From Rhodococcus rhodnii NBRC 100604 (GTDB taxonomy: Bacteria > Actinomycetota > Actinomycetes > Mycobacteriales > Mycobacteriaceae): a stretch of 64,000 bases of DNA. Position 1 is the stretch's first letter. Every line of letters begins with the position of its first letter. The notes under the pieces were generated by a model. It had not been told where the DNA came from. It saw only the letters and a program-made list of their open reading frames with translations, and did no database searches. Of this stretch, positions 1 through 64,000 are shown in pieces. The DNA is taken from the NCBI RefSeq assembly GCF_001894925.1, contig NZ_BCXD01000010.1:1-64000 (forward strand). Reading direction: 5' to 3'. Position numbers and translations under genes: made by a program.

Positions 1-195
1 GATCGCATTCGTCGAATAGGCGGCGGATTCGGGCCCCCAACGGCAGTCGGGAGCGTGGTGACGATCCCCCACGCACGGGCATTCCTGAGGAGAGTCGACC
101 CGGATGGGTGCTTGCAGCAACTCCCCTGCGCTCGAGCGTGAGGGCTGGCATCAACGACCACGGTCGAGAGGCCCCAGCAGGACCCGAGAATGGCC

Positions 196-444
196 CTACA
201 CGGCAGGTTGAATCAGCTTCTCGACCTTGCGGTGCGGAGCCTGACGGATGTTCGGATTCCAGAACATCTCGTCGGCAAGATTCTCGTCGGCGATCCAGCG
301 ACGTTCGCCGGAGTGCCAGAACTCGGGTACGACATCGAAGTTCTCACGCGGGTCGCTGGCAGCACGAATCACGAGCGCGGGGCTCGACTCGTGATTCAGC
401 CAGTAGTACACAGCGGCGATCGTATCTCGATAGCTTCCCGGCAT
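196..444 (-). CDS. small hypothetical protein (82 aa)
   Basis: I do not recognise this protein. The frame encodes 82 residues rich in Trp, Tyr, Asn and His (YYWLNHES, EFWHSGERRW, MFWNPN). That composition is unlike the Arg/Ala/Pro-rich noise of alternative frames in this genome, which is the reason for calling it. The ATG at 444 is the first plausible start; no clear ribosome binding site precedes it, and the frame stays open further upstream. It lies next to a decayed integrase, so it may be cargo of the same former mobile element. Positions 1-195 beside it show no gene I can support. Confidence 0.4.
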   Translation of the reverse strand: MPGSYRDTIAAVYYWLNHESSPALVIRAASDPRENFDVVPEFWHSGERRWIADENLADEMFWNPNIRQAPHRKVEKLIQPAV

Positions 445-599
445 CGGAATGCTATCGAGCGATCGGCAAAGCGTGCCGGGACGAACCGCGCCACGACCCG
501 TGGGGGTCTTCTCCACGGCTGCGAGGCCCGGCGCCAGCCGTGGCGAACGTTGGCGGGGCGACAAAACCCGGACGCGGTACCGACGCCTCAGCGTGACAG

Positions 600-1090
600 G
601 CCTTGGTCGCGCGCCGCTCCCAGCTGCTCGGCGTCCGCTGGGTCGATATCGACGACACGAACGGTGTCGTGGCGTGATAGGAAAGGTCCCGCGGGTCAAC
701 GGCGTCGGCCTCGTGAGGGTCGACGCCACGAAAACCGAGGCCGGCCGGCGAATGATCCCTCTCCCCGGTTCGCCCCGGACATGCTGAAGCGGCGGGCCGA
801 CGAGCCACAGATCGGGACGCTCGGCGTCGTGTTCTCGTCGACCGCAGGAACGCTGCGTGACCCCAACAACTTCGAGCTGTGGCGGCCCGTGCGCGACGAG
901 CTCGGCGTCAGCGACACGAGGACGCACTCGTTCCGAAAGACGGTCGCCACCCTCATCGACGACGAGGGTCTGTCTGCACGGATCGGCGCCGGCCACCTCG
1001 GACACCAGCACGTGTCGATGACGCAGGACCGGTACATGACCCGCGGCCGGCAGCACTCCGAGGTCGCTGCACTCCTGGATCGCGCCATAA
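600..1090 (+). pseudogene. tyrosine recombinase (phage-type integrase), frameshifted remnant
   Basis: This is the C-terminal catalytic half of a tyrosine site-specific recombinase spread over several reading frames. LLGVRWVDIDD (about 624-656) is followed in another frame by VNGVGLVRVDATKTEAGRR (about 690-750). After a +1 or -1 shift near 765-772 comes the catalytic block HSFRKT (Arg), GAGHLGHQHVS (His) and TQDRYM (candidate Tyr, about 1030). The family cuts and rejoins attachment sites, often at tRNA 3' ends. The fragment points at, and ends just before, the 3' end of tRNA-Met, as expected for an integrated phage or genomic island. The N-terminal arm-binding domain is gone and at least two frameshifts are present, so it is not functional. 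Confidence 0.75.
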
Positions 1091-1134
1091 ACGATGGATG
1101 CCTGATCTCGCGTCTGCGAAAACAGGCTATGACG

Positions 1135-1208
1135 TGGGGCGGGCGGGGCTCGAACCCGCGACCTACGGATTATGAGTCCGCGGCTCTAACCGACTGAGCT
1201 ACCGCCCC
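1135..1208 (-). tRNA. tRNA-Met (CAU anticodon)
   Basis: On the minus strand a 74-nt cloverleaf folds with a 7-bp acceptor stem (GGGGCGG with CCGCCCC), a D arm, an anticodon loop CTCATAA giving anticodon CAU, and a T arm GCGGG-TTCGAGC-CCCGC. The discriminator is A and no CCA is encoded. CAU could be elongator Met or Ile2 (lysidine-modified). The body resembles actinobacterial elongator tRNA-Met, so Met is preferred. The integrase remnant abuts its 3' end, making it a likely attB site. Confidence 0.9.
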
Positions 1209-1307
1209 CTGGCCGAGAAACCGGCACGCACATGCTAGCCGAGCGCGACCGTGCAACGAACAGGGGACGGCCCCTCGACAACGGCACGCGCGTGCACCGA
1301 CGATCGC

Positions 1308-1313
1308 TAGTCT
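1308..1313 (+). promoter_or_regulatory. -10 element of a probable leaderless promoter for lepB
   Basis: TAGTCT fits the actinobacterial TAnnnT -10 hexamer and ends 7 nt before the ATG at 1321. Transcription would start at the A of the start codon. No Shine-Dalgarno sequence is present, which agrees with a leaderless mRNA. Confidence 0.5.
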
Positions 1314-1320
1314 CGAAGCC

Positions 1321-2010
1321 ATGGCCCGTCGGAGTGCATCCCGTTCCCTGCTCGAGATCGTGGTGACGCTCGTCGTCGTCGTACTGCTCGCCTTCGTGCT
1401 GCAGACCTTCGTCGCCCGGCCCTACGTCATCCCGTCGGAGTCGATGGAACCGACGCTCCACGGCTGCCCCGGCTGCACCAACGACCGCATCATCGCCGAG
1501 AAGCTCACCTACTACGTACGCGAACCGCGGATCGGTGACGTCGTGGTGTTCCGGGGACCGCCGTCGTGGAACGAGGGGTATCAGTCGATTCGCTCCGACA
1601 ACGCGGTGCGGAGGGCGCTCGAGAACGCCGCTGCCACGGTCGGTCTCGCGCCGCCCGACGAGAACAACCTCGTCAAGCGGGTCGTCGCCACAGGCGGTCA
1701 GACCGTGGCGTGCTGTGACGTCCAGGGCCGTGTGACGGTCGACGGCCTCGCCCTGGACGAGCCGTACGTCGTCCACGACTTCCCGTGGAATCCGGGCGGC
1801 GAGAACGCGTCGTACCCGGTGGGACGCGCGTTCGGCCCGATCACCGTCCCCGACGGGCACCTCTGGATGATGGGCGACAACCGCAGCAACTCGAAGGACT
1901 CGCGCTTCTACGTCGGCGACGAGACCAACGGGACGGTGTCCGTCGACGACGTGCGGGGCCGCGCGGTCGCGGTGTTCTGGCCGATCAACCGCGCCGGCCC
2001 GATCGACTGA
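1321..2010 (+). CDS. lepB: signal peptidase I
   Basis: Type I signal peptidase, the membrane-anchored serine protease that removes signal peptides from exported proteins (229 aa). One N-terminal membrane segment (about 10-31) precedes the catalytic domain. The active-site serine sits in PSESMEPT (Ser41), the general-base lysine in NNLVKRVVA (Lys119), and the conserved MGDNRSNSKDSR box follows near the C-terminus. An insertion between the two catalytic boxes (CPGCTNDR, CCDVQG) carries two cysteine pairs, typical of actinobacterial paralogues. It is monocistronic and convergent with the YdeI-family gene. The usual rplS/rnhB neighbours are absent, so this may be a second lepB copy. Confidence 0.95.
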   Translation: MARRSASRSLLEIVVTLVVVVLLAFVLQTFVARPYVIPSESMEPTLHGCPGCTNDRIIAEKLTYYVREPRIGDVVVFRGPPSWNEGYQSIRSDNAVRRALENAAATVGLAPPDENNLVKRVVATGGQTVACCDVQGRVTVDGLALDEPYVVHDFPWNPGGENASYPVGRAFGPITVPDGHLWMMGDNRSNSKDSRFYVGDETNGTVSVDDVRGRAVAVFWPINRAGPID

Positions 2011-2043
2011 CCACCGCGTCACCCGACTGACCACCGCGTCACC
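2004..2043. repeat. 20-bp exact tandem duplication at a convergent gene junction
   Basis: CGACTGACCACCGCGTCACC occurs twice in tandem (2004-2023 and 2024-2043). The first copy contains the lepB stop codon and the second contains most of the stop codon of the opposite-strand gene. Confidence 0.9.
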
Positions 2044-2623
2044 GGGGATGCGGCGTCTCGCCTCGCGACAGCATCGCGACGAGTTTCGCGAGGCGGCGCG
2101 CCCTGACGGTCTCGTTCGGCGCGGTGAGGACGCGGTGCAGCACGGCGTACCTGTTGCGGGAGTCGAGGGTCGCGAACAGCTCCGCGGCGGCGGTGTCGGC
2201 ATCGAGCGCTGCAGCGAGATCGGGTGGCACCTCGGCTCCGCTGGGACCGGCGTAGGCGCGCTCCCAGCGGCCGTCCGCCTTCGCGGCGTCGATCTCCGCG
2301 TGCCCGCGCGGTCGCATCCGGTCTTCCGCGAACAACCGTGCCGTGTACTCGACGTTGCGCTGTGACCAGATCGACCGTGCACGCCGTGGGGTGAAGCGCT
2401 GCCGGAAGGTCGTGGCGTCGAGCGATTTTCGCTGCCCGTCGATCCATCCGCTGCACAGCGCCTCATCGAGCGCCTCGGCGTACGACAGCGAGGTGGGCGA
2501 GATCGTCCCCTTCTTCGCGAGCATCAACCACACGCCGTCCGACGTCTCCTCGTTCAGGTCCAACCATGCCCGCCACGCGACCGTGTCCGCGAGGACGAGT
2601 GGATCGACATCGTCACCAGCCAT
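2039..2623 (-). CDS. YdeI/OmpD-associated family protein
   Basis: Cytoplasmic protein (194 aa) of the YdeI/OmpD-associated family, sometimes labelled bacteriocin-protection proteins; the molecular function is not established. Visible family features are the WRAWL...VWLML opening, SYAEALDEALCSGWIDGQRKSLD, and RFTPRRARSIWSQRNVE, followed by a helical C-terminal part with ALDADTAAAELFATLDSRNR. The ATG at 2623 is preceded by GGGGAG about 10 nt upstream, so the longer upstream frame was not used. It stands alone between lepB (convergent) and a divergent small membrane protein gene. Confidence 0.85.
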   Translation of the reverse strand: MAGDDVDPLVLADTVAWRAWLDLNEETSDGVWLMLAKKGTISPTSLSYAEALDEALCSGWIDGQRKSLDATTFRQRFTPRRARSIWSQRNVEYTARLFAEDRMRPRGHAEIDAAKADGRWERAYAGPSGAEVPPDLAAALDADTAAAELFATLDSRNRYAVLHRVLTAPNETVRARRLAKLVAMLSRGETPHPR

Positions 2624-2825
2624 GTGCTCGTTGTACTCCCCGCCACCGACAGCGCGAGGAGATACTGCGGCCATCCTCGCTGTGTCCGTCTCGGTCCGTG
2701 CGTCGGACCCTTACGCCAGAATCCCCCTTACGCCGGAGTCGACGGTCGGCGCGGATGCTCACCCGGCTACCCGCCCGGTCGGCCCTCCACCGACTCACGG
2801 CACACGAACGGACGACAGGACGGAC

Positions 2826-3020
2826 ATGCCCGACTTCATGCGAGAGAACTACGACATCGCCGGCACTGCGGCCACCGGTGCCGTGCTGTGGTCACTGCAC
2901 GCTCCCTGGCCGTTGTGGCTGGTGTGGTGCGGAATCATCGCTTTCATCGTGTACGACCGCACGGCGGCCGCTCGACAGAACCGCGACCACGGCGAACCCG
3001 CCGGCCGTGACAATCCGTGA
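2826..3020 (+). CDS. small membrane protein (64 aa)
   Basis: Unrecognised 64-residue protein. A short N-terminal stretch (MPDFMRENYD) precedes a hydrophobic region with two segments (about 11-25 and 27-46, WPLWLVWCGIIAFIVYD), followed by a charged hydrophilic tail, so it is probably an inner-membrane protein. The ATG at 2826 follows AGGACGG. It has its own transcription unit ending at the inverted repeat just downstream. The hydrophobic profile and placement support coding; no function can be assigned. Confidence 0.55.
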   Translation: MPDFMRENYDIAGTAATGAVLWSLHAPWPLWLVWCGIIAFIVYDRTAAARQNRDHGEPAGRDNP

Positions 3021-3046
3021 CAAAAAGTTGGAGTCGTCGTGAAACG

Positions 3047-3089
3047 ACAGAAGCCCCGGACCGCGTTTCCGCTGTTCCAGGGCTTCTGT
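3047..3089. terminator. hairpin between small membrane gene and tRNA-Asn
   Basis: ACAGAAGCCC (3047-3056) pairs perfectly with GGGCTTCTGT (3080-3089) across a 23-nt loop. It lies immediately 3' of the minus-strand tRNA-Asn and 3' of the plus-strand gene, so it could end both transcripts. No strong T tract is seen. Confidence 0.55.
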
Positions 3090-3093
3090 TGCG

Positions 3094-3166
3094 CTCCCCC
3101 GGCTGGACTCGAACCAGCAACCGTCCGATTAACAGTCGGAAGCTCTGCCAATTGAGCTACAGGGGA
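3094..3166 (-). tRNA. tRNA-Asn (GUU anticodon)
   Basis: A 73-nt cloverleaf on the minus strand begins TCCCCTGTAGCTCAATTGG. The anticodon loop CTGTTAA gives GUU, the T arm is GCTGG-TTCGAGT-CCAGC, the acceptor pair is TCCCCTG with CGGGGGA, and the discriminator is G as usual for Asn. No CCA is encoded. Confidence 0.95.
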
Positions 3167-3343
3167 ATGCTCCGCACGCTCACCTCTCGGCGGCGCCTGA
3201 AAAACTGTAGCGCATAGCCCCACCCCTTCACCAAATCCGCTGGTCGACGCAGCGCCGGGGCGAGTCGGACAGGGCGCACGGAATCAGGCAGGATGGACGG
3301 GCACGCTCGTTCGGAGAGTGCGACGACAGCGGAGGGTGAACAC

Positions 3344-3604
3344 ATGATGCGGTTGTTGATCGGTGTCGCCGCGGGGTACGTGCTGGGGACCCGCGCCGGG
3401 CGCGCCCGCTACGAGCAGATCTCCCGCGGGGCGAAGGCGATCGCGACGAGTCCGGCCACCAAGAAGGTCGTGGAGATCTCGCGCGCGAAGCTCTCGGAGT
3501 CGCTCGATCCGCGCCCGAAGCTCGAACCGCTGAAGCCGGTCGACGAGCAGACGACGATCATGGTTCCGCAGGATCAGCTGCGCAAACGGCGGGGACGCGG
3601 CTAG
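3344..3604 (+). CDS. small YtxH-like protein
   Basis: An 86-residue protein starting MMRLLIGVAAGYVLGTRAGR, a single glycine-rich N-terminal hydrophobic segment followed by an alkaline stretch (RARYEQISRGAKAIATSPA) and a charged tail with RKRRGRG at the end. This pattern matches small YtxH-like proteins of actinobacteria; no enzymatic role is known. GGAGGG seven nucleotides before the ATG at 3344 fixes the start in preference to an ATG 51 nt upstream. It is convergent with dnaG and the stop codons are 7 bp apart. Confidence 0.7.
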   Translation: MMRLLIGVAAGYVLGTRAGRARYEQISRGAKAIATSPATKKVVEISRAKLSESLDPRPKLEPLKPVDEQTTIMVPQDQLRKRRGRG

Positions 3605-3610
3605 CGCCGA

Positions 3611-5530
3611 CTAACCCGCGAGGCCGCCCTGCGTGTCGCCGATCGCCTGATCGAGCAGGCTGCGCCGGTACTGCTCGAGAGCGACGAGGTCGCCGAGCAG
3701 CGAATGGAACTCGTCGGATTCGGTCGCGGGCGAGACGCGCTGCAGGCGGGATTTGAGGTCGGCGACCTGCTCCCCGACCCACACCTCCTGCAGCCGCGCG
3801 ATCACGCCGGTGATGTACCGCGGGATCCTGTCCTCGTCCGCCGGGATCTCCTCCACGGCGAGTTCGGAGACGAGCGACTGCGCCGTCGGATCGGTCAGCG
3901 TGCGCCCGACGGCGTCGACCCACTCTCCGCCGCCGAGCCCGCAACTCGCGCCGCCCGCCTCGCTCATCGCGCCGCGGATGGCCGCGTACGCGGGATGCGT
4001 GAACGTCTCCGGCGGCAGCGAATCGAACACCGTCCCCGCGATCGCGGGATACTGCAACGCCGACTTGAGCGCCTCGCGCTGCGGCCACAGCACCGGATCG
4101 CGCGGACGTGGCCGGGCGAGGCCGACCGGGCGCTCCGCCTCCTCGCCCTCGCCGCCGCGACGCTTGGGTGCGATCTCGACGGGCGTTCGCGCGGCGCGAC
4201 GTGCCTCTTCGCGCACACGGGTGCGCACCTGCCCGATGTTGTTCCAGCCGACTCGCTCGGCGAGTTGCACGGCGTAGTTGTCGCGCAGCGTCGACTCCTT
4301 GATCCGCGCGACGACGGGCACCGCACGACGCAGCGCCTCGGCCCTGCCCTCGGCCGTCTCCAGATCATGTTCCGCGAGAATCGCTTTCACGACGAACTGG
4401 AACATGGGAATCCGACGCGCGACGAGATCGCGCACGGCGGCGTCGCCCTGGTCCTGCCGCAGCTCGCACGGGTCCATTCCGTCGGGCGCGATGCAGACGA
4501 ACGACTTGCCCGCGATCTTCTGATCGCCGTCGAAGGCCTTCATCGCTGCGGCCTGACCGGCGGCGTCGCCGTCGAAGGTGTAGATGATCTCGCCACGAAA
4601 GTAGCTGTCGTCCATGAGGAGTCGTCGCAGCATCGACAGATGCTCGTCGCCGAACGCCGTGCCGCACGACGCGACGGCGGTGCGCACGCCGGCGAGATGC
4701 ATCGCCATGACGTCGGTGTAGCCCTCGACGACGACGGCCTGATGCCCCTTCGCGATCTCACGCTTGGCGAGGTCGAGCCCGAACAGCACCTCCGACTTGC
4801 GGTAGAGGATCGTCTCCGGAGTGTTGAGGTACTTGGCGCTCATCTGATCGTCGTCGTGGATCCGCCGCGCCCCGAACCCGATGACGTCGCCCGCCAGGTT
4901 GCGGATCGGCCACAGCAACCTGCGATGGAACCGGTCGATCGGCCCGCGCCTGCCCTCCTTGGACAGCCCGGCAGCTATCAGTTCCTTCTCCTCGAAGCCG
5001 CGGCCACGCAGATGCTTGGTGAGGGTGTCCCAGCCGCCCGGCGCGTAGCCGCAGCCGAACATCTGCCACGCGGCCTCGTCGAAGTTGCGTTCGGTGAGGT
5101 AGTCGCGCGCGGCCTGCGCCTCGGGCGAACGCAGCCGCTCGGCGTAGAACTCCTGCGCTGCGGCATTGGCGGCGACCAGCCTGGCCCGCGTCCCGCGGTC
5201 CTTCCTGACGGCCGCTCCCCCGCCACCTTCGTAGCTGATGGAGTAGCCGATCCGCTCGGCCATCTGCTCGACGGCCTCGACGAACCCGATGTGGTCGATC
5301 TTCTGCAGGAAGGCGTAGACGTCGCCGCCCTCGCCGCAGCCGAAGCAGTGGAAGTGGCCGTGATTGGGGCGGACGTGGAACGACGGCGACTTCTCGTCGT
5401 GGAACGGGCACAGCCCCTTCATCGAGTCGGCCCCGGCGCGCTTGAGCGCCACGTACTCGCCGACGACGTCTTCTATCCGGGTGCGCTCACGAATCGCCGC
5501 GATGTCTCGATCGGGGATTCTGCCTGCCAC
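3611..5530 (-). CDS. dnaG: DNA primase
   Basis: Synthesises RNA primers at the replication fork, recruited by the DnaB helicase. The 639 residues match the usual actinobacterial length. Domain order: an N-terminal CHC2 zinc finger (Cys41, His44, Cys62, Cys65 in CPFHDEK...CFGCGEGGD), the RNA-polymerase core with a TOPRIM fold (Glu269 in VEGYTDVMAMH; Asp320 and Asp322 in FDGDAAGQ), and a C-terminal helicase-binding region. It lies upstream of nothing obvious on its own strand; dgt follows 1.3 kb away with a lipase gene between them, whereas in M. tuberculosis dgt directly neighbours dnaG. Confidence 0.97.
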   Translation of the reverse strand: MAGRIPDRDIAAIRERTRIEDVVGEYVALKRAGADSMKGLCPFHDEKSPSFHVRPNHGHFHCFGCGEGGDVYAFLQKIDHIGFVEAVEQMAERIGYSISYEGGGGAAVRKDRGTRARLVAANAAAQEFYAERLRSPEAQAARDYLTERNFDEAAWQMFGCGYAPGGWDTLTKHLRGRGFEEKELIAAGLSKEGRRGPIDRFHRRLLWPIRNLAGDVIGFGARRIHDDDQMSAKYLNTPETILYRKSEVLFGLDLAKREIAKGHQAVVVEGYTDVMAMHLAGVRTAVASCGTAFGDEHLSMLRRLLMDDSYFRGEIIYTFDGDAAGQAAAMKAFDGDQKIAGKSFVCIAPDGMDPCELRQDQGDAAVRDLVARRIPMFQFVVKAILAEHDLETAEGRAEALRRAVPVVARIKESTLRDNYAVQLAERVGWNNIGQVRTRVREEARRAARTPVEIAPKRRGGEGEEAERPVGLARPRPRDPVLWPQREALKSALQYPAIAGTVFDSLPPETFTHPAYAAIRGAMSEAGGASCGLGGGEWVDAVGRTLTDPTAQSLVSELAVEEIPADEDRIPRYITGVIARLQEVWVGEQVADLKSRLQRVSPATESDEFHSLLGDLVALEQYRRSLLDQAIGDTQGGLAG

Positions 5531-5576
5531 CCGGACAGTGTACGTCGCATGCGGCGATGCCGACCCCGGGTCGCGC

Positions 5577-6779
5577 TCAGCAGGTGGAGGGCGCCGGGAC
5601 GCCCGCGATCCGGTCGCCGAGGTAGCCGAACGCCGCCGGGCCGCCCGCGACGATCGCGGTCCCGTGATCGGCTCCGGGGAAGGAGTCGAATCTCACCGGC
5701 GTCCCGCCCGCGCAGAACTTCCCCACGGCGTCGCGGACGGGCCCGATCGTCACGAGCGGGTCCGCATCGCCGTGCCACACGTACAGCGGGATCCGGGGCG
5801 GCGGCGCGAACGTCACACTGTTCTCGTTCATGACGCTCCGAACCTCCGGATCGTCGAAGATGCCGGGCCTCGTCGTCAGCTCGTCGATACTGCGGCCGGA
5901 CCCTGCGGCGAGGATGTCGTCGGTGCACAGGTTCGCCATCCGGTCACGCAGTGCGAGTCCGTCCGGGTTGAGAACGTCGCCGAGCGGGCTCCGGGTCGGG
6001 TACTCGCGTTCGAGCCCGATCGCGGCGGCGAATCCGAGGCCGAATGCGGGCGACGGCGTGCCGCCGAGGCGGTCGGCGAGCTCACCGAGGTCGACGGGCG
6101 TTCCGCCGACCGCCGCGCCGACGAGCGGCAGGTCCGGTGCGTGTTCGGGGGCGAGCGACGCGGCCCACGCCGTCGCCATCGCGCCGCCCGAGTATCCCGC
6201 CATCGCGACGGGTCCGCCGGCCGCGGCCTCGGGAACGTCGCGCACAGCACGGATTCCGTCGAGAACGAGTCTGCCACCGAGCTGCGCCGCGCCGTACGCG
6301 CTCGTCGGGCCGAGGTGATCGGGCACCGCGACGGCCCAGCCGCGCGCGAGCATTCCCGCGAGCAGCGGCGTCTCCTGCAGGCCACCTGTCGCAACCGAAT
6401 GCGATGGAGCGCACTGCATCCCGAGCGAGTTGACGAACGGCTGATACGACACGAGCGGCTTCGCGCCGCCACCGGGCGGAGTGAGCACCGTCGTCATCGC
6501 GGCGATCGGCGCGCCCGCCGAATCGGTCGACTTGTACCGCACCTGCCATGCACTCGCACCCGGGAACGCGGGCGCCGCGACCGGCCTGACCCCCAGCACG
6601 GCGCCGTCGGGCGTCGAGGACTCCGCGCCGCCGTAGTAGAACGGATCGCCGTCGGCAACGGGCTGCACGGGCGCCGCCGAGGCGGTGGGCACCGTGAGCA
6701 ACGCGGCGGCGGCGAGCGCCGCTGCGGCGACGGCGAATCGGGCTCGTGACGCACGAAGCGATCGCGTGCTCGGTCTCAT
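5577..6779 (-). CDS. secreted lipase (LIP family)
   Basis: Probable exported triacylglycerol lipase of the LIP family (400 aa). A classical signal peptide (Arg-rich n-region, Ala-rich core, predicted cleavage near ASA-AP at about residue 36) is followed by an alpha/beta-hydrolase fold. The nucleophile motif is GYSGG (Ser197). Candidate acid and base residues lie in HGDADPLV and GADHGTA near the C-terminus, and paired cysteines suggest extracytoplasmic disulfides. The ATG at 6779 is chosen because GAGGAG stands 4-5 nt upstream. It is inserted between dnaG and dgt. The lipid substrate cannot be told from sequence. Confidence 0.85.
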   Translation of the reverse strand: MRPSTRSLRASRARFAVAAAALAAAALLTVPTASAAPVQPVADGDPFYYGGAESSTPDGAVLGVRPVAAPAFPGASAWQVRYKSTDSAGAPIAAMTTVLTPPGGGAKPLVSYQPFVNSLGMQCAPSHSVATGGLQETPLLAGMLARGWAVAVPDHLGPTSAYGAAQLGGRLVLDGIRAVRDVPEAAAGGPVAMAGYSGGAMATAWAASLAPEHAPDLPLVGAAVGGTPVDLGELADRLGGTPSPAFGLGFAAAIGLEREYPTRSPLGDVLNPDGLALRDRMANLCTDDILAAGSGRSIDELTTRPGIFDDPEVRSVMNENSVTFAPPPRIPLYVWHGDADPLVTIGPVRDAVGKFCAGGTPVRFDSFPGADHGTAIVAGGPAAFGYLGDRIAGVPAPSTC

Positions 6780-6881
6780 GGGGCTCCTCGGCGGAAGGTC
6801 GGGCATCCGGTCGACCGCACGATTGTCACCCAGGGGTTCTCGCAGCACCGGGGAATGAGACAGAACTCGGTGCAGTCCCGG

Positions 6882-8159
6882 CTAACCCCACCCGGCCTGC
6901 GCGCCGAGGCTCGCCTTGTCGATGCGCTCGAGTCGGCTCTCGGTGTAGGACGCGATCTGATCGACGACGACGCGCGACCGCTCGGCGTCCGACGTCGCGG
7001 ATTCCCACGCGGGCAACACGAGTGGGTCGAGACCCGACGGCGCCGTCGCGAGCAGCCACTGAGCGACGCGATGGATTCGTTCGCGCTGCCGTAGCTGCCG
7101 CGCCCGATGCCCGGGATCGGACATCACGTAGTACAGCGCGACCGTCTTGAGCAGCGCCACCTCGGCGGCAACGGCAGCGGGGACGTCGAGTTCGGCGTCG
7201 TACCGGCGCAACGGCGACGTGCCGAACCGTCGCCGCGTTCCCGCGATCGCGGCCGTCGCGAACCGCCCGACGAGTTCGCTCGTGAGTCGTTTGAGCGCAA
7301 CCGAACTCGTGAGCGTGCCGTCGTAGTGGCCGACATCGGCAACGACCGGTAGCTGCGACAGCCGAGTCGCGGCGTCGACGAGTTCGTCCTCGTCCAGACC
7401 GCGGAACTCGGCCGCGCCCCGTTCCGCGAGCGCGCGCCGTTCGGTCGGCGCGTCGAGCGAACGCAGGTCGATCCGGCCCGCGATCACGCCGTCTTCGAGA
7501 TCGTGGACCGAATACGCGACGTCGTCCGCCCAGTCCATGACCTGCGCCTCGAGGCACCGGACGCGGTCGGGCGCGCCGTCGCGAATCCACGCGAGGACGC
7601 CGGCGTCGTCGTCGTAGGCGCCGAACTTCGCGCCCGGCTCGGGCCGCGTCCACGGGTACTTCGTCGCGGCGTCGAGCGAGGCCCGTGCGAGATTGAGCCC
7701 CACGCTGCGCCCGTCGGCGTCGACGACCTTCGGTTCGAGGCGCGTGAGGATCCGCAGATTCTGCGCATTGCCCTCGAATCCCCCGCACGACGCCGCGACC
7801 TCGTCGAGCGCGCGTTCGCCGTTGTGGCCGTAGGGCGGGTGCCCGATGTCGTGGGCGAGGCCCGCGAGGTCGACGAGATCCGGATCGCAGCCGAGCCCGT
7901 CGGCGATACCGCGACCGATCTGTGCGACCTCGATCGAATGGGTCAGCCGGGTGCGCGGGGTGTCGCCGTCGCGCGGACCGACGACCTGGGTCTTGTCGGC
8001 GAGCCTGCGCAGCGCGGCCGAGTGCAGCACCCGGGCGCGGTCGCGTGAGAAGACGCTGCGCCGCTCGTCGCCGTCCTCCGACGTCCCCGGCAGCGCAGCG
8101 CGTTTCGGCGATTCGGTGACGCGGCGCGCGCAGTCGTGCGGCGAGTACTCGGCGCGCAT
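6882..8159 (-). CDS. dgt: deoxyguanosinetriphosphate triphosphohydrolase-like protein
   Basis: HD-domain phosphohydrolase that releases tripolyphosphate from dNTPs and so tunes nucleotide pools (425 aa). The metal ligands are visible: His74 in [10 protein letters not shown], and His103-Asp104 in [16 protein letters not shown] later [19 protein letters not shown] supplies the fourth ligand region. ATG 8159 begins [10 protein letters not shown], which fits family N-termini, and it starts two nucleotides after the stop of the upstream DUF218 gene, so the two are very probably co-transcribed and translationally coupled. An in-frame start at 8216 would overlap that gene and is not favoured. Confidence 0.92.
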
Positions 8160-8161
8160 CG

Positions 8162-8860
8162 TCACTGCCCCGCGGTGTACGGGAAGTCGGCCGAGAAGTG
8201 GGTGAGCTGATACCACAGCAGCGCACCGGTCTCGCGGGTGATGCCGTGGAACTGCGACTCACGGGTGAAGACGGCCGGCCCCTGCCGCGTCGGCGACGTC
8301 CACGCGTCGAGACCGGCGTCGCGCGCCATGGTGCGGGTGCGCAGCGAATGCCACGGATCGCTGACGAGCACGGCGGAGTGCCAGCCGGCGCCCTCCATCG
8401 TGTCGGCGACCGACTCGATGCTGCGCAGCGTGTCCGAGCCCTCCTCGACGGGGACGATCGCGTCTGCCGGGACCCCCTGGTCCGTGAGATACGCCTTGCC
8501 GGACGCGGCCTCGGTGAAGAGATCGCCCTCCTGCTTGCCGCCGACCGTGACGATGCGCGGGGCGACCCCCTCCTCGTACAGCTTGCGGGCCTGCTCGAGG
8601 CGCGCCTCGAAGACCGACGACGGCGTGCCCGAGTACTGCGCCGCGCCGAGCACGACGATGGCGTCGGCACTCGTGCGGTCGTCGATCCGCGCGACCTGCC
8701 ACACCCGCACCGCGGTCCCGAGCCCGACGGCGAGGCCGACGAGGATCGTGCCGACGATCAACCGCCGCGTCCAACGTCCGACACCCGCGACGAAACCGCT
8801 CCGCACGGGACGTGCGGGCTGCGGTCGTGCGGGGTCGCCCAGCACACTCGTGGAACTCAC
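8162..8860 (-). CDS. DUF218/YdcF-SanA-like membrane protein
   Basis: A 232-residue protein with one N-terminal transmembrane segment (about 30-50, [20 protein letters not shown]). It is followed by the DUF218 fold: [53 protein letters not shown] and [20 protein letters not shown]. Relatives (SanA, ElyC, YdcF) are linked to envelope integrity and vancomycin tolerance, but the reaction is unknown. It is the first gene of a two-gene operon with dgt. Function beyond the family name is inference. Confidence 0.85.
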
Positions 8861-8954
8861 CCGCTCGATTCTGCCAGCAGCGACCGATCCGCACCGCGCT
8901 CGACTCGCCCCGGCCGCCCTCGACTCGGCGGGGGCACCACCGGACGGCGCACGA

Positions 8955-8960
8955 TAGATT
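8955..8960 (+). promoter_or_regulatory. -10 element of a probable leaderless promoter
   Basis: TAGATT ends 7 nt before ATG 8968 and no Shine-Dalgarno sequence follows. This supports ATG 8968 as the start of the TPM-domain gene, although the frame is open further upstream. Confidence 0.5.
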
Positions 8961-8967
8961 CGTCGGC

Positions 8968-11013
8968 ATGGGGCCGCACGCGAGACCAGGGACCGTGACC
9001 GTACGCAGGACCGTGAGCGGACGGGGGGTGCGCGCGCTCGCGGTGGTGCTGTTCGCGCTGTGCGCGGCGCTCTGGGCGCCTGCTGCCGCCGTCGCCGAAC
9101 AACCGCAGCGGCTGCCCGGCCAGATCACCGATCTCGCGGGTGCGCTCGACGCCGGCCAGACGGCGGACGTGCAGGCCGCGTTCGATCAGCTCTTCGACGA
9201 GCACGGCGTGCGGATGTGGGTCGTGTACGTCACCGACTTCGACGGGGTTCCGGCGGAGACCTGGGGCAACCAGACCTACGCGCAGTCCTCCCTCGACGAG
9301 ACCCGTGACGGCCTGCTCGCCGTCGCGACGATGGACCGCGCGTACTACTTCACGACGCCGAGCACCGGCGGGATCGGCCAGGCGGACGCCGACGAGATCC
9401 GTCACGACGCGATCGAACCCGCGCTGGGTGCCGGCGACTGGGCCGGTGGCGCGATCGCGGCGGCGGGTGGCGTCGCCGACGCCGCCGGTGGAGGCGGGGG
9501 CGGCATGTCCGTCGGGACGATGGTCGTGGGCGTCGGTGTCGGCGTCGCCGCGATCGGTGGCTTCACCCTGTACTCGCGGCGCCGCAAGACGCGGCTGGAT
9601 CAGAAGCAGGTGGAGGCCGCCCGCACCGTCGACCCCGAGGACACCGCGACGCTCGCGACGCTGCCGTTGCCCGCGCTCGACGAACGTGCCCGCGAGTCGC
9701 TCGTCGAGGCCGACGAGGCGGTGCGGGCGAGCGCCGACGAACTCGACATCGCCCGCGGGGAGTTCGGTGACGACGCGACCGCGCAGTTCGCCGCCGCTCT
9801 CGCGAAGGCGCGCCGCACGCTCGGCGCCGCGTTCGAGCTGCGGCAACGGCTCGACGACGCGATCCCCGAGACGCCCCAGCAGCGGCGCGAGATGCTCATC
9901 GAGATCATCTCGTCGTGCGGCCGTGCCGACCGCGAACTCGACGAGAAGGTCGACAAGTGGGACGCGATGCGCAATCTCCTCATCACCGCCGACGAGCACA
10001 TCGAGACGCTCACGCAGCGCGTCGTCGCGGTGAGCGCGCGGTTGCCGGAGTCGGAGGCGACGCTGACCCGGCTGCGGACGGAGTTCCCCGGTGACGTGCT
10101 CAGCTCGATCGACGACAATGTCGACCTCGCCCGCGGGCGCCTGGAGTTCGCCGAGGAGTCGGTGGAGCAGGCGCGCGAGGCCGTCGCGCAGCGTGTCGGG
10201 CAGCAGGGCGCGGCCGTCGTTGCCATCCGGGCCGCCGAGAGCGCGCTGACCCAGGCCGATTCACTGCTCGACGCGGTGGATCACGCGCAGAACGACATTC
10301 GCCGAGCGATCGGGACGCTGCCCGACGCGATGGACGATCTGCAGCAGGGCGTCACCGCAGCCGGGACGTTCGACGGCCGGCCCGGCGTCGGCGGGCAGGG
10401 TGCCGCCGCCCTCACCACCGCGCGCCGCGAGGCCGAGGACGCACTGGCCTACGCCGAGGCGAACAAGGAGTCCGATCCGCTGACGAGCGCGCGCCGCGTC
10501 GCCGAGGCGGATGCCGCGCTCGACGCCGCACTCGAGCAGGTGGAGCAGGCGTCCGAGCGCGCCGAGCAAGCGCGTAAGCGGCTCGATCACGACCTGCTCA
10601 CCGCCGAGTCGCAGGTGACGGCTGCCGCCGACTTCATCTCGACGCGGCGCGGTGCGGTGGGCCCGAATCCCCGGACCCGGCTCACCGAGGCACAGCGTCA
10701 CCTGGATGCCGCGAAGGCGGCGCGCGAGTCCGATCCGGCGACGTCCCTCCAGCACGCACAGTCCGCGATCTCGCTCGGCCACCGGGCACTGATGGAGGCG
10801 CAGGCGGATGTCGCCGAGTGGAACCGCCGCAACCGCCCGCCCACGAGCGGACATCACCGTGGCGGCGGCTCCAACGCGGGCGCGGTACTGGGCGGCATCG
10901 TGATCGGCAGCATCCTGCGCGGTGGCGGTGGTGGCGGCTTCGGCGGGGGCGGCCCGCGCTCGTTCGGCGGATCCGGCAGCTCGGGCCGCGTCGGCGGCGG
11001 CGGCCGCTTCTAG
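8968..11013 (+). CDS. TPM-domain membrane protein with coiled-coil and Gly-rich tail
   Basis: A 681-residue envelope protein equivalent in position and architecture to M. tuberculosis Rv2345. Order of parts: signal peptide (about 14-44), extracytoplasmic TPM domain (RLPGQITDLAGALDAGQ...VYVTDFDG), Ala/Gly linker, one transmembrane helix (about 180-200, MVVGVGVGVAAIGGFTLYS), a long cytoplasmic helical/coiled-coil region rich in Ala, Glu, Arg and Gln, and a C-terminal Gly/Phe-rich tail (GGGGGGFGGGGPRSFGG). TPM modules occur in proteins involved in quality control or repair of membrane complexes; the role here is unknown. It stands alone and is convergent with glyS across a strong hairpin. Confidence 0.85.
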   Translation: MGPHARPGTVTVRRTVSGRGVRALAVVLFALCAALWAPAAAVAEQPQRLPGQITDLAGALDAGQTADVQAAFDQLFDEHGVRMWVVYVTDFDGVPAETWGNQTYAQSSLDETRDGLLAVATMDRAYYFTTPSTGGIGQADADEIRHDAIEPALGAGDWAGGAIAAAGGVADAAGGGGGGMSVGTMVVGVGVGVAAIGGFTLYSRRRKTRLDQKQVEAARTVDPEDTATLATLPLPALDERARESLVEADEAVRASADELDIARGEFGDDATAQFAAALAKARRTLGAAFELRQRLDDAIPETPQQRREMLIEIISSCGRADRELDEKVDKWDAMRNLLITADEHIETLTQRVVAVSARLPESEATLTRLRTEFPGDVLSSIDDNVDLARGRLEFAEESVEQAREAVAQRVGQQGAAVVAIRAAESALTQADSLLDAVDHAQNDIRRAIGTLPDAMDDLQQGVTAAGTFDGRPGVGGQGAAALTTARREAEDALAYAEANKESDPLTSARRVAEADAALDAALEQVEQASERAEQARKRLDHDLLTAESQVTAAADFISTRRGAVGPNPRTRLTEAQRHLDAAKAARESDPATSLQHAQSAISLGHRALMEAQADVAEWNRRNRPPTSGHHRGGGSNAGAVLGGIVIGSILRGGGGGGFGGGGPRSFGGSGSSGRVGGGGRF

Positions 11014-11024
11014 GCGGCTCCGCC

Positions 11025-11072
11025 GCTTGTGCGTGAGTTTCCGGCCCCCAGGCCGGAAACTCACGCACAAGC
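11025..11072. terminator. perfect 22-bp inverted repeat, bidirectional terminator-like
   Basis: Positions 11025-11046 are an exact reverse complement of 11051-11072, with a 4-nt loop (CCCA). It lies between the convergent TPM gene and glyS. The core GTGCGTGAGTTTCCGG is related to the hairpin at 33274-33321, so it belongs to a dispersed intergenic repeat family. No T tract is present. Confidence 0.8.
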
Positions 11073-11073
11073 G

Positions 11074-12465
11074 CTACGCGCCTACCAGGTGCTGGGCGAG
11101 GTAGCCCTCGACCTTGTCGAGCGCGATGCGCTCCTGCGACATCGTGTCGCGTTCACGCACCGTGACGGCCTGGTCCTCGAGCGTGTCGAAGTCGACCGTG
11201 ATGCAGAACGGCGTACCGATCTCGTCCTGACGGCGGTAACGGCGGCCGATCGCCCCCGCGTCGTCGAACTCGATGTTCCAGTTCTGCCGCAGCTGCTGCG
11301 CGAGGTCGCGCGCCTTCGGCGACAGATCGGCGTTGCGCGAGAGCGGCAGCACCGCGGCCTTGACGGGCGCGAGACGACGATCGAGCCGCAGCACGGTGCG
11401 CTTGTCGACGCCGCCCTTCGCGTTGGGTGCCTCGTCCTCGTGGTACGAGTCGACGAGGAACGCCATGAGCGAACGCGTCAGGCCCGCAGCGGGCTCGATG
11501 ACGTACGGCGTGTAGCGCTCACCGGTCGTCTGATCGAAGTAGTTCAGCTCGACGCCCGAGTGCTTCGAGTGCGTCGAGAGGTCGAAGTCGGTCCGGTTCG
11601 CGACGCCCTCGAGCTCGCCCCACTCGCTGCCCTGGAACTCGAAGCGGTACTCGATGTCGACGGTGCGCTTGGAGTAGTGCGAGAGCTTCTCGGCGGGGTG
11701 CTCGAACAGCCGCAGGTTCTCGGGCGTGATGCCCAGGCCCGTGTACCAGTCCATCCGGTAGTCGATCCAGTACTGGTGCCACTTCTCGTCCTCGCCGGGC
11801 TTGACGAAGAACTCCATCTCCATCTGCTCGAACTCGCGGGTGCGGAAGATGAAGTTGCCGGGCGTGATCTCGTTGCGGAAGCTCTTGCCGATCTGGCCGA
11901 TGCCGAACGGCGGCTTCTTGCGCGCCGTCGTGAGGACGTTCGCGAAGTTGACGAAGATGCCCTGCGCGGTCTCGGGACGCAGGTAGTGCAGCCCCTCCTC
12001 GCTCTCGACGGGACCGAGGAAGGTCTTGAGCATCATGTTGAAGTCGCGCGGCTCGGTCCACTGACCGGTGGTGCCGCAGTTGGAGCACGTGATGAGGTCC
12101 ATCGTGACCGCATCCGGGTCGTCGAGCCCCTTCTTGGCGGCGTATGCCTCCTGCATGTGGTCCTGGCGGAACCGGTGATGACAGTGCAAGCACTCGACGA
12201 GCGGGTCGTTGAAGACGCCGACGTGCCCGGACGCCACCCACACCTCGCGCGGCAGGATCACCGACGAGTCGAGGCCGACGACGTCGTCGCGGCTGGTGAC
12301 CATGTTCCGCCACCACTGCTTCTTGATGTTGTCCTTGAGCTCGACACCGAGTGGCCCGTAGTCCCAGGCGGACTTCGTACCTCCGTAGATCTCGCCGCAC
12401 GGGTAGACCAGCCCGCGACGCTTCGCGAGGTTGACGACGGAATCGATCTTCGACTTGGGTGCCAC
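11074..12465 (-). CDS. glyS: glycyl-tRNA synthetase (alpha2 type)
   Basis: Class II synthetase that charges tRNA-Gly. Class II motifs are visible: [30 protein letters not shown] at the start, [23 protein letters not shown], and a C-terminal anticodon-binding domain ([13 protein letters not shown]...). A CxxC...CxxC insert (CLHCHH, CSNCG) is a zinc site common in this subgroup. The GTG at 12465 is preceded by GGAGAG with 7-nt spacing and gives 463 aa, equal to the M. tuberculosis enzyme. An ATG 15 nt upstream (12480) is the alternative. It is divergent from the zinc-regulator operon, and the 240-bp gap holds that operon's promoter. Confidence 0.96.
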
Positions 12466-12599
12466 TCGGGTGCTCTCCATCTGGGTGAGTAGATGCACGG
12501 TGCTCGTGCGCGATACGTCGGTCCTCGAACTGCCCGAGGACCGACTCCAGCCTATCTGCCACCCCCCGGCCGACCCCAAGTCGCGGCGAGCGCACGCGT

Positions 12600-12628
12600 T
12601 TGACATGCGTCGTCGCGCATACAACAAT
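12600..12628 (+). promoter_or_regulatory. sigma70-type promoter of the smtB-like/zur operon
   Basis: A perfect -35 TTGACA (12600-12605) is followed after 17 bp by AACAAT (12623-12628) as the -10. The spacer holds ATGCG-N6-CGCAT (12605-12620), a small inverted repeat that could be an ArsR/SmtB operator. The Zur-type palindrome overlaps the end of the -10. Confidence 0.6.
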
Positions 12629-12644
12629 GGAAACGATTTGCATT
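12626..12644. promoter_or_regulatory. Zur (FurB) operator-like palindrome
   Basis: AATGGAAACGATTTGCATT is an imperfect palindrome (AATG.AAA...TTT.CATT) matching the AT-rich ATGAAAATCATTTTCAT-type box described for actinobacterial Zur. It overlaps the -10, so binding would block the promoter: probable zinc autoregulation. Confidence 0.6.
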
Positions 12645-12706
12645 AAGCGAGGCAGGCGCGCGACGAACCCGCGCGACCGGCACGCTCCAGACGGAAGGGA
12701 CCGACC

Positions 12707-13045
12707 GTGAGTGCCCCCCACCCAGCGTCCGTGCCGGACACGGCGGGCTCGCCGGTGGATCGCGAGGCGCTCGTCGCGGCCGGCGATCTGCTCCGCGCCC
12801 TCGCCGCGCCGGTACGGATCGCGATCGTGCTCCAACTTCTCGAGGGCGATCGCTGCGTCCACGAACTCGTCGGCTCGCTCGGCGTGACGCAACCCCTCAT
12901 CAGCCAGCACCTGCGGGTGCTCAAGGCGGCGGGCGTCGTCCACGGCGAACGATCCGGCCGCGAGGTCATGTACCGCTTGGTTGACGATCACCTCTCCCAT
13001 ATCGTCGTCGATGCCGTCGCCCACGCACAGGAAGGACGCTCGTGA
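12707..13045 (+). CDS. smtB: ArsR/SmtB-family zinc-responsive repressor
   Basis: A 112-residue winged-helix repressor equivalent to mycobacterial SmtB (Rv2358), which releases DNA when zinc is high and so allows zur expression. The helix-turn-helix lies in ELVGSLGVTQPLISQHLRVLKAAG. The C-terminal helix carries the alpha5-type metal ligands (DDHLSHIVVDAVAHAQ, Asp/His...His/His). The GTG at 12707 has GGAAGGGA upstream. It overlaps zur by 4 nt (GTGA), so the two are translationally coupled. The promoter overlaps a Zur-type palindrome and an inverted repeat, consistent with dual control. Confidence 0.88.
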   Translation: MSAPHPASVPDTAGSPVDREALVAAGDLLRALAAPVRIAIVLQLLEGDRCVHELVGSLGVTQPLISQHLRVLKAAGVVHGERSGREVMYRLVDDHLSHIVVDAVAHAQEGRS

Positions 13046-13467
13046 CGCCCAGTTCGGCCCGCACGACCCCGGCAGTGGGTGTGCGCTCGACCAGACAACG
13101 CAGTGCGATCTCGGCACTGCTCGACGACGTGGACGAGTTCCGCTCGGCCCAGGATCTGCACGACGAATTGCGCCGCCGCGGCGAGGGAATCGGCCTCACG
13201 ACGGTCTACCGCACTCTGCAGAGCCTGGCCGATTCGGGCACCGTCGACGTGCTGCGCACCGACACCGGCGAGGCCGTGTATCGGCGTTGCTCGTCGGGGC
13301 ATCACCATCATCTCGTGTGCCGCCGCTGCGGCTACACGGTGGAGGTCGAGGGCCCCACGGTCGAGCGCTGGGCCGACCGCGTGGCCGCCGAGCACGGCTT
13401 CGGCGACGTCACCCACACGATCGAGATCTTCGGGACGTGCCGCGACTGCGGCGCCGCGTCCGACTGA
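13042..13467 (+). CDS. zur: zinc uptake regulator Zur (FurB)
   Basis: Fur-family metalloregulator (141 aa) that represses zinc acquisition genes when zinc-loaded. The N-terminal winged helix (TTVYRTLQSLADSGTVDVL) is followed by a His cluster (HHHH, residues 87-90) and two CxxC pairs (Cys93/Cys96, Cys133/Cys136) that hold the structural zinc. The GTG start overlaps the stop of the smtB-like gene. The gene order smtB-zur is conserved in mycobacteria (Rv2358-Rv2359). Fur-family relatives sensing iron or peroxide are possible in principle, but the coupling to SmtB favours zinc. Confidence 0.9.
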   Translation: MTPSSARTTPAVGVRSTRQRSAISALLDDVDEFRSAQDLHDELRRRGEGIGLTTVYRTLQSLADSGTVDVLRTDTGEAVYRRCSSGHHHHLVCRRCGYTVEVEGPTVERWADRVAAEHGFGDVTHTIEIFGTCRDCGAASD

Positions 13468-13519
13468 GCGTTCCGGGAAAACCTTCACACGACGACGGTG
13501 ACCGCGGTTCGATCGAACG

Positions 13520-14395
13520 GTGAGCACGCCGACTTCACGCCGCGTCGAGCATCGGATGCTGCCTATCGCGGGCGTCGACACGTTCGTCCGCACCGCGGGC
13601 CCGCCGGACGCACCCGTCCTGCTGCTCCCCCACGGCTACCCGTGCTCGTCGTACGAGTTCCGTGATCTGATGCCGGCGCTCGCGGATCGGTGGCGCACCG
13701 TCGCGCCGGATCTTCCCGGTTTCGGCTACAGCGCCGATCCCGATTTCCCGTCGACCTTCGCGGATTACGCGACGTGGCTCGGGCGGTTCGCCGACGAGTT
13801 CGGGCTCGACCGGTACGCGCTCTGGTTGCACGACTACGGCTCGCAGATCGGGCTCGAACTCGCGATGAGCGCTCCCGAGCGGGTGACGGCGCTGATCGTC
13901 CAGAACGGCGACATCTACGAGGACGTGCACGGTCCGAAATATGCTCCGCTGAAACAGTTCTGGGAGAATCCGACCGATGCCGCGCGCGCCGAGATCGCGA
14001 CGAACATCTCGCAGGACGGGTTCCGCGACGAGTTCGTCGGCGAGGTGGACGAGACGGTCGCGCGGCGCGTGCCGCCCGACCTGTGGACGCTGCACTGGAC
14101 GCTCATGGACACGCCGGTGCGGCGCGCGAGGATTCTCGAGCTGATCGAGAACCAGGCGAGCACGCTCGACCGGTTCGCGCTGCAGCAGCGCTATCTGCGC
14201 GAGCACACCCCGCCCACGCTGATCGTGTGGGGACCACAGGACGGCTACATGCCCGAGGAGTCGGCGCGCGCGTACCTGCGCGATCTGCCGGACGCGCTGC
14301 TGCACCTCGTCCCCGACGGCGGGCACTGGCTGCTCGAGACGCATCTGGACGACGTCGTCCCGCGTGTGCGGGAGTTCCTCGCCGAGTCGGCGTGA
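13520..14395 (+). CDS. alpha/beta hydrolase, epoxide hydrolase/haloalkane dehalogenase-like
   Basis: A 291-residue cytoplasmic hydrolase. The oxyanion motif is HGYP (38-41). The nucleophile elbow is LHDYGS, with Asp105 where lipases have Ser. That places it in the epoxide hydrolase/haloalkane dehalogenase branch, which works through an ester intermediate on aspartate. The candidate acid lies in WGPQDGYMP and the catalytic His in DGGHWLLETH. It starts at GTG 13520, 52 bp after zur, and may be co-transcribed. In M. tuberculosis nothing lies between zur and the next gene, so it looks inserted. The substrate is unknown. Confidence 0.85.
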   Translation: MSTPTSRRVEHRMLPIAGVDTFVRTAGPPDAPVLLLPHGYPCSSYEFRDLMPALADRWRTVAPDLPGFGYSADPDFPSTFADYATWLGRFADEFGLDRYALWLHDYGSQIGLELAMSAPERVTALIVQNGDIYEDVHGPKYAPLKQFWENPTDAARAEIATNISQDGFRDEFVGEVDETVARRVPPDLWTLHWTLMDTPVRRARILELIENQASTLDRFALQQRYLREHTPPTLIVWGPQDGYMPEESARAYLRDLPDALLHLVPDGGHWLLETHLDDVVPRVREFLAESA

Positions 14396-14791
14396 CTACG
14401 CGAGCGTCTCGCGCGCGTCCGCCGTCGCCGAGAGCACGAGCAGCACCATCGTGGTGAGCGCGGTGTCGTCGAGGCCCCCCGCGGGGAAGGTGTAGCGCAG
14501 GATCACGTCGACGGTCTCGCCGCGATCGACGGCCAGCACCGTCCCGAACTGGATGTCGGCGTTGAGCGTCGCGATCCGCTGCGGGACGGCGTCGGACGCC
14601 GGGACGTCCCACGCGAGGACGCACGTGAGCGCGAGGACGTCGAGTCCGTCGGTGAGTGTCATCGCGCTCACCGAGCACAGTGCGCCCGAGTACTCGAACC
14701 GCAGCGAGCCGTCGTCGGCCCGCTCCACCGCACCGAGCGGCGCGAGCGCTGCCTCGGTCCGGGCGAGCAGCGTCTGCGCGGCGTCGCTCAT
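14396..14791 (-). CDS. YbjN/type III chaperone-like protein (Rv2360c homologue)
   Basis: A 131-residue protein with the alternating strand pattern of YbjN-like sensory-transduction/type III chaperone-like folds: [32 protein letters not shown] and [35 protein letters not shown]. Its position between zur and uppS matches Rv2360c. Function is unknown. It is the third gene of the recO-uppS unit: its ATG overlaps the uppS stop (ATGA). Confidence 0.7.
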
Positions 14792-15591
14792 CGCACACCT
14801 CCGAATCGGCGATCACGTTTGGCGTACTCGACGCATGCGTCCCACAGGTCGCGGCGGTCGAAGTCGGGAAACAGCTTCTCCTGAAACACCATCTCCGCGT
14901 AGGCGACCTGCCACAGCAGGAAGTTGGAGATCCGCTCCTCCCCCGACGGCCGCAGGAACAGGTCGACGTCGGGCATGTCGGGTTCGTCGAGATACTTCGC
15001 GACGGTGTCCTCGTCGACCTTCTCCGGGTCGATCCGCCCGGACGCGACGCGGCGAGCGATCTCGCGGGCGGCGTCGGCGATCTCGGCGCGACCGCCGTAG
15101 TTGACGCACATCGTCAGCGTCATGACGGTGTTGTCCTGGGTGAGCTCCTCGGCGATCTCGAGTTCCTTGATCACCGACTTCCACAGCCGCGGACGGCGGC
15201 CCGCCCACCGAACGCGCACGCCCATCTCGTTCATCTCGTCGCGCCGGCGACGGATGACGTCGCGGTTGAAGCCCATGAGGAAACGCACCTCGTCGGGGCT
15301 CCGCTTCCAGTTCTCGGTCGAGAACGCGTACGCCGAGAGCCACTGCACGCCGATCTCGATGCAGCCGCACACCGTGTCCATGAGGACGGCCTCGCCGCGC
15401 TCGTGCCCTGCCGTGCGCGGCAGCCCGCGCTCCTGCGCCCAGCGGCCGTTGCCGTCCATCACGAGCGCGACGTGCCGGGGGACGAACTCGGCGGGCAACT
15501 GCGGCGGCCGCGCGCCCGAGGGGTGCGGGTCCGGCGGACGGACGCTCGCCTCAGAGCTGCGGGGTGTGCTGCGTCGAATCACGTGCACCAT
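14788..15591 (-). CDS. uppS: isoprenyl (undecaprenyl/decaprenyl) diphosphate synthase
   Basis: Cis-prenyltransferase that condenses isopentenyl diphosphate units into the polyprenyl carrier for cell-wall synthesis. The catalytic aspartate is Asp46 in VMDGNGRWA. Other family boxes: [29 protein letters not shown], and [21 protein letters not shown], with RRFGG at the end. ATG 15591 overlaps the recO 3' end by 41 bp. A GTG at 15582 with AGGA upstream is an equally plausible start and would not change the catalytic domain. The M. tuberculosis equivalent is Rv2361c. Operon recO-uppS-YbjN. Confidence 0.94.
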
Positions 15592-16357
15592 CCTGCCCGA
15601 AGGCGCCGTCGATTCCGTCATGCGGGCGGGAGCGTTCGATGAGCGGCAGCGTCCGCAACTGCCGTTCGAGATGCCACTGCAGGTGGGCGGCGACGAGGCC
15701 GCTCGCCTGCCGTCGCCGCTGCGCAGGGATGGTCTCGACGACCGCCCAGTCGCCCCGGACGTAGGCGTCCATGAGCGTGAGGACGGCGGGATCCGGCCGG
15801 ACGGCGCCGGGCGGACGGCACACCGCGCACACCGATCCACCGGCCGCGACGTGGAACGCCGAGTGCGGGCCCGGCGTACCGCAGCGGGCGCAGTCGGTGA
15901 TCGCGGGCGCCCAGCCCGCGAAGCCCATCGCCCGCAGCAGGAAGGCGTCGAGGACGAGTTCGGGTTCGCGTCGGCTCTCGGAGATCGAGCCGAGCGCCCC
16001 GACCGCGAGGCGATACAGATCGGGCGCGGGTGCGCGCTCCTCGCCCGCGAGCCGTTCGGCGGTCTCGAGCACCGCACACGCACTCGTGTACCGGGCGTAG
16101 TCGTCGACGATGCCGATCGCGAACGCGTCGACCGTCTGGACCTGCGTGATGGTGTCGAGGCTGCGGCCCGGGTGCAGTTGCAGATCGATGTGCGCGAACG
16201 GTTCGACGCGCGCCCCGAACTTCGACCGCGTGCGGCGCACGCCTTTCGCGACGGCCCGCACGAGCCCGTAGCGACGGGTCAGCAACGTGATGATGAGGTC
16301 GGCCTCGCCCAGCTTGTGCTGCCGCAGCACCACCGCGTGATCCCGGTACAACCTCAC
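15551..16357 (-). CDS. recO: DNA repair protein RecO
   Basis: RecFOR-pathway mediator that loads RecA on SSB-coated gaps (268 aa). An N-terminal OB fold ([31 protein letters not shown]) precedes the helical domain. A zinc knuckle is seen in CARCG...CAVCR (about 180-205). The GTG at 16357 has AGGAG eight nucleotides upstream. It is the first gene of recO-uppS-YbjN. The 260-bp region upstream contains unusual nested hairpins described separately. Confidence 0.94.
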
Positions 16358-16434
16358 AGCACATCTCCTCGCTCGACGCCCCAGTCTCTCACCGCGTCAC
16401 GACGAACGCGGCGAGGTGGGCGCCCGGAGACGAC

Positions 16435-16562
16435 GAATGCCGCCGACCTCATGGTCGACGGCATTCAGGGTGACGGTGCTCGCCATCACGCCTCTCGGCG
16501 AGTGGTCGCTCGAAGCGACGATTCTTGTGTGGGGCCCGGGGGATATCCGAGCACCGTCACTC
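16435..16562. other. structured intergenic region upstream of recO
   Basis: Two hairpin systems lie between the siderophore-binding gene and recO. The first pairs 16435-16448 with 16453-16466 (GAATGCCG...CGGCATTC, one mismatch, 4-nt loop). The second closes a domain of about 90 nt: 16470-16482 pairs perfectly with 16548-16560 (GTGACGGTGCTCG with CGAGCACCGTCAC), and inside it 16505-16510 pairs with 16514-16519. I cannot match it to a known riboswitch. It could be a 5' leader of recO, a terminator, or a small RNA. Confidence 0.4.
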
Positions 16563-16617
16563 TCCTCAACCGAGTGGGTCCGAGATCCATTCCCGCCGCG
16601 CCGACGCGAGCACCACC

Positions 16618-17592
16618 TCAGATGCGTTCGGCGACCATCGGCACGACCTGATCGAGCGCGGACCGCAGCGACAGCACCGAGTTCGTCGAGTACGACTTCG
16701 CGATCGTCGGGTCGTCGAACACGAGATAGCGACCGTCGGCGACGGCCGGGATCGTCCGGAACAGCTCGGTGTTCTCGGCGTCCTCGGCGGTCCGCTGGAT
16801 CGGGAAGACGACGACGAAGTCGGCATCGAGCACGTCGAGGTTCTCCTCGGACACCGGGGCCGAGAACTTCTGCACCGGGAGTTCGTCGATCGCCGGGTTC
16901 GGCACGAACCCGAGGCGCGTCATGAACTCCACCCGTTCGGTGTCGGCGGTGTAAGCGCCCCAGCCGCCGCCCGACAGTGCCGCGACGGTGATCGTCCGGC
17001 CCTCGAACTCCGGGTGCGCCTCGCGCGCGGCGTCGAAACGCGCGTCGAGGTCGTCGAGCAGTGCCCGTCCCTCGTCGGGGACGCCGAGCACCGTCGCGAT
17101 CATCGTGACCTGCTGCTCCGGCGTCGTCTTGTAGTTGTCGGCGCCCTCGGGCAGGGAGATCGTGGGCGCGATCGCGGACAGGGTGTCGTGGCGCGCCTGC
17201 TCGCCCGCGCTCTTGGTGTCGAGGATCAGATCGGGGGCGAGCGCTGCCACCTGCTCGTATGAGGGTTCGAGCGTCCCGATGATCTCGGGCGGTGTCTCGT
17301 AGAGGCCTTCGGCCCACGGACCGACGCCGTCGCCGCCGAAGTCGAGCCAGTCGCTCGCGCCGACCGGCTGCACCCCGAGCGCGAGCGCGGTCTCGGCGTC
17401 GCCCCACCCGAGCGCGACGACACGCTGCGGTGCCTGCTCGATCGTGACGTCGCCGAACTTCGTGTCGACTGTCGCGGGGAACGCTCCCTGCTCGCTCGCG
17501 GCGGCCGGTTCCGGTTCGTCCGTCGTGGACGAGCACGCACCGACGAACATCACTGCGGCGGCTACCGCCGCCACGATCACCGAGTTTCGCAT
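16618..17592 (-). CDS. iron-siderophore ABC transporter substrate-binding lipoprotein
   Basis: Periplasmic-binding protein of the FecB/FepB class (324 aa) tethered outside the membrane to capture ferric siderophores for an ABC importer. The signal sequence ends in a lipobox (FVGAC, Cys20). The PBP fold follows: IEQAPQRVVALGWGDAETALALGVQPVG, LAPDLILDTKS, and a C-terminal half with VAALSGGGWGAYT. No permease or ATPase is next to it, so it must pair with a transporter elsewhere. Its ATG shares a base with the stop of the upstream oxidase-like gene (TGATG). An IdeR-like box lies exactly over this junction, suggesting iron repression. Confidence 0.88.
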   Translation of the reverse strand: MRNSVIVAAVAAAVMFVGACSSTTDEPEPAAASEQGAFPATVDTKFGDVTIEQAPQRVVALGWGDAETALALGVQPVGASDWLDFGGDGVGPWAEGLYETPPEIIGTLEPSYEQVAALAPDLILDTKSAGEQARHDTLSAIAPTISLPEGADNYKTTPEQQVTMIATVLGVPDEGRALLDDLDARFDAAREAHPEFEGRTITVAALSGGGWGAYTADTERVEFMTRLGFVPNPAIDELPVQKFSAPVSEENLDVLDADFVVVFPIQRTAEDAENTELFRTIPAVADGRYLVFDDPTIAKSYSTNSVLSLRSALDQVVPMVAERI

Positions 17593-17610
17593 CAGGGCAG
17601 GCTAACCTCA
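17592..17610. promoter_or_regulatory. IdeR/DtxR-type iron box
   Basis: TCAGGGCAGGCTAACCTCA matches the 19-bp consensus TTAGGTTAGGCTAACCTAA at about 15 positions, with AGGCTAACCT intact. It sits in the last codons of the upstream gene and touches the start codon of the siderophore-binding lipoprotein gene. Iron-loaded IdeR would block an internal promoter or elongation here. Confidence 0.65.
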
Positions 17611-18272
17611 TCCGCGCTGTCGATGGGGTGCGCCCGTCCGGCAAGCGCACGCACGGACGCCGGAACGGGCGTGCCGTCGTTCACCCACGGTGCGGGAACG
17701 GGATTCGCCGCGGCCGTGCGCAACGGCACCGTCCCTGCCCACGCACCGCGATCCTCGGGATCGGGTTCCGAGGGCGGGCCCTGCCGGACCTTGACAGTGA
17801 ACCGATCGATCGAGAGCGCGAGCACCGTCGTCCCCGCGAGTTCCTTGCGCGTGTGGGTGCGCACCTCGCCGGACCGTCCGGGAAGTATCGCGTCGGAGAT
17901 CGCATCGATCGCCTCGCGAGCCTGCTCACCCCGGAGCACCTCCGCGGTGCCGTGCACGACGGCCGAGCGGTAGTTCGCGGAGGAAGCGAACAGCGTCGGC
18001 GCCACGACGATCGCGTCGAGCGCCATCACGGAGAACGCCGCCGGCGCACCGCGAGCGATCGCGCCGAGCGCGCCCGCCCCGGTCGACCCGTGCACCACGA
18101 TGCGCTCGCCGACGCGGGCATAGAGCATCGGGACGAGCCACGGCTCGCCGTCCCAGGTGGTCGCGAGGGTTCCGACGCACTGCGCGTCCAGAATCCGGTG
18201 GAGCGAGGCGCGGTCGGTGGCGGCGCGCTCGGCGTGGCGGCGTACGTGTTCGGGGCGGGATTCGGTCGTCAT
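17592..18272 (-). CDS. pyridoxamine 5'-phosphate oxidase-family flavin-binding protein
   Basis: A 226-residue split-barrel flavoprotein of the PNPOx-like family. Typical segments: LDAQCVGTLATTWDGEPWLVPM, VHGSTGAGALGAIARGAPAAFSVMALDAIVVAPTLFASSANYRSAVVHGTAEVL, and the TVLALSIDRFTVKVRQGPP strand. The family binds FMN or F420; the actual substrate is unknown. The ATG at 18272 has GAGG eight nucleotides upstream. It is divergent from a MocR-type regulator with ACCGGT repeats between them, so it is probably that regulator's target. It is followed directly by the siderophore-binding gene. Confidence 0.85.
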   Translation of the reverse strand: MTTESRPEHVRRHAERAATDRASLHRILDAQCVGTLATTWDGEPWLVPMLYARVGERIVVHGSTGAGALGAIARGAPAAFSVMALDAIVVAPTLFASSANYRSAVVHGTAEVLRGEQAREAIDAISDAILPGRSGEVRTHTRKELAGTTVLALSIDRFTVKVRQGPPSEPDPEDRGAWAGTVPLRTAAANPVPAPWVNDGTPVPASVRALAGRAHPIDSADEVSLP

Positions 18273-18292
18273 GCGGTGATCCTCGCCCACTA

Positions 18293-18346
18293 ACCGGTAT
18301 GTCATCGAGTACCGGTTTCCGGAATCTTCAGCAGACCGGTTACGGT
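18293..18346. promoter_or_regulatory. probable MocR operator repeats and leaderless promoter
   Basis: ACCGGT is repeated three times (18293-18298, 18311-18316, 18335-18340) in the divergent gap. The third copy abuts TACGGT (18341-18346), a TAnnnT -10 that ends 6 nt before ATG 18353. MocR proteins bind such repeats between themselves and a divergent target. Confidence 0.5.
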
Positions 18347-18352
18347 GCCGGA

Positions 18353-19804
18353 ATGGCCCGTACCTCGTCGCCGGTGATCGCAGTCCCCGTCCTGACGGAC
18401 GGCCCCGGCCCGCTGCCACGGCGGATCGCGGATGCCGTCATCGAGCAGATCCGCACCGGTGTGCTGGGCGAGGGCGACGTCGTTCCGTCGACGCGCAGCC
18501 TCGCCGCCGCACTCGCCGTGTCGCGCACGGCAGTAGTCGCGGCGTTCGACGAGTTGACGGCGGCCGGGTGGGTCGACGCGAGAGCCGGGTCGGGGACGCA
18601 TGTCGCGCCGGGCGCCCGTGCTGCGGCGCTCACCCACGCCGGCACCCGCAGCCCCGACCCCGGCACCACCCCTCCCGCTCCCCCGGACCCCACGCCGGGG
18701 CCGCCGCGGTTCGACCTCGTCCCTGGCCGTCCCGATGCCTCGCTCGTGGACGGCCCCTCGTGGCGACGCGCATGGCGGCGAGCGGCCGCCGCACCGATCC
18801 GCGACGAGGTCGAGGCGGGCGGTTCGGCCGAGTTGCGCACCGCACTCGCACAGCACCTGCGCCGCACGCGTGCCGTTGTCGCCTCGCCCGACGACATCGT
18901 CGTCGTCCCGGGTGTCGGCGCCGCGCTCCGCGTCCTCGTCCGCGCCGCCGAACTCGATGGCGCCGCAGTCGCTTTCGAGGATCCCGGCTACCGGCGGGCG
19001 CGGCTGACTCTCACGCGTGCCGGCGCGAGACCCCGCCCCGTGCGCGTCGACCACGACGGCCTCGACCCGTCGCTCCTCGAGCCGGGTGATCGCGCCGTCT
19101 ACTGCACGCCCGCGCACCAGTACCCCACCGGAGGACGGATGCCGGTGGCGCGCCGCGCCGCACTGATCGCCGACGCGCGCCGCCACGGCCGGCTCGTCGT
19201 CGAGGACGACTACGACGGCGAGTTCCGGTACGACGTCGCGCCACTGCCCGCGTTGCGCGCCACCGACGGCGGCGCCGACTGCGTCGCGTACGTGGGGACG
19301 GCGTCGAAGATCCTCTCCCCCGCACTGCGGCTCGCGTGGATCGTCGTTCCCACCGGCCTCCGTGAGCGGGTCCTGGCAGCGACGCACGAGTGCGCCGAGG
19401 TCTCCGCGGAGCCGAACGGCACGGCACTCGCGGCGTTCATCGAGTCCGGTGCGCTGGTCGCTCATCTCGCGAGGGCCGGGCGCGTGTATGCGGCGCGGCG
19501 CGCTGCGTTCGTGGCCGCGCTGCGCGCCGCGGACCCACAGGGCGTCCTCACGATCGAGGGAATCGATGCGGGACTGCACGTCGTCGTGCGGTACCCCGAA
19601 CCGCACCGTGACACCGAACCGATGGACGAGCGGGCCACCGCGATGCTCGCCGAACGGTCCGTCGCCGCAGCTCCGTTGAGCGCGTACTCGATGACGGGCG
19701 GCGACATCGGCCTGGTGTGCGGGTACGCGCGACTACCCGAGTCGCAGGCGCCTGCCGCTGCGGCAGCCGTCGTCGCCACCCTCCTCCGTTGTGGCGCAAT
19801 GTGA
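18353..19804 (+). CDS. MocR-family transcriptional regulator (GntR HTH fused to aminotransferase)
   Basis: A 483-residue fusion of an N-terminal GntR winged helix (LPRRIADAVIEQIRTGVLGEGDVVPSTRSLAAALAVSRT) with a fold-type I aminotransferase domain. The PLP lysine lies in GTASKILSPALRLAW, and the cofactor-binding VEDDYDGEFRYD is intact. MocR proteins sense PLP or amino acids and often control vitamin B6 or adjacent oxidase genes. It is divergent from the PNPOx-family gene. A PdxR-like role is an inference from that pairing. Confidence 0.9.
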   Translation: MARTSSPVIAVPVLTDGPGPLPRRIADAVIEQIRTGVLGEGDVVPSTRSLAAALAVSRTAVVAAFDELTAAGWVDARAGSGTHVAPGARAAALTHAGTRSPDPGTTPPAPPDPTPGPPRFDLVPGRPDASLVDGPSWRRAWRRAAAAPIRDEVEAGGSAELRTALAQHLRRTRAVVASPDDIVVVPGVGAALRVLVRAAELDGAAVAFEDPGYRRARLTLTRAGARPRPVRVDHDGLDPSLLEPGDRAVYCTPAHQYPTGGRMPVARRAALIADARRHGRLVVEDDYDGEFRYDVAPLPALRATDGGADCVAYVGTASKILSPALRLAWIVVPTGLRERVLAATHECAEVSAEPNGTALAAFIESGALVAHLARAGRVYAARRAAFVAALRAADPQGVLTIEGIDAGLHVVVRYPEPHRDTEPMDERATAMLAERSVAAAPLSAYSMTGGDIGLVCGYARLPESQAPAAAAAVVATLLRCGAM

Positions 19805-19843
19805 CATCGTGTGCACCGAGCGCGCACACTGTGACATCGCGCC
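19792..19843. terminator. imperfect inverted repeat between convergent genes
   Basis: TGGCGCAATGTGACATCGTGTGC (19792 on) pairs imperfectly with GCACACTGTGACATCGCGCCA (19823-19843); the two halves also share the direct repeat TGTGACATCG. It lies in the 55-bp gap between the MocR gene and era, so a bidirectional terminator is likely. Confidence 0.5.
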
Positions 19844-19859
19844 ACACGAGCGGGGTCGG

Positions 19860-20771
19860 TCAGAAGCCGAGGCGACCGAGCTGCTTCGGGTCGCGCTGCC
19901 AGTCCTTCGCGACCTTGACATGCAGGTCGAAGTAGATCCTCGTCCCGAGGATCCGTTCGATCTGGGTGCGAGCCGCGGTACCGACCTCACGCAGACGCGC
20001 GCCGCCCTTGCCGATGACGATGCCCTTCTGGCTCGGCCGCTCGACGTAGAGGATCGCGTGCACGTCGAGCAGTTCGCCTTGCTTCTCGGTGCGGCCCTCG
20101 CGCGGCACGATCTCCTCGATGACGACGGCGAGCGAATGCGGCAGCTCGTCGCCGAGCCCCTCGAGCGCGGCCTCGCGGATCAGCTCGGCCATGAGCGTCT
20201 CCTCCGGCTCGTCGGTGAGCTCGCCGTCCGGATAGAACGCCGGCCCGGGCTCGAGGGTGGAGACGATGAGATCGACCAGGACGCCGACCTGCTCGCCCGA
20301 CTTCGCCGACACGGGGACGACGTCGGCGTCCTCCCCCAGCAGCTCGGAGGTGGCGACGAGTTGCTGTGCGACGGCGTCGCGGCTCACCTTGTCGATCTTG
20401 GTGACGATGCCGATCAACTTGGTGCGCGGCGCGACGGCCTTGATCTGCTGCACGATCCAGCGGTCGCCGGGCCCGATCTTCTCGTCGGCGGGGATCGTGA
20501 TGCCGATGACGTCGACCTCGGAGTACGTGTCCTTCACGAGGTCGTTGAGCCGCTGACCGAGCAACGTGCGCGGCCGGTGCAGTCCGGGGGTGTCGACGAG
20601 GACGATCTGCGCGTCGTCACGGCTGACGATGCCGCGGATCGCGTGGCGCGTCGTCTGCGGCCGCGACGACGTGATCGCGATCTTGCTGCCGACGAGCGCA
20701 TTGGTCAGAGTCGACTTGCCCGTGTTGGGGCGGCCGACGAAACAAACGAAGCCGGAACGGAATTCGCTCAC
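19860..20771 (-). CDS. era: GTPase Era
   Basis: Essential GTPase that binds the 3' end of 16S rRNA during 30S assembly (303 aa). The G motifs are intact: G1 GRPNTGKST, G3 DTPG (VDTPGLHRPRT), G4 TKID, and a C-terminal KH domain (YVERPSQKGIVIGKGGARLREVG). Two GTG codons occur in tandem. The second (20771) is preferred because GGAGG lies 7 nt upstream and the product starts SEFRSGF, like mycobacterial Era. It is the last gene of phoH-ybeY-corC-(20768)-era and overlaps its upstream neighbour. Confidence 0.96.
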   Translation of the reverse strand: MSEFRSGFVCFVGRPNTGKSTLTNALVGSKIAITSSRPQTTRHAIRGIVSRDDAQIVLVDTPGLHRPRTLLGQRLNDLVKDTYSEVDVIGITIPADEKIGPGDRWIVQQIKAVAPRTKLIGIVTKIDKVSRDAVAQQLVATSELLGEDADVVPVSAKSGEQVGVLVDLIVSTLEPGPAFYPDGELTDEPEETLMAELIREAALEGLGDELPHSLAVVIEEIVPREGRTEKQGELLDVHAILYVERPSQKGIVIGKGGARLREVGTAARTQIERILGTRIYFDLHVKVAKDWQRDPKQLGRLGF

Positions 20772-21094
20772 CACCGGGCCTCCACACTTCCGTCGAGCCG
20801 TGCGCCGAGGACGACGGCGTCCGGCGAGAGTTCGCGCACCGCGGCGATGCCGGCGTCCTGATCCGACGACCCGACGAGCGCCGCGGCCTCGAGTCCGCGC
20901 GCGCCGCTCGACACGGCGGCGGCGACGGCGGCCTGCAGCGCCGAGAGCTCGAGGGCCGCGAGCGACACTGCGCCCGCCGCGTACGTGCGGCCGTCGAGGT
21001 CGCGGACGGCGGCACCGCGTGCGCCGTCCGTGCGCCCGGCGGCGCCGCGCGCGAGGACGACGAGCTTGTCGTCTTCCGGATCCAGGTCGGTCAT
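20768..21094 (-). CDS. conserved hypothetical, cytidine deaminase-like (Rv2365c homologue)
   Basis: A 108-residue protein found between corC and era throughout the Mycobacteriales. It resembles a small cytidine-deaminase-like fold ([46 protein letters not shown]) but lacks the HxE and PCxxC zinc motifs, so catalysis is unlikely. GGGAGA nine nucleotides before ATG 21094 supports the start, which overlaps the corC stop (ATGA). Its stop overlaps the era start. Function is unknown. Confidence 0.8.
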
Positions 21095-22437
21095 CGCGTG
21101 TGTTCTCCCTCGTTCGTCTCGGCGTGGACGGTCTCGTCCGCTCCCGTGTCGTCTTCGTCGTCGGCGCGTCGCGCGGTCACCGTGGTGACGCGCACGCGCC
21201 CGCGCTGGTCCTTGCCGCCTTCGCCGCGCAGCAGCAGCCCGTGCGATCGGACCTCCGAGCCGGGCAGCGGGACCCGGCCGAGTTCGAGCGCCAGCAGCCC
21301 GCCGACGGTCTCGACCTCGTCGTTCTCGATGTCGAGGCCGAACAGGTCGCCGAGGTCCTCGGTCGACAGCCGCGTCGACACGCGGTACTCGCCGTCGCCC
21401 AGGTCCTCGACGTTCTCCGGTTCGTCGTGGTCGTACTCGTCGACGATCTCGCCGACGATCTCCTCGATGAGGTCCTCCATCGTCACGAGGCCGGCGACGC
21501 CGCCGTACTCGTCGACGAGGATCGCCATGTGGTTCGCGGTGCGCTGCATGTCGCCGAGCAACTCGTCCAGCGACTTCGAGTCGGGCACGAAGACCGCGGG
21601 CCGCATGATCTCGCCCACGGTGACGCCGCGTCCGCCGTCGGCGGAGTAGTAGGTCTGTTGCACGAGATCCTTGAGGTAGACGACGCCGAGCACGTCGTCG
21701 ACACCCTCGCCGATCACGGGGATGCGCGAATGTCCGCTGCGGACGGCGAGCGACGTCGCCTGGCCCGCGGTCTTGTGCGCTTCGATCCACACCATTTCGG
21801 TGCGCGGCACCATGACCTCGCGCGCGCTGGTGTCGCCGAGCTCGAACACCGACTGGATCATGCGTCCCTCGCCCTCGGCGACGACGCCGCGCTCCCGCGC
21901 GAGATCGACGAGCTCACGCAGTTCGACCTCGGACGCGAACGGCCCGTTGCGGAAGCCGCGACCCGGCGTCACGGCGTTGCCGAAGCCGATGAGCAGCCGC
22001 GAGATCGGCACCAGCAGCACGCCGACGGCGCGCAGCGGCAGGGCGAGCGCGAGGGTCAGCGAGTACGCGTGCTGCCGGCCGAGCGTGCGCGGCCCCACCC
22101 CGATGACGACGAAGTCCACGATCACCATGACGACGGCAGCACCGACGAGCGCCCACACCGGTTCGAGGAGATCCATGAACGCCGCTGCGAGGACGACGGT
22201 CGCCGTGATCTCGCAGACGATGCGCAGCAGGACGGCGATGTTGATGTAGCGGGGACGTTCCCGCAGGATCTGCGCGAGACGTTCCGATCCCGGACGGCCC
22301 TCCTTGACGAGTTCGTCGACACGGGCGGGCGAGAGCGTCGCGAGCGCCGAGTCCACTGCCGCGAAGATGCCACCGAGCGGGACGAGGACGATCGCCAGCA
22401 CGATGAGCGGCAGCGCGTCCTCGACGTTCGCGGTCAT
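21091..22437 (-). CDS. CorC/HlyC-family membrane protein (DUF21-CBS)
   Basis: A 448-residue protein with an N-terminal DUF21 domain of about four membrane segments (residues about 8-150), a CBS-domain pair ([19 protein letters not shown]..., [21 protein letters not shown]...[27 protein letters not shown]), and a C-terminal CorC/HlyC transporter-associated domain ([18 protein letters not shown]). Relatives mediate Mg/Co efflux or sodium-magnesium exchange. The last 35 residues are very acidic. ATG 22437 shares a base with the ybeY stop; a GTG one codon earlier is possible. Equivalent to Rv2366c. Confidence 0.9.
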
Positions 22438-22979
22438 CACTGATCGGGTGTGTCGAAGAATCCGGCTCCGCCGAGCAGTCGGCGATCACGCGCCGCGAGT
22501 TCCGCGTCGCGTTCGGCGCGGCGGAGGTCCTCGTACCAGTCCTCGAGGAGACGGTTCTGCAGCGCGAACATCTCCTTCTCCTCGTCCGGCTCGCCGTGGT
22601 CGTAGCCGAGCAGGTGGAGGATGCCGTGCACCGTGAGCAGCGCGAGTTCGTGTGCGAGCGAATGCCCCGCCTTCGCGGCCTGGTCGGCGGCGAACGACGG
22701 GCACAGCACGATGTCGCCGAGCATCGACGGTCCCGGCTCCGGCGAATCGGGGCGGCCGCCGGGCTCGAGTTCGTCCATCGGGAACGACATGACGTCCGTC
22801 GGGCCGGGCAGATCCATCCACCGCATGTGCAGATCGGCCATCGTCGCCGAATCGACGAGCACCATCGACAGTTCGGCCGCGGGATGCACGTCCATCCGGG
22901 CGATCACGAATCGCGCGACGCTGATCAGCTCCTCTTCGGAGACGTCCATCCCCGATTCGTTGGAGACCTCGATGCTCAT
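22437..22979 (-). CDS. ybeY: endoribonuclease YbeY
   Basis: Single-strand metalloendoribonuclease required for 16S rRNA 3' maturation and ribosome quality control (180 aa). The zinc motif [11 protein letters not shown] near residue 118-128 is intact, preceded by the family segments [33 protein letters not shown] and LGDIVLCP. The ATG at 22979 begins [10 protein letters not shown]. It lies 77 bp downstream of phoH and overlaps corC. A longer upstream frame in the same phase has no family features. Confidence 0.95.
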
Positions 22980-23055
22980 CTCGTGGGTGTCACCGCTCTC
23001 GTTTGGTGTGTGATGCCGGGCGCGAACGTCACATCGTACCGCCGCGCTCGCGTCG

Positions 23056-24132
23056 TCAACGCCGCGACGACCGCGGCTGGCCGGCCCGCCGCTGGGCGCG
23101 GTTGCCGAACTCGACCTTGCGCCGCTCGAGCGACTCGTAGCGGTCGTAGGCGTCGACGATGTCCGAGACGAGCCGGTGGCGCACGACGTCGGAGCTGTCG
23201 AGCTGCGAGAAGTGGATGTCGTCGACGTCGCCGAGGATCTCGTTCGCGGCGCCGAGCCCCGAGCGTGCGCCGCCCGGCAGATCGACCTGCGTCGCATCGC
23301 CCGTCACGACGATCTTGGAGCCGAAGCCCAGTCGGGTGAGGAACATCTTCATCTGCTCGGCGGTCGTGTTCTGCGCCTCGTCGAGGATGATGAACGCGTC
23401 GTTCAGCGTGCGGCCGCGCATGTAGGCGAGGGGCGCGACCTCGATCACGCCCGCCTGCATGAGCTTCGGGATCGACTCGGGATCCATCATGTCGTGCAAG
23501 GCGTCGTGCAGCGGCCGCAGATACGGGTCGATCTTCTCGTGCAGCGAGCCGGGCAGGAAACCGAGCCGCTCGCCCGCCTCGACGGCGGGGCGCGTGAGGA
23601 TGATGCGGCTGACCTGCTTCGCCTGCAGCGCCTGCACGGCCTTCGCCATCGCGAGATACGTCTTGCCGGTGCCGGCCGGGCCGATGCCGAACACGATGGT
23701 GTGCTCGTCGATCGCGTCGACGTACTTCTTCTGACCCACCGTCTTGGGGCGGATCGTCTTGCCGCGGCGCGAGAGGATGTCGAGCGTGAGCACCTCGGCA
23801 GGCGATTCGCCGCCGCCGTCGGTGAGCATCTCGACGGTGCGGCGCACGGCGTCGGGAGTGAGGGCCTGACCGCGCGCAACGATGGCCGTCAACTCACCGA
23901 TCACGCGCTCGGCGAGCGCGACGTCGGCGGGGCGGCCCGTCAGCGTGACGGTCGTGCCGCGCACGTGCACGTCGGCGGTGAGGAGACCTTCGAGCGCCCG
24001 GAGGTTCCGGTCGGCCGAGCCCAGCAGCGGGGGCACGAGTTCGGGTGCCAGATCCACTCCGGACCGGACGGTGCGTTCTGCGGGCGCGGTGGGGTCGTCG
24101 GTCGGGGTGTGCGATTCGGTGGGCTGCGTCAC
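23056..24132 (-). CDS. phoH: PhoH-like ATPase
   Basis: A 358-residue PhoH-family P-loop ATPase, linked in other bacteria to RNA processing next to YbeY. An N-terminal KH-like segment is followed by Walker A GPAGTGKT (151-158), [15 protein letters not shown], Walker [12 protein letters not shown] and the sensor [14 protein letters not shown]. The C-terminus is basic. GTG 24132 is the start; no strong ribosome binding site is seen, so leaderless or weak initiation is possible. It is the first gene of the operon down to era, equivalent to M. tuberculosis phoH1 (Rv2368c). Confidence 0.94.
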
Positions 24133-24273
24133 GTGGAGGCTTCGGCCTGCTTTCCGGAACGGGGACGAATACGGAACGGCGACGGGTCCACGACGCCGGA
24201 CTCACCACCGATTCTATCGCGCACGCTCGGCGCTTCCCACCGAAAAACGCGCGGCCCACCGACCTGGCGGAAC

Positions 24274-24420
24274 TCACGCAGCGAGGTCGGGTGCGATCGT
24301 CTCCATCTGTTCGAGGACCAGCTCGATGGCGGCGGGCTGCTGATCCGGCGGATAGCCGTGCCGCACCAGCAACCGCTTGATCTGCGAACGCAGCTTGGCC
24401 GTGACGTCGTCGCTACGACA
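24274..24420 (-). pseudogene. type I restriction endonuclease HsdR, C-terminal fragment
   Basis: The minus-strand frame from about 24420 to the stop at 24274 reads DDVTAKLRSQIKRLLVRHGY then PPDQQPAAIELVLEQMETIA and a short tail. This is the typical C-terminal helical motif of HsdR (KRLLRxxGYPPDxQ...AxELVLEQ). Nothing upstream in this frame resembles the motor or nuclease domains and there is no start codon or ribosome binding site. Only the last 48 codons remain, so it is a relic of a lost type I restriction-modification locus. The rest of 24133-24495 holds nothing else I can support. Confidence 0.6.
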
Positions 24421-24495
24421 CCCCGGCCGGCGGCAACACCACCGTGCCGAAGCTGCAGGTGAACATCATAGAGGTGACCGGGTCCGCCTGACGGA

Positions 24496-25266
24496 TCATC
24501 GGACCGGGCGGAGCACCTGGAACGGGGCGTGCTCGTCACGTCCGCGATCGAGCGTTGCGTCGACGATGCGTTGCACCGTCGACCCGATCATCGCGGACGT
24601 GGCGGGTGCGCAGACGATGTCGTTCTTCTCCTGCACGACGTAGCGGCCGTCGCCCTCGAAGTCGTACCAGAACACGACGTCCCGGCCACTCCGCTCAGCG
24701 TCGGCGCGCACAACGATCGTGATCTCACCGGACGCCGTGCACGGCACCTGCACGAACGCCCGCACCGGGTCGCTCGTCGGAGCCGCTCCGGCGCTGCGCA
24801 GCACCGATGTCGAGTACGACGAATCCGATGAGCCACCCCTCGGAGCGCGAAACGGTCGGCGGGCACCCGGTGGGCACTCGGGCAGCTGTGCTGCGATGGC
24901 GGCACCGAGTCCTCGTGGCGAGCACGCCGTCACGATCACATCGCCCCGCAACTCCGCCGAAGACAACTGTCGCGCAACGGCACCGGCTGCTCCGTCGATT
25001 CCTGCGAGTAGCCGCACCCCGTCGGCACCTCGAAACCCTGCAACCTCGATGCGCACATCGGAATCCACCAACGCCTGCAGTGCTCGCACGAAGCTCACAT
25101 CCGACGCCAGCGCCGCCACCCTCGACGCCGAAGCACGACGGCGCGCCGTGCGGCCCTCGTAGTCGGCGGGCTCGGCGCGATAGCGGAACGGATACGGCAC
25201 CCGATCCACACCGGCAGCCTCCAGCGCGTGGACGAACTCGGCCGCAGTCAGCCGCCACTCCGTCAC
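24496..25266 (-). CDS. EspG-family ESX secretion-associated protein
   Basis: A 256-residue cytosolic EspG-like protein. In mycobacteria EspG binds the PPE partner of PE-PPE substrates and keeps it soluble for type VII secretion. Recognisable elements are the N-terminal WRLTAAEFVHALEAAGVDRVPYPFRYR and the strand pattern VRIEVAGFRGADGVRLLAGIDG, with a late QRIVDATLDRGRDEHAPFQVL. The GTG at 25266 overlaps the stop of the PPE-like gene (GTGA), which argues that the pair works together. No ESX core gene (EccB-E, MycP) is in the window. Confidence 0.78.
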   Translation of the reverse strand: MTEWRLTAAEFVHALEAAGVDRVPYPFRYRAEPADYEGRTARRRASASRVAALASDVSFVRALQALVDSDVRIEVAGFRGADGVRLLAGIDGAAGAVARQLSSAELRGDVIVTACSPRGLGAAIAAQLPECPPGARRPFRAPRGGSSDSSYSTSVLRSAGAAPTSDPVRAFVQVPCTASGEITIVVRADAERSGRDVVFWYDFEGDGRYVVQEKNDIVCAPATSAMIGSTVQRIVDATLDRGRDEHAPFQVLRPVR

Positions 25267-26597
25267 GAGGGATCGGCCCCGATGACGGGAGGCGCGACGC
25301 CGTCGAGTGTGCCGATCAACTCGTTGCCGTTGTCCATGTTGATCAGGTACCCGGGCGTCTTGTGCTCTTTGTCGTCGCTGCCGCCACCACGAGCGCCGCC
25401 GGCAGCACCCATCGGCATCATGCCGCCCGCGCGAGCATCCGCCGCACCCGCTGCAGCACCGGCTGCACCCGACGACACCACGCCCGGGGCACCGGCCACC
25501 ACACTCGGACCGGCGGTGAGCGGTCCCCCGATTCCTGCACCGATGCCACCGCCCGCGCCGCCACCGAATCCGCCGGACGAACCGCCGAGCCCTGCTGCGC
25601 CCCCGGACAATCCGGAAAGTGGACTCGCCGATGCCGCGACCGTCTGCGAACCCGCGTCCGGCAGTCCGCGACCCGACGTAGGCGCGCTCTCACCGAGGCC
25701 GAGCGATCCACCCGATCGATCCGCTTCTGCGGCCGCGCCGCGATCAGCGACGGCGTAGTTGTCGACGCCGACTCCCGTCGTCGGCGCACCGACGAAGGGT
25801 GCCGACGTACCTCCGCCCGGGACTCCCCCTCCAGGACGGCCTCCGTAGCCACCGCCGCCGCCGGAGCCTCCGCCCCCGAAACCACCGCCGGGTGAACCGG
25901 CTTGCTCCGGCAGTCCCGGCGGAGCAGGGGGTGGAGGCAGGATCGGAACCTGATCGTCCGCCTGCCTCACCACGGGCGTGTAGACGAGAGTCAGCACACG
26001 CCGCGCTTCAGCTTCCGCTTCGTCCAGTCGCGCCTGCTCCCGACTGTCCGGGGTGCCGAACCCCTCGGCCGCGACCATCGCATCCATACCGGAACTCCAG
26101 AAACCACCCGTCGCGGGTACCTCGGGAATCAGCGACTTCACCTGCCGCATACCAGTATTCATCTCGTCGACCTTGTTCGCCGTGAGTTGCACCGCCCCCT
26201 GCAGTTGCTCGGCGTTCTGGACGTAGCGCTGCGCTGCGGCGGTAGCCGCGTCCTTCGAAAGCCCCTGCCACTCGGCACCGGCGGCGCGAATCGCGCTGTC
26301 GAACTCGCGCCACCCGTCACCGATCCGCCTCGCGAGGGAACGCCAACCGTCGGCAATTCCTTCGACAAGCTCGGGGTTCATCGACTGAACATGAGCCGCC
26401 ATCGTGGCGTAGTCCATCGACTCGAAGTCGTCGGGCTCGGCGACCGCCTTCGGTGCATAATTCGGCTGGTACTGCGACGTGACGAGATCACGCTCGGCGT
26501 ACAAGACGTCACGTTGGGCGTTCCCGTGATTCCAGACGCGGTCCTCGTCGCTGTCGCCCCAGAGATTGCGAAGCCAACTCGGCGAATCGAATCCCAT
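25263..26597 (-). CDS. PPE-like type VII secretion substrate with Gly-rich tail
   Basis: A 444-residue protein. Residues about 60-170 form the helical PPE/WXG100-like hairpin (MNPELVEGIADGWRSLARRI, AGAEWQGLSKDAATAAAQRY, LQGAVQLTANKVDEMNTGM). A proline stretch (ILPPPPAPPG) leads into a long Gly/Ala/Ser-rich low-complexity region, and a conserved short end (KEHKTPGYLINMDNGNELIG...APPVIGAD) seen in Rhodococcus/Nocardia relatives. ATG 26597 has GAGG seven nucleotides upstream. It is coupled to EspG and lies 10 bp after a small helical protein gene, probably its secretion partner. Confidence 0.75.
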   Translation of the reverse strand: MGFDSPSWLRNLWGDSDEDRVWNHGNAQRDVLYAERDLVTSQYQPNYAPKAVAEPDDFESMDYATMAAHVQSMNPELVEGIADGWRSLARRIGDGWREFDSAIRAAGAEWQGLSKDAATAAAQRYVQNAEQLQGAVQLTANKVDEMNTGMRQVKSLIPEVPATGGFWSSGMDAMVAAEGFGTPDSREQARLDEAEAEARRVLTLVYTPVVRQADDQVPILPPPPAPPGLPEQAGSPGGGFGGGGSGGGGGYGGRPGGGVPGGGTSAPFVGAPTTGVGVDNYAVADRGAAAEADRSGGSLGLGESAPTSGRGLPDAGSQTVAASASPLSGLSGGAAGLGGSSGGFGGGAGGGIGAGIGGPLTAGPSVVAGAPGVVSSGAAGAAAGAADARAGGMMPMGAAGGARGGGSDDKEHKTPGYLINMDNGNELIGTLDGVAPPVIGADPS

Positions 26598-26606
26598 CTC
26601 GCTACC

Positions 26607-26981
26607 TCAATGATCCAACGACGCGGTGTACGACGAGAGCCTGCTGACGAAAGCCTCGTCCTGCTGATCGATCAACTGACCAGCAGCGATATAGGCATCA
26701 CGCATCGCCTCGACCAGTACGATGTGTTCCCGGAGGCGGAGCGCGAGGGAATCGTCACCGCCATCCGCTTTCAGGGTGAACTTCTCTGCCAATGCGATTG
26801 CCGATGGCAGCGTCCCGAACGAGACGACCTTGAAGCGGTCGACGTCCAGATACGCGTCCACCAGTTTGTCGCGATACTCATCGCACGCCTTCGCGCAACT
26901 CCTCGCCGTATCTTCACCGATCGTGAGTTGCCCTGCTGCGCCGGCGACGGCGAGTGCTGCCCATTCCGATACTTCGCTCAT
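26607..26981 (-). CDS. small helical ESX-associated protein
   Basis: A 124-residue, largely alpha-helical protein with no signal peptide (SEVSEWAALAVAGAAGQLTIGEDTARSC, then ALRLREHIVLVEAMRDAYIAAGQLIDQQDEAFV). Size, helicity and position just before the PPE-like gene suggest a PE/EspC-like partner, although there is no obvious WxG or YxxxD/E secretion signal apart from YRDKLVD near residue 36. GGGGGGAACG immediately upstream supports ATG 26981. Co-transcribed with the PPE-like and EspG genes. Confidence 0.65.
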   Translation of the reverse strand: MSEVSEWAALAVAGAAGQLTIGEDTARSCAKACDEYRDKLVDAYLDVDRFKVVSFGTLPSAIALAEKFTLKADGGDDSLALRLREHIVLVEAMRDAYIAAGQLIDQQDEAFVSRLSSYTASLDH

Positions 26982-27011
26982 CGTTCCCCCCGTGCGTGAT
27001 CTAACCGGATT

Positions 27012-27530
27012 CTATCCCCGCGGCAGCAGATCTCCGAGGGCAATCGCATATCCGACGGCAGCGTCGCAGATGTTCTCGGTCATCCGCTCGCCATCCGCCC
27101 CAGGTCGCTTGTACACAGTCAACTGGCCGGCTCCCGTCCCGTTCGGCCACGTGACCTCGCAGATGAACTCTTCCTCACCGAGGCGTCGCCACGTGTGGGC
27201 TTCCGGTGTGGGCTCTCCGACATGGCGAATGTCGGTGTTGTTTCCGGTATCCCGTAGCGACTCGAGCGATCTCTCTGCATATGAGATCGCGATGTTGTGG
27301 GTCTCGCCGGACCACTTGCAGATCCCCCAACCCCACTGATCGACCCCGGCCACACCGCGGTCTGCGGTCGCAGGGTCGAATCCCAGCTCAGCAATGGCCT
27401 CGTCCGGAATATCGTCACACGGCTCGAACATCACGGGACGCTCCGACTCCGACTCCACCGCAGTCGAATCACCACAGCCGGACACCAGCGCCACCGCGGC
27501 CACAGCAGCAATCCCGAACTTCACGCGCAC
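27012..27530 (-). CDS. DUF3558 lipoprotein
   Basis: A 172-residue predicted lipoprotein: signal sequence with lipobox LVSGC (Cys19), then the DUF3558 pattern FEPCDDIPDEAIAELGFDP, GWGICKWSG, ISYAERSLESLRD and CDAAVGYAIALGDLLPRG. DUF3558 proteins are common next to ESX loci in nocardiae; function is unknown. A strong GGGGGAG precedes the GTG at 27530. A closely related but frameshifted copy lies directly upstream, so this is one half of a tandem duplication. Confidence 0.8.
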   Translation of the reverse strand: MRVKFGIAAVAAVALVSGCGDSTAVESESERPVMFEPCDDIPDEAIAELGFDPATADRGVAGVDQWGWGICKWSGETHNIAISYAERSLESLRDTGNNTDIRHVGEPTPEAHTWRRLGEEEFICEVTWPNGTGAGQLTVYKRPGADGERMTENICDAAVGYAIALGDLLPRG

Positions 27531-27623
27531 GGCTCCCCCTTTTTCGACTCGCGAAGCCTATCCCACGGCCGGGTCCCGCATCGCGGCGACCAGGTCTTCG
27601 AGCCGCACGTAACCGACCACCGA

Positions 27624-28143
27624 CTACCCCCGCGGCAGCAGATCACCGAGCGCTGTCGCGTACCTGACAGCGGCGTCGCAGACATCTTCCGTCATCGATT
27701 CACCGTCGACGCCGGAATGCTTGTACACAGCCATCTGACCTGCGCCGGCTCCGTGCGGCCACGTGAGTTCGCAGATCAAGTCTTCGAACCCGAGCCTTCG
27801 CCAGGACTCGGCACCGGGTACGGAGATGCTCCACGGGCGAAAGTCGGTGTTATCGGTTGCTTCTCGAAGCGAATCCACGGAGCGTTCGGTGTAGGAGACC
27901 GTGATCGCATGAGTCTCCGCAGTCCACGAGCACATCCCCCACCCCCACTGATCGACCCCAGCCACCGCGATCCTCCGTAGAGACATCGAACCCCAACTCG
28001 GCGATGGCCTCGTCGGGGATGTCGTCGCACGGCTCGAACATGACCGGACGCTCAGTCTCCCACTCCACCACATCTGAACCACCGCAGCCGGACACCAACG
28101 CCACCACGGCCACTGCAGCAGCGATCCCAAGCTTCACGCGCAC
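27624..28143 (-). pseudogene. DUF3558 lipoprotein, frameshifted paralogue
   Basis: A second DUF3558 copy. The first half (signal peptide, lipobox VSGC, FEPCDDIPDEAIAELGFD) and second half (GVDQWGWGMCSW...CDAAVRYATALGDLLPRG) are in different frames. Comparison with the intact neighbour shows GGTGTGGC in that gene where this one has GGTGGC (about 27963-27968), a loss of two bases in a GT run. GTG 28143 is preceded by GGGGGAG. Either a recent pseudogene or a sequencing error in a short repeat. Confidence 0.75.
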
Positions 28144-28236
28144 AGAACTCCCCCTCTTCGACGCGCGAAGCCTACCGTCGCACGGGATCTCGCATCCCTC
28201 CGGTCGGCCCGGATCCACGTTGTTCGGACAGTTCCG

Positions 28237-28884
28237 TCACTTCCGCCAGAACAGGTGGTGTACCACTCCGCTGGGGCTGGGGACGACGTCCAGGTGGAAG
28301 CGGTCCCGCAGCTCGTCGGGCGACTCCCACAGCCGGGTGCCGTGCCCGAAGGTCAGCCCGGGGTGGACCGCGACGTGCAGGGTGTCGACGAGGTCGGCAT
28401 CGAGGAACTCGCGGATGGTCGTCGCCCCGCCGCCGAGGCGGACGTCCTTTCCCTGCGCGGCACCGCGAGCACGACCGAGGACCGCGGCGGGCTCGTCGTC
28501 GACGAAGTGGAAGCTGGTGTCGCCGAGCGTGAAGTCCGGGCGCGGGTGGTGTGTCATCACGAACACCGGCGTGTGGAACGGCGGCTCGTCGCCCCACCAG
28601 CCGCGCCACGAGTGGTCCTCCCACGGCCCACGGTGAGGACTGAACTTGTTGCGGCCCATGATCTCGGCGCCGATGTTGTGGTGGAAGTCGCGGGTCATGT
28701 AATCGTCGAGGCCGCGGCTCCCTCCGGCGTCGGTGCGATTGGGCCAACTCGCGGTCGCCCCTGCCCACACGAACATCTCGCTCGGGTCCGCATCCCCGAA
28801 CGGGTGCTCGAAGCTCTGATTCTCCCCGGCGCCGTATCCGTCCGCCGACACCGTGAAGTTCTGGACCTTCAACAGTTGAGTCAC
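28237..28884 (-). CDS. dihydrofolate reductase/RibD C-terminal-family protein
   Basis: A 215-residue DHFR-like oxidoreductase. The fold is seen in VQNFTVSADGYGAG, ASWPNR, MGRNKFSPHRGPWEDHSWRGWWG, PVFVMTHHPR, VRLGGGATTIREFLDADLVDTLHVAVHP (the GGG-T nucleotide-binding motif) and GTRLWES. Such proteins bind NADPH; the substrate is not folate in most paralogues and is unknown here. The GTG at 28884 is preceded by GAGGAGGA. It is the last gene of the accessory insert and close to the hydrolase gene upstream. Confidence 0.85.
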   Translation of the reverse strand: MTQLLKVQNFTVSADGYGAGENQSFEHPFGDADPSEMFVWAGATASWPNRTDAGGSRGLDDYMTRDFHHNIGAEIMGRNKFSPHRGPWEDHSWRGWWGDEPPFHTPVFVMTHHPRPDFTLGDTSFHFVDDEPAAVLGRARGAAQGKDVRLGGGATTIREFLDADLVDTLHVAVHPGLTFGHGTRLWESPDELRDRFHLDVVPSPSGVVHHLFWRK

Positions 28885-28954
28885 CGCGCGTCCTCCTCGT
28901 TTCGTTCCTCTTCCCGATATGGACCCGGCGACACGGGCGAACTCATCGCAGCGT

Positions 28955-29725
28955 CTACCGCGCCCGATCCCACGGATCGTCGCCGAGGACGGCATCGAGT
29001 GTCGATGCCCAGCTGCGGGTGGTGCGATCGAGAAAGGCGTTGTGGCCTTCGTTCGGAATTTCCCACAGCACAGCGCGATCTCCGTGCAGGCGTGCGGCCT
29101 CGACGTAGGAGCGGCTCGCCTGGATCGGCACCTGCGCGTCGTCGACGCCGTGGATGCAGACCGTCGGAACACCTGTCGGGACGCGGTGCAGCGGCGACGC
29201 ATCACGGTAGGTCTGCGGATCGTCGGCGTACGAGACACCGAACAACGCCTCCAACGCGGGTCCGCCGACGCGCGCCGACGCCCGCGAGGCGAGGTCGAGC
29301 GCACCGGCCTGCGACAAGACACGCGTCGGGCGGACGGCGCACTCCTTCTGTCCCGCAAGCCATACCGCCAGTTGCGCCCCCGCCGAATGCCCGACGATGC
29401 GGACATCGTCGATATCGAGCGGCACCGCCGACTGCTCGGGCAGCAGCGTCGCGACGGCCCCCAGCGCCGTCTCGATGTCGCTGCTCGTCTCCGCCCAGCC
29501 GCCACCCGCACCGACGCGCCGGTACTCGACGTTCCAGGCCGCGACGCCGCGCCGCGAGAGCTCCACCGCCATCGACGTGGCGAGGGTGAGCTGGAAGTCG
29601 GCGCTCCAGTAACCACCGTGGATGAGCATCACGACGGGCACGGGGCCGTCGGCGTCCGTGGGGAGGTAGAGGTGGCCGAACTGTTCGGGATGATCGCCGT
29701 ACGCGATCGTCACGCGACGCTTCAC
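28955..29725 (-). CDS. alpha/beta hydrolase (esterase/kynurenine formamidase-like)
   Basis: A 256-residue hydrolase of the hormone-sensitive-lipase/BD-FAE type. The oxyanion motif is LIHGGYWSADFQ, the nucleophile elbow GHSAGAQLAVWLAG, and the acid/base candidates lie in CIHGVDDAQVP and NEGHNAFLD. There is no signal peptide, so it is cytoplasmic. The GTG at 29725 overlaps the rsmE stop (GTGA), making it part of the hrcA-dnaJ2-rsmE operon. The long upstream open frame is not used. Substrate unknown. Confidence 0.82.
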   Translation of the reverse strand: MKRRVTIAYGDHPEQFGHLYLPTDADGPVPVVMLIHGGYWSADFQLTLATSMAVELSRRGVAAWNVEYRRVGAGGGWAETSSDIETALGAVATLLPEQSAVPLDIDDVRIVGHSAGAQLAVWLAGQKECAVRPTRVLSQAGALDLASRASARVGGPALEALFGVSYADDPQTYRDASPLHRVPTGVPTVCIHGVDDAQVPIQASRSYVEAARLHGDRAVLWEIPNEGHNAFLDRTTRSWASTLDAVLGDDPWDRAR

Positions 29726-30495
29726 GCGGGCTGCTCGCCGAAGGGCGTCGCCCGCCAGCGCTGCGTCGCCGACCCGATCGCGGCCAGCGCGAGGGCAGCA
29801 GCAGTGGAGGTGCGGACGACCTGCGGTCCGAGCAGGACGGTCGCGGCGCCCGCGGCCTCGAAGCGCGCGAGTTCGTCGCCGGACAGCCCGCCCTCGGGCC
29901 CGACGATCAGCACGACGTGCGGCACGCGCGTGAGCGGCAGATCCACGAGATGCGACGACGCGCCCTCGTGGAGCGCGAGGACCAGCGCACCGCCCGCGAC
30001 CGCGTCCGCGATCAGCGTCGCGACGCCCTTCGTCGTGTGCAGTTCGTCGACGGACGGAACGACGGGCCGGCGCGACTGCTGCGCCGCCCGCAACGCCGCC
30101 GAGCGCCAGCGACCGACGCCCTTCGCAGCCTTCGGTCCCTCCCACCGCGACACCGACCGCGACGCCTGCCACGGCACGATCGCATCGGCACCGGCTTCCG
30201 TCGCGAGTTCGACAGACAGCTCGGAGCGCTCCGACTTCGGCAGTGCCTGGACCACGGTGACACGCGGCGTCGGCGCCGTGACCGAGCGATCGCGGCCGAT
30301 CAGCAGCTCGAGCCGATCCTTGCCCGCCCCGACGACCTCGGCGTCCGCGACACGGCCGTGGCCGTCCGCCAGGACGAGCCGCTCGCCGACGCCGATGCGG
30401 CGCACCGTCGCAGCGTGCCGTCCCTCGGGGCCGTCGAGCACCGCCCGCTCACCCTCGCGGGGCAGCGGATCGAGGTAGAAGAGGGTCGCGGCCAC
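29722..30495 (-). CDS. rsmE: 16S rRNA (uracil(1498)-N(3))-methyltransferase
   Basis: SPOUT methyltransferase that modifies U1498 in the ribosomal decoding region (257 aa). N-terminal PUA-like barrel (FYLDPLPREGERAVLDGPEGRHAATVRRIGVGERLVLADG) and the trefoil-knot SAM site (LIVGPEGGLSGDELARFEAAGA, LGPQVVRTSTAAALALA). GTG 30495 lies 3 bp before the dnaJ2 stop. Conserved order hrcA-dnaJ2-rsmE as in mycobacteria (Rv2374c-Rv2372c). Confidence 0.95.
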   Translation of the reverse strand: MAATLFYLDPLPREGERAVLDGPEGRHAATVRRIGVGERLVLADGHGRVADAEVVGAGKDRLELLIGRDRSVTAPTPRVTVVQALPKSERSELSVELATEAGADAIVPWQASRSVSRWEGPKAAKGVGRWRSAALRAAQQSRRPVVPSVDELHTTKGVATLIADAVAGGALVLALHEGASSHLVDLPLTRVPHVVLIVGPEGGLSGDELARFEAAGAATVLLGPQVVRTSTAAALALAAIGSATQRWRATPFGEQPA

Positions 30496-30497
30496 GG

Positions 30498-31643
30498 TCA
30501 GCGGCTGAACGCGTCGCGCAACCGCGAGAACAGCCCGCCGCTGTTCGACGACCCGCTCGTGACGACCTCCGCGTTCTCGCCGCGCAGCCCGCGGAACTCC
30601 TTGAGTACCTTGGCTTCCTTGTGGTCGAGCCGCGGCGGGACGACGACCTCGAGGTGCGCGTGCAGGTCACCGCGCACACCTGACCGCAGCTTCGGCATGC
30701 CGTGGCCGCGCAGCACCGTCTCCGACCCGGGCTGGGTGCCCGCCTCGACATCGATCTGCTTGTCGCCGTCGAGGATCGTGCTCACCGACACCGTGGTGCC
30801 GAGCGCGGCGTCGACCATGGGGACACGGATCGTGCAGTGGAGGTCGTCGCCGTCGCGCACGAAGATCTCGTGCTGCTGCTCGACCACCTCGACGTAGAGG
30901 TCGCCGGCGGGGCCGCCGCCGGGCCCGACCTCACCCTGCGACGCGAGCCGGATCCGCATCCCGCCCGCGACCCCCGCGGGGACCTTGACGGTGATGTCGC
31001 GACGCGACCGCACACGACCGTCGCCACCGCACTTGCGGCACGGATCGGGAATGACCTCGCCGGCGCCGTGGCACGTGGGGCACGGGCGCGACGTCATGAC
31101 CTGACCGAGGAACGAGCGCTGCACCGACTGCACCTCACCCGCGCCGTGGCACGTCTCGCAGCGCACGGGCTTCGAGTCGCCGTTGGTGCCGCCGCCGTGA
31201 CACAGATCGCAGAGCACCGCGGTGTCGACGGTCACCGTCTTGGTGACGCCGGTCGCGCACTCCTCGAGGGTCAGCTTGGTCCGCAGCAGCGAATCCGCAC
31301 CCGGCTGGACGCGGCCGCGTGGGCCACGGGTCGCTCCCCCGCCGCCACCGAAGAACGCCTCGAAGACGTCACCGAGGCCGCCACCGAAACCGCCGAAACC
31401 GGCTCCCGCACCGCCGCCGCCGGCACCCGCGAGCGGGTCGCCGCCGAGGTCGACCATGCGCCGCTTCTCGGGGTCCGACAGCACCTCGTACGCCGCGGAG
31501 ATGTCCTTGAACTTGGCCTGAGCGGCCTCGTCGGGATTGACGTCGGGGTGGTACTCGCGTGCCAGCTTCCGGTAGGCGCGCTTGATCTCCTGATCGGTCG
31601 CCTGCCGGTCGACACCGAGGATTCCGTAATAGTCGCGTGCCAC
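30498..31643 (-). CDS. dnaJ2: molecular chaperone DnaJ2
   Basis: Hsp40 co-chaperone of DnaK (381 aa). J domain with HPD at 32-34, Gly/Phe-rich linker (about 70-105), zinc region with four CxxCxGxG-type repeats ([36 protein letters not shown]) and C-terminal substrate-binding domains. GTG 31643 is the start. Downstream of hrcA by 86 bp, so hrcA probably controls it. Confidence 0.96.
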
Positions 31644-31729
31644 GTCGGTCTACTCGTCCTTACTGTCCGTGCTTGTCGAAATGATGGGAGCTTGTCGAGA
31701 TGATTCGGGCTCTCGCGCCCGCGTCGCGC

Positions 31730-32764
31730 TCAGCGTCCCGCGAGCACCTGGCCGATGTACCGGGCAACGGTCGCCACCGAGGCTATCGTGCCGGGATAGT
31801 CCATCCTGGTCGGGCCGAGGACGCCCATGCCGCCGAGAACGGTGCCGGCGGACCCGTAGCCCGTCGACACCACCGAGGCACTGCGCATCTCCTCGAACTC
31901 GTTCTCCTCGCCGATCCGCACCGTCACGGTCCGCGAATCCTGCGCGGCGGCGAGCAACTTGAGCACGACAACCTGCTCTTCGAGCGCTTCGAGCATCGAC
32001 CGCAGCGACCCCGGGAAGCCGGCGAAGTCGGCCGCATTGCGCGTGAGGTTCGCCGTCCCGCCCAGCACGATCCGCTCCTCGGGATGTTCGACGAGCGTCT
32101 CGACCAGCACCGTCGCGCACCGCACGACGGCGTCACGCAGATCGTCGGGCGCCTCGTCGGCGAGCTCGGCGACGGCGATGGACGCGGCCTCGAGGCGCTT
32201 GCCCTCGAGGGCGTGCCCGAGCAGTGCCCGCAGCCGCGACAGATCGTCCTCGACGACGACGTCACCCAACTCCACGATCCGCTGATCGACCCGGCCGGTG
32301 TCGGTGATGAGCACCAGCAGCAGGCGCGCGGGCGTGAGTCCGACGACCTCGAGGTGGCGTACCGACGACACCGACAGGCTCGGATACTGCACGACGGCGA
32401 CCTGGCGGGTGAGCTGTGCGAGCAACCTCACGCCGCGGCGTAGCACGTCGTCGAGGTCGACGCCCGACTCGAGGAAGTCGAGGATCGCGCGACGCTCCGC
32501 CGACGACAGCGGCTTCACCTCGGCGATCCGGTCGACGAACTGCCGATACCCCTTGTCGGTAGGGACGCGTCCCGAGCTCGTGTGCGGTTGCGCGATGTAT
32601 CCCTCGCGCTCGAGGGCGGCCATGTCGTTGCGGATGGTGGCACTCGACACACCCAGGTTGTGCCGCTCGACGAGCGCCTTGGAGCCGATCGGTTCCTTCG
32701 TCGAGACGTAGTCGGCGACGATCGCGCGCAGAACCTCGAAGCGCCTGTCGTCCGTGTTCGACAT
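31730..32764 (-). CDS. hrcA: heat-inducible transcription repressor HrcA
   Basis: Repressor of class I heat-shock genes, folded with the help of GroEL (344 aa). N-terminal winged helix with [32 protein letters not shown] and the [17 protein letters not shown] signature; the C-terminal half holds [33 protein letters not shown] precedes ATG 32764. I see no CIRCE element (TTAGCACTC-N9-GAGTGCTAA) in the 183 bp upstream, so control may act at groEL/groES elsewhere. Confidence 0.96.
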
Positions 32765-32947
32765 CCGTCACCTCCGATTCGTCACCTGCCGCTCGGACCA
32801 GTCTAATGCGCGCCGCGCCGTCCGCCGATCGCCGCGCGCGGCTCCGGGAGCGACCGCCTACGCTCTACCGGTATCCGACGGCGGTGTTTCGATCACAGCG
32901 ATCCGGGAACGACTGCGGGCCGACGACAGGACGGGGAGGAAGCGCGG

Positions 32948-33265
32948 ATGATCTTCAAGGGCGTGCGAGACGGCAAGCCGTATCCCGATCACGGGCTGTC
33001 GTTGCGCGACTGGGCGAAGATCCCGCCCCGCCAAGTGCGGCTCGACGAGATCGTCACGACGACGAAGGTCCTCGAACTCGACCGCCTGCTGTCGGAGGAT
33101 TCGACCTTCTACGGCGATCTCTTCCCGCACGCCGTCCAGTGGAAGGGCGTGCTGTACCTCGAGGACGGCCTGCACCGCGCCGTGCGTTCGGCCCTGCGCA
33201 ACCGCGTCGTCCTGCACGCGCGGGTCATCGACCTCGACGAGATGCAGGGCATCATCTCGGCGTAG
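32948..33265 (+). CDS. conserved hypothetical protein (Rv2375 homologue)
   Basis: A 105-residue cytoplasmic protein conserved in the same place in M. tuberculosis (Rv2375), divergent from hrcA. Conserved-looking core: DWAKIPPRQVRLDEIVTTTKVLELDRLLSEDSTFYGDLFPHAVQWKGVLYLEDGLHRAVRSALRNR. There is no signal peptide or known motif. GGGGAGG upstream of ATG 32948 supports the start. Function unknown. Confidence 0.85.
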   Translation: MIFKGVRDGKPYPDHGLSLRDWAKIPPRQVRLDEIVTTTKVLELDRLLSEDSTFYGDLFPHAVQWKGVLYLEDGLHRAVRSALRNRVVLHARVIDLDEMQGIISA

Positions 33266-33273
33266 GCGTTCGC

Positions 33274-33321
33274 GCTCGTGAGTGATTTTTCGGTGTAGGG
33301 GCCGGAAGGTCACGCACGAGC
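33274..33321. terminator. hairpin of the GTGCGTGA repeat family
   Basis: GCTCGTGAGTGA (33274-33285) pairs with TCACGCACGAGC (33310-33321) with one mismatch, followed by TTTTT inside the loop side. It lies between two convergent genes (Rv2375-like and hemW) and shares its arms with the perfect hairpin at 11025-11072. Confidence 0.6.
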
Positions 33322-33331
33322 GGCTCGCCGC

Positions 33332-34576
33332 CTACGCAACGATGTCGCGGACGATGCCGTCGGCGAGCAGGCGGCCACGGTCCGTCAGGACGTAGCGCTC
33401 GCCGCTCGCTTCCCCGCCGCCGGCTCCGTCACCGCCGGATTCACCGCCCTCGAGCACCAGCAGGCCGTCGTCGACGCGGTCGTCCGCCACGCGCCGCTCG
33501 GCAGCGGTGAGGTCGGCCGCAGGCAGGCCCGTCCGCAGCCGGATCGTGAGCATGAGGCGCTCGAGGTGCGCGTCGTCGTCGGTCAGCGTCTCGTGGCCGG
33601 CGACCGGCAGTGTGCCCTCGGCCAGGACGTCCGCGTAGCGCGCGGGGTGCTTGACGTTCCACCACCGCACTCCCCCGACGTGGCTGTGCGCGCCCGGGCC
33701 GGCGCCCCACCAGTCGCCGCCGTCCCAGTAGCCCAGGTTGTGACGGCACCGCGCCGCCTCCCCCCTCGCCCAGTTGGACACCTCGTACCAGTCGAAGCCC
33801 GCCGCACGCAGCCGCCGGTCGACGAGTTCGTAGCGGGCGGCGAGGACGTCGTCGTCGGGCGCCGGGAGATCGCCCCGCCGCACCTTGCGCGCCATCGCGG
33901 TGCCGTCCTCGACGATGAGCGAGTACGCCGACACGTGATCGACGTCCGCTTCGAGGACGGCGGACAACGACAGGTCGAGGTCGGATTCGGACTCGCCGGG
34001 CGTCCCGTAGATGAGATCGAGGTTCACGTGAGCGAAGCCGGCGGCCCGCGCCTCGCGTGCGGCCGCGACGGCGCGACCCGGCGTGTGGGTGCGGTCGAGG
34101 ACGCGCAGCACGTGCTCGGCGGCCGACTGCATCCCGAGCGAGACGCGCGTGTATCCGCCGCGCAGCAACGCGTCGAAGAACTCCGGCGAGGTCGACTCGG
34201 GGTTGGACTCCGTCGTCACCTCGGCGCCGGGCGCGAGCCCGAAACTCGACCGCACCGCCGCGAGCACGTCGGTGAGCCCGTCGCCGCCGAGCAGCGACGG
34301 CGTGCCGCCGCCCACGAACACGGTGTCCGCCGCGGGTGCGCCCGTCAGTTCGGCGGCGGCGTCGAGTTCGCGCCGCAGGCCCTCCAGCCACGACGACGGC
34401 GACGCGGACGTCCCCAGCTCACCGGGCGTGTAGGTGTTGAAGTCGCAGTAGCCGCACCGTGTCGCGCAGAACGGGACGTGGACGTAGACGCCGAACGGGC
34501 GGGTTCCGACGCCCGCCGTCGCGGTCTCGGGCAGCACGAACGGCCCGTCGGTGGCGGTGGGGGTCGAGGTGGTCAC
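33332..34576 (-). CDS. hemW: radical SAM protein HemW (HemN-like)
   Basis: Radical SAM protein of the HemN/HemW group (414 aa); HemW is thought to carry heme to target enzymes rather than to oxidise coproporphyrinogen. The iron-sulfur motif is VPFCATRCGYCDFNTYTPGE (CxxxCxxC). SAM-binding segments follow: VFVGGGTPSLL and ESNPES. A C-terminal HemN domain is present. The start is uncertain: GTG 34576 follows a possible -10 (GACACT) by 6 nt, consistent with leaderless expression, and the 45 codons upstream look non-coding. It is divergent from the sulfite reductase leader. Confidence 0.9.
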   Translation of the reverse strand: MTTSTPTATDGPFVLPETATAGVGTRPFGVYVHVPFCATRCGYCDFNTYTPGELGTSASPSSWLEGLRRELDAAAELTGAPAADTVFVGGGTPSLLGGDGLTDVLAAVRSSFGLAPGAEVTTESNPESTSPEFFDALLRGGYTRVSLGMQSAAEHVLRVLDRTHTPGRAVAAAREARAAGFAHVNLDLIYGTPGESESDLDLSLSAVLEADVDHVSAYSLIVEDGTAMARKVRRGDLPAPDDDVLAARYELVDRRLRAAGFDWYEVSNWARGEAARCRHNLGYWDGGDWWGAGPGAHSHVGGVRWWNVKHPARYADVLAEGTLPVAGHETLTDDDAHLERLMLTIRLRTGLPAADLTAAERRVADDRVDDGLLVLEGGESGGDGAGGGEASGERYVLTDRGRLLADGIVRDIVA

Positions 34577-34637
34577 CCTTCCAGTGTCCCACCGGTCCGT
34601 GCGGCGAGATCGGGCCTGGTCGCCACCCGATCGCCAC

Positions 34638-34661
34638 ATTTCCCCCGATTTTCGGGGAAAT
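34638..34661. promoter_or_regulatory. 24-bp palindrome upstream of the sulfite reductase operon
   Basis: ATTTCCCC-N8-GGGGAAAT (arms 34638-34645 and 34654-34661), with further partial symmetry in the spacer. It lies about 50-72 bp upstream of the predicted start of the cysteine-leader transcript and 60-85 bp from hemW. Likely an operator for an unidentified regulator of sulfur assimilation. Confidence 0.5.
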
Positions 34662-34696
34662 ACGGTGCCCATGTGGGAACGGCCGCCGTGACGTGG

Positions 34697-34702
34697 CACA
34701 AT
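34697..34702 (+). promoter_or_regulatory. -10 element of leaderless promoter for the cysteine leader ORF
   Basis: CACAAT ends 7 nt before the ATG at 34710, so transcription would begin at the start codon itself. The arrangement is the same as that before the second leader ORF (TAGATT at 44467-44472). Confidence 0.55.
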
Positions 34703-34709
34703 CGGTCGC

Positions 34710-34802
34710 ATGATCGGAACCGGGGTGCGACTCGTGGCACGACGCCACGTCGACCTTGCGCGCGTGTGCAGCAGCTGCTGTCGCTGCTGTCGCTGTCGCT
34801 GA
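34710..34802 (+). CDS. Cys-rich leader peptide upstream of sirA-cysHDN
   Basis: A 30-codon ORF that ends VCSSCCRCCRCR: five cysteine codons among the last eleven in the run TGC-AGC-AGC-TGC-TGT-CGC-TGC-TGT-CGC-TGT, six when counted as written, packed just before the stop. It starts at the predicted 5' end of the mRNA (leaderless) and stops 157 nt before sirA. In mycobacteria, leaderless polycysteine ORFs in front of sulfur-assimilation operons are reported to act as cysteine-responsive attenuators: ribosome stalling at low Cys-tRNA opens expression of the operon. The location and composition fit that mechanism; the peptide itself probably has no function. The remaining leader (34803-34959) holds no other gene. 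Confidence 0.8.
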   Translation: MIGTGVRLVARRHVDLARVCSSCCRCCRCR

Positions 34803-34959
34803 CCCGCCCTCGTTCGGTATTCGCGCCGCCTCCCGCAGGCACCGTCGCCCGTTCGACACGCGTCCTCGGTCAGCCCACCCGGGCGCCAGCGCCCGCTCCC
34901 AGCACGGCCCCTGCGCGCCCGGTCACGGGCGTGCTCCGACCCCCAGGAGCTCTCCCCCG

Positions 34960-36681
34960 ATGCCCTCCTCGACCAACGAGACCCCGCCGGCCGCCGAGGC
35001 CCGTACGCCGCGTGCCCGCACCGGCCGGCCGGTCAAGCGCCGCGCCGAGGGCCAGTGGGCCCTCGGATACCGCGAACCGCTCAACGCGAACGAACAGAGC
35101 AAGAAGGACGACAACCCCCTCAACGTCCGTGCGCGCATCGAGAACATCTACGCGCACCAGGGCTTCGACAGCATCGACAAGGGCGATCTGCGTGGCCGCT
35201 TCCGCTGGTGGGGCCTCTACACGCAGCGCGCCGAAGGCTACGACGGCACGTGGACGGGCGACGAGAACATCGACGTCCTCGAGGACAGCCACTTCATGAT
35301 GCGCGTGCGCTGCGACGCCGGCGCACTGAACGTCGAGCAGCTGCGTACCGTCGCGGGCATCTCGACGGAGTTCGCGCGCGACACCGCGGACCTCTCCGAC
35401 CGCGAGAACGTGCAGTACCACTGGATCGACGTCGAGAACGTCCCGGAGATCTGGAAGCGCCTCGAATCGGTCGGCCTGAAGACGACCGAGGCGTGCGGCG
35501 ACTGCCCCCGCGTCGTCCTCGGGTCGCCGCTCGCCGGTGAGTCGTTCGACGAGATCCTCGATCCCACGCCCGCGATCGACGAGATCGTCCGCCGCTACAT
35601 CGGCAAGCCCGAGTACTCGAACCTGCCGCGCAAGTTCAAGACGGCGATCTCCGGCCAGCAGGACGTCGTCCACGAGATCAACGACATCGCGTTCGTCGGC
35701 GTCGTGCATCCCGAGCACGGCCCGGGTCTCGACCTCTGGGTCGGGGGTGGCCTGTCGACGAATCCGATGCTCGCGCAGCGCGTCGGCGCATGGATCCCGC
35801 TCGACGAGGTGCCGGACGTGTGGGAGGCCGTCGTCTCGCTCTACCGCGACTACGGCTACCGCCGGCTGCGGACCAAGGCGCGGCTGAAGTTCCTCGTCAA
35901 GGACTGGGGCATCGAGAAGTTCCGTCAGGTGCTCGAGGACGAGTACCTGCACCGCACGCTGATCGACGGCCCCGCCCCGGAGAAGCCGACGCGCCCGATC
36001 GATCACGTCGGAATCACCAAGCTGCGCAACGGAACCAACGCTGTCGGCGTCGCCCCGATCGCGGGCCGCGTCTCTGGCACGATCCTGCGGCAGGTCGCCG
36101 ACGCCGCCGAGCGCGCGGGAAGCGACCGGATCCGGTTCACGCCGTACCAGAAGATCATCGTGCTCGACGTCGCGGACGACCGCCTCGACGGCCTGATCGC
36201 CGACCTCGACGCGCTCGGTCTGCCGGCGCGGCCGTCGCACTGGCGCAAGAACCTCATGGCGTGCTCGGGAATCGAGTTCTGCAAGCTGTCGTTCGCCGAG
36301 ACCCGCAAGCGCTCCCAGGTTCTCGTGCCCGAGCTCGAGAAGCGGCTCGACGACATCAACGCGCAGCTCGACGTCCCGATCACGATCAACATCAACGGCT
36401 GCCCCAACTCGTGCGCGCGGTCGCAGATCGCCGACATCGGGTTCAAGGGACAGCTCGTCGACGACGGCGCGGGTAACCAGGTCGAAGGCTTCCAGGTGCA
36501 CCTCGGCGGCAGCCTCGGCTTCGACGCCGCGTTCGGCCGCAAGCTCCGCCAGCACAAGGTGACCTCGGACGAACTCGGCGACTACGTCGAGCGGGTCGTC
36601 CGCAACTTCGTGAAGAACCGCACGGACGGTGAGCGTTTCGCCGAATGGACGGTCCGAGCAGACGAGGAGGATCTGCGATGA
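34960..36681 (+). CDS. sirA: ferredoxin-dependent sulfite reductase
   Basis: Reduces sulfite to sulfide with six electrons from ferredoxin, using siroheme and a 4Fe-4S cluster (573 aa). Cluster ligands are Cys435 and Cys441 (ACSGIEFCKL) with Cys481 and Cys485 (NGCPNSCARS). Tyr87 (LYTQRAE) and the ACGDC segment near 179-182 correspond to the Tyr-Cys pair next to the active site of M. tuberculosis SirA. ATG 34960 has AGGAG upstream; the open frame upstream belongs to the leader region. First gene of sirA-cysH-cysD-cysN; ATGA overlap with cysH. The Cys-rich leader ORF likely controls it. Confidence 0.95.
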   Translation: MPSSTNETPPAAEARTPRARTGRPVKRRAEGQWALGYREPLNANEQSKKDDNPLNVRARIENIYAHQGFDSIDKGDLRGRFRWWGLYTQRAEGYDGTWTGDENIDVLEDSHFMMRVRCDAGALNVEQLRTVAGISTEFARDTADLSDRENVQYHWIDVENVPEIWKRLESVGLKTTEACGDCPRVVLGSPLAGESFDEILDPTPAIDEIVRRYIGKPEYSNLPRKFKTAISGQQDVVHEINDIAFVGVVHPEHGPGLDLWVGGGLSTNPMLAQRVGAWIPLDEVPDVWEAVVSLYRDYGYRRLRTKARLKFLVKDWGIEKFRQVLEDEYLHRTLIDGPAPEKPTRPIDHVGITKLRNGTNAVGVAPIAGRVSGTILRQVADAAERAGSDRIRFTPYQKIIVLDVADDRLDGLIADLDALGLPARPSHWRKNLMACSGIEFCKLSFAETRKRSQVLVPELEKRLDDINAQLDVPITININGCPNSCARSQIADIGFKGQLVDDGAGNQVEGFQVHLGGSLGFDAAFGRKLRQHKVTSDELGDYVERVVRNFVKNRTDGERFAEWTVRADEEDLR

Positions 36682-37391
36682 CGGTGGACATCGCGACCGC
36701 GAGCGCCGACGAGTTGCGCGCCGTCGCCGAGCGCGGCGCCGCCGAACTGGACGGCGCCTCGGCGCACGAGTTGCTGCGGTGGACCGAGGACACCTTCGGC
36801 GAGCAGTACATCGTCGCGTCCAACATGCAGGACGGCGTGCTCGTGCACCTCGCCGCGCAGGTGCATCCCGGCGTCGACGTGCTCTTCCTCGACACCGGGT
36901 ATCACTTCGCCGAGACGCTCGGCACGCGCGACGCCGTCGAGCAGGTGTACGGCGTGAACGTCGTGAACGCCCGGCCCGCCGCGAGCGTCGCGGAGCAGGA
37001 CGCGATCGAGGGTAAGGACCTGTTCGCTCGCGACCCGAACCGCTGCTGCGCGCTGCGCAAGGTGGCGCCGCTGAAGGCGACGCTCTCGAACTACCGTGCC
37101 TGGGTCACCGGCATCCGGCGCGTCGAATCGCCGACGCGTGCCAACGCGCCGCTCGTCTCGTTCGACGAGGGCTTCGGACTCGTGAAGATCAATCCGATCG
37201 CGCCGTGGTCCGACGAGCAGATGCAGGCCTACATCGACGAGCACTCGATCCTCGTCAATCCCCTCGTCGACGAGGGTTATCCGTCCATCGGGTGCGCGCC
37301 GTGCACCTCCAAGCCGGCGCCCGGCAGCGATCCGCGCAGCGGACGCTGGGCGGGCAACGCCAAGACAGAATGCGGGTTGCACGCCTCATGA
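36678..37391 (+). CDS. cysH: adenylyl-sulfate (APS) reductase
   Basis: Reduces APS to sulfite and AMP with thioredoxin (237 aa). It carries the full 4Fe-4S motif of APS-using enzymes: Cys123-Cys124 (RCCALRK) and Cys206/Cys209 (GCAPC), plus the catalytic ECGLH cysteine (Cys232). This distinguishes it from cluster-free PAPS reductases, so no APS kinase is needed. GAGGAGG precedes ATG 36678, which overlaps the sirA stop. Overlaps cysD by 4 nt. Confidence 0.95.
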   Translation: MTVDIATASADELRAVAERGAAELDGASAHELLRWTEDTFGEQYIVASNMQDGVLVHLAAQVHPGVDVLFLDTGYHFAETLGTRDAVEQVYGVNVVNARPAASVAEQDAIEGKDLFARDPNRCCALRKVAPLKATLSNYRAWVTGIRRVESPTRANAPLVSFDEGFGLVKINPIAPWSDEQMQAYIDEHSILVNPLVDEGYPSIGCAPCTSKPAPGSDPRSGRWAGNAKTECGLHAS

Positions 37392-38326
37392 GCATCGATC
37401 AGTCCTCACTCCTCGAGTCGCGACCGCACCTCGACGGCACGCAGTTCGACACGCTCTCGGCGCTCGAGTCCGAGGCCATCCACATCTTCCGCGAGGTCGC
37501 GGGCGAGTTCGAGCGTCCCGTCGTGCTCTTCTCGGGCGGCAAGGACTCCACCGTCCTGCTGCACCTCGCGCTCAAGGCGTTCTGGCCCGCGCCGCTGCCG
37601 TTCGCGCTGCTGCACGTCGACACCGGCCACAATCTGCCCGAGGTCCTCGCGTTCCGCGATCACGTCGTCGCGAAGTACGACCTGCGACTGCACGTCGCGA
37701 AGGTCGAGGACTACCTCGCGGACGGCCGGCTCACCGAGCGTCCCGACGGCGTGCGCAATCCGCTGCAGACCGTCCCGTTGCTCGACGCGATCGCCGAGAA
37801 CCGGTTCGACGCAGTCTTCGGCGGTGGCCGCCGCGACGAGGAGCGCTCGCGGGCGAAGGAGCGGATCTTCTCGCTGCGCGACGGATTCGGCCGCTGGGAC
37901 CCGAAGAAGCAGCGTCCCGAGCTGTGGAACCTGTACAACGGCAAGCACTCTCCGGGTGAGCAGGTGCGTGTCTTCCCGCTGAGCAATTTCACGGAGCTCG
38001 ACATCTGGCGCTACATCACGCGTGAGAACGTCGAACTCGCGAGCATCTACTACGCGCATCAGCGCCCCGTCTACCAGCGCGACGGCATGTGGATGACGCC
38101 GGGCGTCTGGGGCGGGCAGGACGAGGCGCTCGAGACCCGTTCGGTGCGCTACCGCACCGTCGGCGACGGGTCGACGACGGGCGCGATCCTGTCCGAGGCC
38201 GCGACGAACGAGGAGATCCTCGCCGAGGTGGCCGCGTCGCGGCTCACCGAGCGCGGGGCGACACGCGGCGACGACCGCGTGTCCGAGGCTGCGATGGAAG
38301 ATCGCAAGCGAGAGGGTTACTTCTGA
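37388..38326 (+). CDS. cysD: sulfate adenylyltransferase subunit 2
   Basis: ATP sulfurylase catalytic subunit that makes APS from ATP and sulfate (312 aa), working with the GTPase CysN. The PP-loop is VVLFSGGKDSTVLLHLA, followed by HVDTGHNLPEVLAFRD and GGGRRDEERSRAKERIFS. ATG 37388 overlaps the cysH stop (ATGA), and cysN starts 2 nt after its stop. Confidence 0.96.
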   Translation: MSIDQSSLLESRPHLDGTQFDTLSALESEAIHIFREVAGEFERPVVLFSGGKDSTVLLHLALKAFWPAPLPFALLHVDTGHNLPEVLAFRDHVVAKYDLRLHVAKVEDYLADGRLTERPDGVRNPLQTVPLLDAIAENRFDAVFGGGRRDEERSRAKERIFSLRDGFGRWDPKKQRPELWNLYNGKHSPGEQVRVFPLSNFTELDIWRYITRENVELASIYYAHQRPVYQRDGMWMTPGVWGGQDEALETRSVRYRTVGDGSTTGAILSEAATNEEILAEVAASRLTERGATRGDDRVSEAAMEDRKREGYF

Positions 38327-38328
38327 TC

Positions 38329-39633
38329 ATGAGCGCAACTCAGCTCCTTCGCCTCGCGACCGCGGGCAGCGTGGACGACGGCAAGTCGACTCTCGTCGGC
38401 CGTCTGCTCTACGACACGAAATCCGTTCTCGCCGACCAGATCGACGCCGTCACCCGCGCGTCGGTCGACAAGGGCCTGTCGACGCCCGACCTGTCGCTGC
38501 TCGTCGACGGCCTGCGCGCCGAGCGCGAGCAGGGCATCACGATCGACGTCGCGTACCGCTACTTCGCGACGCCGCAGCGCTCGTTCGTCCTCGCCGACAC
38601 GCCGGGCCACGTGCAGTACACGCGCAACACCGTGTCGGGCGCGTCGACGGCGCAACTCGTCATCCTGCTCGTCGACGCCCGCAAGGGGGTCATCGCCCAG
38701 ACGCGGCGCCACGCCGCCGTGATGGCGCTGCTGGGTGTGCCGCGACTCGTGCTGGCCGTCAACAAGATCGACCTCGTCGAGGATCCCGCGACCGTGTTCG
38801 GCGAGGTCTCGGCGGAGTTCGCCGAGATCACGTCCGCGCTCGGCTGGAAGCCCGACGCCGTCACCGCGATCCCGGTCTCGGCGCTGCACGGCGACAACGT
38901 CGCGGTGCGCTCCGAGAACACGCCGTACTACGACGGTCCGACGCTCATGGAGCACCTCGAGTCGGTCCCGGTCGACGCCGAACCGCACCGCGTGAACCTG
39001 CGCTTCCCGGTGCAGTACGTGATCCGTCCCCGCACCGCCGAGTACCCCGACTACCGCGGCTACGCGGGCCAGGTCGGCGCCGGGTCGGTGCGTCCGGGTG
39101 ACGAGGTCGTCGTGCTGCCGTCCGGCATCAGGACGACGGTCGAACGGATCGACACCGCCGACGGCGAACTCGATGTCGCGCACGCGGGCCGCAGCGTCAC
39201 GCTCGTCCTCGCCGACGACGTCGACATCTCACGCGGCGACACCATCGCCTCTCCCGAGGACGCCCCGGAGCCGATCGCGGACTTCGAGGCGACGGTGTGC
39301 TGGCTCGCGGAGAAGCCGCTGCACCCGGGTGCGCGTCTGCTGCTCAAGCACGGCACACGCACGACGCAGGCGATCGTCGGCAGTATCGTGGAGCGCTTCG
39401 ACGAGCAGACGCTGTCGACCGAGCCGTCACCGGACTCACTGTCGCTCAACGAGATCGGCAAGATCTCGGTGCGCGTCGCCGATCCGATCGTCGCCGACGA
39501 CTACGCCGTGAACCGGCACACGGGCTCCTTCCTGCTCATCGACCCCGCGGGCGGAAACACACTCGCCGCCGGGCTCGTGGGCGATGCGATCGCGACCGTC
39601 GAGGCCGCAGGAGTCGTGGCCGGAGCCGAGTGA
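38329..39633 (+). CDS. cysN: sulfate adenylyltransferase subunit 1 (GTPase)
   Basis: Translation-factor-like GTPase that drives APS synthesis with CysD (434 aa). G1 GSVDDGKST (13-21), G3 DTPGHVQYTRN, G4 NKID are intact; beta-barrel domains follow. The length shows that it lacks the C-terminal APS kinase domain found in mycobacterial CysNC, which fits the APS-type CysH in this operon. Starts 2 nt after cysD. Confidence 0.95.
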   Translation: MSATQLLRLATAGSVDDGKSTLVGRLLYDTKSVLADQIDAVTRASVDKGLSTPDLSLLVDGLRAEREQGITIDVAYRYFATPQRSFVLADTPGHVQYTRNTVSGASTAQLVILLVDARKGVIAQTRRHAAVMALLGVPRLVLAVNKIDLVEDPATVFGEVSAEFAEITSALGWKPDAVTAIPVSALHGDNVAVRSENTPYYDGPTLMEHLESVPVDAEPHRVNLRFPVQYVIRPRTAEYPDYRGYAGQVGAGSVRPGDEVVVLPSGIRTTVERIDTADGELDVAHAGRSVTLVLADDVDISRGDTIASPEDAPEPIADFEATVCWLAEKPLHPGARLLLKHGTRTTQAIVGSIVERFDEQTLSTEPSPDSLSLNEIGKISVRVADPIVADDYAVNRHTGSFLLIDPAGGNTLAAGLVGDAIATVEAAGVVAGAE

Positions 39634-39637
39634 TCTC

Positions 39638-40399
39638 GTGTTCGCCACCTCTGCACCCCCGCTCGTCGCGGTCGCGCACGGCAGCCGCGATCCGCGCAGC
39701 GCTGCCGTGATCGGCGAGGCCGTCGCGAACCTTCGCGCGGCCTCGCCCGATCTCGACGTGCGAGCGGCGTTCCTCGATCTCAGCGCGCCGCGGATCGATC
39801 ACGTCCTGACGACGCTGGCGCGCGAGGGCCACCACGAGGTCGTCGTCGCACCGATGCTGCTGGGCCGGGCCTTCCACGCGCGCGTGGATCTTCCCGGGAT
39901 CATCGCGGCAGTGCGGTCCCGTCATCCCCGGCTGACGGTGCACACCGCCGACGTCCTCGGCCCGGATCCACGACTGATCGCCGCCGTCCGTGATCGTGTG
40001 ACGGACATCGGTGTGGCGGCGGGCGATCCGGACGTGGGTGTCGCGCTCGTGGCGGTCGGGTCGTCCGACGCCGCCGCCAATGACGTGACGAGCCGCATCG
40101 TCGGCACACTCCGTGCGGGAGCCGGATGGCATTCGGCGACGGCATGTTTCGCGACGGCCGCCTCCCCCTCGGTGAGCGACGCCATTGCTTCACTGCGTGA
40201 GCGCGGTGCGCGCGACGTCGTCGTGGCGCCGTGGTTCCTCGCGCCCGGCCTGCTCATCGACCGCGTCCACGACGCCGCTGCGGCAGGCCGCGCCCGCGTC
40301 GCCCCCACGATCGGCGCGCACCCGGCCCTCACCGAGGTCGTGCTCGATCGCTACCGCGCCGCCCTCGAGCGGGCGCGGCACACGCGCGCCGCGGGCTGA
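39638..40399 (+). CDS. CbiX/SirB-family sirohydrochlorin chelatase-like protein
   Basis: A 253-residue chelatase of the CbiX type with two half-domains. The metal/tetrapyrrole histidine is in VAVAHGSRDPR (His14), with VVVAPMLLGRAFHARVDLP supplying the second site; the C-terminal half repeats the fold (VVVAPWFLAPGLLIDRV). Next to sulfite reductase it probably inserts iron into sirohydrochlorin to make siroheme. M. tuberculosis has the equivalent che1 (Rv2393) after cysH. GTG 39638 lies 4 nt after cysN; ribosome binding is weak. Convergent with cysA. Confidence 0.82.
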   Translation: MFATSAPPLVAVAHGSRDPRSAAVIGEAVANLRAASPDLDVRAAFLDLSAPRIDHVLTTLAREGHHEVVVAPMLLGRAFHARVDLPGIIAAVRSRHPRLTVHTADVLGPDPRLIAAVRDRVTDIGVAAGDPDVGVALVAVGSSDAAANDVTSRIVGTLRAGAGWHSATACFATAASPSVSDAIASLRERGARDVVVAPWFLAPGLLIDRVHDAAAAGRARVAPTIGAHPALTEVVLDRYRAALERARHTRAAG

Positions 40400-40407
40400 G
40401 CCTCGTC

Positions 40408-41445
40408 TCAGCCGTTCGCTGTGGCCGGCTCCGCTGCCACCTCCGCGACCGGCTTCTCCGGCAGATCCGGTACGCGCGTCGCCCGCGCGTACACCGTCTC
40501 CCCCTCGCTGAGCCCGAGCGCGGCGCTGTCACCGCGCGTGACCTGGGCCGAGAAGTGCTCTCCCGTCGCCTCGTTGCGGAGATCGACACGCACCTCGAAA
40601 CCGAGGTGCACGACGCGCTCGACCGTCGCGCGCGTGATCCCCAGCGATTCGACGGTCTCGCCGTCGCGCGCCACCGCGAGGTCGGGATCGCGCCCGATCC
40701 GGATGTCGTGCGGGCGCACGAGCTGCCCGTTGAGCTTCGCGACGGGCCCGAGGAACGACATCACGAAATCGTTCGACGGACGGTCGTAGAGATCGGCCGG
40801 CGGCCCGACCTGCTCGATCCGGCCGCGATTGAGGACGGCGATCCGGTCGGCGACGTCGAGCGCCTCCTCCTGATCATGCGTGACGAGCACCGTCGTCACG
40901 TGCACCTCGTCGTGCAACCGCCGCAGCCACAGCCGCAGATCCGCACGCACCTTCGCGTCGAGGGCACCGAACGGCTCGTCGAGCAGCAGCACCTGCGGAT
41001 CGACGGCGAGTGCGCGCGCGAGCGCCATCCGCTGCCGCTGACCACCCGAGAGCTGCGCCGGGTAGCGGTGCTGGAAGCCGTCCAGGCCGACGATCTCCAG
41101 CAGCTCGTCGACCTTGCGCGCGATCTCGGCCTTGCCGCGCTTGCGGATCTTCAGCCCGAACGCGACGTTGTCGCGCACCGTCATGTGCTTGAAGGCCGCG
41201 TAGTGCTGGAACACGAACCCGATGTCGCGCTTCTGCGGCGAGACGTTCGTGACGTCGCGCCCGGCGATCGTCACGGTCCCGCCGTCGAGGTCCTCGAGTC
41301 CCGCGATCGAACGCAGCAGCGTCGACTTGCCCGATCCGGACGGCCCGAGCAGCGCCGTGAGGCTCCCCGACGGGATGTCGAGCGTGACGTCGTCGAGCGC
41401 GGCGAAGGACCCGTAGTTCTTGCGGGCGCCGGTCACGGTGATCAT
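40408..41445 (-). CDS. cysA: sulfate/thiosulfate ABC transporter ATP-binding protein
   Basis: ATPase of the sulfate importer (345 aa). Walker [11 protein letters not shown]-loop FVFQHYAAF, signature [15 protein letters not shown], Walker [12 protein letters not shown] and H-loop VTHDQEEA are all present, with a C-terminal TOBE-like regulatory domain. GAGGAG upstream supports ATG 41445, which overlaps the cysW stop. Last gene of subI-cysT-cysW-cysA. Confidence 0.95.
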
Positions 41446-42251
41446 GATGTTGTGCTCCTCTTGCGGTCGAGCAGAGTCATCAGCAGCAGTGCGACGATCG
41501 CGATGCCCATCAGGAGGGTGGCCGCCGAGTACGCGCCGAAGGTGTTGTGGTCGTCGATGTAGCGCGAGTGGACGAGCAGGGTCAGCGTCTGCGACACACC
41601 GGGGAATCCGCTCGACACCATGATGACGGCACCGAACTCGCCGAGCGAACGCGCGATCGTGAGCACGATGCCGTACGTGAGGCCCCAGCGGATCGCGGGA
41701 AGGGTGATGCGCCAGAACGTCTGCCATCCGTTGGCACCGAGCGTCGCGGCGGCCTGCTCCTGCTCCTCGCCGATCTCGTGCAGGACCGGTTCGACCTCGC
41801 GGACGACGAACGGCAGCGTCACGAAGATCGTCGCGAGCACCATGCCGGGAAGGCTGAAGATGACCTGCAGTCCCAGCGATTCGAGTCCGCCGAACCAGCC
41901 GTTCGACCCCCACAGCAGGATCAGCGCGACACCCACGACGATGGGCGACACCGCGAACGGGAGGTCGACGATCGCCTGGACGATGCCGCGCCCGGGGAAC
42001 CTGCCCCGGACGAGTGCGATCGCCGTGACGACGCCGAACACGACGTTGAGCGGTACGACGATCGCCACGATGAGCAGCGACAGGTTGAACGCCGAGATCG
42101 CCGCGGGCGTCGTGATGGATTCGTAGAACGCCATGAAGCCGTCGCCGAACGTTCGGGTGAGGATCACCCCGATCGGGACGACGAGCAGCACGAACAGGTA
42201 GACCAGCGCCACCGTGCGCAGCGTGATCCGGCTCCGGGTACTGGTCTTCAC
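41442..42251 (-). CDS. cysW: sulfate ABC transporter permease CysW
   Basis: Inner-membrane permease (269 aa) with about six transmembrane helices; the EAA coupling loop is [29 protein letters not shown] 42251 overlaps the cysT stop. With CysT it forms the sulfate channel driven by CysA. Confidence 0.94.
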
Positions 42252-43138
42252 TGCGCGGCCTCCATCCGGCGCTGGTTGCGGCCGGCGAACAGCCGCAGCA
42301 GAAACAGCGTCACGAAGGCGATCGCGAGCAGCGTCACCGACACTGCCGCCGCGGCCTCGGGCCGGTCGACCTCGATGAGCTGCTGGATGTACTGCGACGT
42401 CACCTGCGTCTCGTGCGGAATGTTGCCGCCGATGAGCACGACGGAGCCGTACTCGCCGATCGCACGGGCGAACGCGAGGCCCGTACCCGACACGATGGCC
42501 GGCGTCAGCGTCGGCAGCACGATCGTCCGGAAGATCGTCCAGTTCTTCGCGCCGAGCGACGCAGCCGCCTCCTCGACCTCACGGTCGAGTTCGATGAGGA
42601 CGGGCTGCACCGCACGTACGACGAACGGCAGCGTCACGAAGGCGAGCGCGATGATGAGCCCGCCCTGCGTCGCGTTGAGGTGCACACCGACCGGGCTGTC
42701 CGGCCCGTACAGCGACAGCAGCACGATGCTCGCGACGATCGTCGGGAGCGCGAACGGCAGGTCGATGAGCGCGTTGACGACCCGCTTGCCGCGGAAGTCG
42801 TCGCGGACCAGCACCCACGCGATGATCGTGCCCATCACGGCGTTGACGAGCGCGACGACGACCGACACGAACACCGTCACTCGCAGCGACGCGAGAGCGG
42901 CGGGCGCCGTGACGGCATCGAAGAACCCCGAGATGCCGCCTTCGAGCGAGGCCACCGCGAGCGCCGCGAGCGGCAGCAGCACGATGATGCTCAGCCACAG
43001 TGTGGCGACGCCGATGCCGAGCGGCCCCGTGCTGCCGGTCGTACGACGCAGTGCGCGTGTCCGTTTCGGGGCCGCCGGTGCCGCCGCGGCGGGTCCGGTG
43101 TCCGTGTCGGTCATGGTCGTCCGTGATGGGTCGGGCAT
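42248..43138 (-). CDS. cysT: sulfate ABC transporter permease CysT
   Basis: Inner-membrane permease partner of CysW (296 aa), six predicted transmembrane helices after an Ala/Pro-rich cytoplasmic N-terminus; EAA loop [28 protein letters not shown] 43138 or the ATG at 43114 could start it; neither has a strong ribosome binding site. It follows subI by 7 bp. Confidence 0.94.
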
Positions 43139-43145
43139 CGGCCGG

Positions 43146-44189
43146 TCAGCGCGTCGCGTTGTCGTAGATCACGGCGATCGAGCCCGAGCCGGGAGCGAAG
43201 AGCTCGCCGTCGACCTGACCCCAGCCTCCGAGATCGTCGATCGTCCACAGTGTCTCGGGCTCCGGGTACTTGTCGGCGAACTGCGCGGCGACCTCGGGAT
43301 CGACCGGACGGAATCCGGCCTCGGCCCACTGCGTCTGCCCCTCCTCGGTGTAGAGGAAGTCGCGGAACTCGACGGCCTTCTCGCGATTCGGGCTGTTGGA
43401 CAGCACCGCGACGGGATTGTCGATCCGGAACGTCACCTCGGGGGTGACGTGCTCGACGGGCTCGCCGTTGCCCTCGATGAAGAGCGCTTCGTTCTCGTAG
43501 CTCAGCAGCGCGTCACCGGTCCCCTGCAGGAACGCCTCGGTCGCCTCGCGACCCGACTTCGGCTGCACCGTCACGTGTTCGGTGACGAGCGAGGACACGA
43601 AGTCGAGGCCCGCCTGCGGGTTCTCGCCGCCGCCACTCTTCGCCGCGTACGGCGCGAGCAGGTTCCACTTGGCCGAGCCCGAGCTGAACGGATTCGGCGT
43701 CACGACCTCGACGTCGGGACGCAGCAGGTCGTCCCAGTCCCGGATGTTCTTGGGGTTGCCCTCGCGGACGACGATCGTGACGACCGACCCGAACGGCACA
43801 CCGCCGTAGGCGTCGGCGTTCCAGTCGGGATCGACGAGGCCGGCGTCCACCAGGCGGGTGATGTCGGGTTCGACGGAGAAGTTGACGATGTCGGCGGGCG
43901 CGCCGTCCTTGACCTTGCGCGACTGGTCGCCCGACGCGCCGTAGGACGGCTGGAACGCGACGCCCTCGCCCTCGTCGGTCTCGTTGAACGCGGGGATGAC
44001 GCGGTCGAAGCCGGGCTTCGGCACGGCGTAGGCGAAGAGATTCACCGTGCCGGCACTGCCGTCACCGCCTCCTTCGGCACCCACGGTGTCGCTGGCGCCG
44101 CCTCCCCCGCACGCGCTCAGCGTGAGCGATGCAGCGGCGAGCGCGGCCAGCGCGGACGCGCGGCGACGATGACGGAGGGATCGAAACAT
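43146..44189 (-). CDS. subI: sulfate-binding lipoprotein SubI
   Basis: Extracytoplasmic sulfate receptor (347 aa). Signal peptide with lipobox LSAC (Cys27), then the sulfate-binding fold: NLFAYAVPKPGFDRVIPAF, YGASGDQSRKVKDGAPADIVNFSVEPDI, TPNPFSSGSAKWNLLAPYAA and the ending LFAPGSGSIAVIYDNATR. GAAAGG precedes ATG 44189. First structural gene of subI-cysTWA; the second Cys-ending leader ORF lies 180 nt upstream on the same strand. Confidence 0.94.
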   Translation of the reverse strand: MFRSLRHRRRASALAALAAASLTLSACGGGGASDTVGAEGGGDGSAGTVNLFAYAVPKPGFDRVIPAFNETDEGEGVAFQPSYGASGDQSRKVKDGAPADIVNFSVEPDITRLVDAGLVDPDWNADAYGGVPFGSVVTIVVREGNPKNIRDWDDLLRPDVEVVTPNPFSSGSAKWNLLAPYAAKSGGGENPQAGLDFVSSLVTEHVTVQPKSGREATEAFLQGTGDALLSYENEALFIEGNGEPVEHVTPEVTFRIDNPVAVLSNSPNREKAVEFRDFLYTEEGQTQWAEAGFRPVDPEVAAQFADKYPEPETLWTIDDLGGWGQVDGELFAPGSGSIAVIYDNATR

Positions 44190-44369
44190 GGTTGTCGTGC
44201 CTTTCGGGGCTGCCGGAAAGAGCTACACGGGAAGGCGCGGGCACGGCACGGAAACGAGAACCGAACCCGCGGAGGAGTGCGCTGGCGGTCGGACGTCACA
44301 CGTCACGACGGCGGCGGACCGGGCGGCACCTGCCGAACGGCCGCACGGAGATACAGCGCAGCGGGAGGT

Positions 44370-44459
44370 TCAACAACAGTCGATGTCGGCGACCGAGGGC
44401 ATGCCGACAGCGATCAACGCCAGCTGATGGCGGATCTGCGGGATGGTTGCCTCGGACAC
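44370..44459 (-). CDS. Cys-ending leader peptide upstream of subI-cysTWA
   Basis: A 29-codon ORF starting at GTG 44459 and ending VADIDCC: two TGT codons immediately before the stop. A -10 (TAGATT) ends 7 nt before the GTG, so it is read from the first nucleotide of the mRNA. It precedes subI by 180 nt. Leaderless short ORFs with terminal cysteines are reported before subI-type and sirA-type operons in mycobacteria as cysteine-sensing attenuators; this one fits. The rest of 44190-44550 shows no other gene. Confidence 0.75.
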   Translation of the reverse strand: MSEATIPQIRHQLALIAVGMPSVADIDCC

Positions 44460-44466
44460 GCGAAGG

Positions 44467-44472
44467 AATCTA
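44467..44472 (-). promoter_or_regulatory. -10 element of leaderless promoter for the subI leader ORF
   Basis: TAGATT on the minus strand, ending 7 nt before GTG 44459. Matches the TAnnnT pattern and spacing seen at other leaderless genes here. Confidence 0.6.
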
Positions 44473-44550
44473 GCAGAGCAGGTGCGACCACTCACAACCG
44501 GGCGGAGGGCCGCTCACCACCGAACGCAGTCGATCACGACCGGGCACGGC

Positions 44551-44634
44551 TCAGAGCACGGACGTCACGAACCAGGCGACGACGACGAGGAGGAGGAGGG
44601 CGATCAGCGCCAGGGTGACTCGTGAGCGCGGCAT
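44551..44634 (-). CDS. 27-residue single-pass membrane peptide
   Basis: A very short ORF whose product is three N-terminal charged/polar residues and one transmembrane helix (TLALIALLLLVVVAWFV). AGGAGAG six nucleotides before ATG 44634 is an excellent ribosome binding site, and the ATG shares a base with the stop of the upstream membrane protein gene (TGATG), so coupled translation is likely. Function unknown. Confidence 0.6.
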   Translation of the reverse strand: MPRSRVTLALIALLLLVVVAWFVTSVL

Positions 44635-44906
44635 CAGCTCTCCTTCGCCGGGGCGGCGGCGGTGTCGGGGACGGGGGCGTCGCCGGACTCGTCGTCCGGG
44701 ACGGTGTCGGGATCGGGTGCGGTGTCCGGTCCACGCCGGAGCGCGACGAGAACCGCCGCGAGCACGCGATCGAGCAGCCACGCCCCGAGCGCACACAGCG
44801 GCACGACGACGACGAGCACGAGCGCGACCTGCGGGACGAACGCGAGTCCGACGATCCACAGCTCGAGGCCGTCCCACCAGCCCGCGATCCGATCCACGCC
44901 GACCAC
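44634..44906 (-). CDS. small membrane protein with acidic tail
   Basis: A 90-residue protein with one or two hydrophobic helices (WIVGLAFVPQVALVLVVVVPLCALGAWLL, about 15-44) followed by an Arg-containing stretch and an acidic Pro/Asp-rich tail (PDPDTVPDDESGDAPVPD). GTG 44906 has GGAAG upstream. Followed in operon by the 27-residue peptide. Not recognised. Confidence 0.65.
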   Translation of the reverse strand: MVGVDRIAGWWDGLELWIVGLAFVPQVALVLVVVVPLCALGAWLLDRVLAAVLVALRRGPDTAPDPDTVPDDESGDAPVPDTAAAPAKES

Positions 44907-45091
44907 TGTAGCTTCCGCGGCACCCGGTACGCCGCGGCCACCCCACCGCCGTGCGCACCGGGAATCCCGCGAATCGCCGCACGGTTGATCGAGACGCGAG
45001 CATTCGCCGGATGCAGGTTTTCCCACACCGGGCACCCCGCGAACGCGCACAATTCTCGAAAGACGGTGAGCGCTCCACGGAAGGGGATGCC

Positions 45092-45250
45092 ATGTCGCAG
45101 GCAGAGCACACCGACGTCGACGTCACCGACGTCGAACTCGACACCGATCAGGTCCGCAAGGCCCAGCGCGTCGTCGCGCTGCACTCGAACGGCACCGACG
45201 ACTGCCGCATGCTGCTGTCGATGCTGGGGATCGGTGATCCGCCGGACTGA
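45092..45250 (+). CDS. small conserved hypothetical protein (52 aa)
   Basis: A 52-residue acidic protein (VDVTDVELDTDQVRKAQRVV, then HSNGTDDCRMLLSMLGIGDPPD). AAGGGGA precedes ATG 45092. The C-terminal half, with a single Cys, reads as a folded motif rather than frame noise. No signal peptide or known domain. Convergent with the nitronate monooxygenase-like gene. Confidence 0.65.
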   Translation: MSQAEHTDVDVTDVELDTDQVRKAQRVVALHSNGTDDCRMLLSMLGIGDPPD

Positions 45251-45256
45251 CGGCGG

Positions 45257-46207
45257 TCAGGGCCGCCCGATGCGCGCGAGCAGCGCGTCCGCGTCGGCAC
45301 CGATCCGCCGGACGACGTCCGCTGCAGGCAGCGTCTCGGTGACCGATCCCGCGGCCTGACCCGCGTAGACGACGCCGAGGTCGGGGTCCGAGGGGTCGTA
45401 GTCGCCGCGCAGTTCGTCGGCCTCGGCGTCGGGGATCGGCCCGGCCCCGGCGGCATCGTGCCACGTCCGGGTGAAGCGGTTCACGAGGGCTCGCCCGCCC
45501 CATCGGTGCGGCCATTCGAGCGCACGGGCGCGGTCGAAGACCGAGGTGTAGACGGTGTCGGTGGCGTCCGCCGCGAGGAGACGTCCCACGGCGTACTCGG
45601 GCCCGGTGGTCTCGGGACTCGCGAGCAGCGCGGTCCCGACCATCGCACCCTGCGCGCCCGCCGCGAGCACCGCGGCGAGCCCACGTCCCGTCGCGATGCC
45701 GCCGGCCGCGAGAACCGGCAGCTGCGTTGCGTCGAGGACCTGCTGGAGCAGCGGCAGCGTCGCGACGCCGCCCGTGTGACCGCCCGCTTCCGCGCCCTGT
45801 GCCACGACGACGTCCACGCCGGCCGCCTCGGCGACCATGAGGTCGGCGGGCGTGTTGACCTGTGCCAGCGCGAGCGCGCCGGCGGCGTGCACACGATCGA
45901 CGTACGGCGCGGGATCACCGAACGAGAGCGAGACGATCGCCGGGCGCTCGTCGAGCGCGGCGTCGAGTGGAGCGTCGTCCTCGTCGAGCGACCACACCAT
46001 GAGTCCTACCCCGAACGGCCCCGCCTCACGGGCGACCGCGGCCTCTCGCGCGAGCCACTCGGCCGTGACGTATCCCGCACCGAGCATTCCCAGCCCGCCG
46101 CCGCGCGTCACCTCCGCGACCAGGGCGCCGCCCGCTCGCCCCGCCATCGGCGCGCCGAGCACCGGGATCTCGATCCCGAGGGTCTCCGTGAGCCACGTCG
46201 CGGTCAT
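45257..46207 (-). CDS. nitronate monooxygenase-family flavoprotein
   Basis: FMN-dependent TIM-barrel enzyme (316 aa) of the nitronate monooxygenase/2-nitropropane dioxygenase family. Family segments: IPVLGAPMAGRAGGALVAEVTRGGGLGMLGAGY, VVAQGAEAGGHTGG (catalytic-site loop with His), LPVLAAGGIATGRGLAAVLAAGAQGAMVGTALLAS. ATG 46207 lies 5 bp downstream of lepA. The true substrate (nitronates or a related acid) is not determinable. Confidence 0.88.
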   Translation of the reverse strand: MTATWLTETLGIEIPVLGAPMAGRAGGALVAEVTRGGGLGMLGAGYVTAEWLAREAAVAREAGPFGVGLMVWSLDEDDAPLDAALDERPAIVSLSFGDPAPYVDRVHAAGALALAQVNTPADLMVAEAAGVDVVVAQGAEAGGHTGGVATLPLLQQVLDATQLPVLAAGGIATGRGLAAVLAAGAQGAMVGTALLASPETTGPEYAVGRLLAADATDTVYTSVFDRARALEWPHRWGGRALVNRFTRTWHDAAGAGPIPDAEADELRGDYDPSDPDLGVVYAGQAAGSVTETLPAADVVRRIGADADALLARIGRP

Positions 46208-46211
46208 GCGA

Positions 46212-48068
<1,857 letters not shown>

Positions 48069-48251
48069 GGTCGATCTCCTGACCTGGTCGATACTTCGCG
48101 GCGTCGGTGCGCCGTGACGACGGTGCGCGAGCGCGGACGTGCGAAGTCACCGGAAGCGTGGTGTCGGGACGAACTCCAGAATATCCAAGACCGTGCCCCT
48201 CGGCGCTGCCGGTACCGGTCCGCACCACCCGGAACATCGGCCGGGGCGTCC

Positions 48252-48257
48252 TAGACT
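48252..48257 (+). promoter_or_regulatory. -10 element of a probable leaderless promoter
   Basis: TAGACT ends 6 nt before ATG 48264 of the PemK-like gene, with no ribosome binding site between. Confidence 0.45.
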
Positions 48258-48263
48258 TCTGTC

Positions 48264-48824
48264 ATGGCGTCACGTTGGCAGGCTCTGGGCCGCACTCTCG
48301 GCAAGCTCGCGCGCGAGAACGGTCCGCGCATCGTCGATCAGCTGCAGCGTTCGGGCGCGCTCCAGAAGGCCGCGGGCGTCCTCACCGGCGGCGCGTCCAC
48401 CTCGACGGTTCCCGCGGGCCGGCCCGTCGCGTCCGGCTCGGCACCGACGGCGCACCGCGCGCGCCACGTCGAGTACGCACCCGACCTCGACGGCCAGGCA
48501 GATCCGGGCGAGATCGTCTGGACGTGGGTCGCCTACGAGGACGATCCGACCCAGGGCAAGGACCGCCCGGTGCTCGTCGTCGGGCGCGACCGCACCACCC
48601 TGCTCGGACTCATGCTGTCGTCGCAGGCGCGCCATGACGGCGATCCCGACTGGCTCGGCATCGGCCCGGGCCCGTGGGACGCCGAGCGCCGGCCCAGCTG
48701 GGTCCGGCTCGATCGCGTGCTCGACGTGCCCGAGGCCGGCATCCGCCGTGAGGGTGCCGTCATGGACAAGGCGGCGTTCGACCGTATCGCCGAGCGGCTG
48801 CGGCGGGACTTCAGCTGGACGTGA
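48264..48824 (+). CDS. PemK/MazF-like protein (Rv2405-type)
   Basis: A 186-residue protein. The C-terminal half has the PemK/MazF barrel (PGEIVWTWVAYEDDPTQGKDRPVLVVGRD, LGLMLSSQ, SWVRLDRVLDVPEAGIRREGAVMDKAAFDRI). The N-terminal 70 residues are a basic helix plus a low-complexity linker absent from typical toxins. No antitoxin gene is next to it and it is conserved next to lepA in mycobacteria, so it may be a domesticated protein rather than a toxin. Confidence 0.75.
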   Translation: MASRWQALGRTLGKLARENGPRIVDQLQRSGALQKAAGVLTGGASTSTVPAGRPVASGSAPTAHRARHVEYAPDLDGQADPGEIVWTWVAYEDDPTQGKDRPVLVVGRDRTTLLGLMLSSQARHDGDPDWLGIGPGPWDAERRPSWVRLDRVLDVPEAGIRREGAVMDKAAFDRIAERLRRDFSWT

Positions 48825-49707
48825 CGGTCGCGTAGTCGGCGGCGATCATGTCGGCGATCGCCGACATGACCAGCTCGTTCGGGTGTGCGGGCTCCGCGGG
48901 CGACCGCGGCACGATGCCCTCGAACCACCGCTCGCCGGTCGGTGCGCAGCCGTCGTGACCGCCCTCGACGGCAGCCGTCGCGATGTCGATGTACTCGACG
49001 TCGTACTTCTCGGCGGCACGCACGTAGATGTCGTTGAACCGGTCGAAATAGTCGCGCAGCCACGGCGCGTCCTGCTCGCCCACCGGCAGGATCGGCCAGC
49101 ACGCGCGGTCACCGACGGTGCCGCCGTGCGACACCACGTACACCCGCGCGTCGGGCGCCTTCGCGACGATCGCCCCGACGACGGCATCGACCTCACGCGC
49201 CATCTTCTCGATGCCCTCGGTTGCGAGCCGCTCCGCGAGCGGATTGTCGCGGCACCCCCCGTCGAAGTCTGGGACGGGTGCGGCACACAGCAACGACACC
49301 GGCAGATGATTCGATCCGCCGCCGCCGATGCTCAGCGTCACGAGTTCGGTGTCGGGCGAGAGCGCGTCGAGCTGCGGCGGCGCCGTCCGTGTCCCCACGA
49401 ACTGCGGAGTGTCGATCACGTGCGACGGCTTGGCCGCCGAGCACGTGACATCGGTGAACGACGACGCACCGACCTGCGCGGCGAGCTTCGCGGGGTAGTT
49501 CGCGTTCGGCGAGTGGAGACAGAAGTCGCGGTGTTCGCTCGCCTCGATGAGCGGCCCCGAGGCGCGCGAGTCGCCGAGCGCGACATAGGACGGGCCGGTC
49601 GGCGCCGGATCCGCATGCGCGGCCGTGGCCGACCCTGCCGCCACGAACAGTGCGAGCGCCGCGGCGACCGCCCCCGCGCCGGAGCGGGCCGAGAAGCGAC
49701 GAGCCAT
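48811..49707 (-). CDS. secreted SGNH/GDSL hydrolase
   Basis: A 298-residue exported esterase-like protein. Signal peptide (about 1-32, ending HADPAPTG). SGNH blocks: VALGDSRASGP (Ser nucleophile), LSIGGGGSN (Gly/Asn blocks) and AHPNE (His). Several cysteines suggest disulfides. GGGGGA precedes ATG 49707. It overlaps the 3' end of the PemK-like gene by 14 bp. A frameshifted paralogue lies directly upstream. Substrate unknown. Confidence 0.85.
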   Translation of the reverse strand: MARRFSARSGAGAVAAALALFVAAGSATAAHADPAPTGPSYVALGDSRASGPLIEASEHRDFCLHSPNANYPAKLAAQVGASSFTDVTCSAAKPSHVIDTPQFVGTRTAPPQLDALSPDTELVTLSIGGGGSNHLPVSLLCAAPVPDFDGGCRDNPLAERLATEGIEKMAREVDAVVGAIVAKAPDARVYVVSHGGTVGDRACWPILPVGEQDAPWLRDYFDRFNDIYVRAAEKYDVEYIDIATAAVEGGHDGCAPTGERWFEGIVPRSPAEPAHPNELVMSAIADMIAADYATVTSS

Positions 49708-49765
49708 GAAGGAATCCCCCTGCTGGAAGTGACGGGCCGGAAAGAACGACGGTCGGACGACGGGG

Positions 49766-50675
49766 TCAGCGCGTCTCGACGCCGAGCCGTTCGGCGATCA
49801 TGTCGGCGACCGCGGCCATGCCGCGAGCGTTGAAGTGCGCCGGCTGCGCCGACGACGTGGGAATCAGGCCCTCGAACCACTTGTCCTCGGGCGCGGCGCA
49901 CGGGTCGTGCCCGCCCGCGACCGTGGCGGCACCGATGTCGACGAACTCGGCACCGTGCGCTGCGGCGGACTCGCGGTAGATGTCGTTGAACCGATCGAAG
50001 TAGCCGGTGAGGAAGCGCGCGTCGTCGTCCGAGTACGGAATGGACGGCCAGCAGCCGCGCTCACCGATCGCGCCGCCGTGACCGACCACGAAGATCCTGG
50101 CGTTCGGCGCACGGTCGCGCACCGCGGCGATCGCGCCGTCGATCTTCGGGCGGGCCTTCGCGATGCCCTCCTCGGCGTCGCGCTGGGTCTGTGCGTCGTC
50201 GCGGCACCGCCGGTCGACGCCGGGCGCGAGCGATGCGCAGTGCTCACGGGTGACGACGACGTGATTCGAGTCGACGCCGCCGATGCTGATCGTGACGATG
50301 TCGGTGTCGGGGCTGCGCCTCGACCTGCGGGGCACGCACCGTGGTCCCGATGCGCTGCGGCGTATCCACGATGTTCTCGGACTTCGCCGCGATACACGTG
50401 ACGTCGGTGTAGCTGCGGGCGCTGATCAGCCGGGCCAGCACGGCGCCGTAGTTCTGCTCGGAGCGCATGCAGAAGTCGTCGTGCGAGAGCGGATCGATGA
50501 ACGGGCCCGCCGCACGCGAGTCGCCGAGGGCGACCAGGCTGGGCCGCTCGTCTGTGGTGCCCGAGTCCGAGTTCGCCGAGGCGACGGCTACGGGACCACC
50601 CGCGACGAGTGCCGCGAGGCACGCTCCCATCGCCACGACAGTTCGGGTCGACCCCGTCCACCGGCCTCGGATCAT
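49766..50675 (-). pseudogene. secreted SGNH hydrolase, frameshifted paralogue
   Basis: The same architecture as its neighbour (signal peptide, VALGDSRAAGP, VTISIGGVDSN, AHFN) but split: the N-terminal frame reads to RAPQVEA and the remaining SPDTDIVTISIGG continues in another frame. The shift lies near 50315-50320, equivalent to losing two bases relative to the intact copy. ATG 50675 has GAGGGGGA upstream. All catalytic blocks survive, so the mutation is recent or a sequencing error. Confidence 0.75.
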
Positions 50676-50750
50676 CGAGCCATTCCCCCTCGGCAGTTGG
50701 CTGCGGCGCCGCCCGATGCGACGCCGCGGCCATCATGCCGCAGGGCACCG

Positions 50751-51524
50751 TCACACGTGGATGCGGTCCCCGAAACGCCCGAACAGGGCGCGGTAGACGA
50801 AAGCGCCGACGAGACCGCCGATGAGCGGGAAGACGATGAACAGCCACACCTGGCCGAGCGCGCCGTCCTGGTAGAACGCGACCGCGAGGCTGCGGGCCGG
50901 ATTGACCGACGTGTTGTCGATCGGGATCGCGACGAGGTGGATCGTCGCGAGGGTGATGCCGATCGCGAGGCCCGCCTGCGGGATCTCCGAGATCCGGTCG
51001 GTCGCGGAGAGCACGACGAACACCAGCACCGCGGTGAGCACGATCTCGATCGCCATCGTCGCGCCGATGCCGTACCCGTGTTCGAGAACACCACCCAGCG
51101 GGCCTTCGATCGCCGACGGGCTGTGCGCGCCCCAGCCGTTCGCGCCGAGCCCGTCGGCGGCCCGGTCGTAGGCGGGAAGCGACTGCGCGATCGCGAACAG
51201 CGACAGACCGGCGACGAGACCACCGACGAACTGCGCGATCCAGTAACCGACCGCCTCGACGATCCCCACCCGGCCGATCGCCAGGAAACCGGCCGTCACC
51301 GCGGGATTGACGTGACAGCCCGAGATCGGGCCGATCGCGTAGACGAGGAAGAGCAGCGAGAAGCCGAACGCCAGAGCGACTCCCAGATTGCCGACCTCGT
51401 CACCCGCGAAGACCGCCGTCCCGACCGCCATGAACACCAGCAGGAACGTGCCCAGACACTCGGCCGCGTACTTCTTCCCAGCGGAGATCGGTGTCGCTTC
51501 GTCGATTTCCTGAGCAGTGGACAT
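50751..51524 (-). CDS. aqpZ: aquaporin (MIP family)
   Basis: Water/small-solute channel (257 aa) with six membrane helices. The two NPA boxes are CHVNPAVTAG and TSVNPARSLA. The residue before and after them (His in SGCHVNPA, Arg in NPARS) suits a water-type filter, but glycerol cannot be excluded. GGAAGG six nucleotides before ATG 51524 favours it over the GTG 9 nt upstream. Monocistronic. Confidence 0.92.
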   Translation of the reverse strand: MSTAQEIDEATPISAGKKYAAECLGTFLLVFMAVGTAVFAGDEVGNLGVALAFGFSLLFLVYAIGPISGCHVNPAVTAGFLAIGRVGIVEAVGYWIAQFVGGLVAGLSLFAIAQSLPAYDRAADGLGANGWGAHSPSAIEGPLGGVLEHGYGIGATMAIEIVLTAVLVFVVLSATDRISEIPQAGLAIGITLATIHLVAIPIDNTSVNPARSLAVAFYQDGALGQVWLFIVFPLIGGLVGAFVYRALFGRFGDRIHV

Positions 51525-51607
51525 GGATGCCACCTTCCGCCGTGAGATCCTCCCGGAACACTTCGGACCGCGCTCGATGCGGCTCTGGGAGGACCTTACG
51601 CCGGGAC

Positions 51608-52450
51608 CTAGGCCAGTCGGGTGATTTTCACCACCACTTCGAGGTCGGTTGCCCGGCCACCCGAGAAGATCCCCTGCAGCGGCGGCACATCCGAGTAGTC
51701 ACGACCCACACCGATCGTCACGTGCTGCTCCCCCACGTGTTTCGCGTTGGTCGGGTCGTAGCCCCACCACGAACCCGTCCACGCCTCGATCCACGCATGG
51801 GATTCGCCGGTGACGGTGTCGCCGATCACGGCGTCGGGCTTGGGATGCAGATAGCCCGAGACGTAACGGCTCGGAATCCCCATGCTGCGCAACAGGACCA
51901 GGGTCAGATGCGCGTAGTCCTGGCAGACGCCCTTGCGCTCGTTCCACGCCTGTACCGCCGAGGTGTGCACCGCCGTCGCGCCGGGGACGTAGTCCATCTC
52001 CTCGTAGACGCGATCACATGTCGCGATCACGGCCTCTACCGGTGTGCGGCCGCCTCGGAGCTCGCGTGCGAGAGCCGACAGTGCGCGATCGGCCGGAACG
52101 TAACGCGTGTAGGACAGCTGCTCGTTGAACCGGTCGACGACGTCCTCGCTCGTGAGGTCGTCCCACGTCACGTCCTCCTCGGGCTCGGTGGGCTCGTCGG
52201 TCTCGACGACCGAGAGCCCCACGACCTCGAGTTCGCGGTGCGGCGCGTGCAGATCGAACGCCGTCACCGCCGTACCCCAGTAGTCGGAGTACCGGAACGA
52301 GCGCGTCGCCGGATTCGTCTCCACGCGAGAGAGAATCACCGTCTGCCGATTGTCCGAACGAGGCGTCAGCCGCGCCTCGTTGTACGAGGAGGTGACCGGT
52401 GCGTCGTACCCGTATCCGGTCGTGTGCTCCACGCGTAGCCGCCAGCTCAC
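51608..52450 (-). CDS. transglutaminase-like protein (Rv2409c-type)
   Basis: A 280-residue protein with the bacterial transglutaminase-like N-terminal region (WRLRVEHTTGYGYDAPVTSSYNEARLTPR) and protease-like core. Catalytic Cys in ERKGVCQDYAHLTLVLLRSMGIPSRYVSGY, His in TGESHAWIEAW, Asp in WWGYDPTN. GTG 52450 with GGAGGGTG upstream overlaps the alpha-E gene stop (GTGA). It is the third gene of the conserved ATP-grasp/alpha-E/transglutaminase trio, thought to build or process an unknown peptide-like product. Confidence 0.9.
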   Translation of the reverse strand: MSWRLRVEHTTGYGYDAPVTSSYNEARLTPRSDNRQTVILSRVETNPATRSFRYSDYWGTAVTAFDLHAPHRELEVVGLSVVETDEPTEPEEDVTWDDLTSEDVVDRFNEQLSYTRYVPADRALSALARELRGGRTPVEAVIATCDRVYEEMDYVPGATAVHTSAVQAWNERKGVCQDYAHLTLVLLRSMGIPSRYVSGYLHPKPDAVIGDTVTGESHAWIEAWTGSWWGYDPTNAKHVGEQHVTIGVGRDYSDVPPLQGIFSGGRATDLEVVVKITRLA

Positions 52451-53421
52451 AGCCCACCCTCCGCCACGATGTCGAGATCGATCGCACGCGCGTCGGTCCA
52501 GGCGACCCACGGCGCGGCGTGAAAGTACTGCAGGGCGATCGCTTCACCCAGCTCACGGCACGTGTGCTGCAAGCCGATCAGCCGTTCCTGCAGGTCCTCG
52601 AGGAGCACGCCCGGGGGCAGGAACTCGAGTTCGCTGCGTGCCCGGCCCAGCACTCGCTGCGCCTCGGCCCGCAGTCCCACGCGGCTGTCGGGCTGCTGAT
52701 CGAGCTCGTCGAGGCAGATCTCGGCCTGCCGCAAGGCGTGGAAGACCGAACGCGGGAAAAGCCGGTCGAGCAGGATGAACTCGACGACGCGGCCCGCGTC
52801 GAGCGCACCCCGGTACGTCCGCAGATAGGTGTCGTGCGCGCCGGCCGAGCGCAGCACCGTCACCCACGCGGGTGACGACGGCCGGTCTCCGGCACGCGAG
52901 AGCAGCATCCGTACGAGCATGTCGACCCGCTCGATCGAACGGCCCAGCAGCAGAAAGCGATAGCCGTCGTCGCGGCTCAGCGTCGAGTCCGCGAGCCCCG
53001 CGAACATCGCGGCCCGCTCCTCGACGAAGCGGAAGAACTCGTGCGGGCCGAGCCGCCGGGACGCGCGCTCGCGTTCGGCCAGTGCGTTGTACGTGGCATT
53101 GAGGCACTCCCACATCTCGCTCGACGTGACCTCCCGTGCGCCACGGGCGTTCTCGCGGGCGTTCGCGAGCGAGTCACGGATCGAGCCGACCTGATTCCGG
53201 CTGAACGCGACGAGGTCGGTCAGCGAACGGACATCCAGCTCACCGGATTCCGGCTCCGCGATCCCCAGCACGCGCAGGAGCCGCCGCGACGTGTGATCGA
53301 CGTCGATCGTGGCGTCCTCGAGCAGCTGGTGCACCGCGACGTCGAGAATCCGCGCCATGTCGTCGGCGCGTTCGACATATCGCCCGATCCAGTACAGCGA
53401 TTCGGCGTTACGCGCGAGCAT
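52447..53421 (-). CDS. alpha-E domain protein (Rv2410c-type)
   Basis: A 324-residue, almost wholly helical alpha-E protein (MLARNAESLYWIGRYVERADDMARIL, FRFVEERAAMFAGLADSTLSRDDGYRFLLLGRSIERVDMLVRMLL). Always found with a circularly permuted ATP-grasp and transglutaminase. GGGGGAGG upstream supports ATG 53421, which overlaps the ATP-grasp gene by 14 bp. Reaction unknown. Confidence 0.9.
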   Translation of the reverse strand: MLARNAESLYWIGRYVERADDMARILDVAVHQLLEDATIDVDHTSRRLLRVLGIAEPESGELDVRSLTDLVAFSRNQVGSIRDSLANARENARGAREVTSSEMWECLNATYNALAERERASRRLGPHEFFRFVEERAAMFAGLADSTLSRDDGYRFLLLGRSIERVDMLVRMLLSRAGDRPSSPAWVTVLRSAGAHDTYLRTYRGALDAGRVVEFILLDRLFPRSVFHALRQAEICLDELDQQPDSRVGLRAEAQRVLGRARSELEFLPPGVLLEDLQERLIGLQHTCRELGEAIALQYFHAAPWVAWTDARAIDLDIVAEGGL

Positions 53422-55264
53422 CGATGATCGCCTCCCCCTCGGTCCTGCCCTGCTGTTGCTGCTGTTGCTGCTGCGACGTCGTGAGCTCGGGGCCCTGTTC
53501 GGCGGCCTCCGATTCGACGGCCTCACGGACGAGCTCGTCGCCCGCGAGTTCGCGCTCGTCGTCGGACGTGCGGGAGGCGAGCACCCACGTGTCCTTGCTG
53601 CCACCGCCCTGGCTCGAATTGACCACGAACGACCCCTCCGGCAACGCGACACGGGTCAGCCCGCCCGGCAGCACCCACACGTCGTCGCCGTCGTTGACGA
53701 CGAAGGGACGCAGGTCGACGTGACGCGGCGCGAGCCGTCCGCCCGTGCGGGTCGGGACGGTCGACAGCTGGACGACGGGCTGTGCGATCCAGCCACGAGG
53801 GTCGGCGCGGATCTTGCGCGCGACCGTGCGCAGTTCCTTCTGCGACGCCTCGGGGCCGAACACGATCCCGTATCCGCCGGAACCCTCGACGGGCTTGACG
53901 ACGAGTTCGTCCAGCCGGTCGAGGACGTGCTCGCGCTCGTCGTCGAGCCAGCACCGCAGCGTGTCGACGTTCGCGAGCTGCGGCTTCTCACCGAGGTAGT
54001 AGTCGATGATCTCGGGGACGTAGGTGTACACGAGCTTGTCGTCGCCGACACCGTTGCCGACGGCACTCGAGATGACGACGTTGCCGGCGCGCGCGGCGTT
54101 GAGCAGCCCCGCGACGCCGAGCACCGACTCGGGGCGGAACTGCATCGGATCGAGGTACTCGTCGTCGATGCGGCGATAGATCACGTCCACCTGGCGCTCG
54201 CCCTCGGTCGTGCGCATGTAGACGATGTTGTCGCGGCAGAACAGGTCACGGCCCTCGACGAGTTCGACACCCATCTGCCGCGCGAGCAGCGAATGCTCGA
54301 AGTACGCGGAGTTGGCGACGCCGGGCGTGAGGACGACCACCGTCGGGTCGGCCTCGTTGAGCGCCGCCGACGCGCGCAGCGCCCGCAGCAGCTGTGCCGA
54401 GTAGTCCGCGACCGACCGCACGCGATGCGACATGAACAGATCGGGGAACACCCGTGTCATCGTGCGCCGGTTCTCCATGACGTACGACACACCCGACGGC
54501 GACCGGAGATTGTCCTCGAGGACCCGGAAGGTGCCGTTCTCGTCGCGGACGAGGTCGATACCCGCGACGTGGATGCGCACACCGTTCGGCGGGACGATGC
54601 CCGCGGCCTGCCGGTGGAAGTGCGCGCACGACGTCACGAGCCGTTTCGGGATCACGCGATCGCGCAGGATCCGGCGTTCGCCGTAGATGTCGTCGAGGAA
54701 CAGTTCGAGTGCCTGGACACGCTGTTTCAGGCCGCGCTCGACCTTCGTCCACTCCGCCGCCGCGATGACCCGCGGCACGAGGTCGAGTGGGAACGGCCGT
54801 TCCTGCCCCGAGAGCGAGAACGTCACGCCCTGGTCCTCGAAGGCGCGGCCGAGCGCTTCGGCGCGCGCCGCGAGGTCGTCGCGGTCGTTCGCTTCGAGGG
54901 CCTTGTAGACGCCGCGATAGGGAGCACGGACGGAACCGTCGGCGTCGAACATCTCGTCGTACGCGCGGGCGTAGTGATCGATGTCGCCGTAGCCGTCGAA
55001 GATCGACGCCGCGGCGTCCTTCGCCGCCGACCGCGAGCGGCGCGTGCGCGGCGTCGCTCGCGTCGTGGACGTCGCCGGCCCCGCCGCCTTCGAGGTCGCC
55101 TTCGTGGTCTTCTTGCGGTCCGCGGACGCTCCGCGACCGGTGTCGCTCTCGCCGGCCGCGGCCGAACCGTTCTTGCGGGAGGTCGTGCTCGTCCCTGCGC
55201 GACTCCTACCGGACCGCGCGCTCGCGGCAGTAGCCTTGGACGCCGTGGATGCCATGGGCGTCAT
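53408..55264 (-). CDS. circularly permuted ATP-grasp protein (Rv2411c-type)
   Basis: A 618-residue predicted ATP-dependent ligase (circularly permuted ATP-grasp type 2). Conserved segments: FEDQGVTFSLSGQERPFPLDLVPRVI, GIDLVRDENGTFRVLEDNLRSPSGVSYVMENR, KPVEGSGGYGIVFGPEAS, RPFVVNDGDDVWVLPGGLTRVALPEGSFVVNSSQGGGSKDTWV. It has an unusual basic Ser/Thr/Ala-rich N-terminal extension of about 85 residues and a C-terminal run of nine Gln. ATG 55264 has GGAGG four nucleotides upstream; ATG 55255 is possible. First gene of the trio with alpha-E and transglutaminase. Confidence 0.92.
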   Translation of the reverse strand: MTPMASTASKATAASARSGRSRAGTSTTSRKNGSAAAGESDTGRGASADRKKTTKATSKAAGPATSTTRATPRTRRSRSAAKDAAASIFDGYGDIDHYARAYDEMFDADGSVRAPYRGVYKALEANDRDDLAARAEALGRAFEDQGVTFSLSGQERPFPLDLVPRVIAAAEWTKVERGLKQRVQALELFLDDIYGERRILRDRVIPKRLVTSCAHFHRQAAGIVPPNGVRIHVAGIDLVRDENGTFRVLEDNLRSPSGVSYVMENRRTMTRVFPDLFMSHRVRSVADYSAQLLRALRASAALNEADPTVVVLTPGVANSAYFEHSLLARQMGVELVEGRDLFCRDNIVYMRTTEGERQVDVIYRRIDDEYLDPMQFRPESVLGVAGLLNAARAGNVVISSAVGNGVGDDKLVYTYVPEIIDYYLGEKPQLANVDTLRCWLDDEREHVLDRLDELVVKPVEGSGGYGIVFGPEASQKELRTVARKIRADPRGWIAQPVVQLSTVPTRTGGRLAPRHVDLRPFVVNDGDDVWVLPGGLTRVALPEGSFVVNSSQGGGSKDTWVLASRTSDDERELAGDELVREAVESEAAEQGPELTTSQQQQQQQQGRTEGEAIIDARA

Positions 55265-55564
55265 CTTGCCTCCATCCGGCCGGGTCGGCTGGACACGGGC
55301 GATCCGCGCAGCACACCGGCGGTGCCGAGGCGCGGCCGTTTGAACCGTGCGGAGAACCGCTGGTATGCTGACGAGTCGGTGCGGCGTTCACGCGCGCAAT
55401 CCCCCGGTTCGGGCTCGGTAGGGCTCGTCATCGGTGGTCGGGTGCGCGTGTGACGTACACGGTGACGGCAGCCGTCACTCCCGTAGACACAGACAGAAGA
55501 CGCGGGGCCTCGAGTATCGAGCTCGGGACTTCGGAATCAGTTCGAGACGACAGGATATTCACGC

Positions 55565-55825
55565 GTGGCCAACATCAAGTCCCAGAAGAAGCGGATCCGT
55601 ACCAACGAGGCGGCCCGTCTGCGCAACCAGTCGGCGAAGTCCTCGCTGCGCACCGCGATCCGCTCGCTTCGCGAGGCGGCGGCGGCCGGCGAGAAGGACA
55701 AGGCCGGCGAGCTCCTCGTGTCGACGAGCCGCAAGCTCGACAAGGCCGTCACCAAGGGCGTCATCCACAAGAACCAGGCTGCCAACAAGAAGTCTGCGCT
55801 CGCGCAGCTCGTCGGCAAGCTCTGA
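55565..55825 (+). CDS. rpsT: 30S ribosomal protein S20
   Basis: Small basic ribosomal protein (86 aa): [20 protein letters not shown] at the start, helical and Lys-rich throughout, ending [17 protein letters not shown] 55565 follows AGGA. Monocistronic with a strong hairpin after it; divergent from the ATP-grasp gene. Confidence 0.97.
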
Positions 55826-55853
55826 CGACGCGGCCACACGGCCGTAGCACTCT

Positions 55854-55894
55854 CGACGAGAGCCCCGGGACATGATGTCCCGGGGCTCTCGTCG
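55854..55894 (+). terminator. rpsT terminator, 19-bp perfect hairpin
   Basis: 55854-55872 is an exact reverse complement of 55876-55894, core GAGAGCCCCGGGACA, with a 3-nt loop (TGA). It lies 29 bp after rpsT and before the convergent holA. A weak T-rich tail only. Confidence 0.85.
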
Positions 55895-55942
55895 TGGTGA
55901 AAGGCGTGCGAGTCGTGGTGAATCGCCGAGCGAGCGGCGCGG

Positions 55943-56965
55943 TCAGCGAGCCCGGAGCGACGCGACGCGACGCACGGCGGTCTCGACCGCGTAGTCGGGA
56001 TCTGCTGCCGCACCCTTGACGTCGGCGTTGAGCGCAGCGACGATCCGCAGCGCCGTGCCCACGGACGCGGGATTCCAGCCGCGGGTGAGGGCCTGGGTCT
56101 TCTTGACCTTCCACGGCGGCATGCCGAGTGACGGCGCGAGCCGATACGGGTCGCCGCGCCCCGCGGGGGCGACCTTCGCGATCGAGTGGACGGAGTCGGC
56201 GAGCGCGTCGGCGAGCAGAACGTGCGGCACGCCACCGAGGCGCGCCCAGCGCAGCGCCTCGAGCGCACCGCCGACGTCACCCGAGACGGCGCGTTCGGCG
56301 ACCTGGAAGCCCGTGACGTCGGCGCGGCCGCGGTAGTAGCGCCCGACGGCGTCCACGTCGACCTTGCCGCCGGTGTCGGCCGCGAGCTGCGAGCACGCGG
56401 CAGCGAGTTCGCGGAGATCGGTCCCGACGGCATCGACGAGTGCCACGGCCGTGTCGGGTGACACCCGCACCCCGTGCGACGAGAACTCGGCGCGCACGAA
56501 TCCCGCGTGCTCGCCCATCCCGAGCTTGCCGCAGTGATGCACCGTGGCGCCGAGCTGCTCGAGCGTGCCCGCCATCGCCTTCGCGCGGCCACCACCGTTG
56601 TGGACGACGACGAGCACCACGCCCTCGGGCGGATCCTGGGCGGCGGTCGTGACGACGTCGACCGCCTCCTTGCCCGCCTCCCCCGCGGCTTCGAGCACGA
56701 TCACCCGCTCTTCGGCGAACAGCGACGGGCTCAGCAGTTCGGTGAGCTCGGACGACGACGCGTCACCGGCCCGCATGCGGGTCACCGGGATCGCCGCGGC
56801 TCCCGCTGCCGGGCTCGCGCTGCCGTCGACCCCACCGATCACGCGGGAGACCGCGCGCTCGACGAGAAGCTCGTCGTCGCCCAGCACGAGATGAACGCTG
56901 TCGGATCCCGACGTGACGGATCCCGGTGCCGATGCCCGGCGCGGCCCGGAGGAACGAGAACTCAC
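55943..56965 (-). CDS. holA: DNA polymerase III delta subunit
   Basis: Clamp-loader subunit that opens the beta clamp (340 aa). Family features: [16 protein letters not shown] near the N-terminus, [50 protein letters not shown] and the helical C-terminus. GTG 56965 has AGGA eight nucleotides upstream and gives a 25-residue extension before the conserved core. It overlaps the comEC 3' end by about 200 bp in another frame. Equivalent to Rv2413c. Confidence 0.92.
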
Positions 56966-58502
56966 ACACCCGATCCTGCCATGCACCGCCGACACCGCCG
57001 GACACCCCGACTCCGAACACCGCCCGCAGCAACCACCACACGATCGCTCCCGTCGCCACGAGACCTGCGACCGTCCACAGCCCACCCGCGAGACCGGTGG
57101 GCACCTGCAGCACAGCACCCTTCGTCACCGCCGCCTGTTCGGCGACCGCGACGACCCACCGCAACGGATACTCCGCGAGCGCCGCCGGATACCGCGCCGC
57201 ACCCACGTCGACCGCGGCGACGACGGCCGTGATCGCCCCGACGATCGTCACCGCCGCGATGACGGGCGCCACGAGCAGATTCGCGAGCATCGACACCAGC
57301 GAGACGGTCCCCGACATCGCCGCGATCAGCGGCGCAGTCACGACACCCGCCACGACGGCGACGACCACCGCCTCCGCGAGCGCCCGCGGCCACCCGCGCT
57401 CCCGCAGACGCTCGACGCAACGCGGCACCACGACGATCAGGCCCGCCGTCGCCACGACCGACAGTGCGAAACCCCAACTCGTCGCCAACTCGGGACGCAC
57501 GATCACCAATGCCGTCACCGACACCGCGAGCGCCGGCAACGCCTGCCGGCGACGCCCCACGACGAGAGCGAGCAACAAGATCGCTCCCATCGCCGCCGCC
57601 CGCAGCACACTCGGATCGGGCCGAGCGACGAACACGAACGCGCACAACACGATTCCCGCGGCAACCGCACCGAGCCTCGGCGGCACACCGAGCACCCGCA
57701 CGAGCAACAGTACCGCGCCGAGCACGATGCTGACATTCGCACCCGACACGGCCGTGAGATGCGAGAGCCCCGCGGCCGTGAAATCCCGCTGCACCCGCAC
57801 CGACAGGTGCGAGGTGTCCCCCACGACGAGTCCGGGCAACAAGCCCGCGGGATCGGCCGACAGCCCCGCCGCACACGCCTCGGCGAACCGCTCACGAAGC
57901 GCCGTCGCCGCCCGATGATGCCACGGCGGCGGCGCGAGGATCCGCGGTGCGTCCGGAGCACGCGCAGCCGCCACGGTGAGATCCGGCCGGGTGGCCGCCG
58001 CGAGCGAGGCGTCGAAGCGCACCACGGTGCCGGGACCGACATCGGCCCAACCGCGGTCGCTGCTCGTGACGACGATCGCCCCGCGGCCACGCACCTCGGC
58101 GTCGTGATGCCGCACGACGCGCAGGTCCGCGCCGATCACCTGGAACACACCGCCGCCCGTACGCCTCGGATCGGACGTGACGACGGCGTCGATCTCGACG
58201 TGCGCACCGCGAGTGGCGAGTTCGGCCGCAGGATGCTCGCGCACCGCGTCGACCCGGACCAGCGCACCGACCGCGACGGCGACCCCGAACAGCGCCACCG
58301 CCACCACGCGGAGGGCGTGCGCACGAAGGCCCTCGACGAGGCCGGCCAGTGCACCGCAGACCGCGACGGCTGCCACGACGACGAGCACCGGCCGCGGATC
58401 GACGGCGAGCGCGAATCCCACGACGGCCCATGCGATGAGCGCGAACGGAACGGCGCGTGCGTCGAACTCGGGCGCGCCGCGATCGTCGTCTGCGGCCGTC
58501 AC
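56763..58502 (-). CDS. comEC: ComEC/Rec2-family DNA-uptake channel protein
   Basis: Polytopic membrane protein (579 aa) of the competence channel family, with an N-terminal OB-type domain between the first helices ([28 protein letters not shown]) and the core ([65 protein letters not shown]). The C-terminal metallo-beta-lactamase domain of Gram-positive ComEC is absent, as in mycobacteria. GTG 58502 overlaps the comEA stop. The last 60 or so residues are Arg/Gly-rich and run 203 bp into holA; they look like read-through past a lost stop. Confidence 0.88.
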
Positions 58503-59359
58503 ACCGTCACGAGCGGACGGAGTCGTTCGAGCCGGGCCGGGCCGATGCCGTCGACCTCCGCGAGCTGATCGATCGACGTGAACCTGCCGTTGGCCGTGCG
58601 CCACGACAGGATCGCCGCCGCCGTCACGGGCCCGACTCCGGGCAGCGAGTCGAGCTCGGTCGCGTTCGCGGAGTTGAGGTTCACCGGTCCCGCTGCGGAT
58701 CCCCCACCACCCTCCGCAGCCCCGACAGCGCCGTCGCCGGTGACGACGGCGCTCGGCGGCAACGTCGGCTCGCTGCGGGTTCCGACGAGGATCTGGTCGC
58801 CGTCCTCGACGCGGCGTGCGAGGTTGAGGCCCACGGTGTCGGCGCCCTCGCGCGTGCCGCCCGCGGCGTCGACGGCATCGGCCACCCGCGACCCGGGCGG
58901 CAGCGTCACGAGTCCCGGTGCGTGGACGAGACCGACGACACTGACGACGACCGACACGGGCGACTCGCTCGGCGAGGGCGCGGCAGCGGGGCCCGCCCCA
59001 CTCGTCGACTCTGCGGTCTCCCCGGCCTCGGCAGCCGTCGGCGGCGAGGCCGTCGCGACCAGCGGTGGCACCGCGGCCGACGTCGGCGAGTCGCGCCACA
59101 CGAACAGGTAGGTCACCGCGGCTGCCGCGACCGCGACGAGCACCAGGATCGCGCTGCCTCGCCGGCCCGTGTCCCACCGCGTCCGGGGACGCGTCGGCCG
59201 CAGTTCGCCGTCGGCGTCGTCGTCCGCATCACGTACCCGGTCGAGCAACCACATGGGCGCCGCCGGTGCGGTCGGCTCCACCGACGGCGAGTCGGCGCGC
59301 GGAGGCTCGTCTCGGGTCGCGCGTTCGAGCCGATCGCGGGCGTGCTCGGTCGTTGCCAT
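58499..59359 (-). CDS. comEA: ComEA-family DNA-binding protein
   Basis: Membrane-anchored DNA receptor (286 aa): N-terminal cytoplasmic part, one transmembrane helix (about 70-87, AILVLVAVAAAAVTYLFVW), Ser/Pro/Ala-rich linker, SLBB domain (VSVVGLVHAPGLVTLPPGSRVADAVDAAGG) and C-terminal helix-hairpin-helix pair (NLNSANATELDSLPGVGPVTAAAILSWR, LAEVDGIGPARLERLRP). ATG 59359 follows a -10-like TAGCGT by 6 nt, suggesting leaderless expression. Coupled to comEC. Confidence 0.92.
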   Translation of the reverse strand: MATTEHARDRLERATRDEPPRADSPSVEPTAPAAPMWLLDRVRDADDDADGELRPTRPRTRWDTGRRGSAILVLVAVAAAAVTYLFVWRDSPTSAAVPPLVATASPPTAAEAGETAESTSGAGPAAAPSPSESPVSVVVSVVGLVHAPGLVTLPPGSRVADAVDAAGGTREGADTVGLNLARRVEDGDQILVGTRSEPTLPPSAVVTGDGAVGAAEGGGGSAAGPVNLNSANATELDSLPGVGPVTAAAILSWRTANGRFTSIDQLAEVDGIGPARLERLRPLVTV

Positions 59360-60689
59360 GGGCAGACGCTAAGGGCTCGCACCGTGCCCGCCCCGTCGCA
59401 CGAGCCTTCGCTGTGGACGGAGGCCGAGCTGTGGATCGATTCGGAGCGTGTCGGCGGTGCCGTACTCTCCGCGCGACCCCGCCGCACTCCCGAACCGCGA
59501 CGGTGCTCGGCCACACGATCACCGCGATGATCGTTCCGGCCACGGCGAGCGCCGCGAGCAACGACCACGCCACCCCGAGCCCGAGTGAGGTCCCGAGCCA
59601 CCCTGCGATCGGGTAGGTCACGAGCCACGCCGAATGGGACAGCGAGAACTGGGCCGCGAACGCTGCAGGCATTCCCTGCGCCGGAGTGGACGAACGGATC
59701 ACTCGTCCCGTCGGAGTGACGATCAGCGCCATGCCGGCGCCGATGACCACCCAGATCGCGGCCGTCACGGCTGCGGACGCGAGCTGCGTCGTCGTCATCG
59801 CCACCGCGGCGCCGACACCGACGAGGAGGACACCCGCTCCGGTCGTCATCACGACCCGTTCGCTGATCCTGTCGAGAACACGAGGCAGGAGCAGTGCGAT
59901 CGTCAGGGTGCCGCCGCCGGACGCGGCGAGCATCCACGCGACATCGGTCTGTGTGCCGCCGAGTCCGTCGCGGACGTGATTGACGGTGTTGACCACGACG
60001 ATCGAGCCAGCCGCTGCCACGACGAGGTTCAGGCCCATGACTCCACGCAGAGCCGGCGTGCGGACGAAGCCCCGGATTCCCGAGGCGACCCGATCCCACG
60101 CTCCCGCACGCCCGGTGGCGGCGGCGTTCGGGATACGCGTCGAGAGCACGAGCAGCGCGGAGATCACGAACCCGATCGAGGTACCCAGGAACAATCGATC
60201 GAACGTCAGAAACAGCAGTGCGACCGCTGCGACGACAGGGCTGAGCAGGCTCTCCATCGTGTAGGCGACCTGTGACGCCGACAGCGCGCGGGTGTACTGC
60301 GCGTCGTCGGTGACGATGTCGGGAACGACGGCCTGGAACGTCGGAGTGAACGCCGCCGATGCCGCCTGGAGAAGGCCCACCAGCAGATAGATGTGCCAGG
60401 TCTCGGTGACGAAGGGCAGCGCGAGAACCACAGCCGCCCTGACGACGTCGAGCAGAGTCAGAAAGAGCCGCCGCGGCAACCGGTCTGCGTAGGCGGCGGC
60501 GACGGGAGCGATCAGGACGTACATCAGCATCTTGATCGTCAGTGCCGTCGCGAGCACAGCGCCTGCGTCGGGGCCCGCGAGTTCGTAGGCGAGCAGGCCG
60601 AGGGCGACCGTGGCAAGCCCGGTGCCGAACAGTGCGATCACCTGTGCACCGAACAGGTGCCGGAAATCGCGGAGCGCGAGTAGTCCCAT
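59229..60689 (-). CDS. MFS transporter, copper-locus associated
   Basis: A 486-residue major facilitator of the enterobactin-exporter/MdtH-like type: about 12 helices, the loop-2 motif AYADRLPRRLFLTLLDV, and FTPTFQAVVPDIVTDDAQYTRALSASQ. GGAGGG upstream supports ATG 60689. The final 90 or so residues after VWPSTVAV are Arg/Ala-rich and overlap comEA by 131 bp; they look like frame read-through, so the native C-terminus may have been lost. A CsoR-type palindrome lies 60 bp upstream, suggesting copper induction. Substrate unknown. Confidence 0.8.
   Translation of the reverse strand: MGLLALRDFRHLFGAQVIALFGTGLATVALGLLAYELAGPDAGAVLATALTIKMLMYVLIAPVAAAYADRLPRRLFLTLLDVVRAAVVLALPFVTETWHIYLLVGLLQAASAAFTPTFQAVVPDIVTDDAQYTRALSASQVAYTMESLLSPVVAAVALLFLTFDRLFLGTSIGFVISALLVLSTRIPNAAATGRAGAWDRVASGIRGFVRTPALRGVMGLNLVVAAAGSIVVVNTVNHVRDGLGGTQTDVAWMLAASGGGTLTIALLLPRVLDRISERVVMTTGAGVLLVGVGAAVAMTTTQLASAAVTAAIWVVIGAGMALIVTPTGRVIRSSTPAQGMPAAFAAQFSLSHSAWLVTYPIAGWLGTSLGLGVAWSLLAALAVAGTIIAVIVWPSTVAVRECGGVARRVRHRRHAPNRSTARPPSTAKARATGRARCEPLASAHGNDRARPRSARTRDPRRASARRLAVGGADRTGGAHVVARPGT
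59366..59371 (-). promoter_or_regulatory. -10 element of a probable leaderless comEA promoter
   Basis: TAGCGT on the minus strand ends 6 nt before ATG 59359. It lies inside the 3' end of the overlapping MFS reading frame. Confidence 0.4.
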
Positions 60690-60711
60690 GGCCGATCCCT
60701 CCGTTCTCGTC

Positions 60712-60739
60712 GTGGGGTAACCGCAGTGGGGTAACCGCA
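60712..60739. repeat. 14-bp tandem repeat upstream of the MFS gene
   Basis: GTGGGGTAACCGCA occurs twice in direct tandem (60712-60725, 60726-60739), between the CsoR-type palindrome and the MFS ribosome binding site. Confidence 0.85.
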
Positions 60740-60748
60740 CAACCGATG

Positions 60749-60763
60749 TACCCCCTGGGGGTA
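60749..60763. promoter_or_regulatory. CsoR-type copper operator
   Basis: TACCCCCTGGGGGTA is a perfect palindrome around a central T/A and matches the G/C-tract operators bound by CsoR copper-sensing repressors. It lies 60 bp upstream of the MFS start and downstream of copZ. No csoR gene is in the window. The rest of 60690-60906 holds no gene. Confidence 0.65.
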
Positions 60764-60906
60764 TTCCTACGACGGTGCTCGACGGCCGCGCGGTCCGGTC
60801 ACGACACGACCGTGCCCCCGGTCGACTCGCGGTCACCGAAGACGGTGACGCGAGCGCCCGGGGGCACGGATCAGGCAGGTCGGCGCAGACGCCGCACCCG
60901 CGAGTG

Positions 60907-61131
60907 TCAGTCGGTGGCGAGCCGGTAGCCCGCCTGCTCGACGGCATCGCGCACGGCGTCGTCGCCGACGGCGCCGTCGGTGGTGAGCGTGATCCCGCCG
61001 ACGGCGAGATCGACGTCGACACCGAGCACGCCGGGAATCCGCTCGACGGCGACGGTGACCTTGCCGGCGCAACCGCCACACGTCATACCGGAGACGGTGT
61101 AGGTGTTGTCGCTACTGGCGCTGACGGACAT
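60907..61131 (-). CDS. copZ: copper chaperone (HMA domain)
   Basis: A 74-residue heavy-metal-associated protein that carries Cu(I) to CopA. The metal site is GMTCGGC (Cys18, Cys21), in a ferredoxin-like fold with VAVERIPGVLGVDVDLAVGGITL. AAGGA six nucleotides before ATG 61131. It follows copA by 71 bp on the same strand. Confidence 0.9.
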   Translation of the reverse strand: MSVSASSDNTYTVSGMTCGGCAGKVTVAVERIPGVLGVDVDLAVGGITLTTDGAVGDDAVRDAVEQAGYRLATD

Positions 61132-61202
61132 GAGTGTTCCTTCTCTCTGTGTTCGGACGCATGTCGTCCGGAGGTCGTGGATTCGGGTTCGGGGAGCGGG
61201 CG

Positions 61203-63491
61203 TCAGGTGGCCGACGACTCGAATCGCCGCAGGCGCTGACTGTTCGAGACGACAAACACCGAGGAGAACGCCATGGCCGCACCCGCGAGCATCGGGTTGA
61301 GCAGACCGGCTGCCGCGAGCGGCAGCGCGGCGACGTTGTAGGCGAACGCCCAGAACAGGTTCGTCTTGATGGTGCCGAGAGTCTTCCGGGACAACCGAAT
61401 CGCGTCCGCCGCAGCTCGGAGATCACCCCGGACCAGGGTGAGATCGGACGCCTCGATCGCGACGTCGGTACCGGTTCCCATTGCCAGCCCGAGGTCGGCC
61501 CGGGCCAGGGCTGCCGCGTCGTTGATGCCGTCGCCGACCATCGCCACCGACTTGCCTTCGGACTGCAAGCGCGCGACGACGTCGACCTTGTCGGACGGCA
61601 TCACCTCCGCGATCACCTGATCGGGATCGATCCCGACCTCGGCCGCCACCGCCGCGGCCACCTTCGCGTTGTCTCCCGTGAGCAGCACCGGGGTCAGGCC
61701 GAGCTCGCGGAGTTGTGTGATCGCGTCCGCGGAGGTCGGCTTGATCGCGTCGGCGACGACGAGCACACCGCGGGCCTTCCCGTCCCAGCCGACGGCGACC
61801 GCCGTCCTCCCCTGTGCCGCCGCGGCGTCCATCGCCGCGGCGAGTGGGGGCGACAGGTACTGTGCCCAGTCCTCGAGCAGGCGCACCCGACCGACGACCA
61901 CTGCCCGGCTCTCGTCACCGTCGCCGACGATGCCCTGCACGCCGAGGCCCTCCACATTGGCGAAGTCCTCGACCGAGGGCAGCTCACCGACGCGCGCTGC
62001 TGCGCCCTCGGCGATCGCCCGGGCGATCGGATGCTCGGATGCGTTCTCCAGCGCACCTGCGAGCCGCAGCAACTCGTCTGCATCCACACCCTCGTCCGCG
62101 ACGACGTCGAGCAATGTCATCTGCCCGGTGGTGACGGTGCCGGTCTTGTCGAGCACGACGGTGTCGACGCGGCGGGTCGTCTCGAGCACCTCGGGACCCT
62201 TGATGAGGATGCCCATCTGGGCCCCTCGACCGGTGCCGATCATCAGCGCCATCGGTGTGGCGAGTCCGAGAGCACAGGGGCACGCGATGATGAGGACGGC
62301 GACGGCCGCGGTGAACGCGGCCGCGACGGCTCCGCCCGTCCCGGCCCAGAAGCCGAACGTGACGAAGGCGAGCGCGATCACGATCGGCACGAACACTCCG
62401 GAGATGCGATCGACGAGCCGCTGTGCATCGGCCTTGCCGTTCTGAGCGTCCTCGACCATCTGTGCCATCTGCGCCAGCTGGGTGTCCGAGCCGATGCGTG
62501 TCGCCTCGATCACCAGTCGCCCGCCGACGTTCACGGTTGCTCCGACCACGGCGTCGCCGGGGCCGGTCTCGACCGGGACGGACTCGCCGGTGACCATCGA
62601 CGCATCGACTGCGGATGCTCCCTCGACGATGCGCCCGTCGGTGGCGATCTTCTCGCCTGGGCGGACGACGAAGTGATCGCCGACGACGAGCTGATCGATG
62701 TCGATACGCTCCTCACGCCCGTCGCGCAAAACCGAGACCTCCTTGGCCCCGAGCTCGAGCAGCGCGCGCAGTGCGGCGCCCGCTCGGCGCTTGGAACGCG
62801 CCTCGAAGTAGCGGCCCAGCAGGACGAACGTGATGACACCCGCGCCGACCTCGAGATAGATGTTGGCGGAACCATCACTGCGAGCGATCGTGATCTCGAA
62901 CGGGTGCGTCATACCCGGCTCGCCCGCCGTGCCGAAGAACAGCGCGTACAGCGACCACAGCAAGGCTGCGCCGGTACCCATCGAGATGAGGGTGTCCATC
63001 GTCGCTGTACCGTGCCGGAGGTTCTTCCACGCGGCCGTGTGGAAGGGCAGACCCGCCCACACGATCACCGGCGCGGCGAGCGCCAACGACAGCCACTGCC
63101 AGTAGGTGAACTGCAGTGCGGGGATCATCGCCATCGCGACGACCGGAGCGGTGAGCAGGGCCGAGATGATCACCCGGCTGCGCAGCGCCCGGACGGGGCC
63201 GTCGTCGTCACCGGAATCGGTGGGTTCCGAGCCCGTCTCGGGTCGTGGCGATTCGGCCGTGTACCCGGCCTGTTCCACTGCCCTGAGCAGATCCGACTCG
63301 GCGACGGTGTCCTCGTAGACGACCTTCGCCTTCTCCGTCGCGTAGTTGACCGTCGCACTCACTCCGTCGAGCTTGTTCAGCTTGCGCTCGATCCGGTTCG
63401 CGCACGACGCACAGGTCATCCCACCGATCGCCAACTCGACTCGGTTGCCTGCAGCGGTGGACGACGTCGCGTCGTCGATCGCCCTCGTCAT
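61203..63491 (-). CDS. copA: copper-translocating P-type ATPase
   Basis: P1B-type ATPase that exports Cu(I) (762 aa). One N-terminal HMA domain (GMTCASC, Cys27/Cys30), eight membrane helices, the transport motif CPC (404-406), phosphorylation site DKTGT (Asp448), actuator TGES, SEHP and GDGIND. C-terminal YN and MxxS-like helix features ([30 protein letters not shown]) indicate copper rather than zinc or cadmium. AAAGGA precedes ATG 63491. Confidence 0.95.
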
Positions 63492-63535
63492 GTCGATCCT
63501 TTCGTTTCGTGTGAGTGTGCGTGTGAACCGTGGCG

Positions 63536-64000
63536 TCAGCCGTGCTCGCCGTGGTCGGCGGATTCCTGGCCACCCGCGGTCGCATCGAGCGTGAAGTCCG
63601 CGGTGCGGACGACACCGTCGTGCTGGAAATCGAGGAACAGCCGGTATGCGCCCGCCGAGGGTGCGGTCGCGGCGAACGAGATCTCCGGACCGCCGCCGGT
63701 GTCGTCGCTCGGCTCTCCCTCGGGGTGCACGTGCAGGTAGCCGAGGTCCCCGACGCGCAGTGCCACGAGGTGGCCGTACGCACCGAGGTAGGGCTGGAGA
63801 TCTGCGACCGGTTCGCCGTTCTTCGTCACGGTCAGCGTGATCTCGCGGGATTCCCCGGGGACCAGTTCACCGCCGAGCGCCACGTCGTATCCGTCGACGT
63901 GAGCGACCCGCGTCTCCCCTGTCAGCGGATCGGGAACGTAGTCGCCGGCCACGGCGGCGTCGACGCCGAGCGTCATCGCGTCCTCGCCCTCTGGCTGGAA
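63536..64000 (-). CDS. secreted metal-locus protein, partial (5' end outside window)
   Basis: The C-terminal 154 or so residues of a protein whose start lies beyond position 64000: the codons before ATG 63976 (FQPEGEDA) stay open to the window edge. The visible part is beta-rich with [53 protein letters not shown] and [19 protein letters not shown], ending in a His-containing tail (SADHGEHG). Such proteins are common beside copA/copZ in actinobacteria and are probably exported; a copper-binding role is inference. Confidence 0.65.

Follow-up and report, generated by a model that had tools for sequence, protein, structure and literature searches.

Two kinds of described systems stand close to the locus analysed here. 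In the polycysteine short ORFs of Mycobacterium smegmatis, a stalled ribosome reportedly acts on translation of the genes it controls. Arrest peptides of the TnaC type carry conserved residues at a fixed distance from the codon at which the ribosome waits, and Rho is a possible output. Our locus resembles the leaderless polycysteine short ORFs of mycobacteria (Canestrari et al. 2020) in its predicted leaderless start, in the Cys codons near its stop and in the sulfur assimilation genes downstream. Contiguous Cys codons in M. smegmatis are also mentioned in a review. Upstream of the cys operons of Mycobacterium and Propionibacterium acnes, Seliverstov et al. 2005 (PMC1262725) described short ORFs that carry Cys runs close to the stop; they find no conserved terminator hairpins at the cys leaders and propose Rho for the mycobacterial ones. 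That study covered few genomes. Our locus differs from the attenuators of Canestrari et al. 2020 in that the weight falls on one UGU codon and on the peptide rather than on a Cys run, and from TnaC in that the codon at which its ribosome would wait is a Cys codon and not the stop.

The window is the whole stretch of 64,000 nucleotides from Rhodococcus rhodnii NBRC 100604. The features of the locus, all on the forward strand, are as follows.

34694..34702, +: predicted extended -10 element TG-G-CACAAT of a leaderless promoter (sequence, conserved spacing)
34710..34802, +: leader ORF of 30 codons, predicted leaderless (sequence; homologue of NF042936 and NF042934)
34740..34781, +: peptide core R1-R-H-V-D-L-A-R-V-C-S-S-C-C14, codons 11-24 (Cys14 conserved; codons vary synonymously)
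34774..34801, +: tandem repeat making the Cys-rich tail (Tandem Repeats Finder, 100% matches, two overlapping rows)
34779..34782, +: Cys14 codon TGT and the next C, proposed sensor codon (codon bias among relatives)
34803..34959, +: C-rich, G-poor untranslated gap, possible Rho loading region (C 79, G 44, A 14, T 20)
34945..34949, +: AGGAG, predicted Shine-Dalgarno of sirA (sequence; predicted 0.20 unpaired)
34960..36681, +: sirA, sulfite/nitrite reductase family (PF01077, PF03460)
36645..37391, +: cysH, APS/PAPS reductase, true start possibly further in (NF002537, TIGR02055)
37388..38326, +: cysD, sulfate adenylyltransferase small subunit, ATGA overlap with cysH (TIGR02039; start by eye)
38329..39633, +: cysN, sulfate adenylyltransferase large subunit (TIGR02034; start by eye)
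39638..40399, +: CbiX-family gene, probable operon member (PF01903; start by eye)

The original prediction placed a 30-codon ORF 7 nt past a CACAAT, and the coordinates bear this out: the hexamer lies at 34697-34702, the spacer to the ATG at 34710 is exactly 7 nt, and the ORF (34710-34802, + strand) encodes MIGTGVRLVARRHVDLARVCSSCCRCCRCR, then the stop. It was also right that the ORF is Cys-rich just before its stop (six Cys in the last 11 codons) and lies 157 nt upstream of sirA, given that the stop ends at 34802 and the sirA ATG is at 34960. The gene order sirA-cysH-cysD-cysN was seen by family matches, and the CbiX gene comes next. A sigma-70 consensus scan gave no match, and an Rfam search of 34500-35100 returned one match of 10.6 bits (E 3.3), to a family whose gathering score is 40.

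The Cys-rich tail goes beyond chance, since the binomial chance of six Cys in the last 11 codons is about 1e-10 per ORF, calculated by hand from the Cys counts of the window (38 ORFs, picked by codon-position G+C, hold 114 Cys among some 14,200 codons). The tail of the ORF is a 9-nt tandem duplication, which Tandem Repeats Finder reports as GCTGCTGTC x 2.4 (34774-34795) and GCTGTC x 2.7 (34786-34801). Because the tail is partly a perfect tandem repeat, its Cys codons are dependent events. Conservation is a stronger argument for the leader ORF than the Cys count of the tail.

Within the genus, 27 of 28 genomes (the own genome included) have a sirA orthologue, and the leader ORF precedes it in all 27. 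The arrangement CACAAT-N7-ATG is exact in 25 of them, the other two having CACACT-N7 (L015) and CACAAT-N6 (L046). A second set of 80 named sirA loci was retrieved with the sirA protein, i.e., independently of the leader peptide. It contains the leader in 79 cases, and in the exception (L318) only 54 nt precede the match. A CANNAT-like hexamer stands 6-7 nt before the leader start in 78 of these 79 loci. When candidate starts were compared, a -10 element 6-7 nt upstream was found at 82 of 264 in-frame starts and at 2 of 118 out-of-frame starts. In another set of leaders, starts outside the genus were selected with a permissive -10 score and are in part doubtful.

The leader matches two curated families of leader peptides below their cut-offs. 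It scores 35.3 bits (E 6.3e-9) with NF042936 (leader_Ms4527A), whose cut-off is 45, and covers positions 1-20 of the 21 of the model; a six-frame search gave 34.4 bits. The cut-off of this family is passed in 14 of 61 genomes, and the genome of the window is outside these 14. The leader shares with NF042936 a Cys-rich core peptide, and the relatives above the cut-off share its place before sirA. It differs from the family in its duplicated tail and in position 7, which is Ala here but Lys in 15 of the 23 distinct peptides anchored on sirA. The wider motif family is NF042934 (cis_reg_atten, putative leader peptide), with which the leader scores 25.2 bits (24.2 in the six-frame search) for a cut-off of 27. 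Matches above this cut-off occur in 126 of 197 genomes of the class and in none of the 14 controls. It is well supported that the ORF is a diverged member of the mycobacterial leaderless, putatively cysteine-responsive leaders, because of its homology to NF042936, its synteny and the conserved spacing from promoter to start. On these three grounds the earlier idea of a leaderless, cysteine-linked leader of mycobacterial type stands, except that the polycysteine run, which it emphasised, is not the conserved feature and that the coupling to sirA expression is a putative step.

The same genome has three further leaders, each with UGU at position 14. They score 20.5, 20.0 and 19.4 bits with NF042934 (cut-off 27), and one of them reaches 33 bits with NF042933 (cut-off 45). 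One precedes genes for DUF4395 and rhodanese proteins and another an SDF symporter; some of the genes downstream of family leaders have no obvious cysteine role. A nucleotide signature matched nine places in the genome. At two of them, each an already-known leader, the match ends in a short ORF; the two other known leaders escape the signature, so its hits need not be the complete set. Three leader peptides searched against Pfam gave no match up to E 10.

The conserved peptide of the leaders is R-R-H-V-D-L-x-R-x-x-S-x-x-C, with the Cys at position 14. The leader alignment comprises the window and 28 of 63 references, with three leaders lacking Cys14 left out. In a set collected without requiring Cys, Cys14 was present in 35 of 36 sirA-anchored leaders; it was also found at 76 of 79 named sirA loci. 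The residue is absent in L024, L275, L291 and L302, and L166 has a stop at position 14. The search pattern itself proved narrow: position 6 is Tyr, outside the initial choice of L, F, M or W, in 17 of 80 named sirA loci, and 45 of 162 loci of the family search escaped a pattern that asked for Arg at position 2; their leaders (41 distinct) were taken from the coordinates of the HMM match. Among 17 distinct sequences of the genus, columns changed 2, 4 and 12 times at codon positions 1, 2 and 3 in codons 2-10, and 2, 1 and 8 times in RRHVDLxR. This distribution is the pattern of a translated peptide. In one trait the leaders resemble arrest peptides: their residues are conserved across varying codons. 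Over the leaders, the conserved part is a fixed peptide with a UGU-encoded Cys14, rather than a run of Cys, and the comparison suggests that this one codon is what counts.

The codon at Cys14 is nearly invariant. Part of the loci of the wider family were hand-picked among strong matches and are hence a non-random sample. In the combined re-collection, UGU encodes Cys14 in 252 of the 254 distinct leaders that have this residue. In the set of 121 leaders the count is 119, against 123 UGU among 718 Cys codons of flanking ORFs, and in the distinct named-locus leaders it is 60 of 60, against 10 of 555 Cys codons in sirA. All 41 distinct variants outside the initial pattern also have UGU, and only L033 and L158 have UGC. 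In the 121 leaders, T is the third base of codon 14 in 98% of cases, but of any other codon among 1-17 in at most 28%. A single place in the genome of the window matches a tRNA-like pattern with anticodon GCA or ACA, and ARAGORN assigns it to tRNA-Cys(gca). The UGU bias goes unmentioned in the titles and abstract openings listed by literature searches, a scope that does not take in the full text of Canestrari 2020, and this is not a claim that it is absent from print.

We consider it very probable that the ORF is the leader of a sirA-cysH-cysD-cysN(-cbiX) transcript and places the operon under the control of cysteine. Transcription would begin at the ATG or right beside it, and ribosomes would translate the leader from the 5' end of the transcript. 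When charged tRNA-Cys is plentiful, the ribosome would reach the stop and sirA would be kept low; when Cys-tRNA is scarce, it would wait at the UGU of Cys14 and sirA expression would rise. The extra Cys codons of the leader in the window may be further waiting sites. With Cys14 in the A site, R-R-H-V-D-L-x-R would lie in the exit tunnel and may aid the waiting. The UGU might be kept because the tRNA-Cys anticodon GCA must read it by wobble.

How waiting would be turned into sirA expression has two candidate answers. In the first, which we rate as nearly an even call, Rho terminates transcription in the C-rich gap: a ribosome stalled by the stop would cover the Rho loading region, and a terminating ribosome would expose it. 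The 100 nt past the leader stop hold more C than G in 116 of the 121 leaders and in 79 of 79 named sirA leaders; for the 100 nt before the leader the count is 60 of 121. The same excess occurs in 15 of 24 control 5' regions of the window (that of sirA included), although the gene starts behind this control were predicted crudely, and a C-rich composition alone is no Rho site. There is no intrinsic terminator in 34560-34980; the absence of terminator-like sites there is not what a classical transcription attenuator would show, and fits the Rho proposal made for the mycobacterial cys leaders (Seliverstov 2005, PMC1262725). Against Rho, a 2026 paper places the cysteine genes of M. smegmatis under translation attenuation.

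In the second answer, plausible but somewhat less so, the stalled ribosome prevents an RNA structure from hiding the start region of sirA. Such a translational mechanism is reportedly described for M. smegmatis in Canestrari 2020, and PMC13236596 restates it. Folding the window predicts a mostly paired Shine-Dalgarno for sirA (0.20 unpaired), and with a ribosome at some of the Cys codons the start codon becomes slightly more open in the model (0.39 without a stalled ribosome, 0.37 to 0.53 with one); in L004 it opens more, from 0.21 to 0.29-0.57. Yet the Shine-Dalgarno stays 0.20 unpaired whichever of the six Cys codons of the window holds the ribosome. Among the 17 leaders folded with a stalled ribosome, out of 32 collected by then, its opening rises by at least 0.2 in two (L020 and L015) and falls in L012. 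Codons 12-16 also show no excess of pairing with the next 220 nt across 121 leaders (mean z -0.01), which speaks against this output.

Concerning the sensing step, one reading, possible rather than probable, is a class-wide family of nascent-peptide-assisted cysteine sensors in which R-R-H-V-D-L-x-R would ready the ribosome to wait at a single, near-invariant UGU 13 residues on, the polycysteine runs, from which the mycobacterial leaders take their name, being a later local embellishment (in the window, the tandem duplication). A plain codon-run attenuator, where any run of Cys suffices whatever peptide precedes it and sensitivity depends on the extra Cys codons, seems rather unlikely. It would account for the six Cys in the last 11 codons of the window, for the contiguous Cys codons that the review reports in M. 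smegmatis, and for the two or more Cys found from the motif start on in 77 of 79 named sirA leaders. It could also accommodate the frequent UGU at the late positions 12, 13, 17 and 20 of the named loci. That UGU extends beyond position 14 there (17 of 17 at position 12, 25 of 42 at position 13, 19 of 77 at position 10) counts against our main explanation. But 35 of 121 leaders have Cys14 as their sole Cys from the motif start on, and the earlier Cys follow another codon: position 7 is UGC in 50 of 54 cases and position 10 in 19 of 20 of the 121-leader set (58 of 77 in the named loci), while position 14 is UGU. All 23 distinct peptides anchored on sirA carry an Arg8 that the search pattern had left free.

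It is still less probable that UGUC is conserved as an RNA element, for pairing or protein binding, and not for decoding. A C follows the UGU in 216 of the 254 leaders and in all 76 named sirA leaders with Cys14, and this preference is beyond what decoding alone explains. Where Cys14 is lost (L024, L275, L291 and L302), a UGUC is present at codon 12. The signal for a hairpin starting at UGU is weak: at nt 39-64 the z values of the 254 leaders average -0.38, with 31% of them under -1, and the hairpin of the window, at -4.8 kcal/mol, is weak too. The third base of the UGU is paired as often as in shuffled tails (0.36 in both), and there is no excess of pairing with downstream RNA. GACA, the complement of UGUC, was tried as a downstream partner; it occurs at 108 places against 68.6 in plain shuffles, yet was rejected because the same-letter permutation ACGA is commoner (131). 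Finally, it is extremely improbable that the ORF arose by chance over the tandem repeat or that it extends sirA at the N terminus: the tail is partly a repeat and the sirA frame stays open upstream as far as 34756, but the leader is kept in all 27 genus members with sirA and in 79 of 80 named loci, at 97-314 nt from its stop to the sirA match in 32 relatives, and a frameshift or fusion into sirA is ruled out since these differing distances leave no fixed frame joining the two.

If the nascent-peptide-assisted reading is true, so strict a preference among synonymous codons at a single place would make the codon, and not the amino acid alone, the sensor. A single-base change from UGU to UGC could separate codon, amino acid and nascent-peptide sensing. 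Taken singly, the locus would add a Rhodococcus-like genome to those with this regulatory system of mycobacteria; the comparison sharpens a vague feature, the run of Cys codons, to a UGU at one position of one peptide. This may provide a sharper signature for locating sulfur-controlled operons in the class.

The short ORF upstream of sirA was found where the original prediction had placed it, and the claim that an ORF precedes this gene is correct. The hexamer CACAAT (34697-34702), as read from the sequence, lies 7 nt ahead of the leader ATG, and 157 nt separate the leader stop from the sirA ATG. The predicted gene order sirA-cysH-cysD-cysN was also borne out; a CbiX-family gene comes next, and hemW is the divergent neighbour of the operon.

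34710-34802, + strand: leader ORF of 30 codons, MIGTGVRLVARRHVDLARVCSSCCRCCRCR followed by a stop
34960 (ATG), + strand: sirA, matching PF01077 and PF03460

The final 11 codons of the leader contain 6 Cys, against 114 Cys per about 14,200 codons in the genes of the window. By hand calculation from the Cys usage of the window, the chance of this density is about 1e-10, a value that overstates the case against chance because the tail consists in part of perfect tandem repeats (GCTGCTGTC x 2.4; GCTGTC x 2.7). Judged from the sequences compared, the case for a real leader is carried by conservation and not by the Cys count.

We found a sirA orthologue in 27 of the 28 genomes of the genus (own genome included), and a leader in all 27. 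In the remaining genome (G026), which is 74% complete, the best match has 63% identity. Exact CACAAT-N7-ATG is present in 25 of the 27 leaders, the other two having CACACT-N7 (L015) and CACAAT-N6 (L046). Among the 17 distinct sequences of the genus, codons 2-10 have 2, 4 and 12 column changes at the first, second and third codon positions, and RRHVDLxR has 2, 1 and 8, a pattern that in such alignments is that of a translated, constrained peptide. Residues are numbered here from the first Arg of RRHVDL. When the six-residue motif was sought upstream of 50 sirA matches without demanding Cys, it was present in 36, of which 35 had Cys at position 14 (Cys14); the other 14 matches include leaders with altered motifs, e.g., Arg-Leu-His, that are invisible to the pattern. 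A wider set of 254 loci, many of them overlapping, in which Asp5 and Arg8 were demanded, gave 124 distinct ORFs with the motif, 121 of them with Cys14. The three exceptions were L024, L166 (TGA stop at 14) and L200 (frame without Cys); codon 14 of L166 is TGA followed by C, in place of TGT. A near-identical tally of 124 distinct leaders spans 54 genus tokens (coded genera) and 87 genomes. Cys14 is the only Cys from position 1 onward in 35 of the 121 leaders, and is separated from the stop by 1 to 6 codons in 114. In an independent set fetched by the sirA protein (named loci, the best 80 of a longer match list), 79 of 80 loci had a leader, and 76 of these 79 had Cys14; the matches listed come mainly from Rhodococcus and Nocardia, hence our description of the window genome as Rhodococcus-like.

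The spacing of the -10 element points to a leaderless start, which is predicted. An in-frame ATG or GTG with (T/C)ANNNT 6-7 nt upstream was found in 80 of the 121 leaders, 13 others having a Shine-Dalgarno-like lead only and 28 neither. Such a -10 precedes 82 of 264 in-frame starts versus 2 of 118 out-of-frame ones, and a CANNAT-like hexamer lies 6-7 nt before the start in 78 of the 79 named sirA leaders. Between hemW and the leader promoter there is an inverted repeat, ATTTCCCC-N8-GGGGAAAT (34638-34661), a possible operator for sirA or hemW. The pattern has its sole exact match in the own genome here; a related repeat occupies the equivalent place in many relatives, and a loose form matched in 41 of 62 named leaders.

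The codon of Cys14 is TGT in 119 of the 121 leaders (exceptions L033 and L158), versus a TGT share of Cys codons of 123/718 in the flanking ORFs of leader loci and 19/114 in the window genes. Fisher values for this bias overstate independence because the leader sequences are related. A third-position T is found at codon 14 in 98% of the 121 leaders, and in no more than 28% at any other of codons 1 to 17. Earlier Cys codons are mostly TGC (50/54 at Cys7, 19/20 at Cys10), and 49 of the 54 leaders having both Cys7 and Cys14 encode them as TGC, then TGT. The 45 of 162 family-search loci that escaped the motif pattern, read at their HMM match coordinates, yielded 41 distinct leaders, all with TGT at Cys14. 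The same codon was found in 76/76 named sirA leaders (60/60 distinct), versus 10 of the 555 Cys codons of sirA itself. In a combined re-collection requiring Cys14, 252 of 254 distinct leaders had TGT, and in 216 the base that follows is C. Counted by genus token, TGT alone was used in 52 of 54, both codons in one and TGC alone in one. When the window leader was aligned with 28 chosen leaders, all of them with Cys14, TGTC was the only stretch of four consecutive invariant bases. Other Cys codons of the named set are TGT more often than those of sirA (position 10, 19/77; 12, 17/17; 13, 25/42; 17, 6/16; 20, 7/12), and the late ones may share the role of Cys14. L024 and the three named loci that lack Cys14 have TGT-C at codon 12 instead.

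Under a strict tRNA-like pattern allowing anticodons GCA and ACA, which further tRNA-Cys copies could escape, one place in the own genome matched, a tRNA-Cys with anticodon gca; UGU would therefore be read by wobble. Wobble reading may slow decoding of UGU, but leaves the C after it unexplained. Known arrest peptides contact the tunnel roughly where residues 1 to 8 would lie when Cys14 is in the A site. Such contacts would explain why these residues are kept while their codons vary; Arg1 is encoded by six different codons.

We found four leaders in the own genome, that of the window included, all with TGT at position 14 (read by eye) and all below the cut-off of 27 of NF042934, the NCBIfam 'putative leader peptide' family (24.2, 20.5, 20.0 and 19.4 bits).

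C12:139877-139933, - strand: second leader, GTG start, tail ending CCCTCR, before DUF4395 and rhodanese genes
C11:101897-101953 (L114:1498-1572), + strand: third leader, one Cys only (position 14, UGU), before an SDF symporter gene
C33:12311-12349 (L115:1459-1548), + strand: fourth leader, leaderless-looking, MATPHLDARSRWYWLHVDLCRTSSGCCRR

The C12 leader scored 33 with NF042933 (cut-off 45). The symporter after the C11 leader may carry cystine. The gene after the C33 leader has no Pfam match, and an aminotransferase class V gene precedes this leader. A search of the own genome with the TGTC nucleotide signature recovered two of the four known leaders and no new one. We examined 30 proteins: 28 presumed next genes, hand-chosen from 95 plus the own-genome loci with starts set by a simple rule, one second gene and one preceding gene. 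The 28 next genes comprised six rhodaneses, five luciferase-like monooxygenases, three binding-protein-dependent transporters, two sulfite reductases, two DUF4395 genes and four without a Pfam match; the remaining six were a serine acetyltransferase, a cysteine dioxygenase, an NMT1-like gene, an SDF symporter, an ABC transporter and a transcriptional regulator. By annotation, this set fits a theme of sulfur metabolism, of which the transporters and monooxygenases are no proof. Some leaders form opposite-strand pairs about 130-230 nt apart (L119, L145, L066, L065, L060; genomes G047, G060, G052, G059, G057), an arrangement that suggests divergent operons under the same control.

A stalled ribosome could raise sirA expression by relieving Rho termination or by unmasking the sirA start, and we slightly favour the former. 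The C-rich gap after the leader is compatible with Rho: C outnumbers G in the 100 nt past the stop (means, 41.5 versus 27.3) in 116 of 121 leaders and in 79/79 named sirA leaders, versus 60 of 121 in the 100 nt ahead of the leader, 15 of 24 window 5' regions defined from crudely predicted gene starts (that of sirA included) and 1 of 3 other regions of this sort from leader loci. The support for Rho is, however, one of base composition. As for unmasking, in the folding model the sirA Shine-Dalgarno is unpaired at 0.20 without a ribosome and stays at 0.20 whichever of the six Cys codons a ribosome occupies, and the start codon is at 0.39 without and 0.37-0.53 with a ribosome. Among the 17 of 32 leaders folded, the Shine-Dalgarno rose by at least 0.2 only in L020 (0.07 to 0.78) and L015 (0.32 to 0.56), and fell in L012. 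Some relatives have a strong hairpin right after the UGU that encloses the leader stop, e.g., GTCAGC-TCTA-GCTGAC in L304; this hairpin is weak in the window (34779-34808) and on average among leaders.

The window leader matched NF042936 ('Ms4527A family Cys-rich leader peptide') with E 6.3e-9 and 35.3 bits, below the cut-off of 45, and NF042934 with 25.2 bits, also below its cut-off. Of 61 genomes searched, 14 have an NF042936 match above the cut-off; NF042934 passed its own in 47 of 61 relatives, 126 of 197 genomes sampled from the class (taken to be the Actinomycetes) and 7 of 159 sampled from the phylum; none of 14 control genomes had an NF042934 match above the cut-off, and 10 had weak ones below it. 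Large genomes of one coded genus (g35; G083, G167, G188 and others) have up to 10 leader matches each. A study of 2005 (PMC1262725) predicted cys-operon leaders that have Cys runs and lack terminators, and suggested Rho. The action of such leaders in M. smegmatis is reported by Canestrari 2020, which is cited in PMC13236596, PMC9094748, PMC9031893 and PMC7790235. Passages of PMC8079986 name eight Streptomyces lividans leaders, none given there as cysteine-dependent. By homology, the cysteine-linked function given in the original prediction is probable, and on sequence grounds the window locus is a diverged addition to a known kind of leader. For this kind, the comparison yields a sharper description, to us a surprising one, in which the peptide has a single, nearly invariant UGU.
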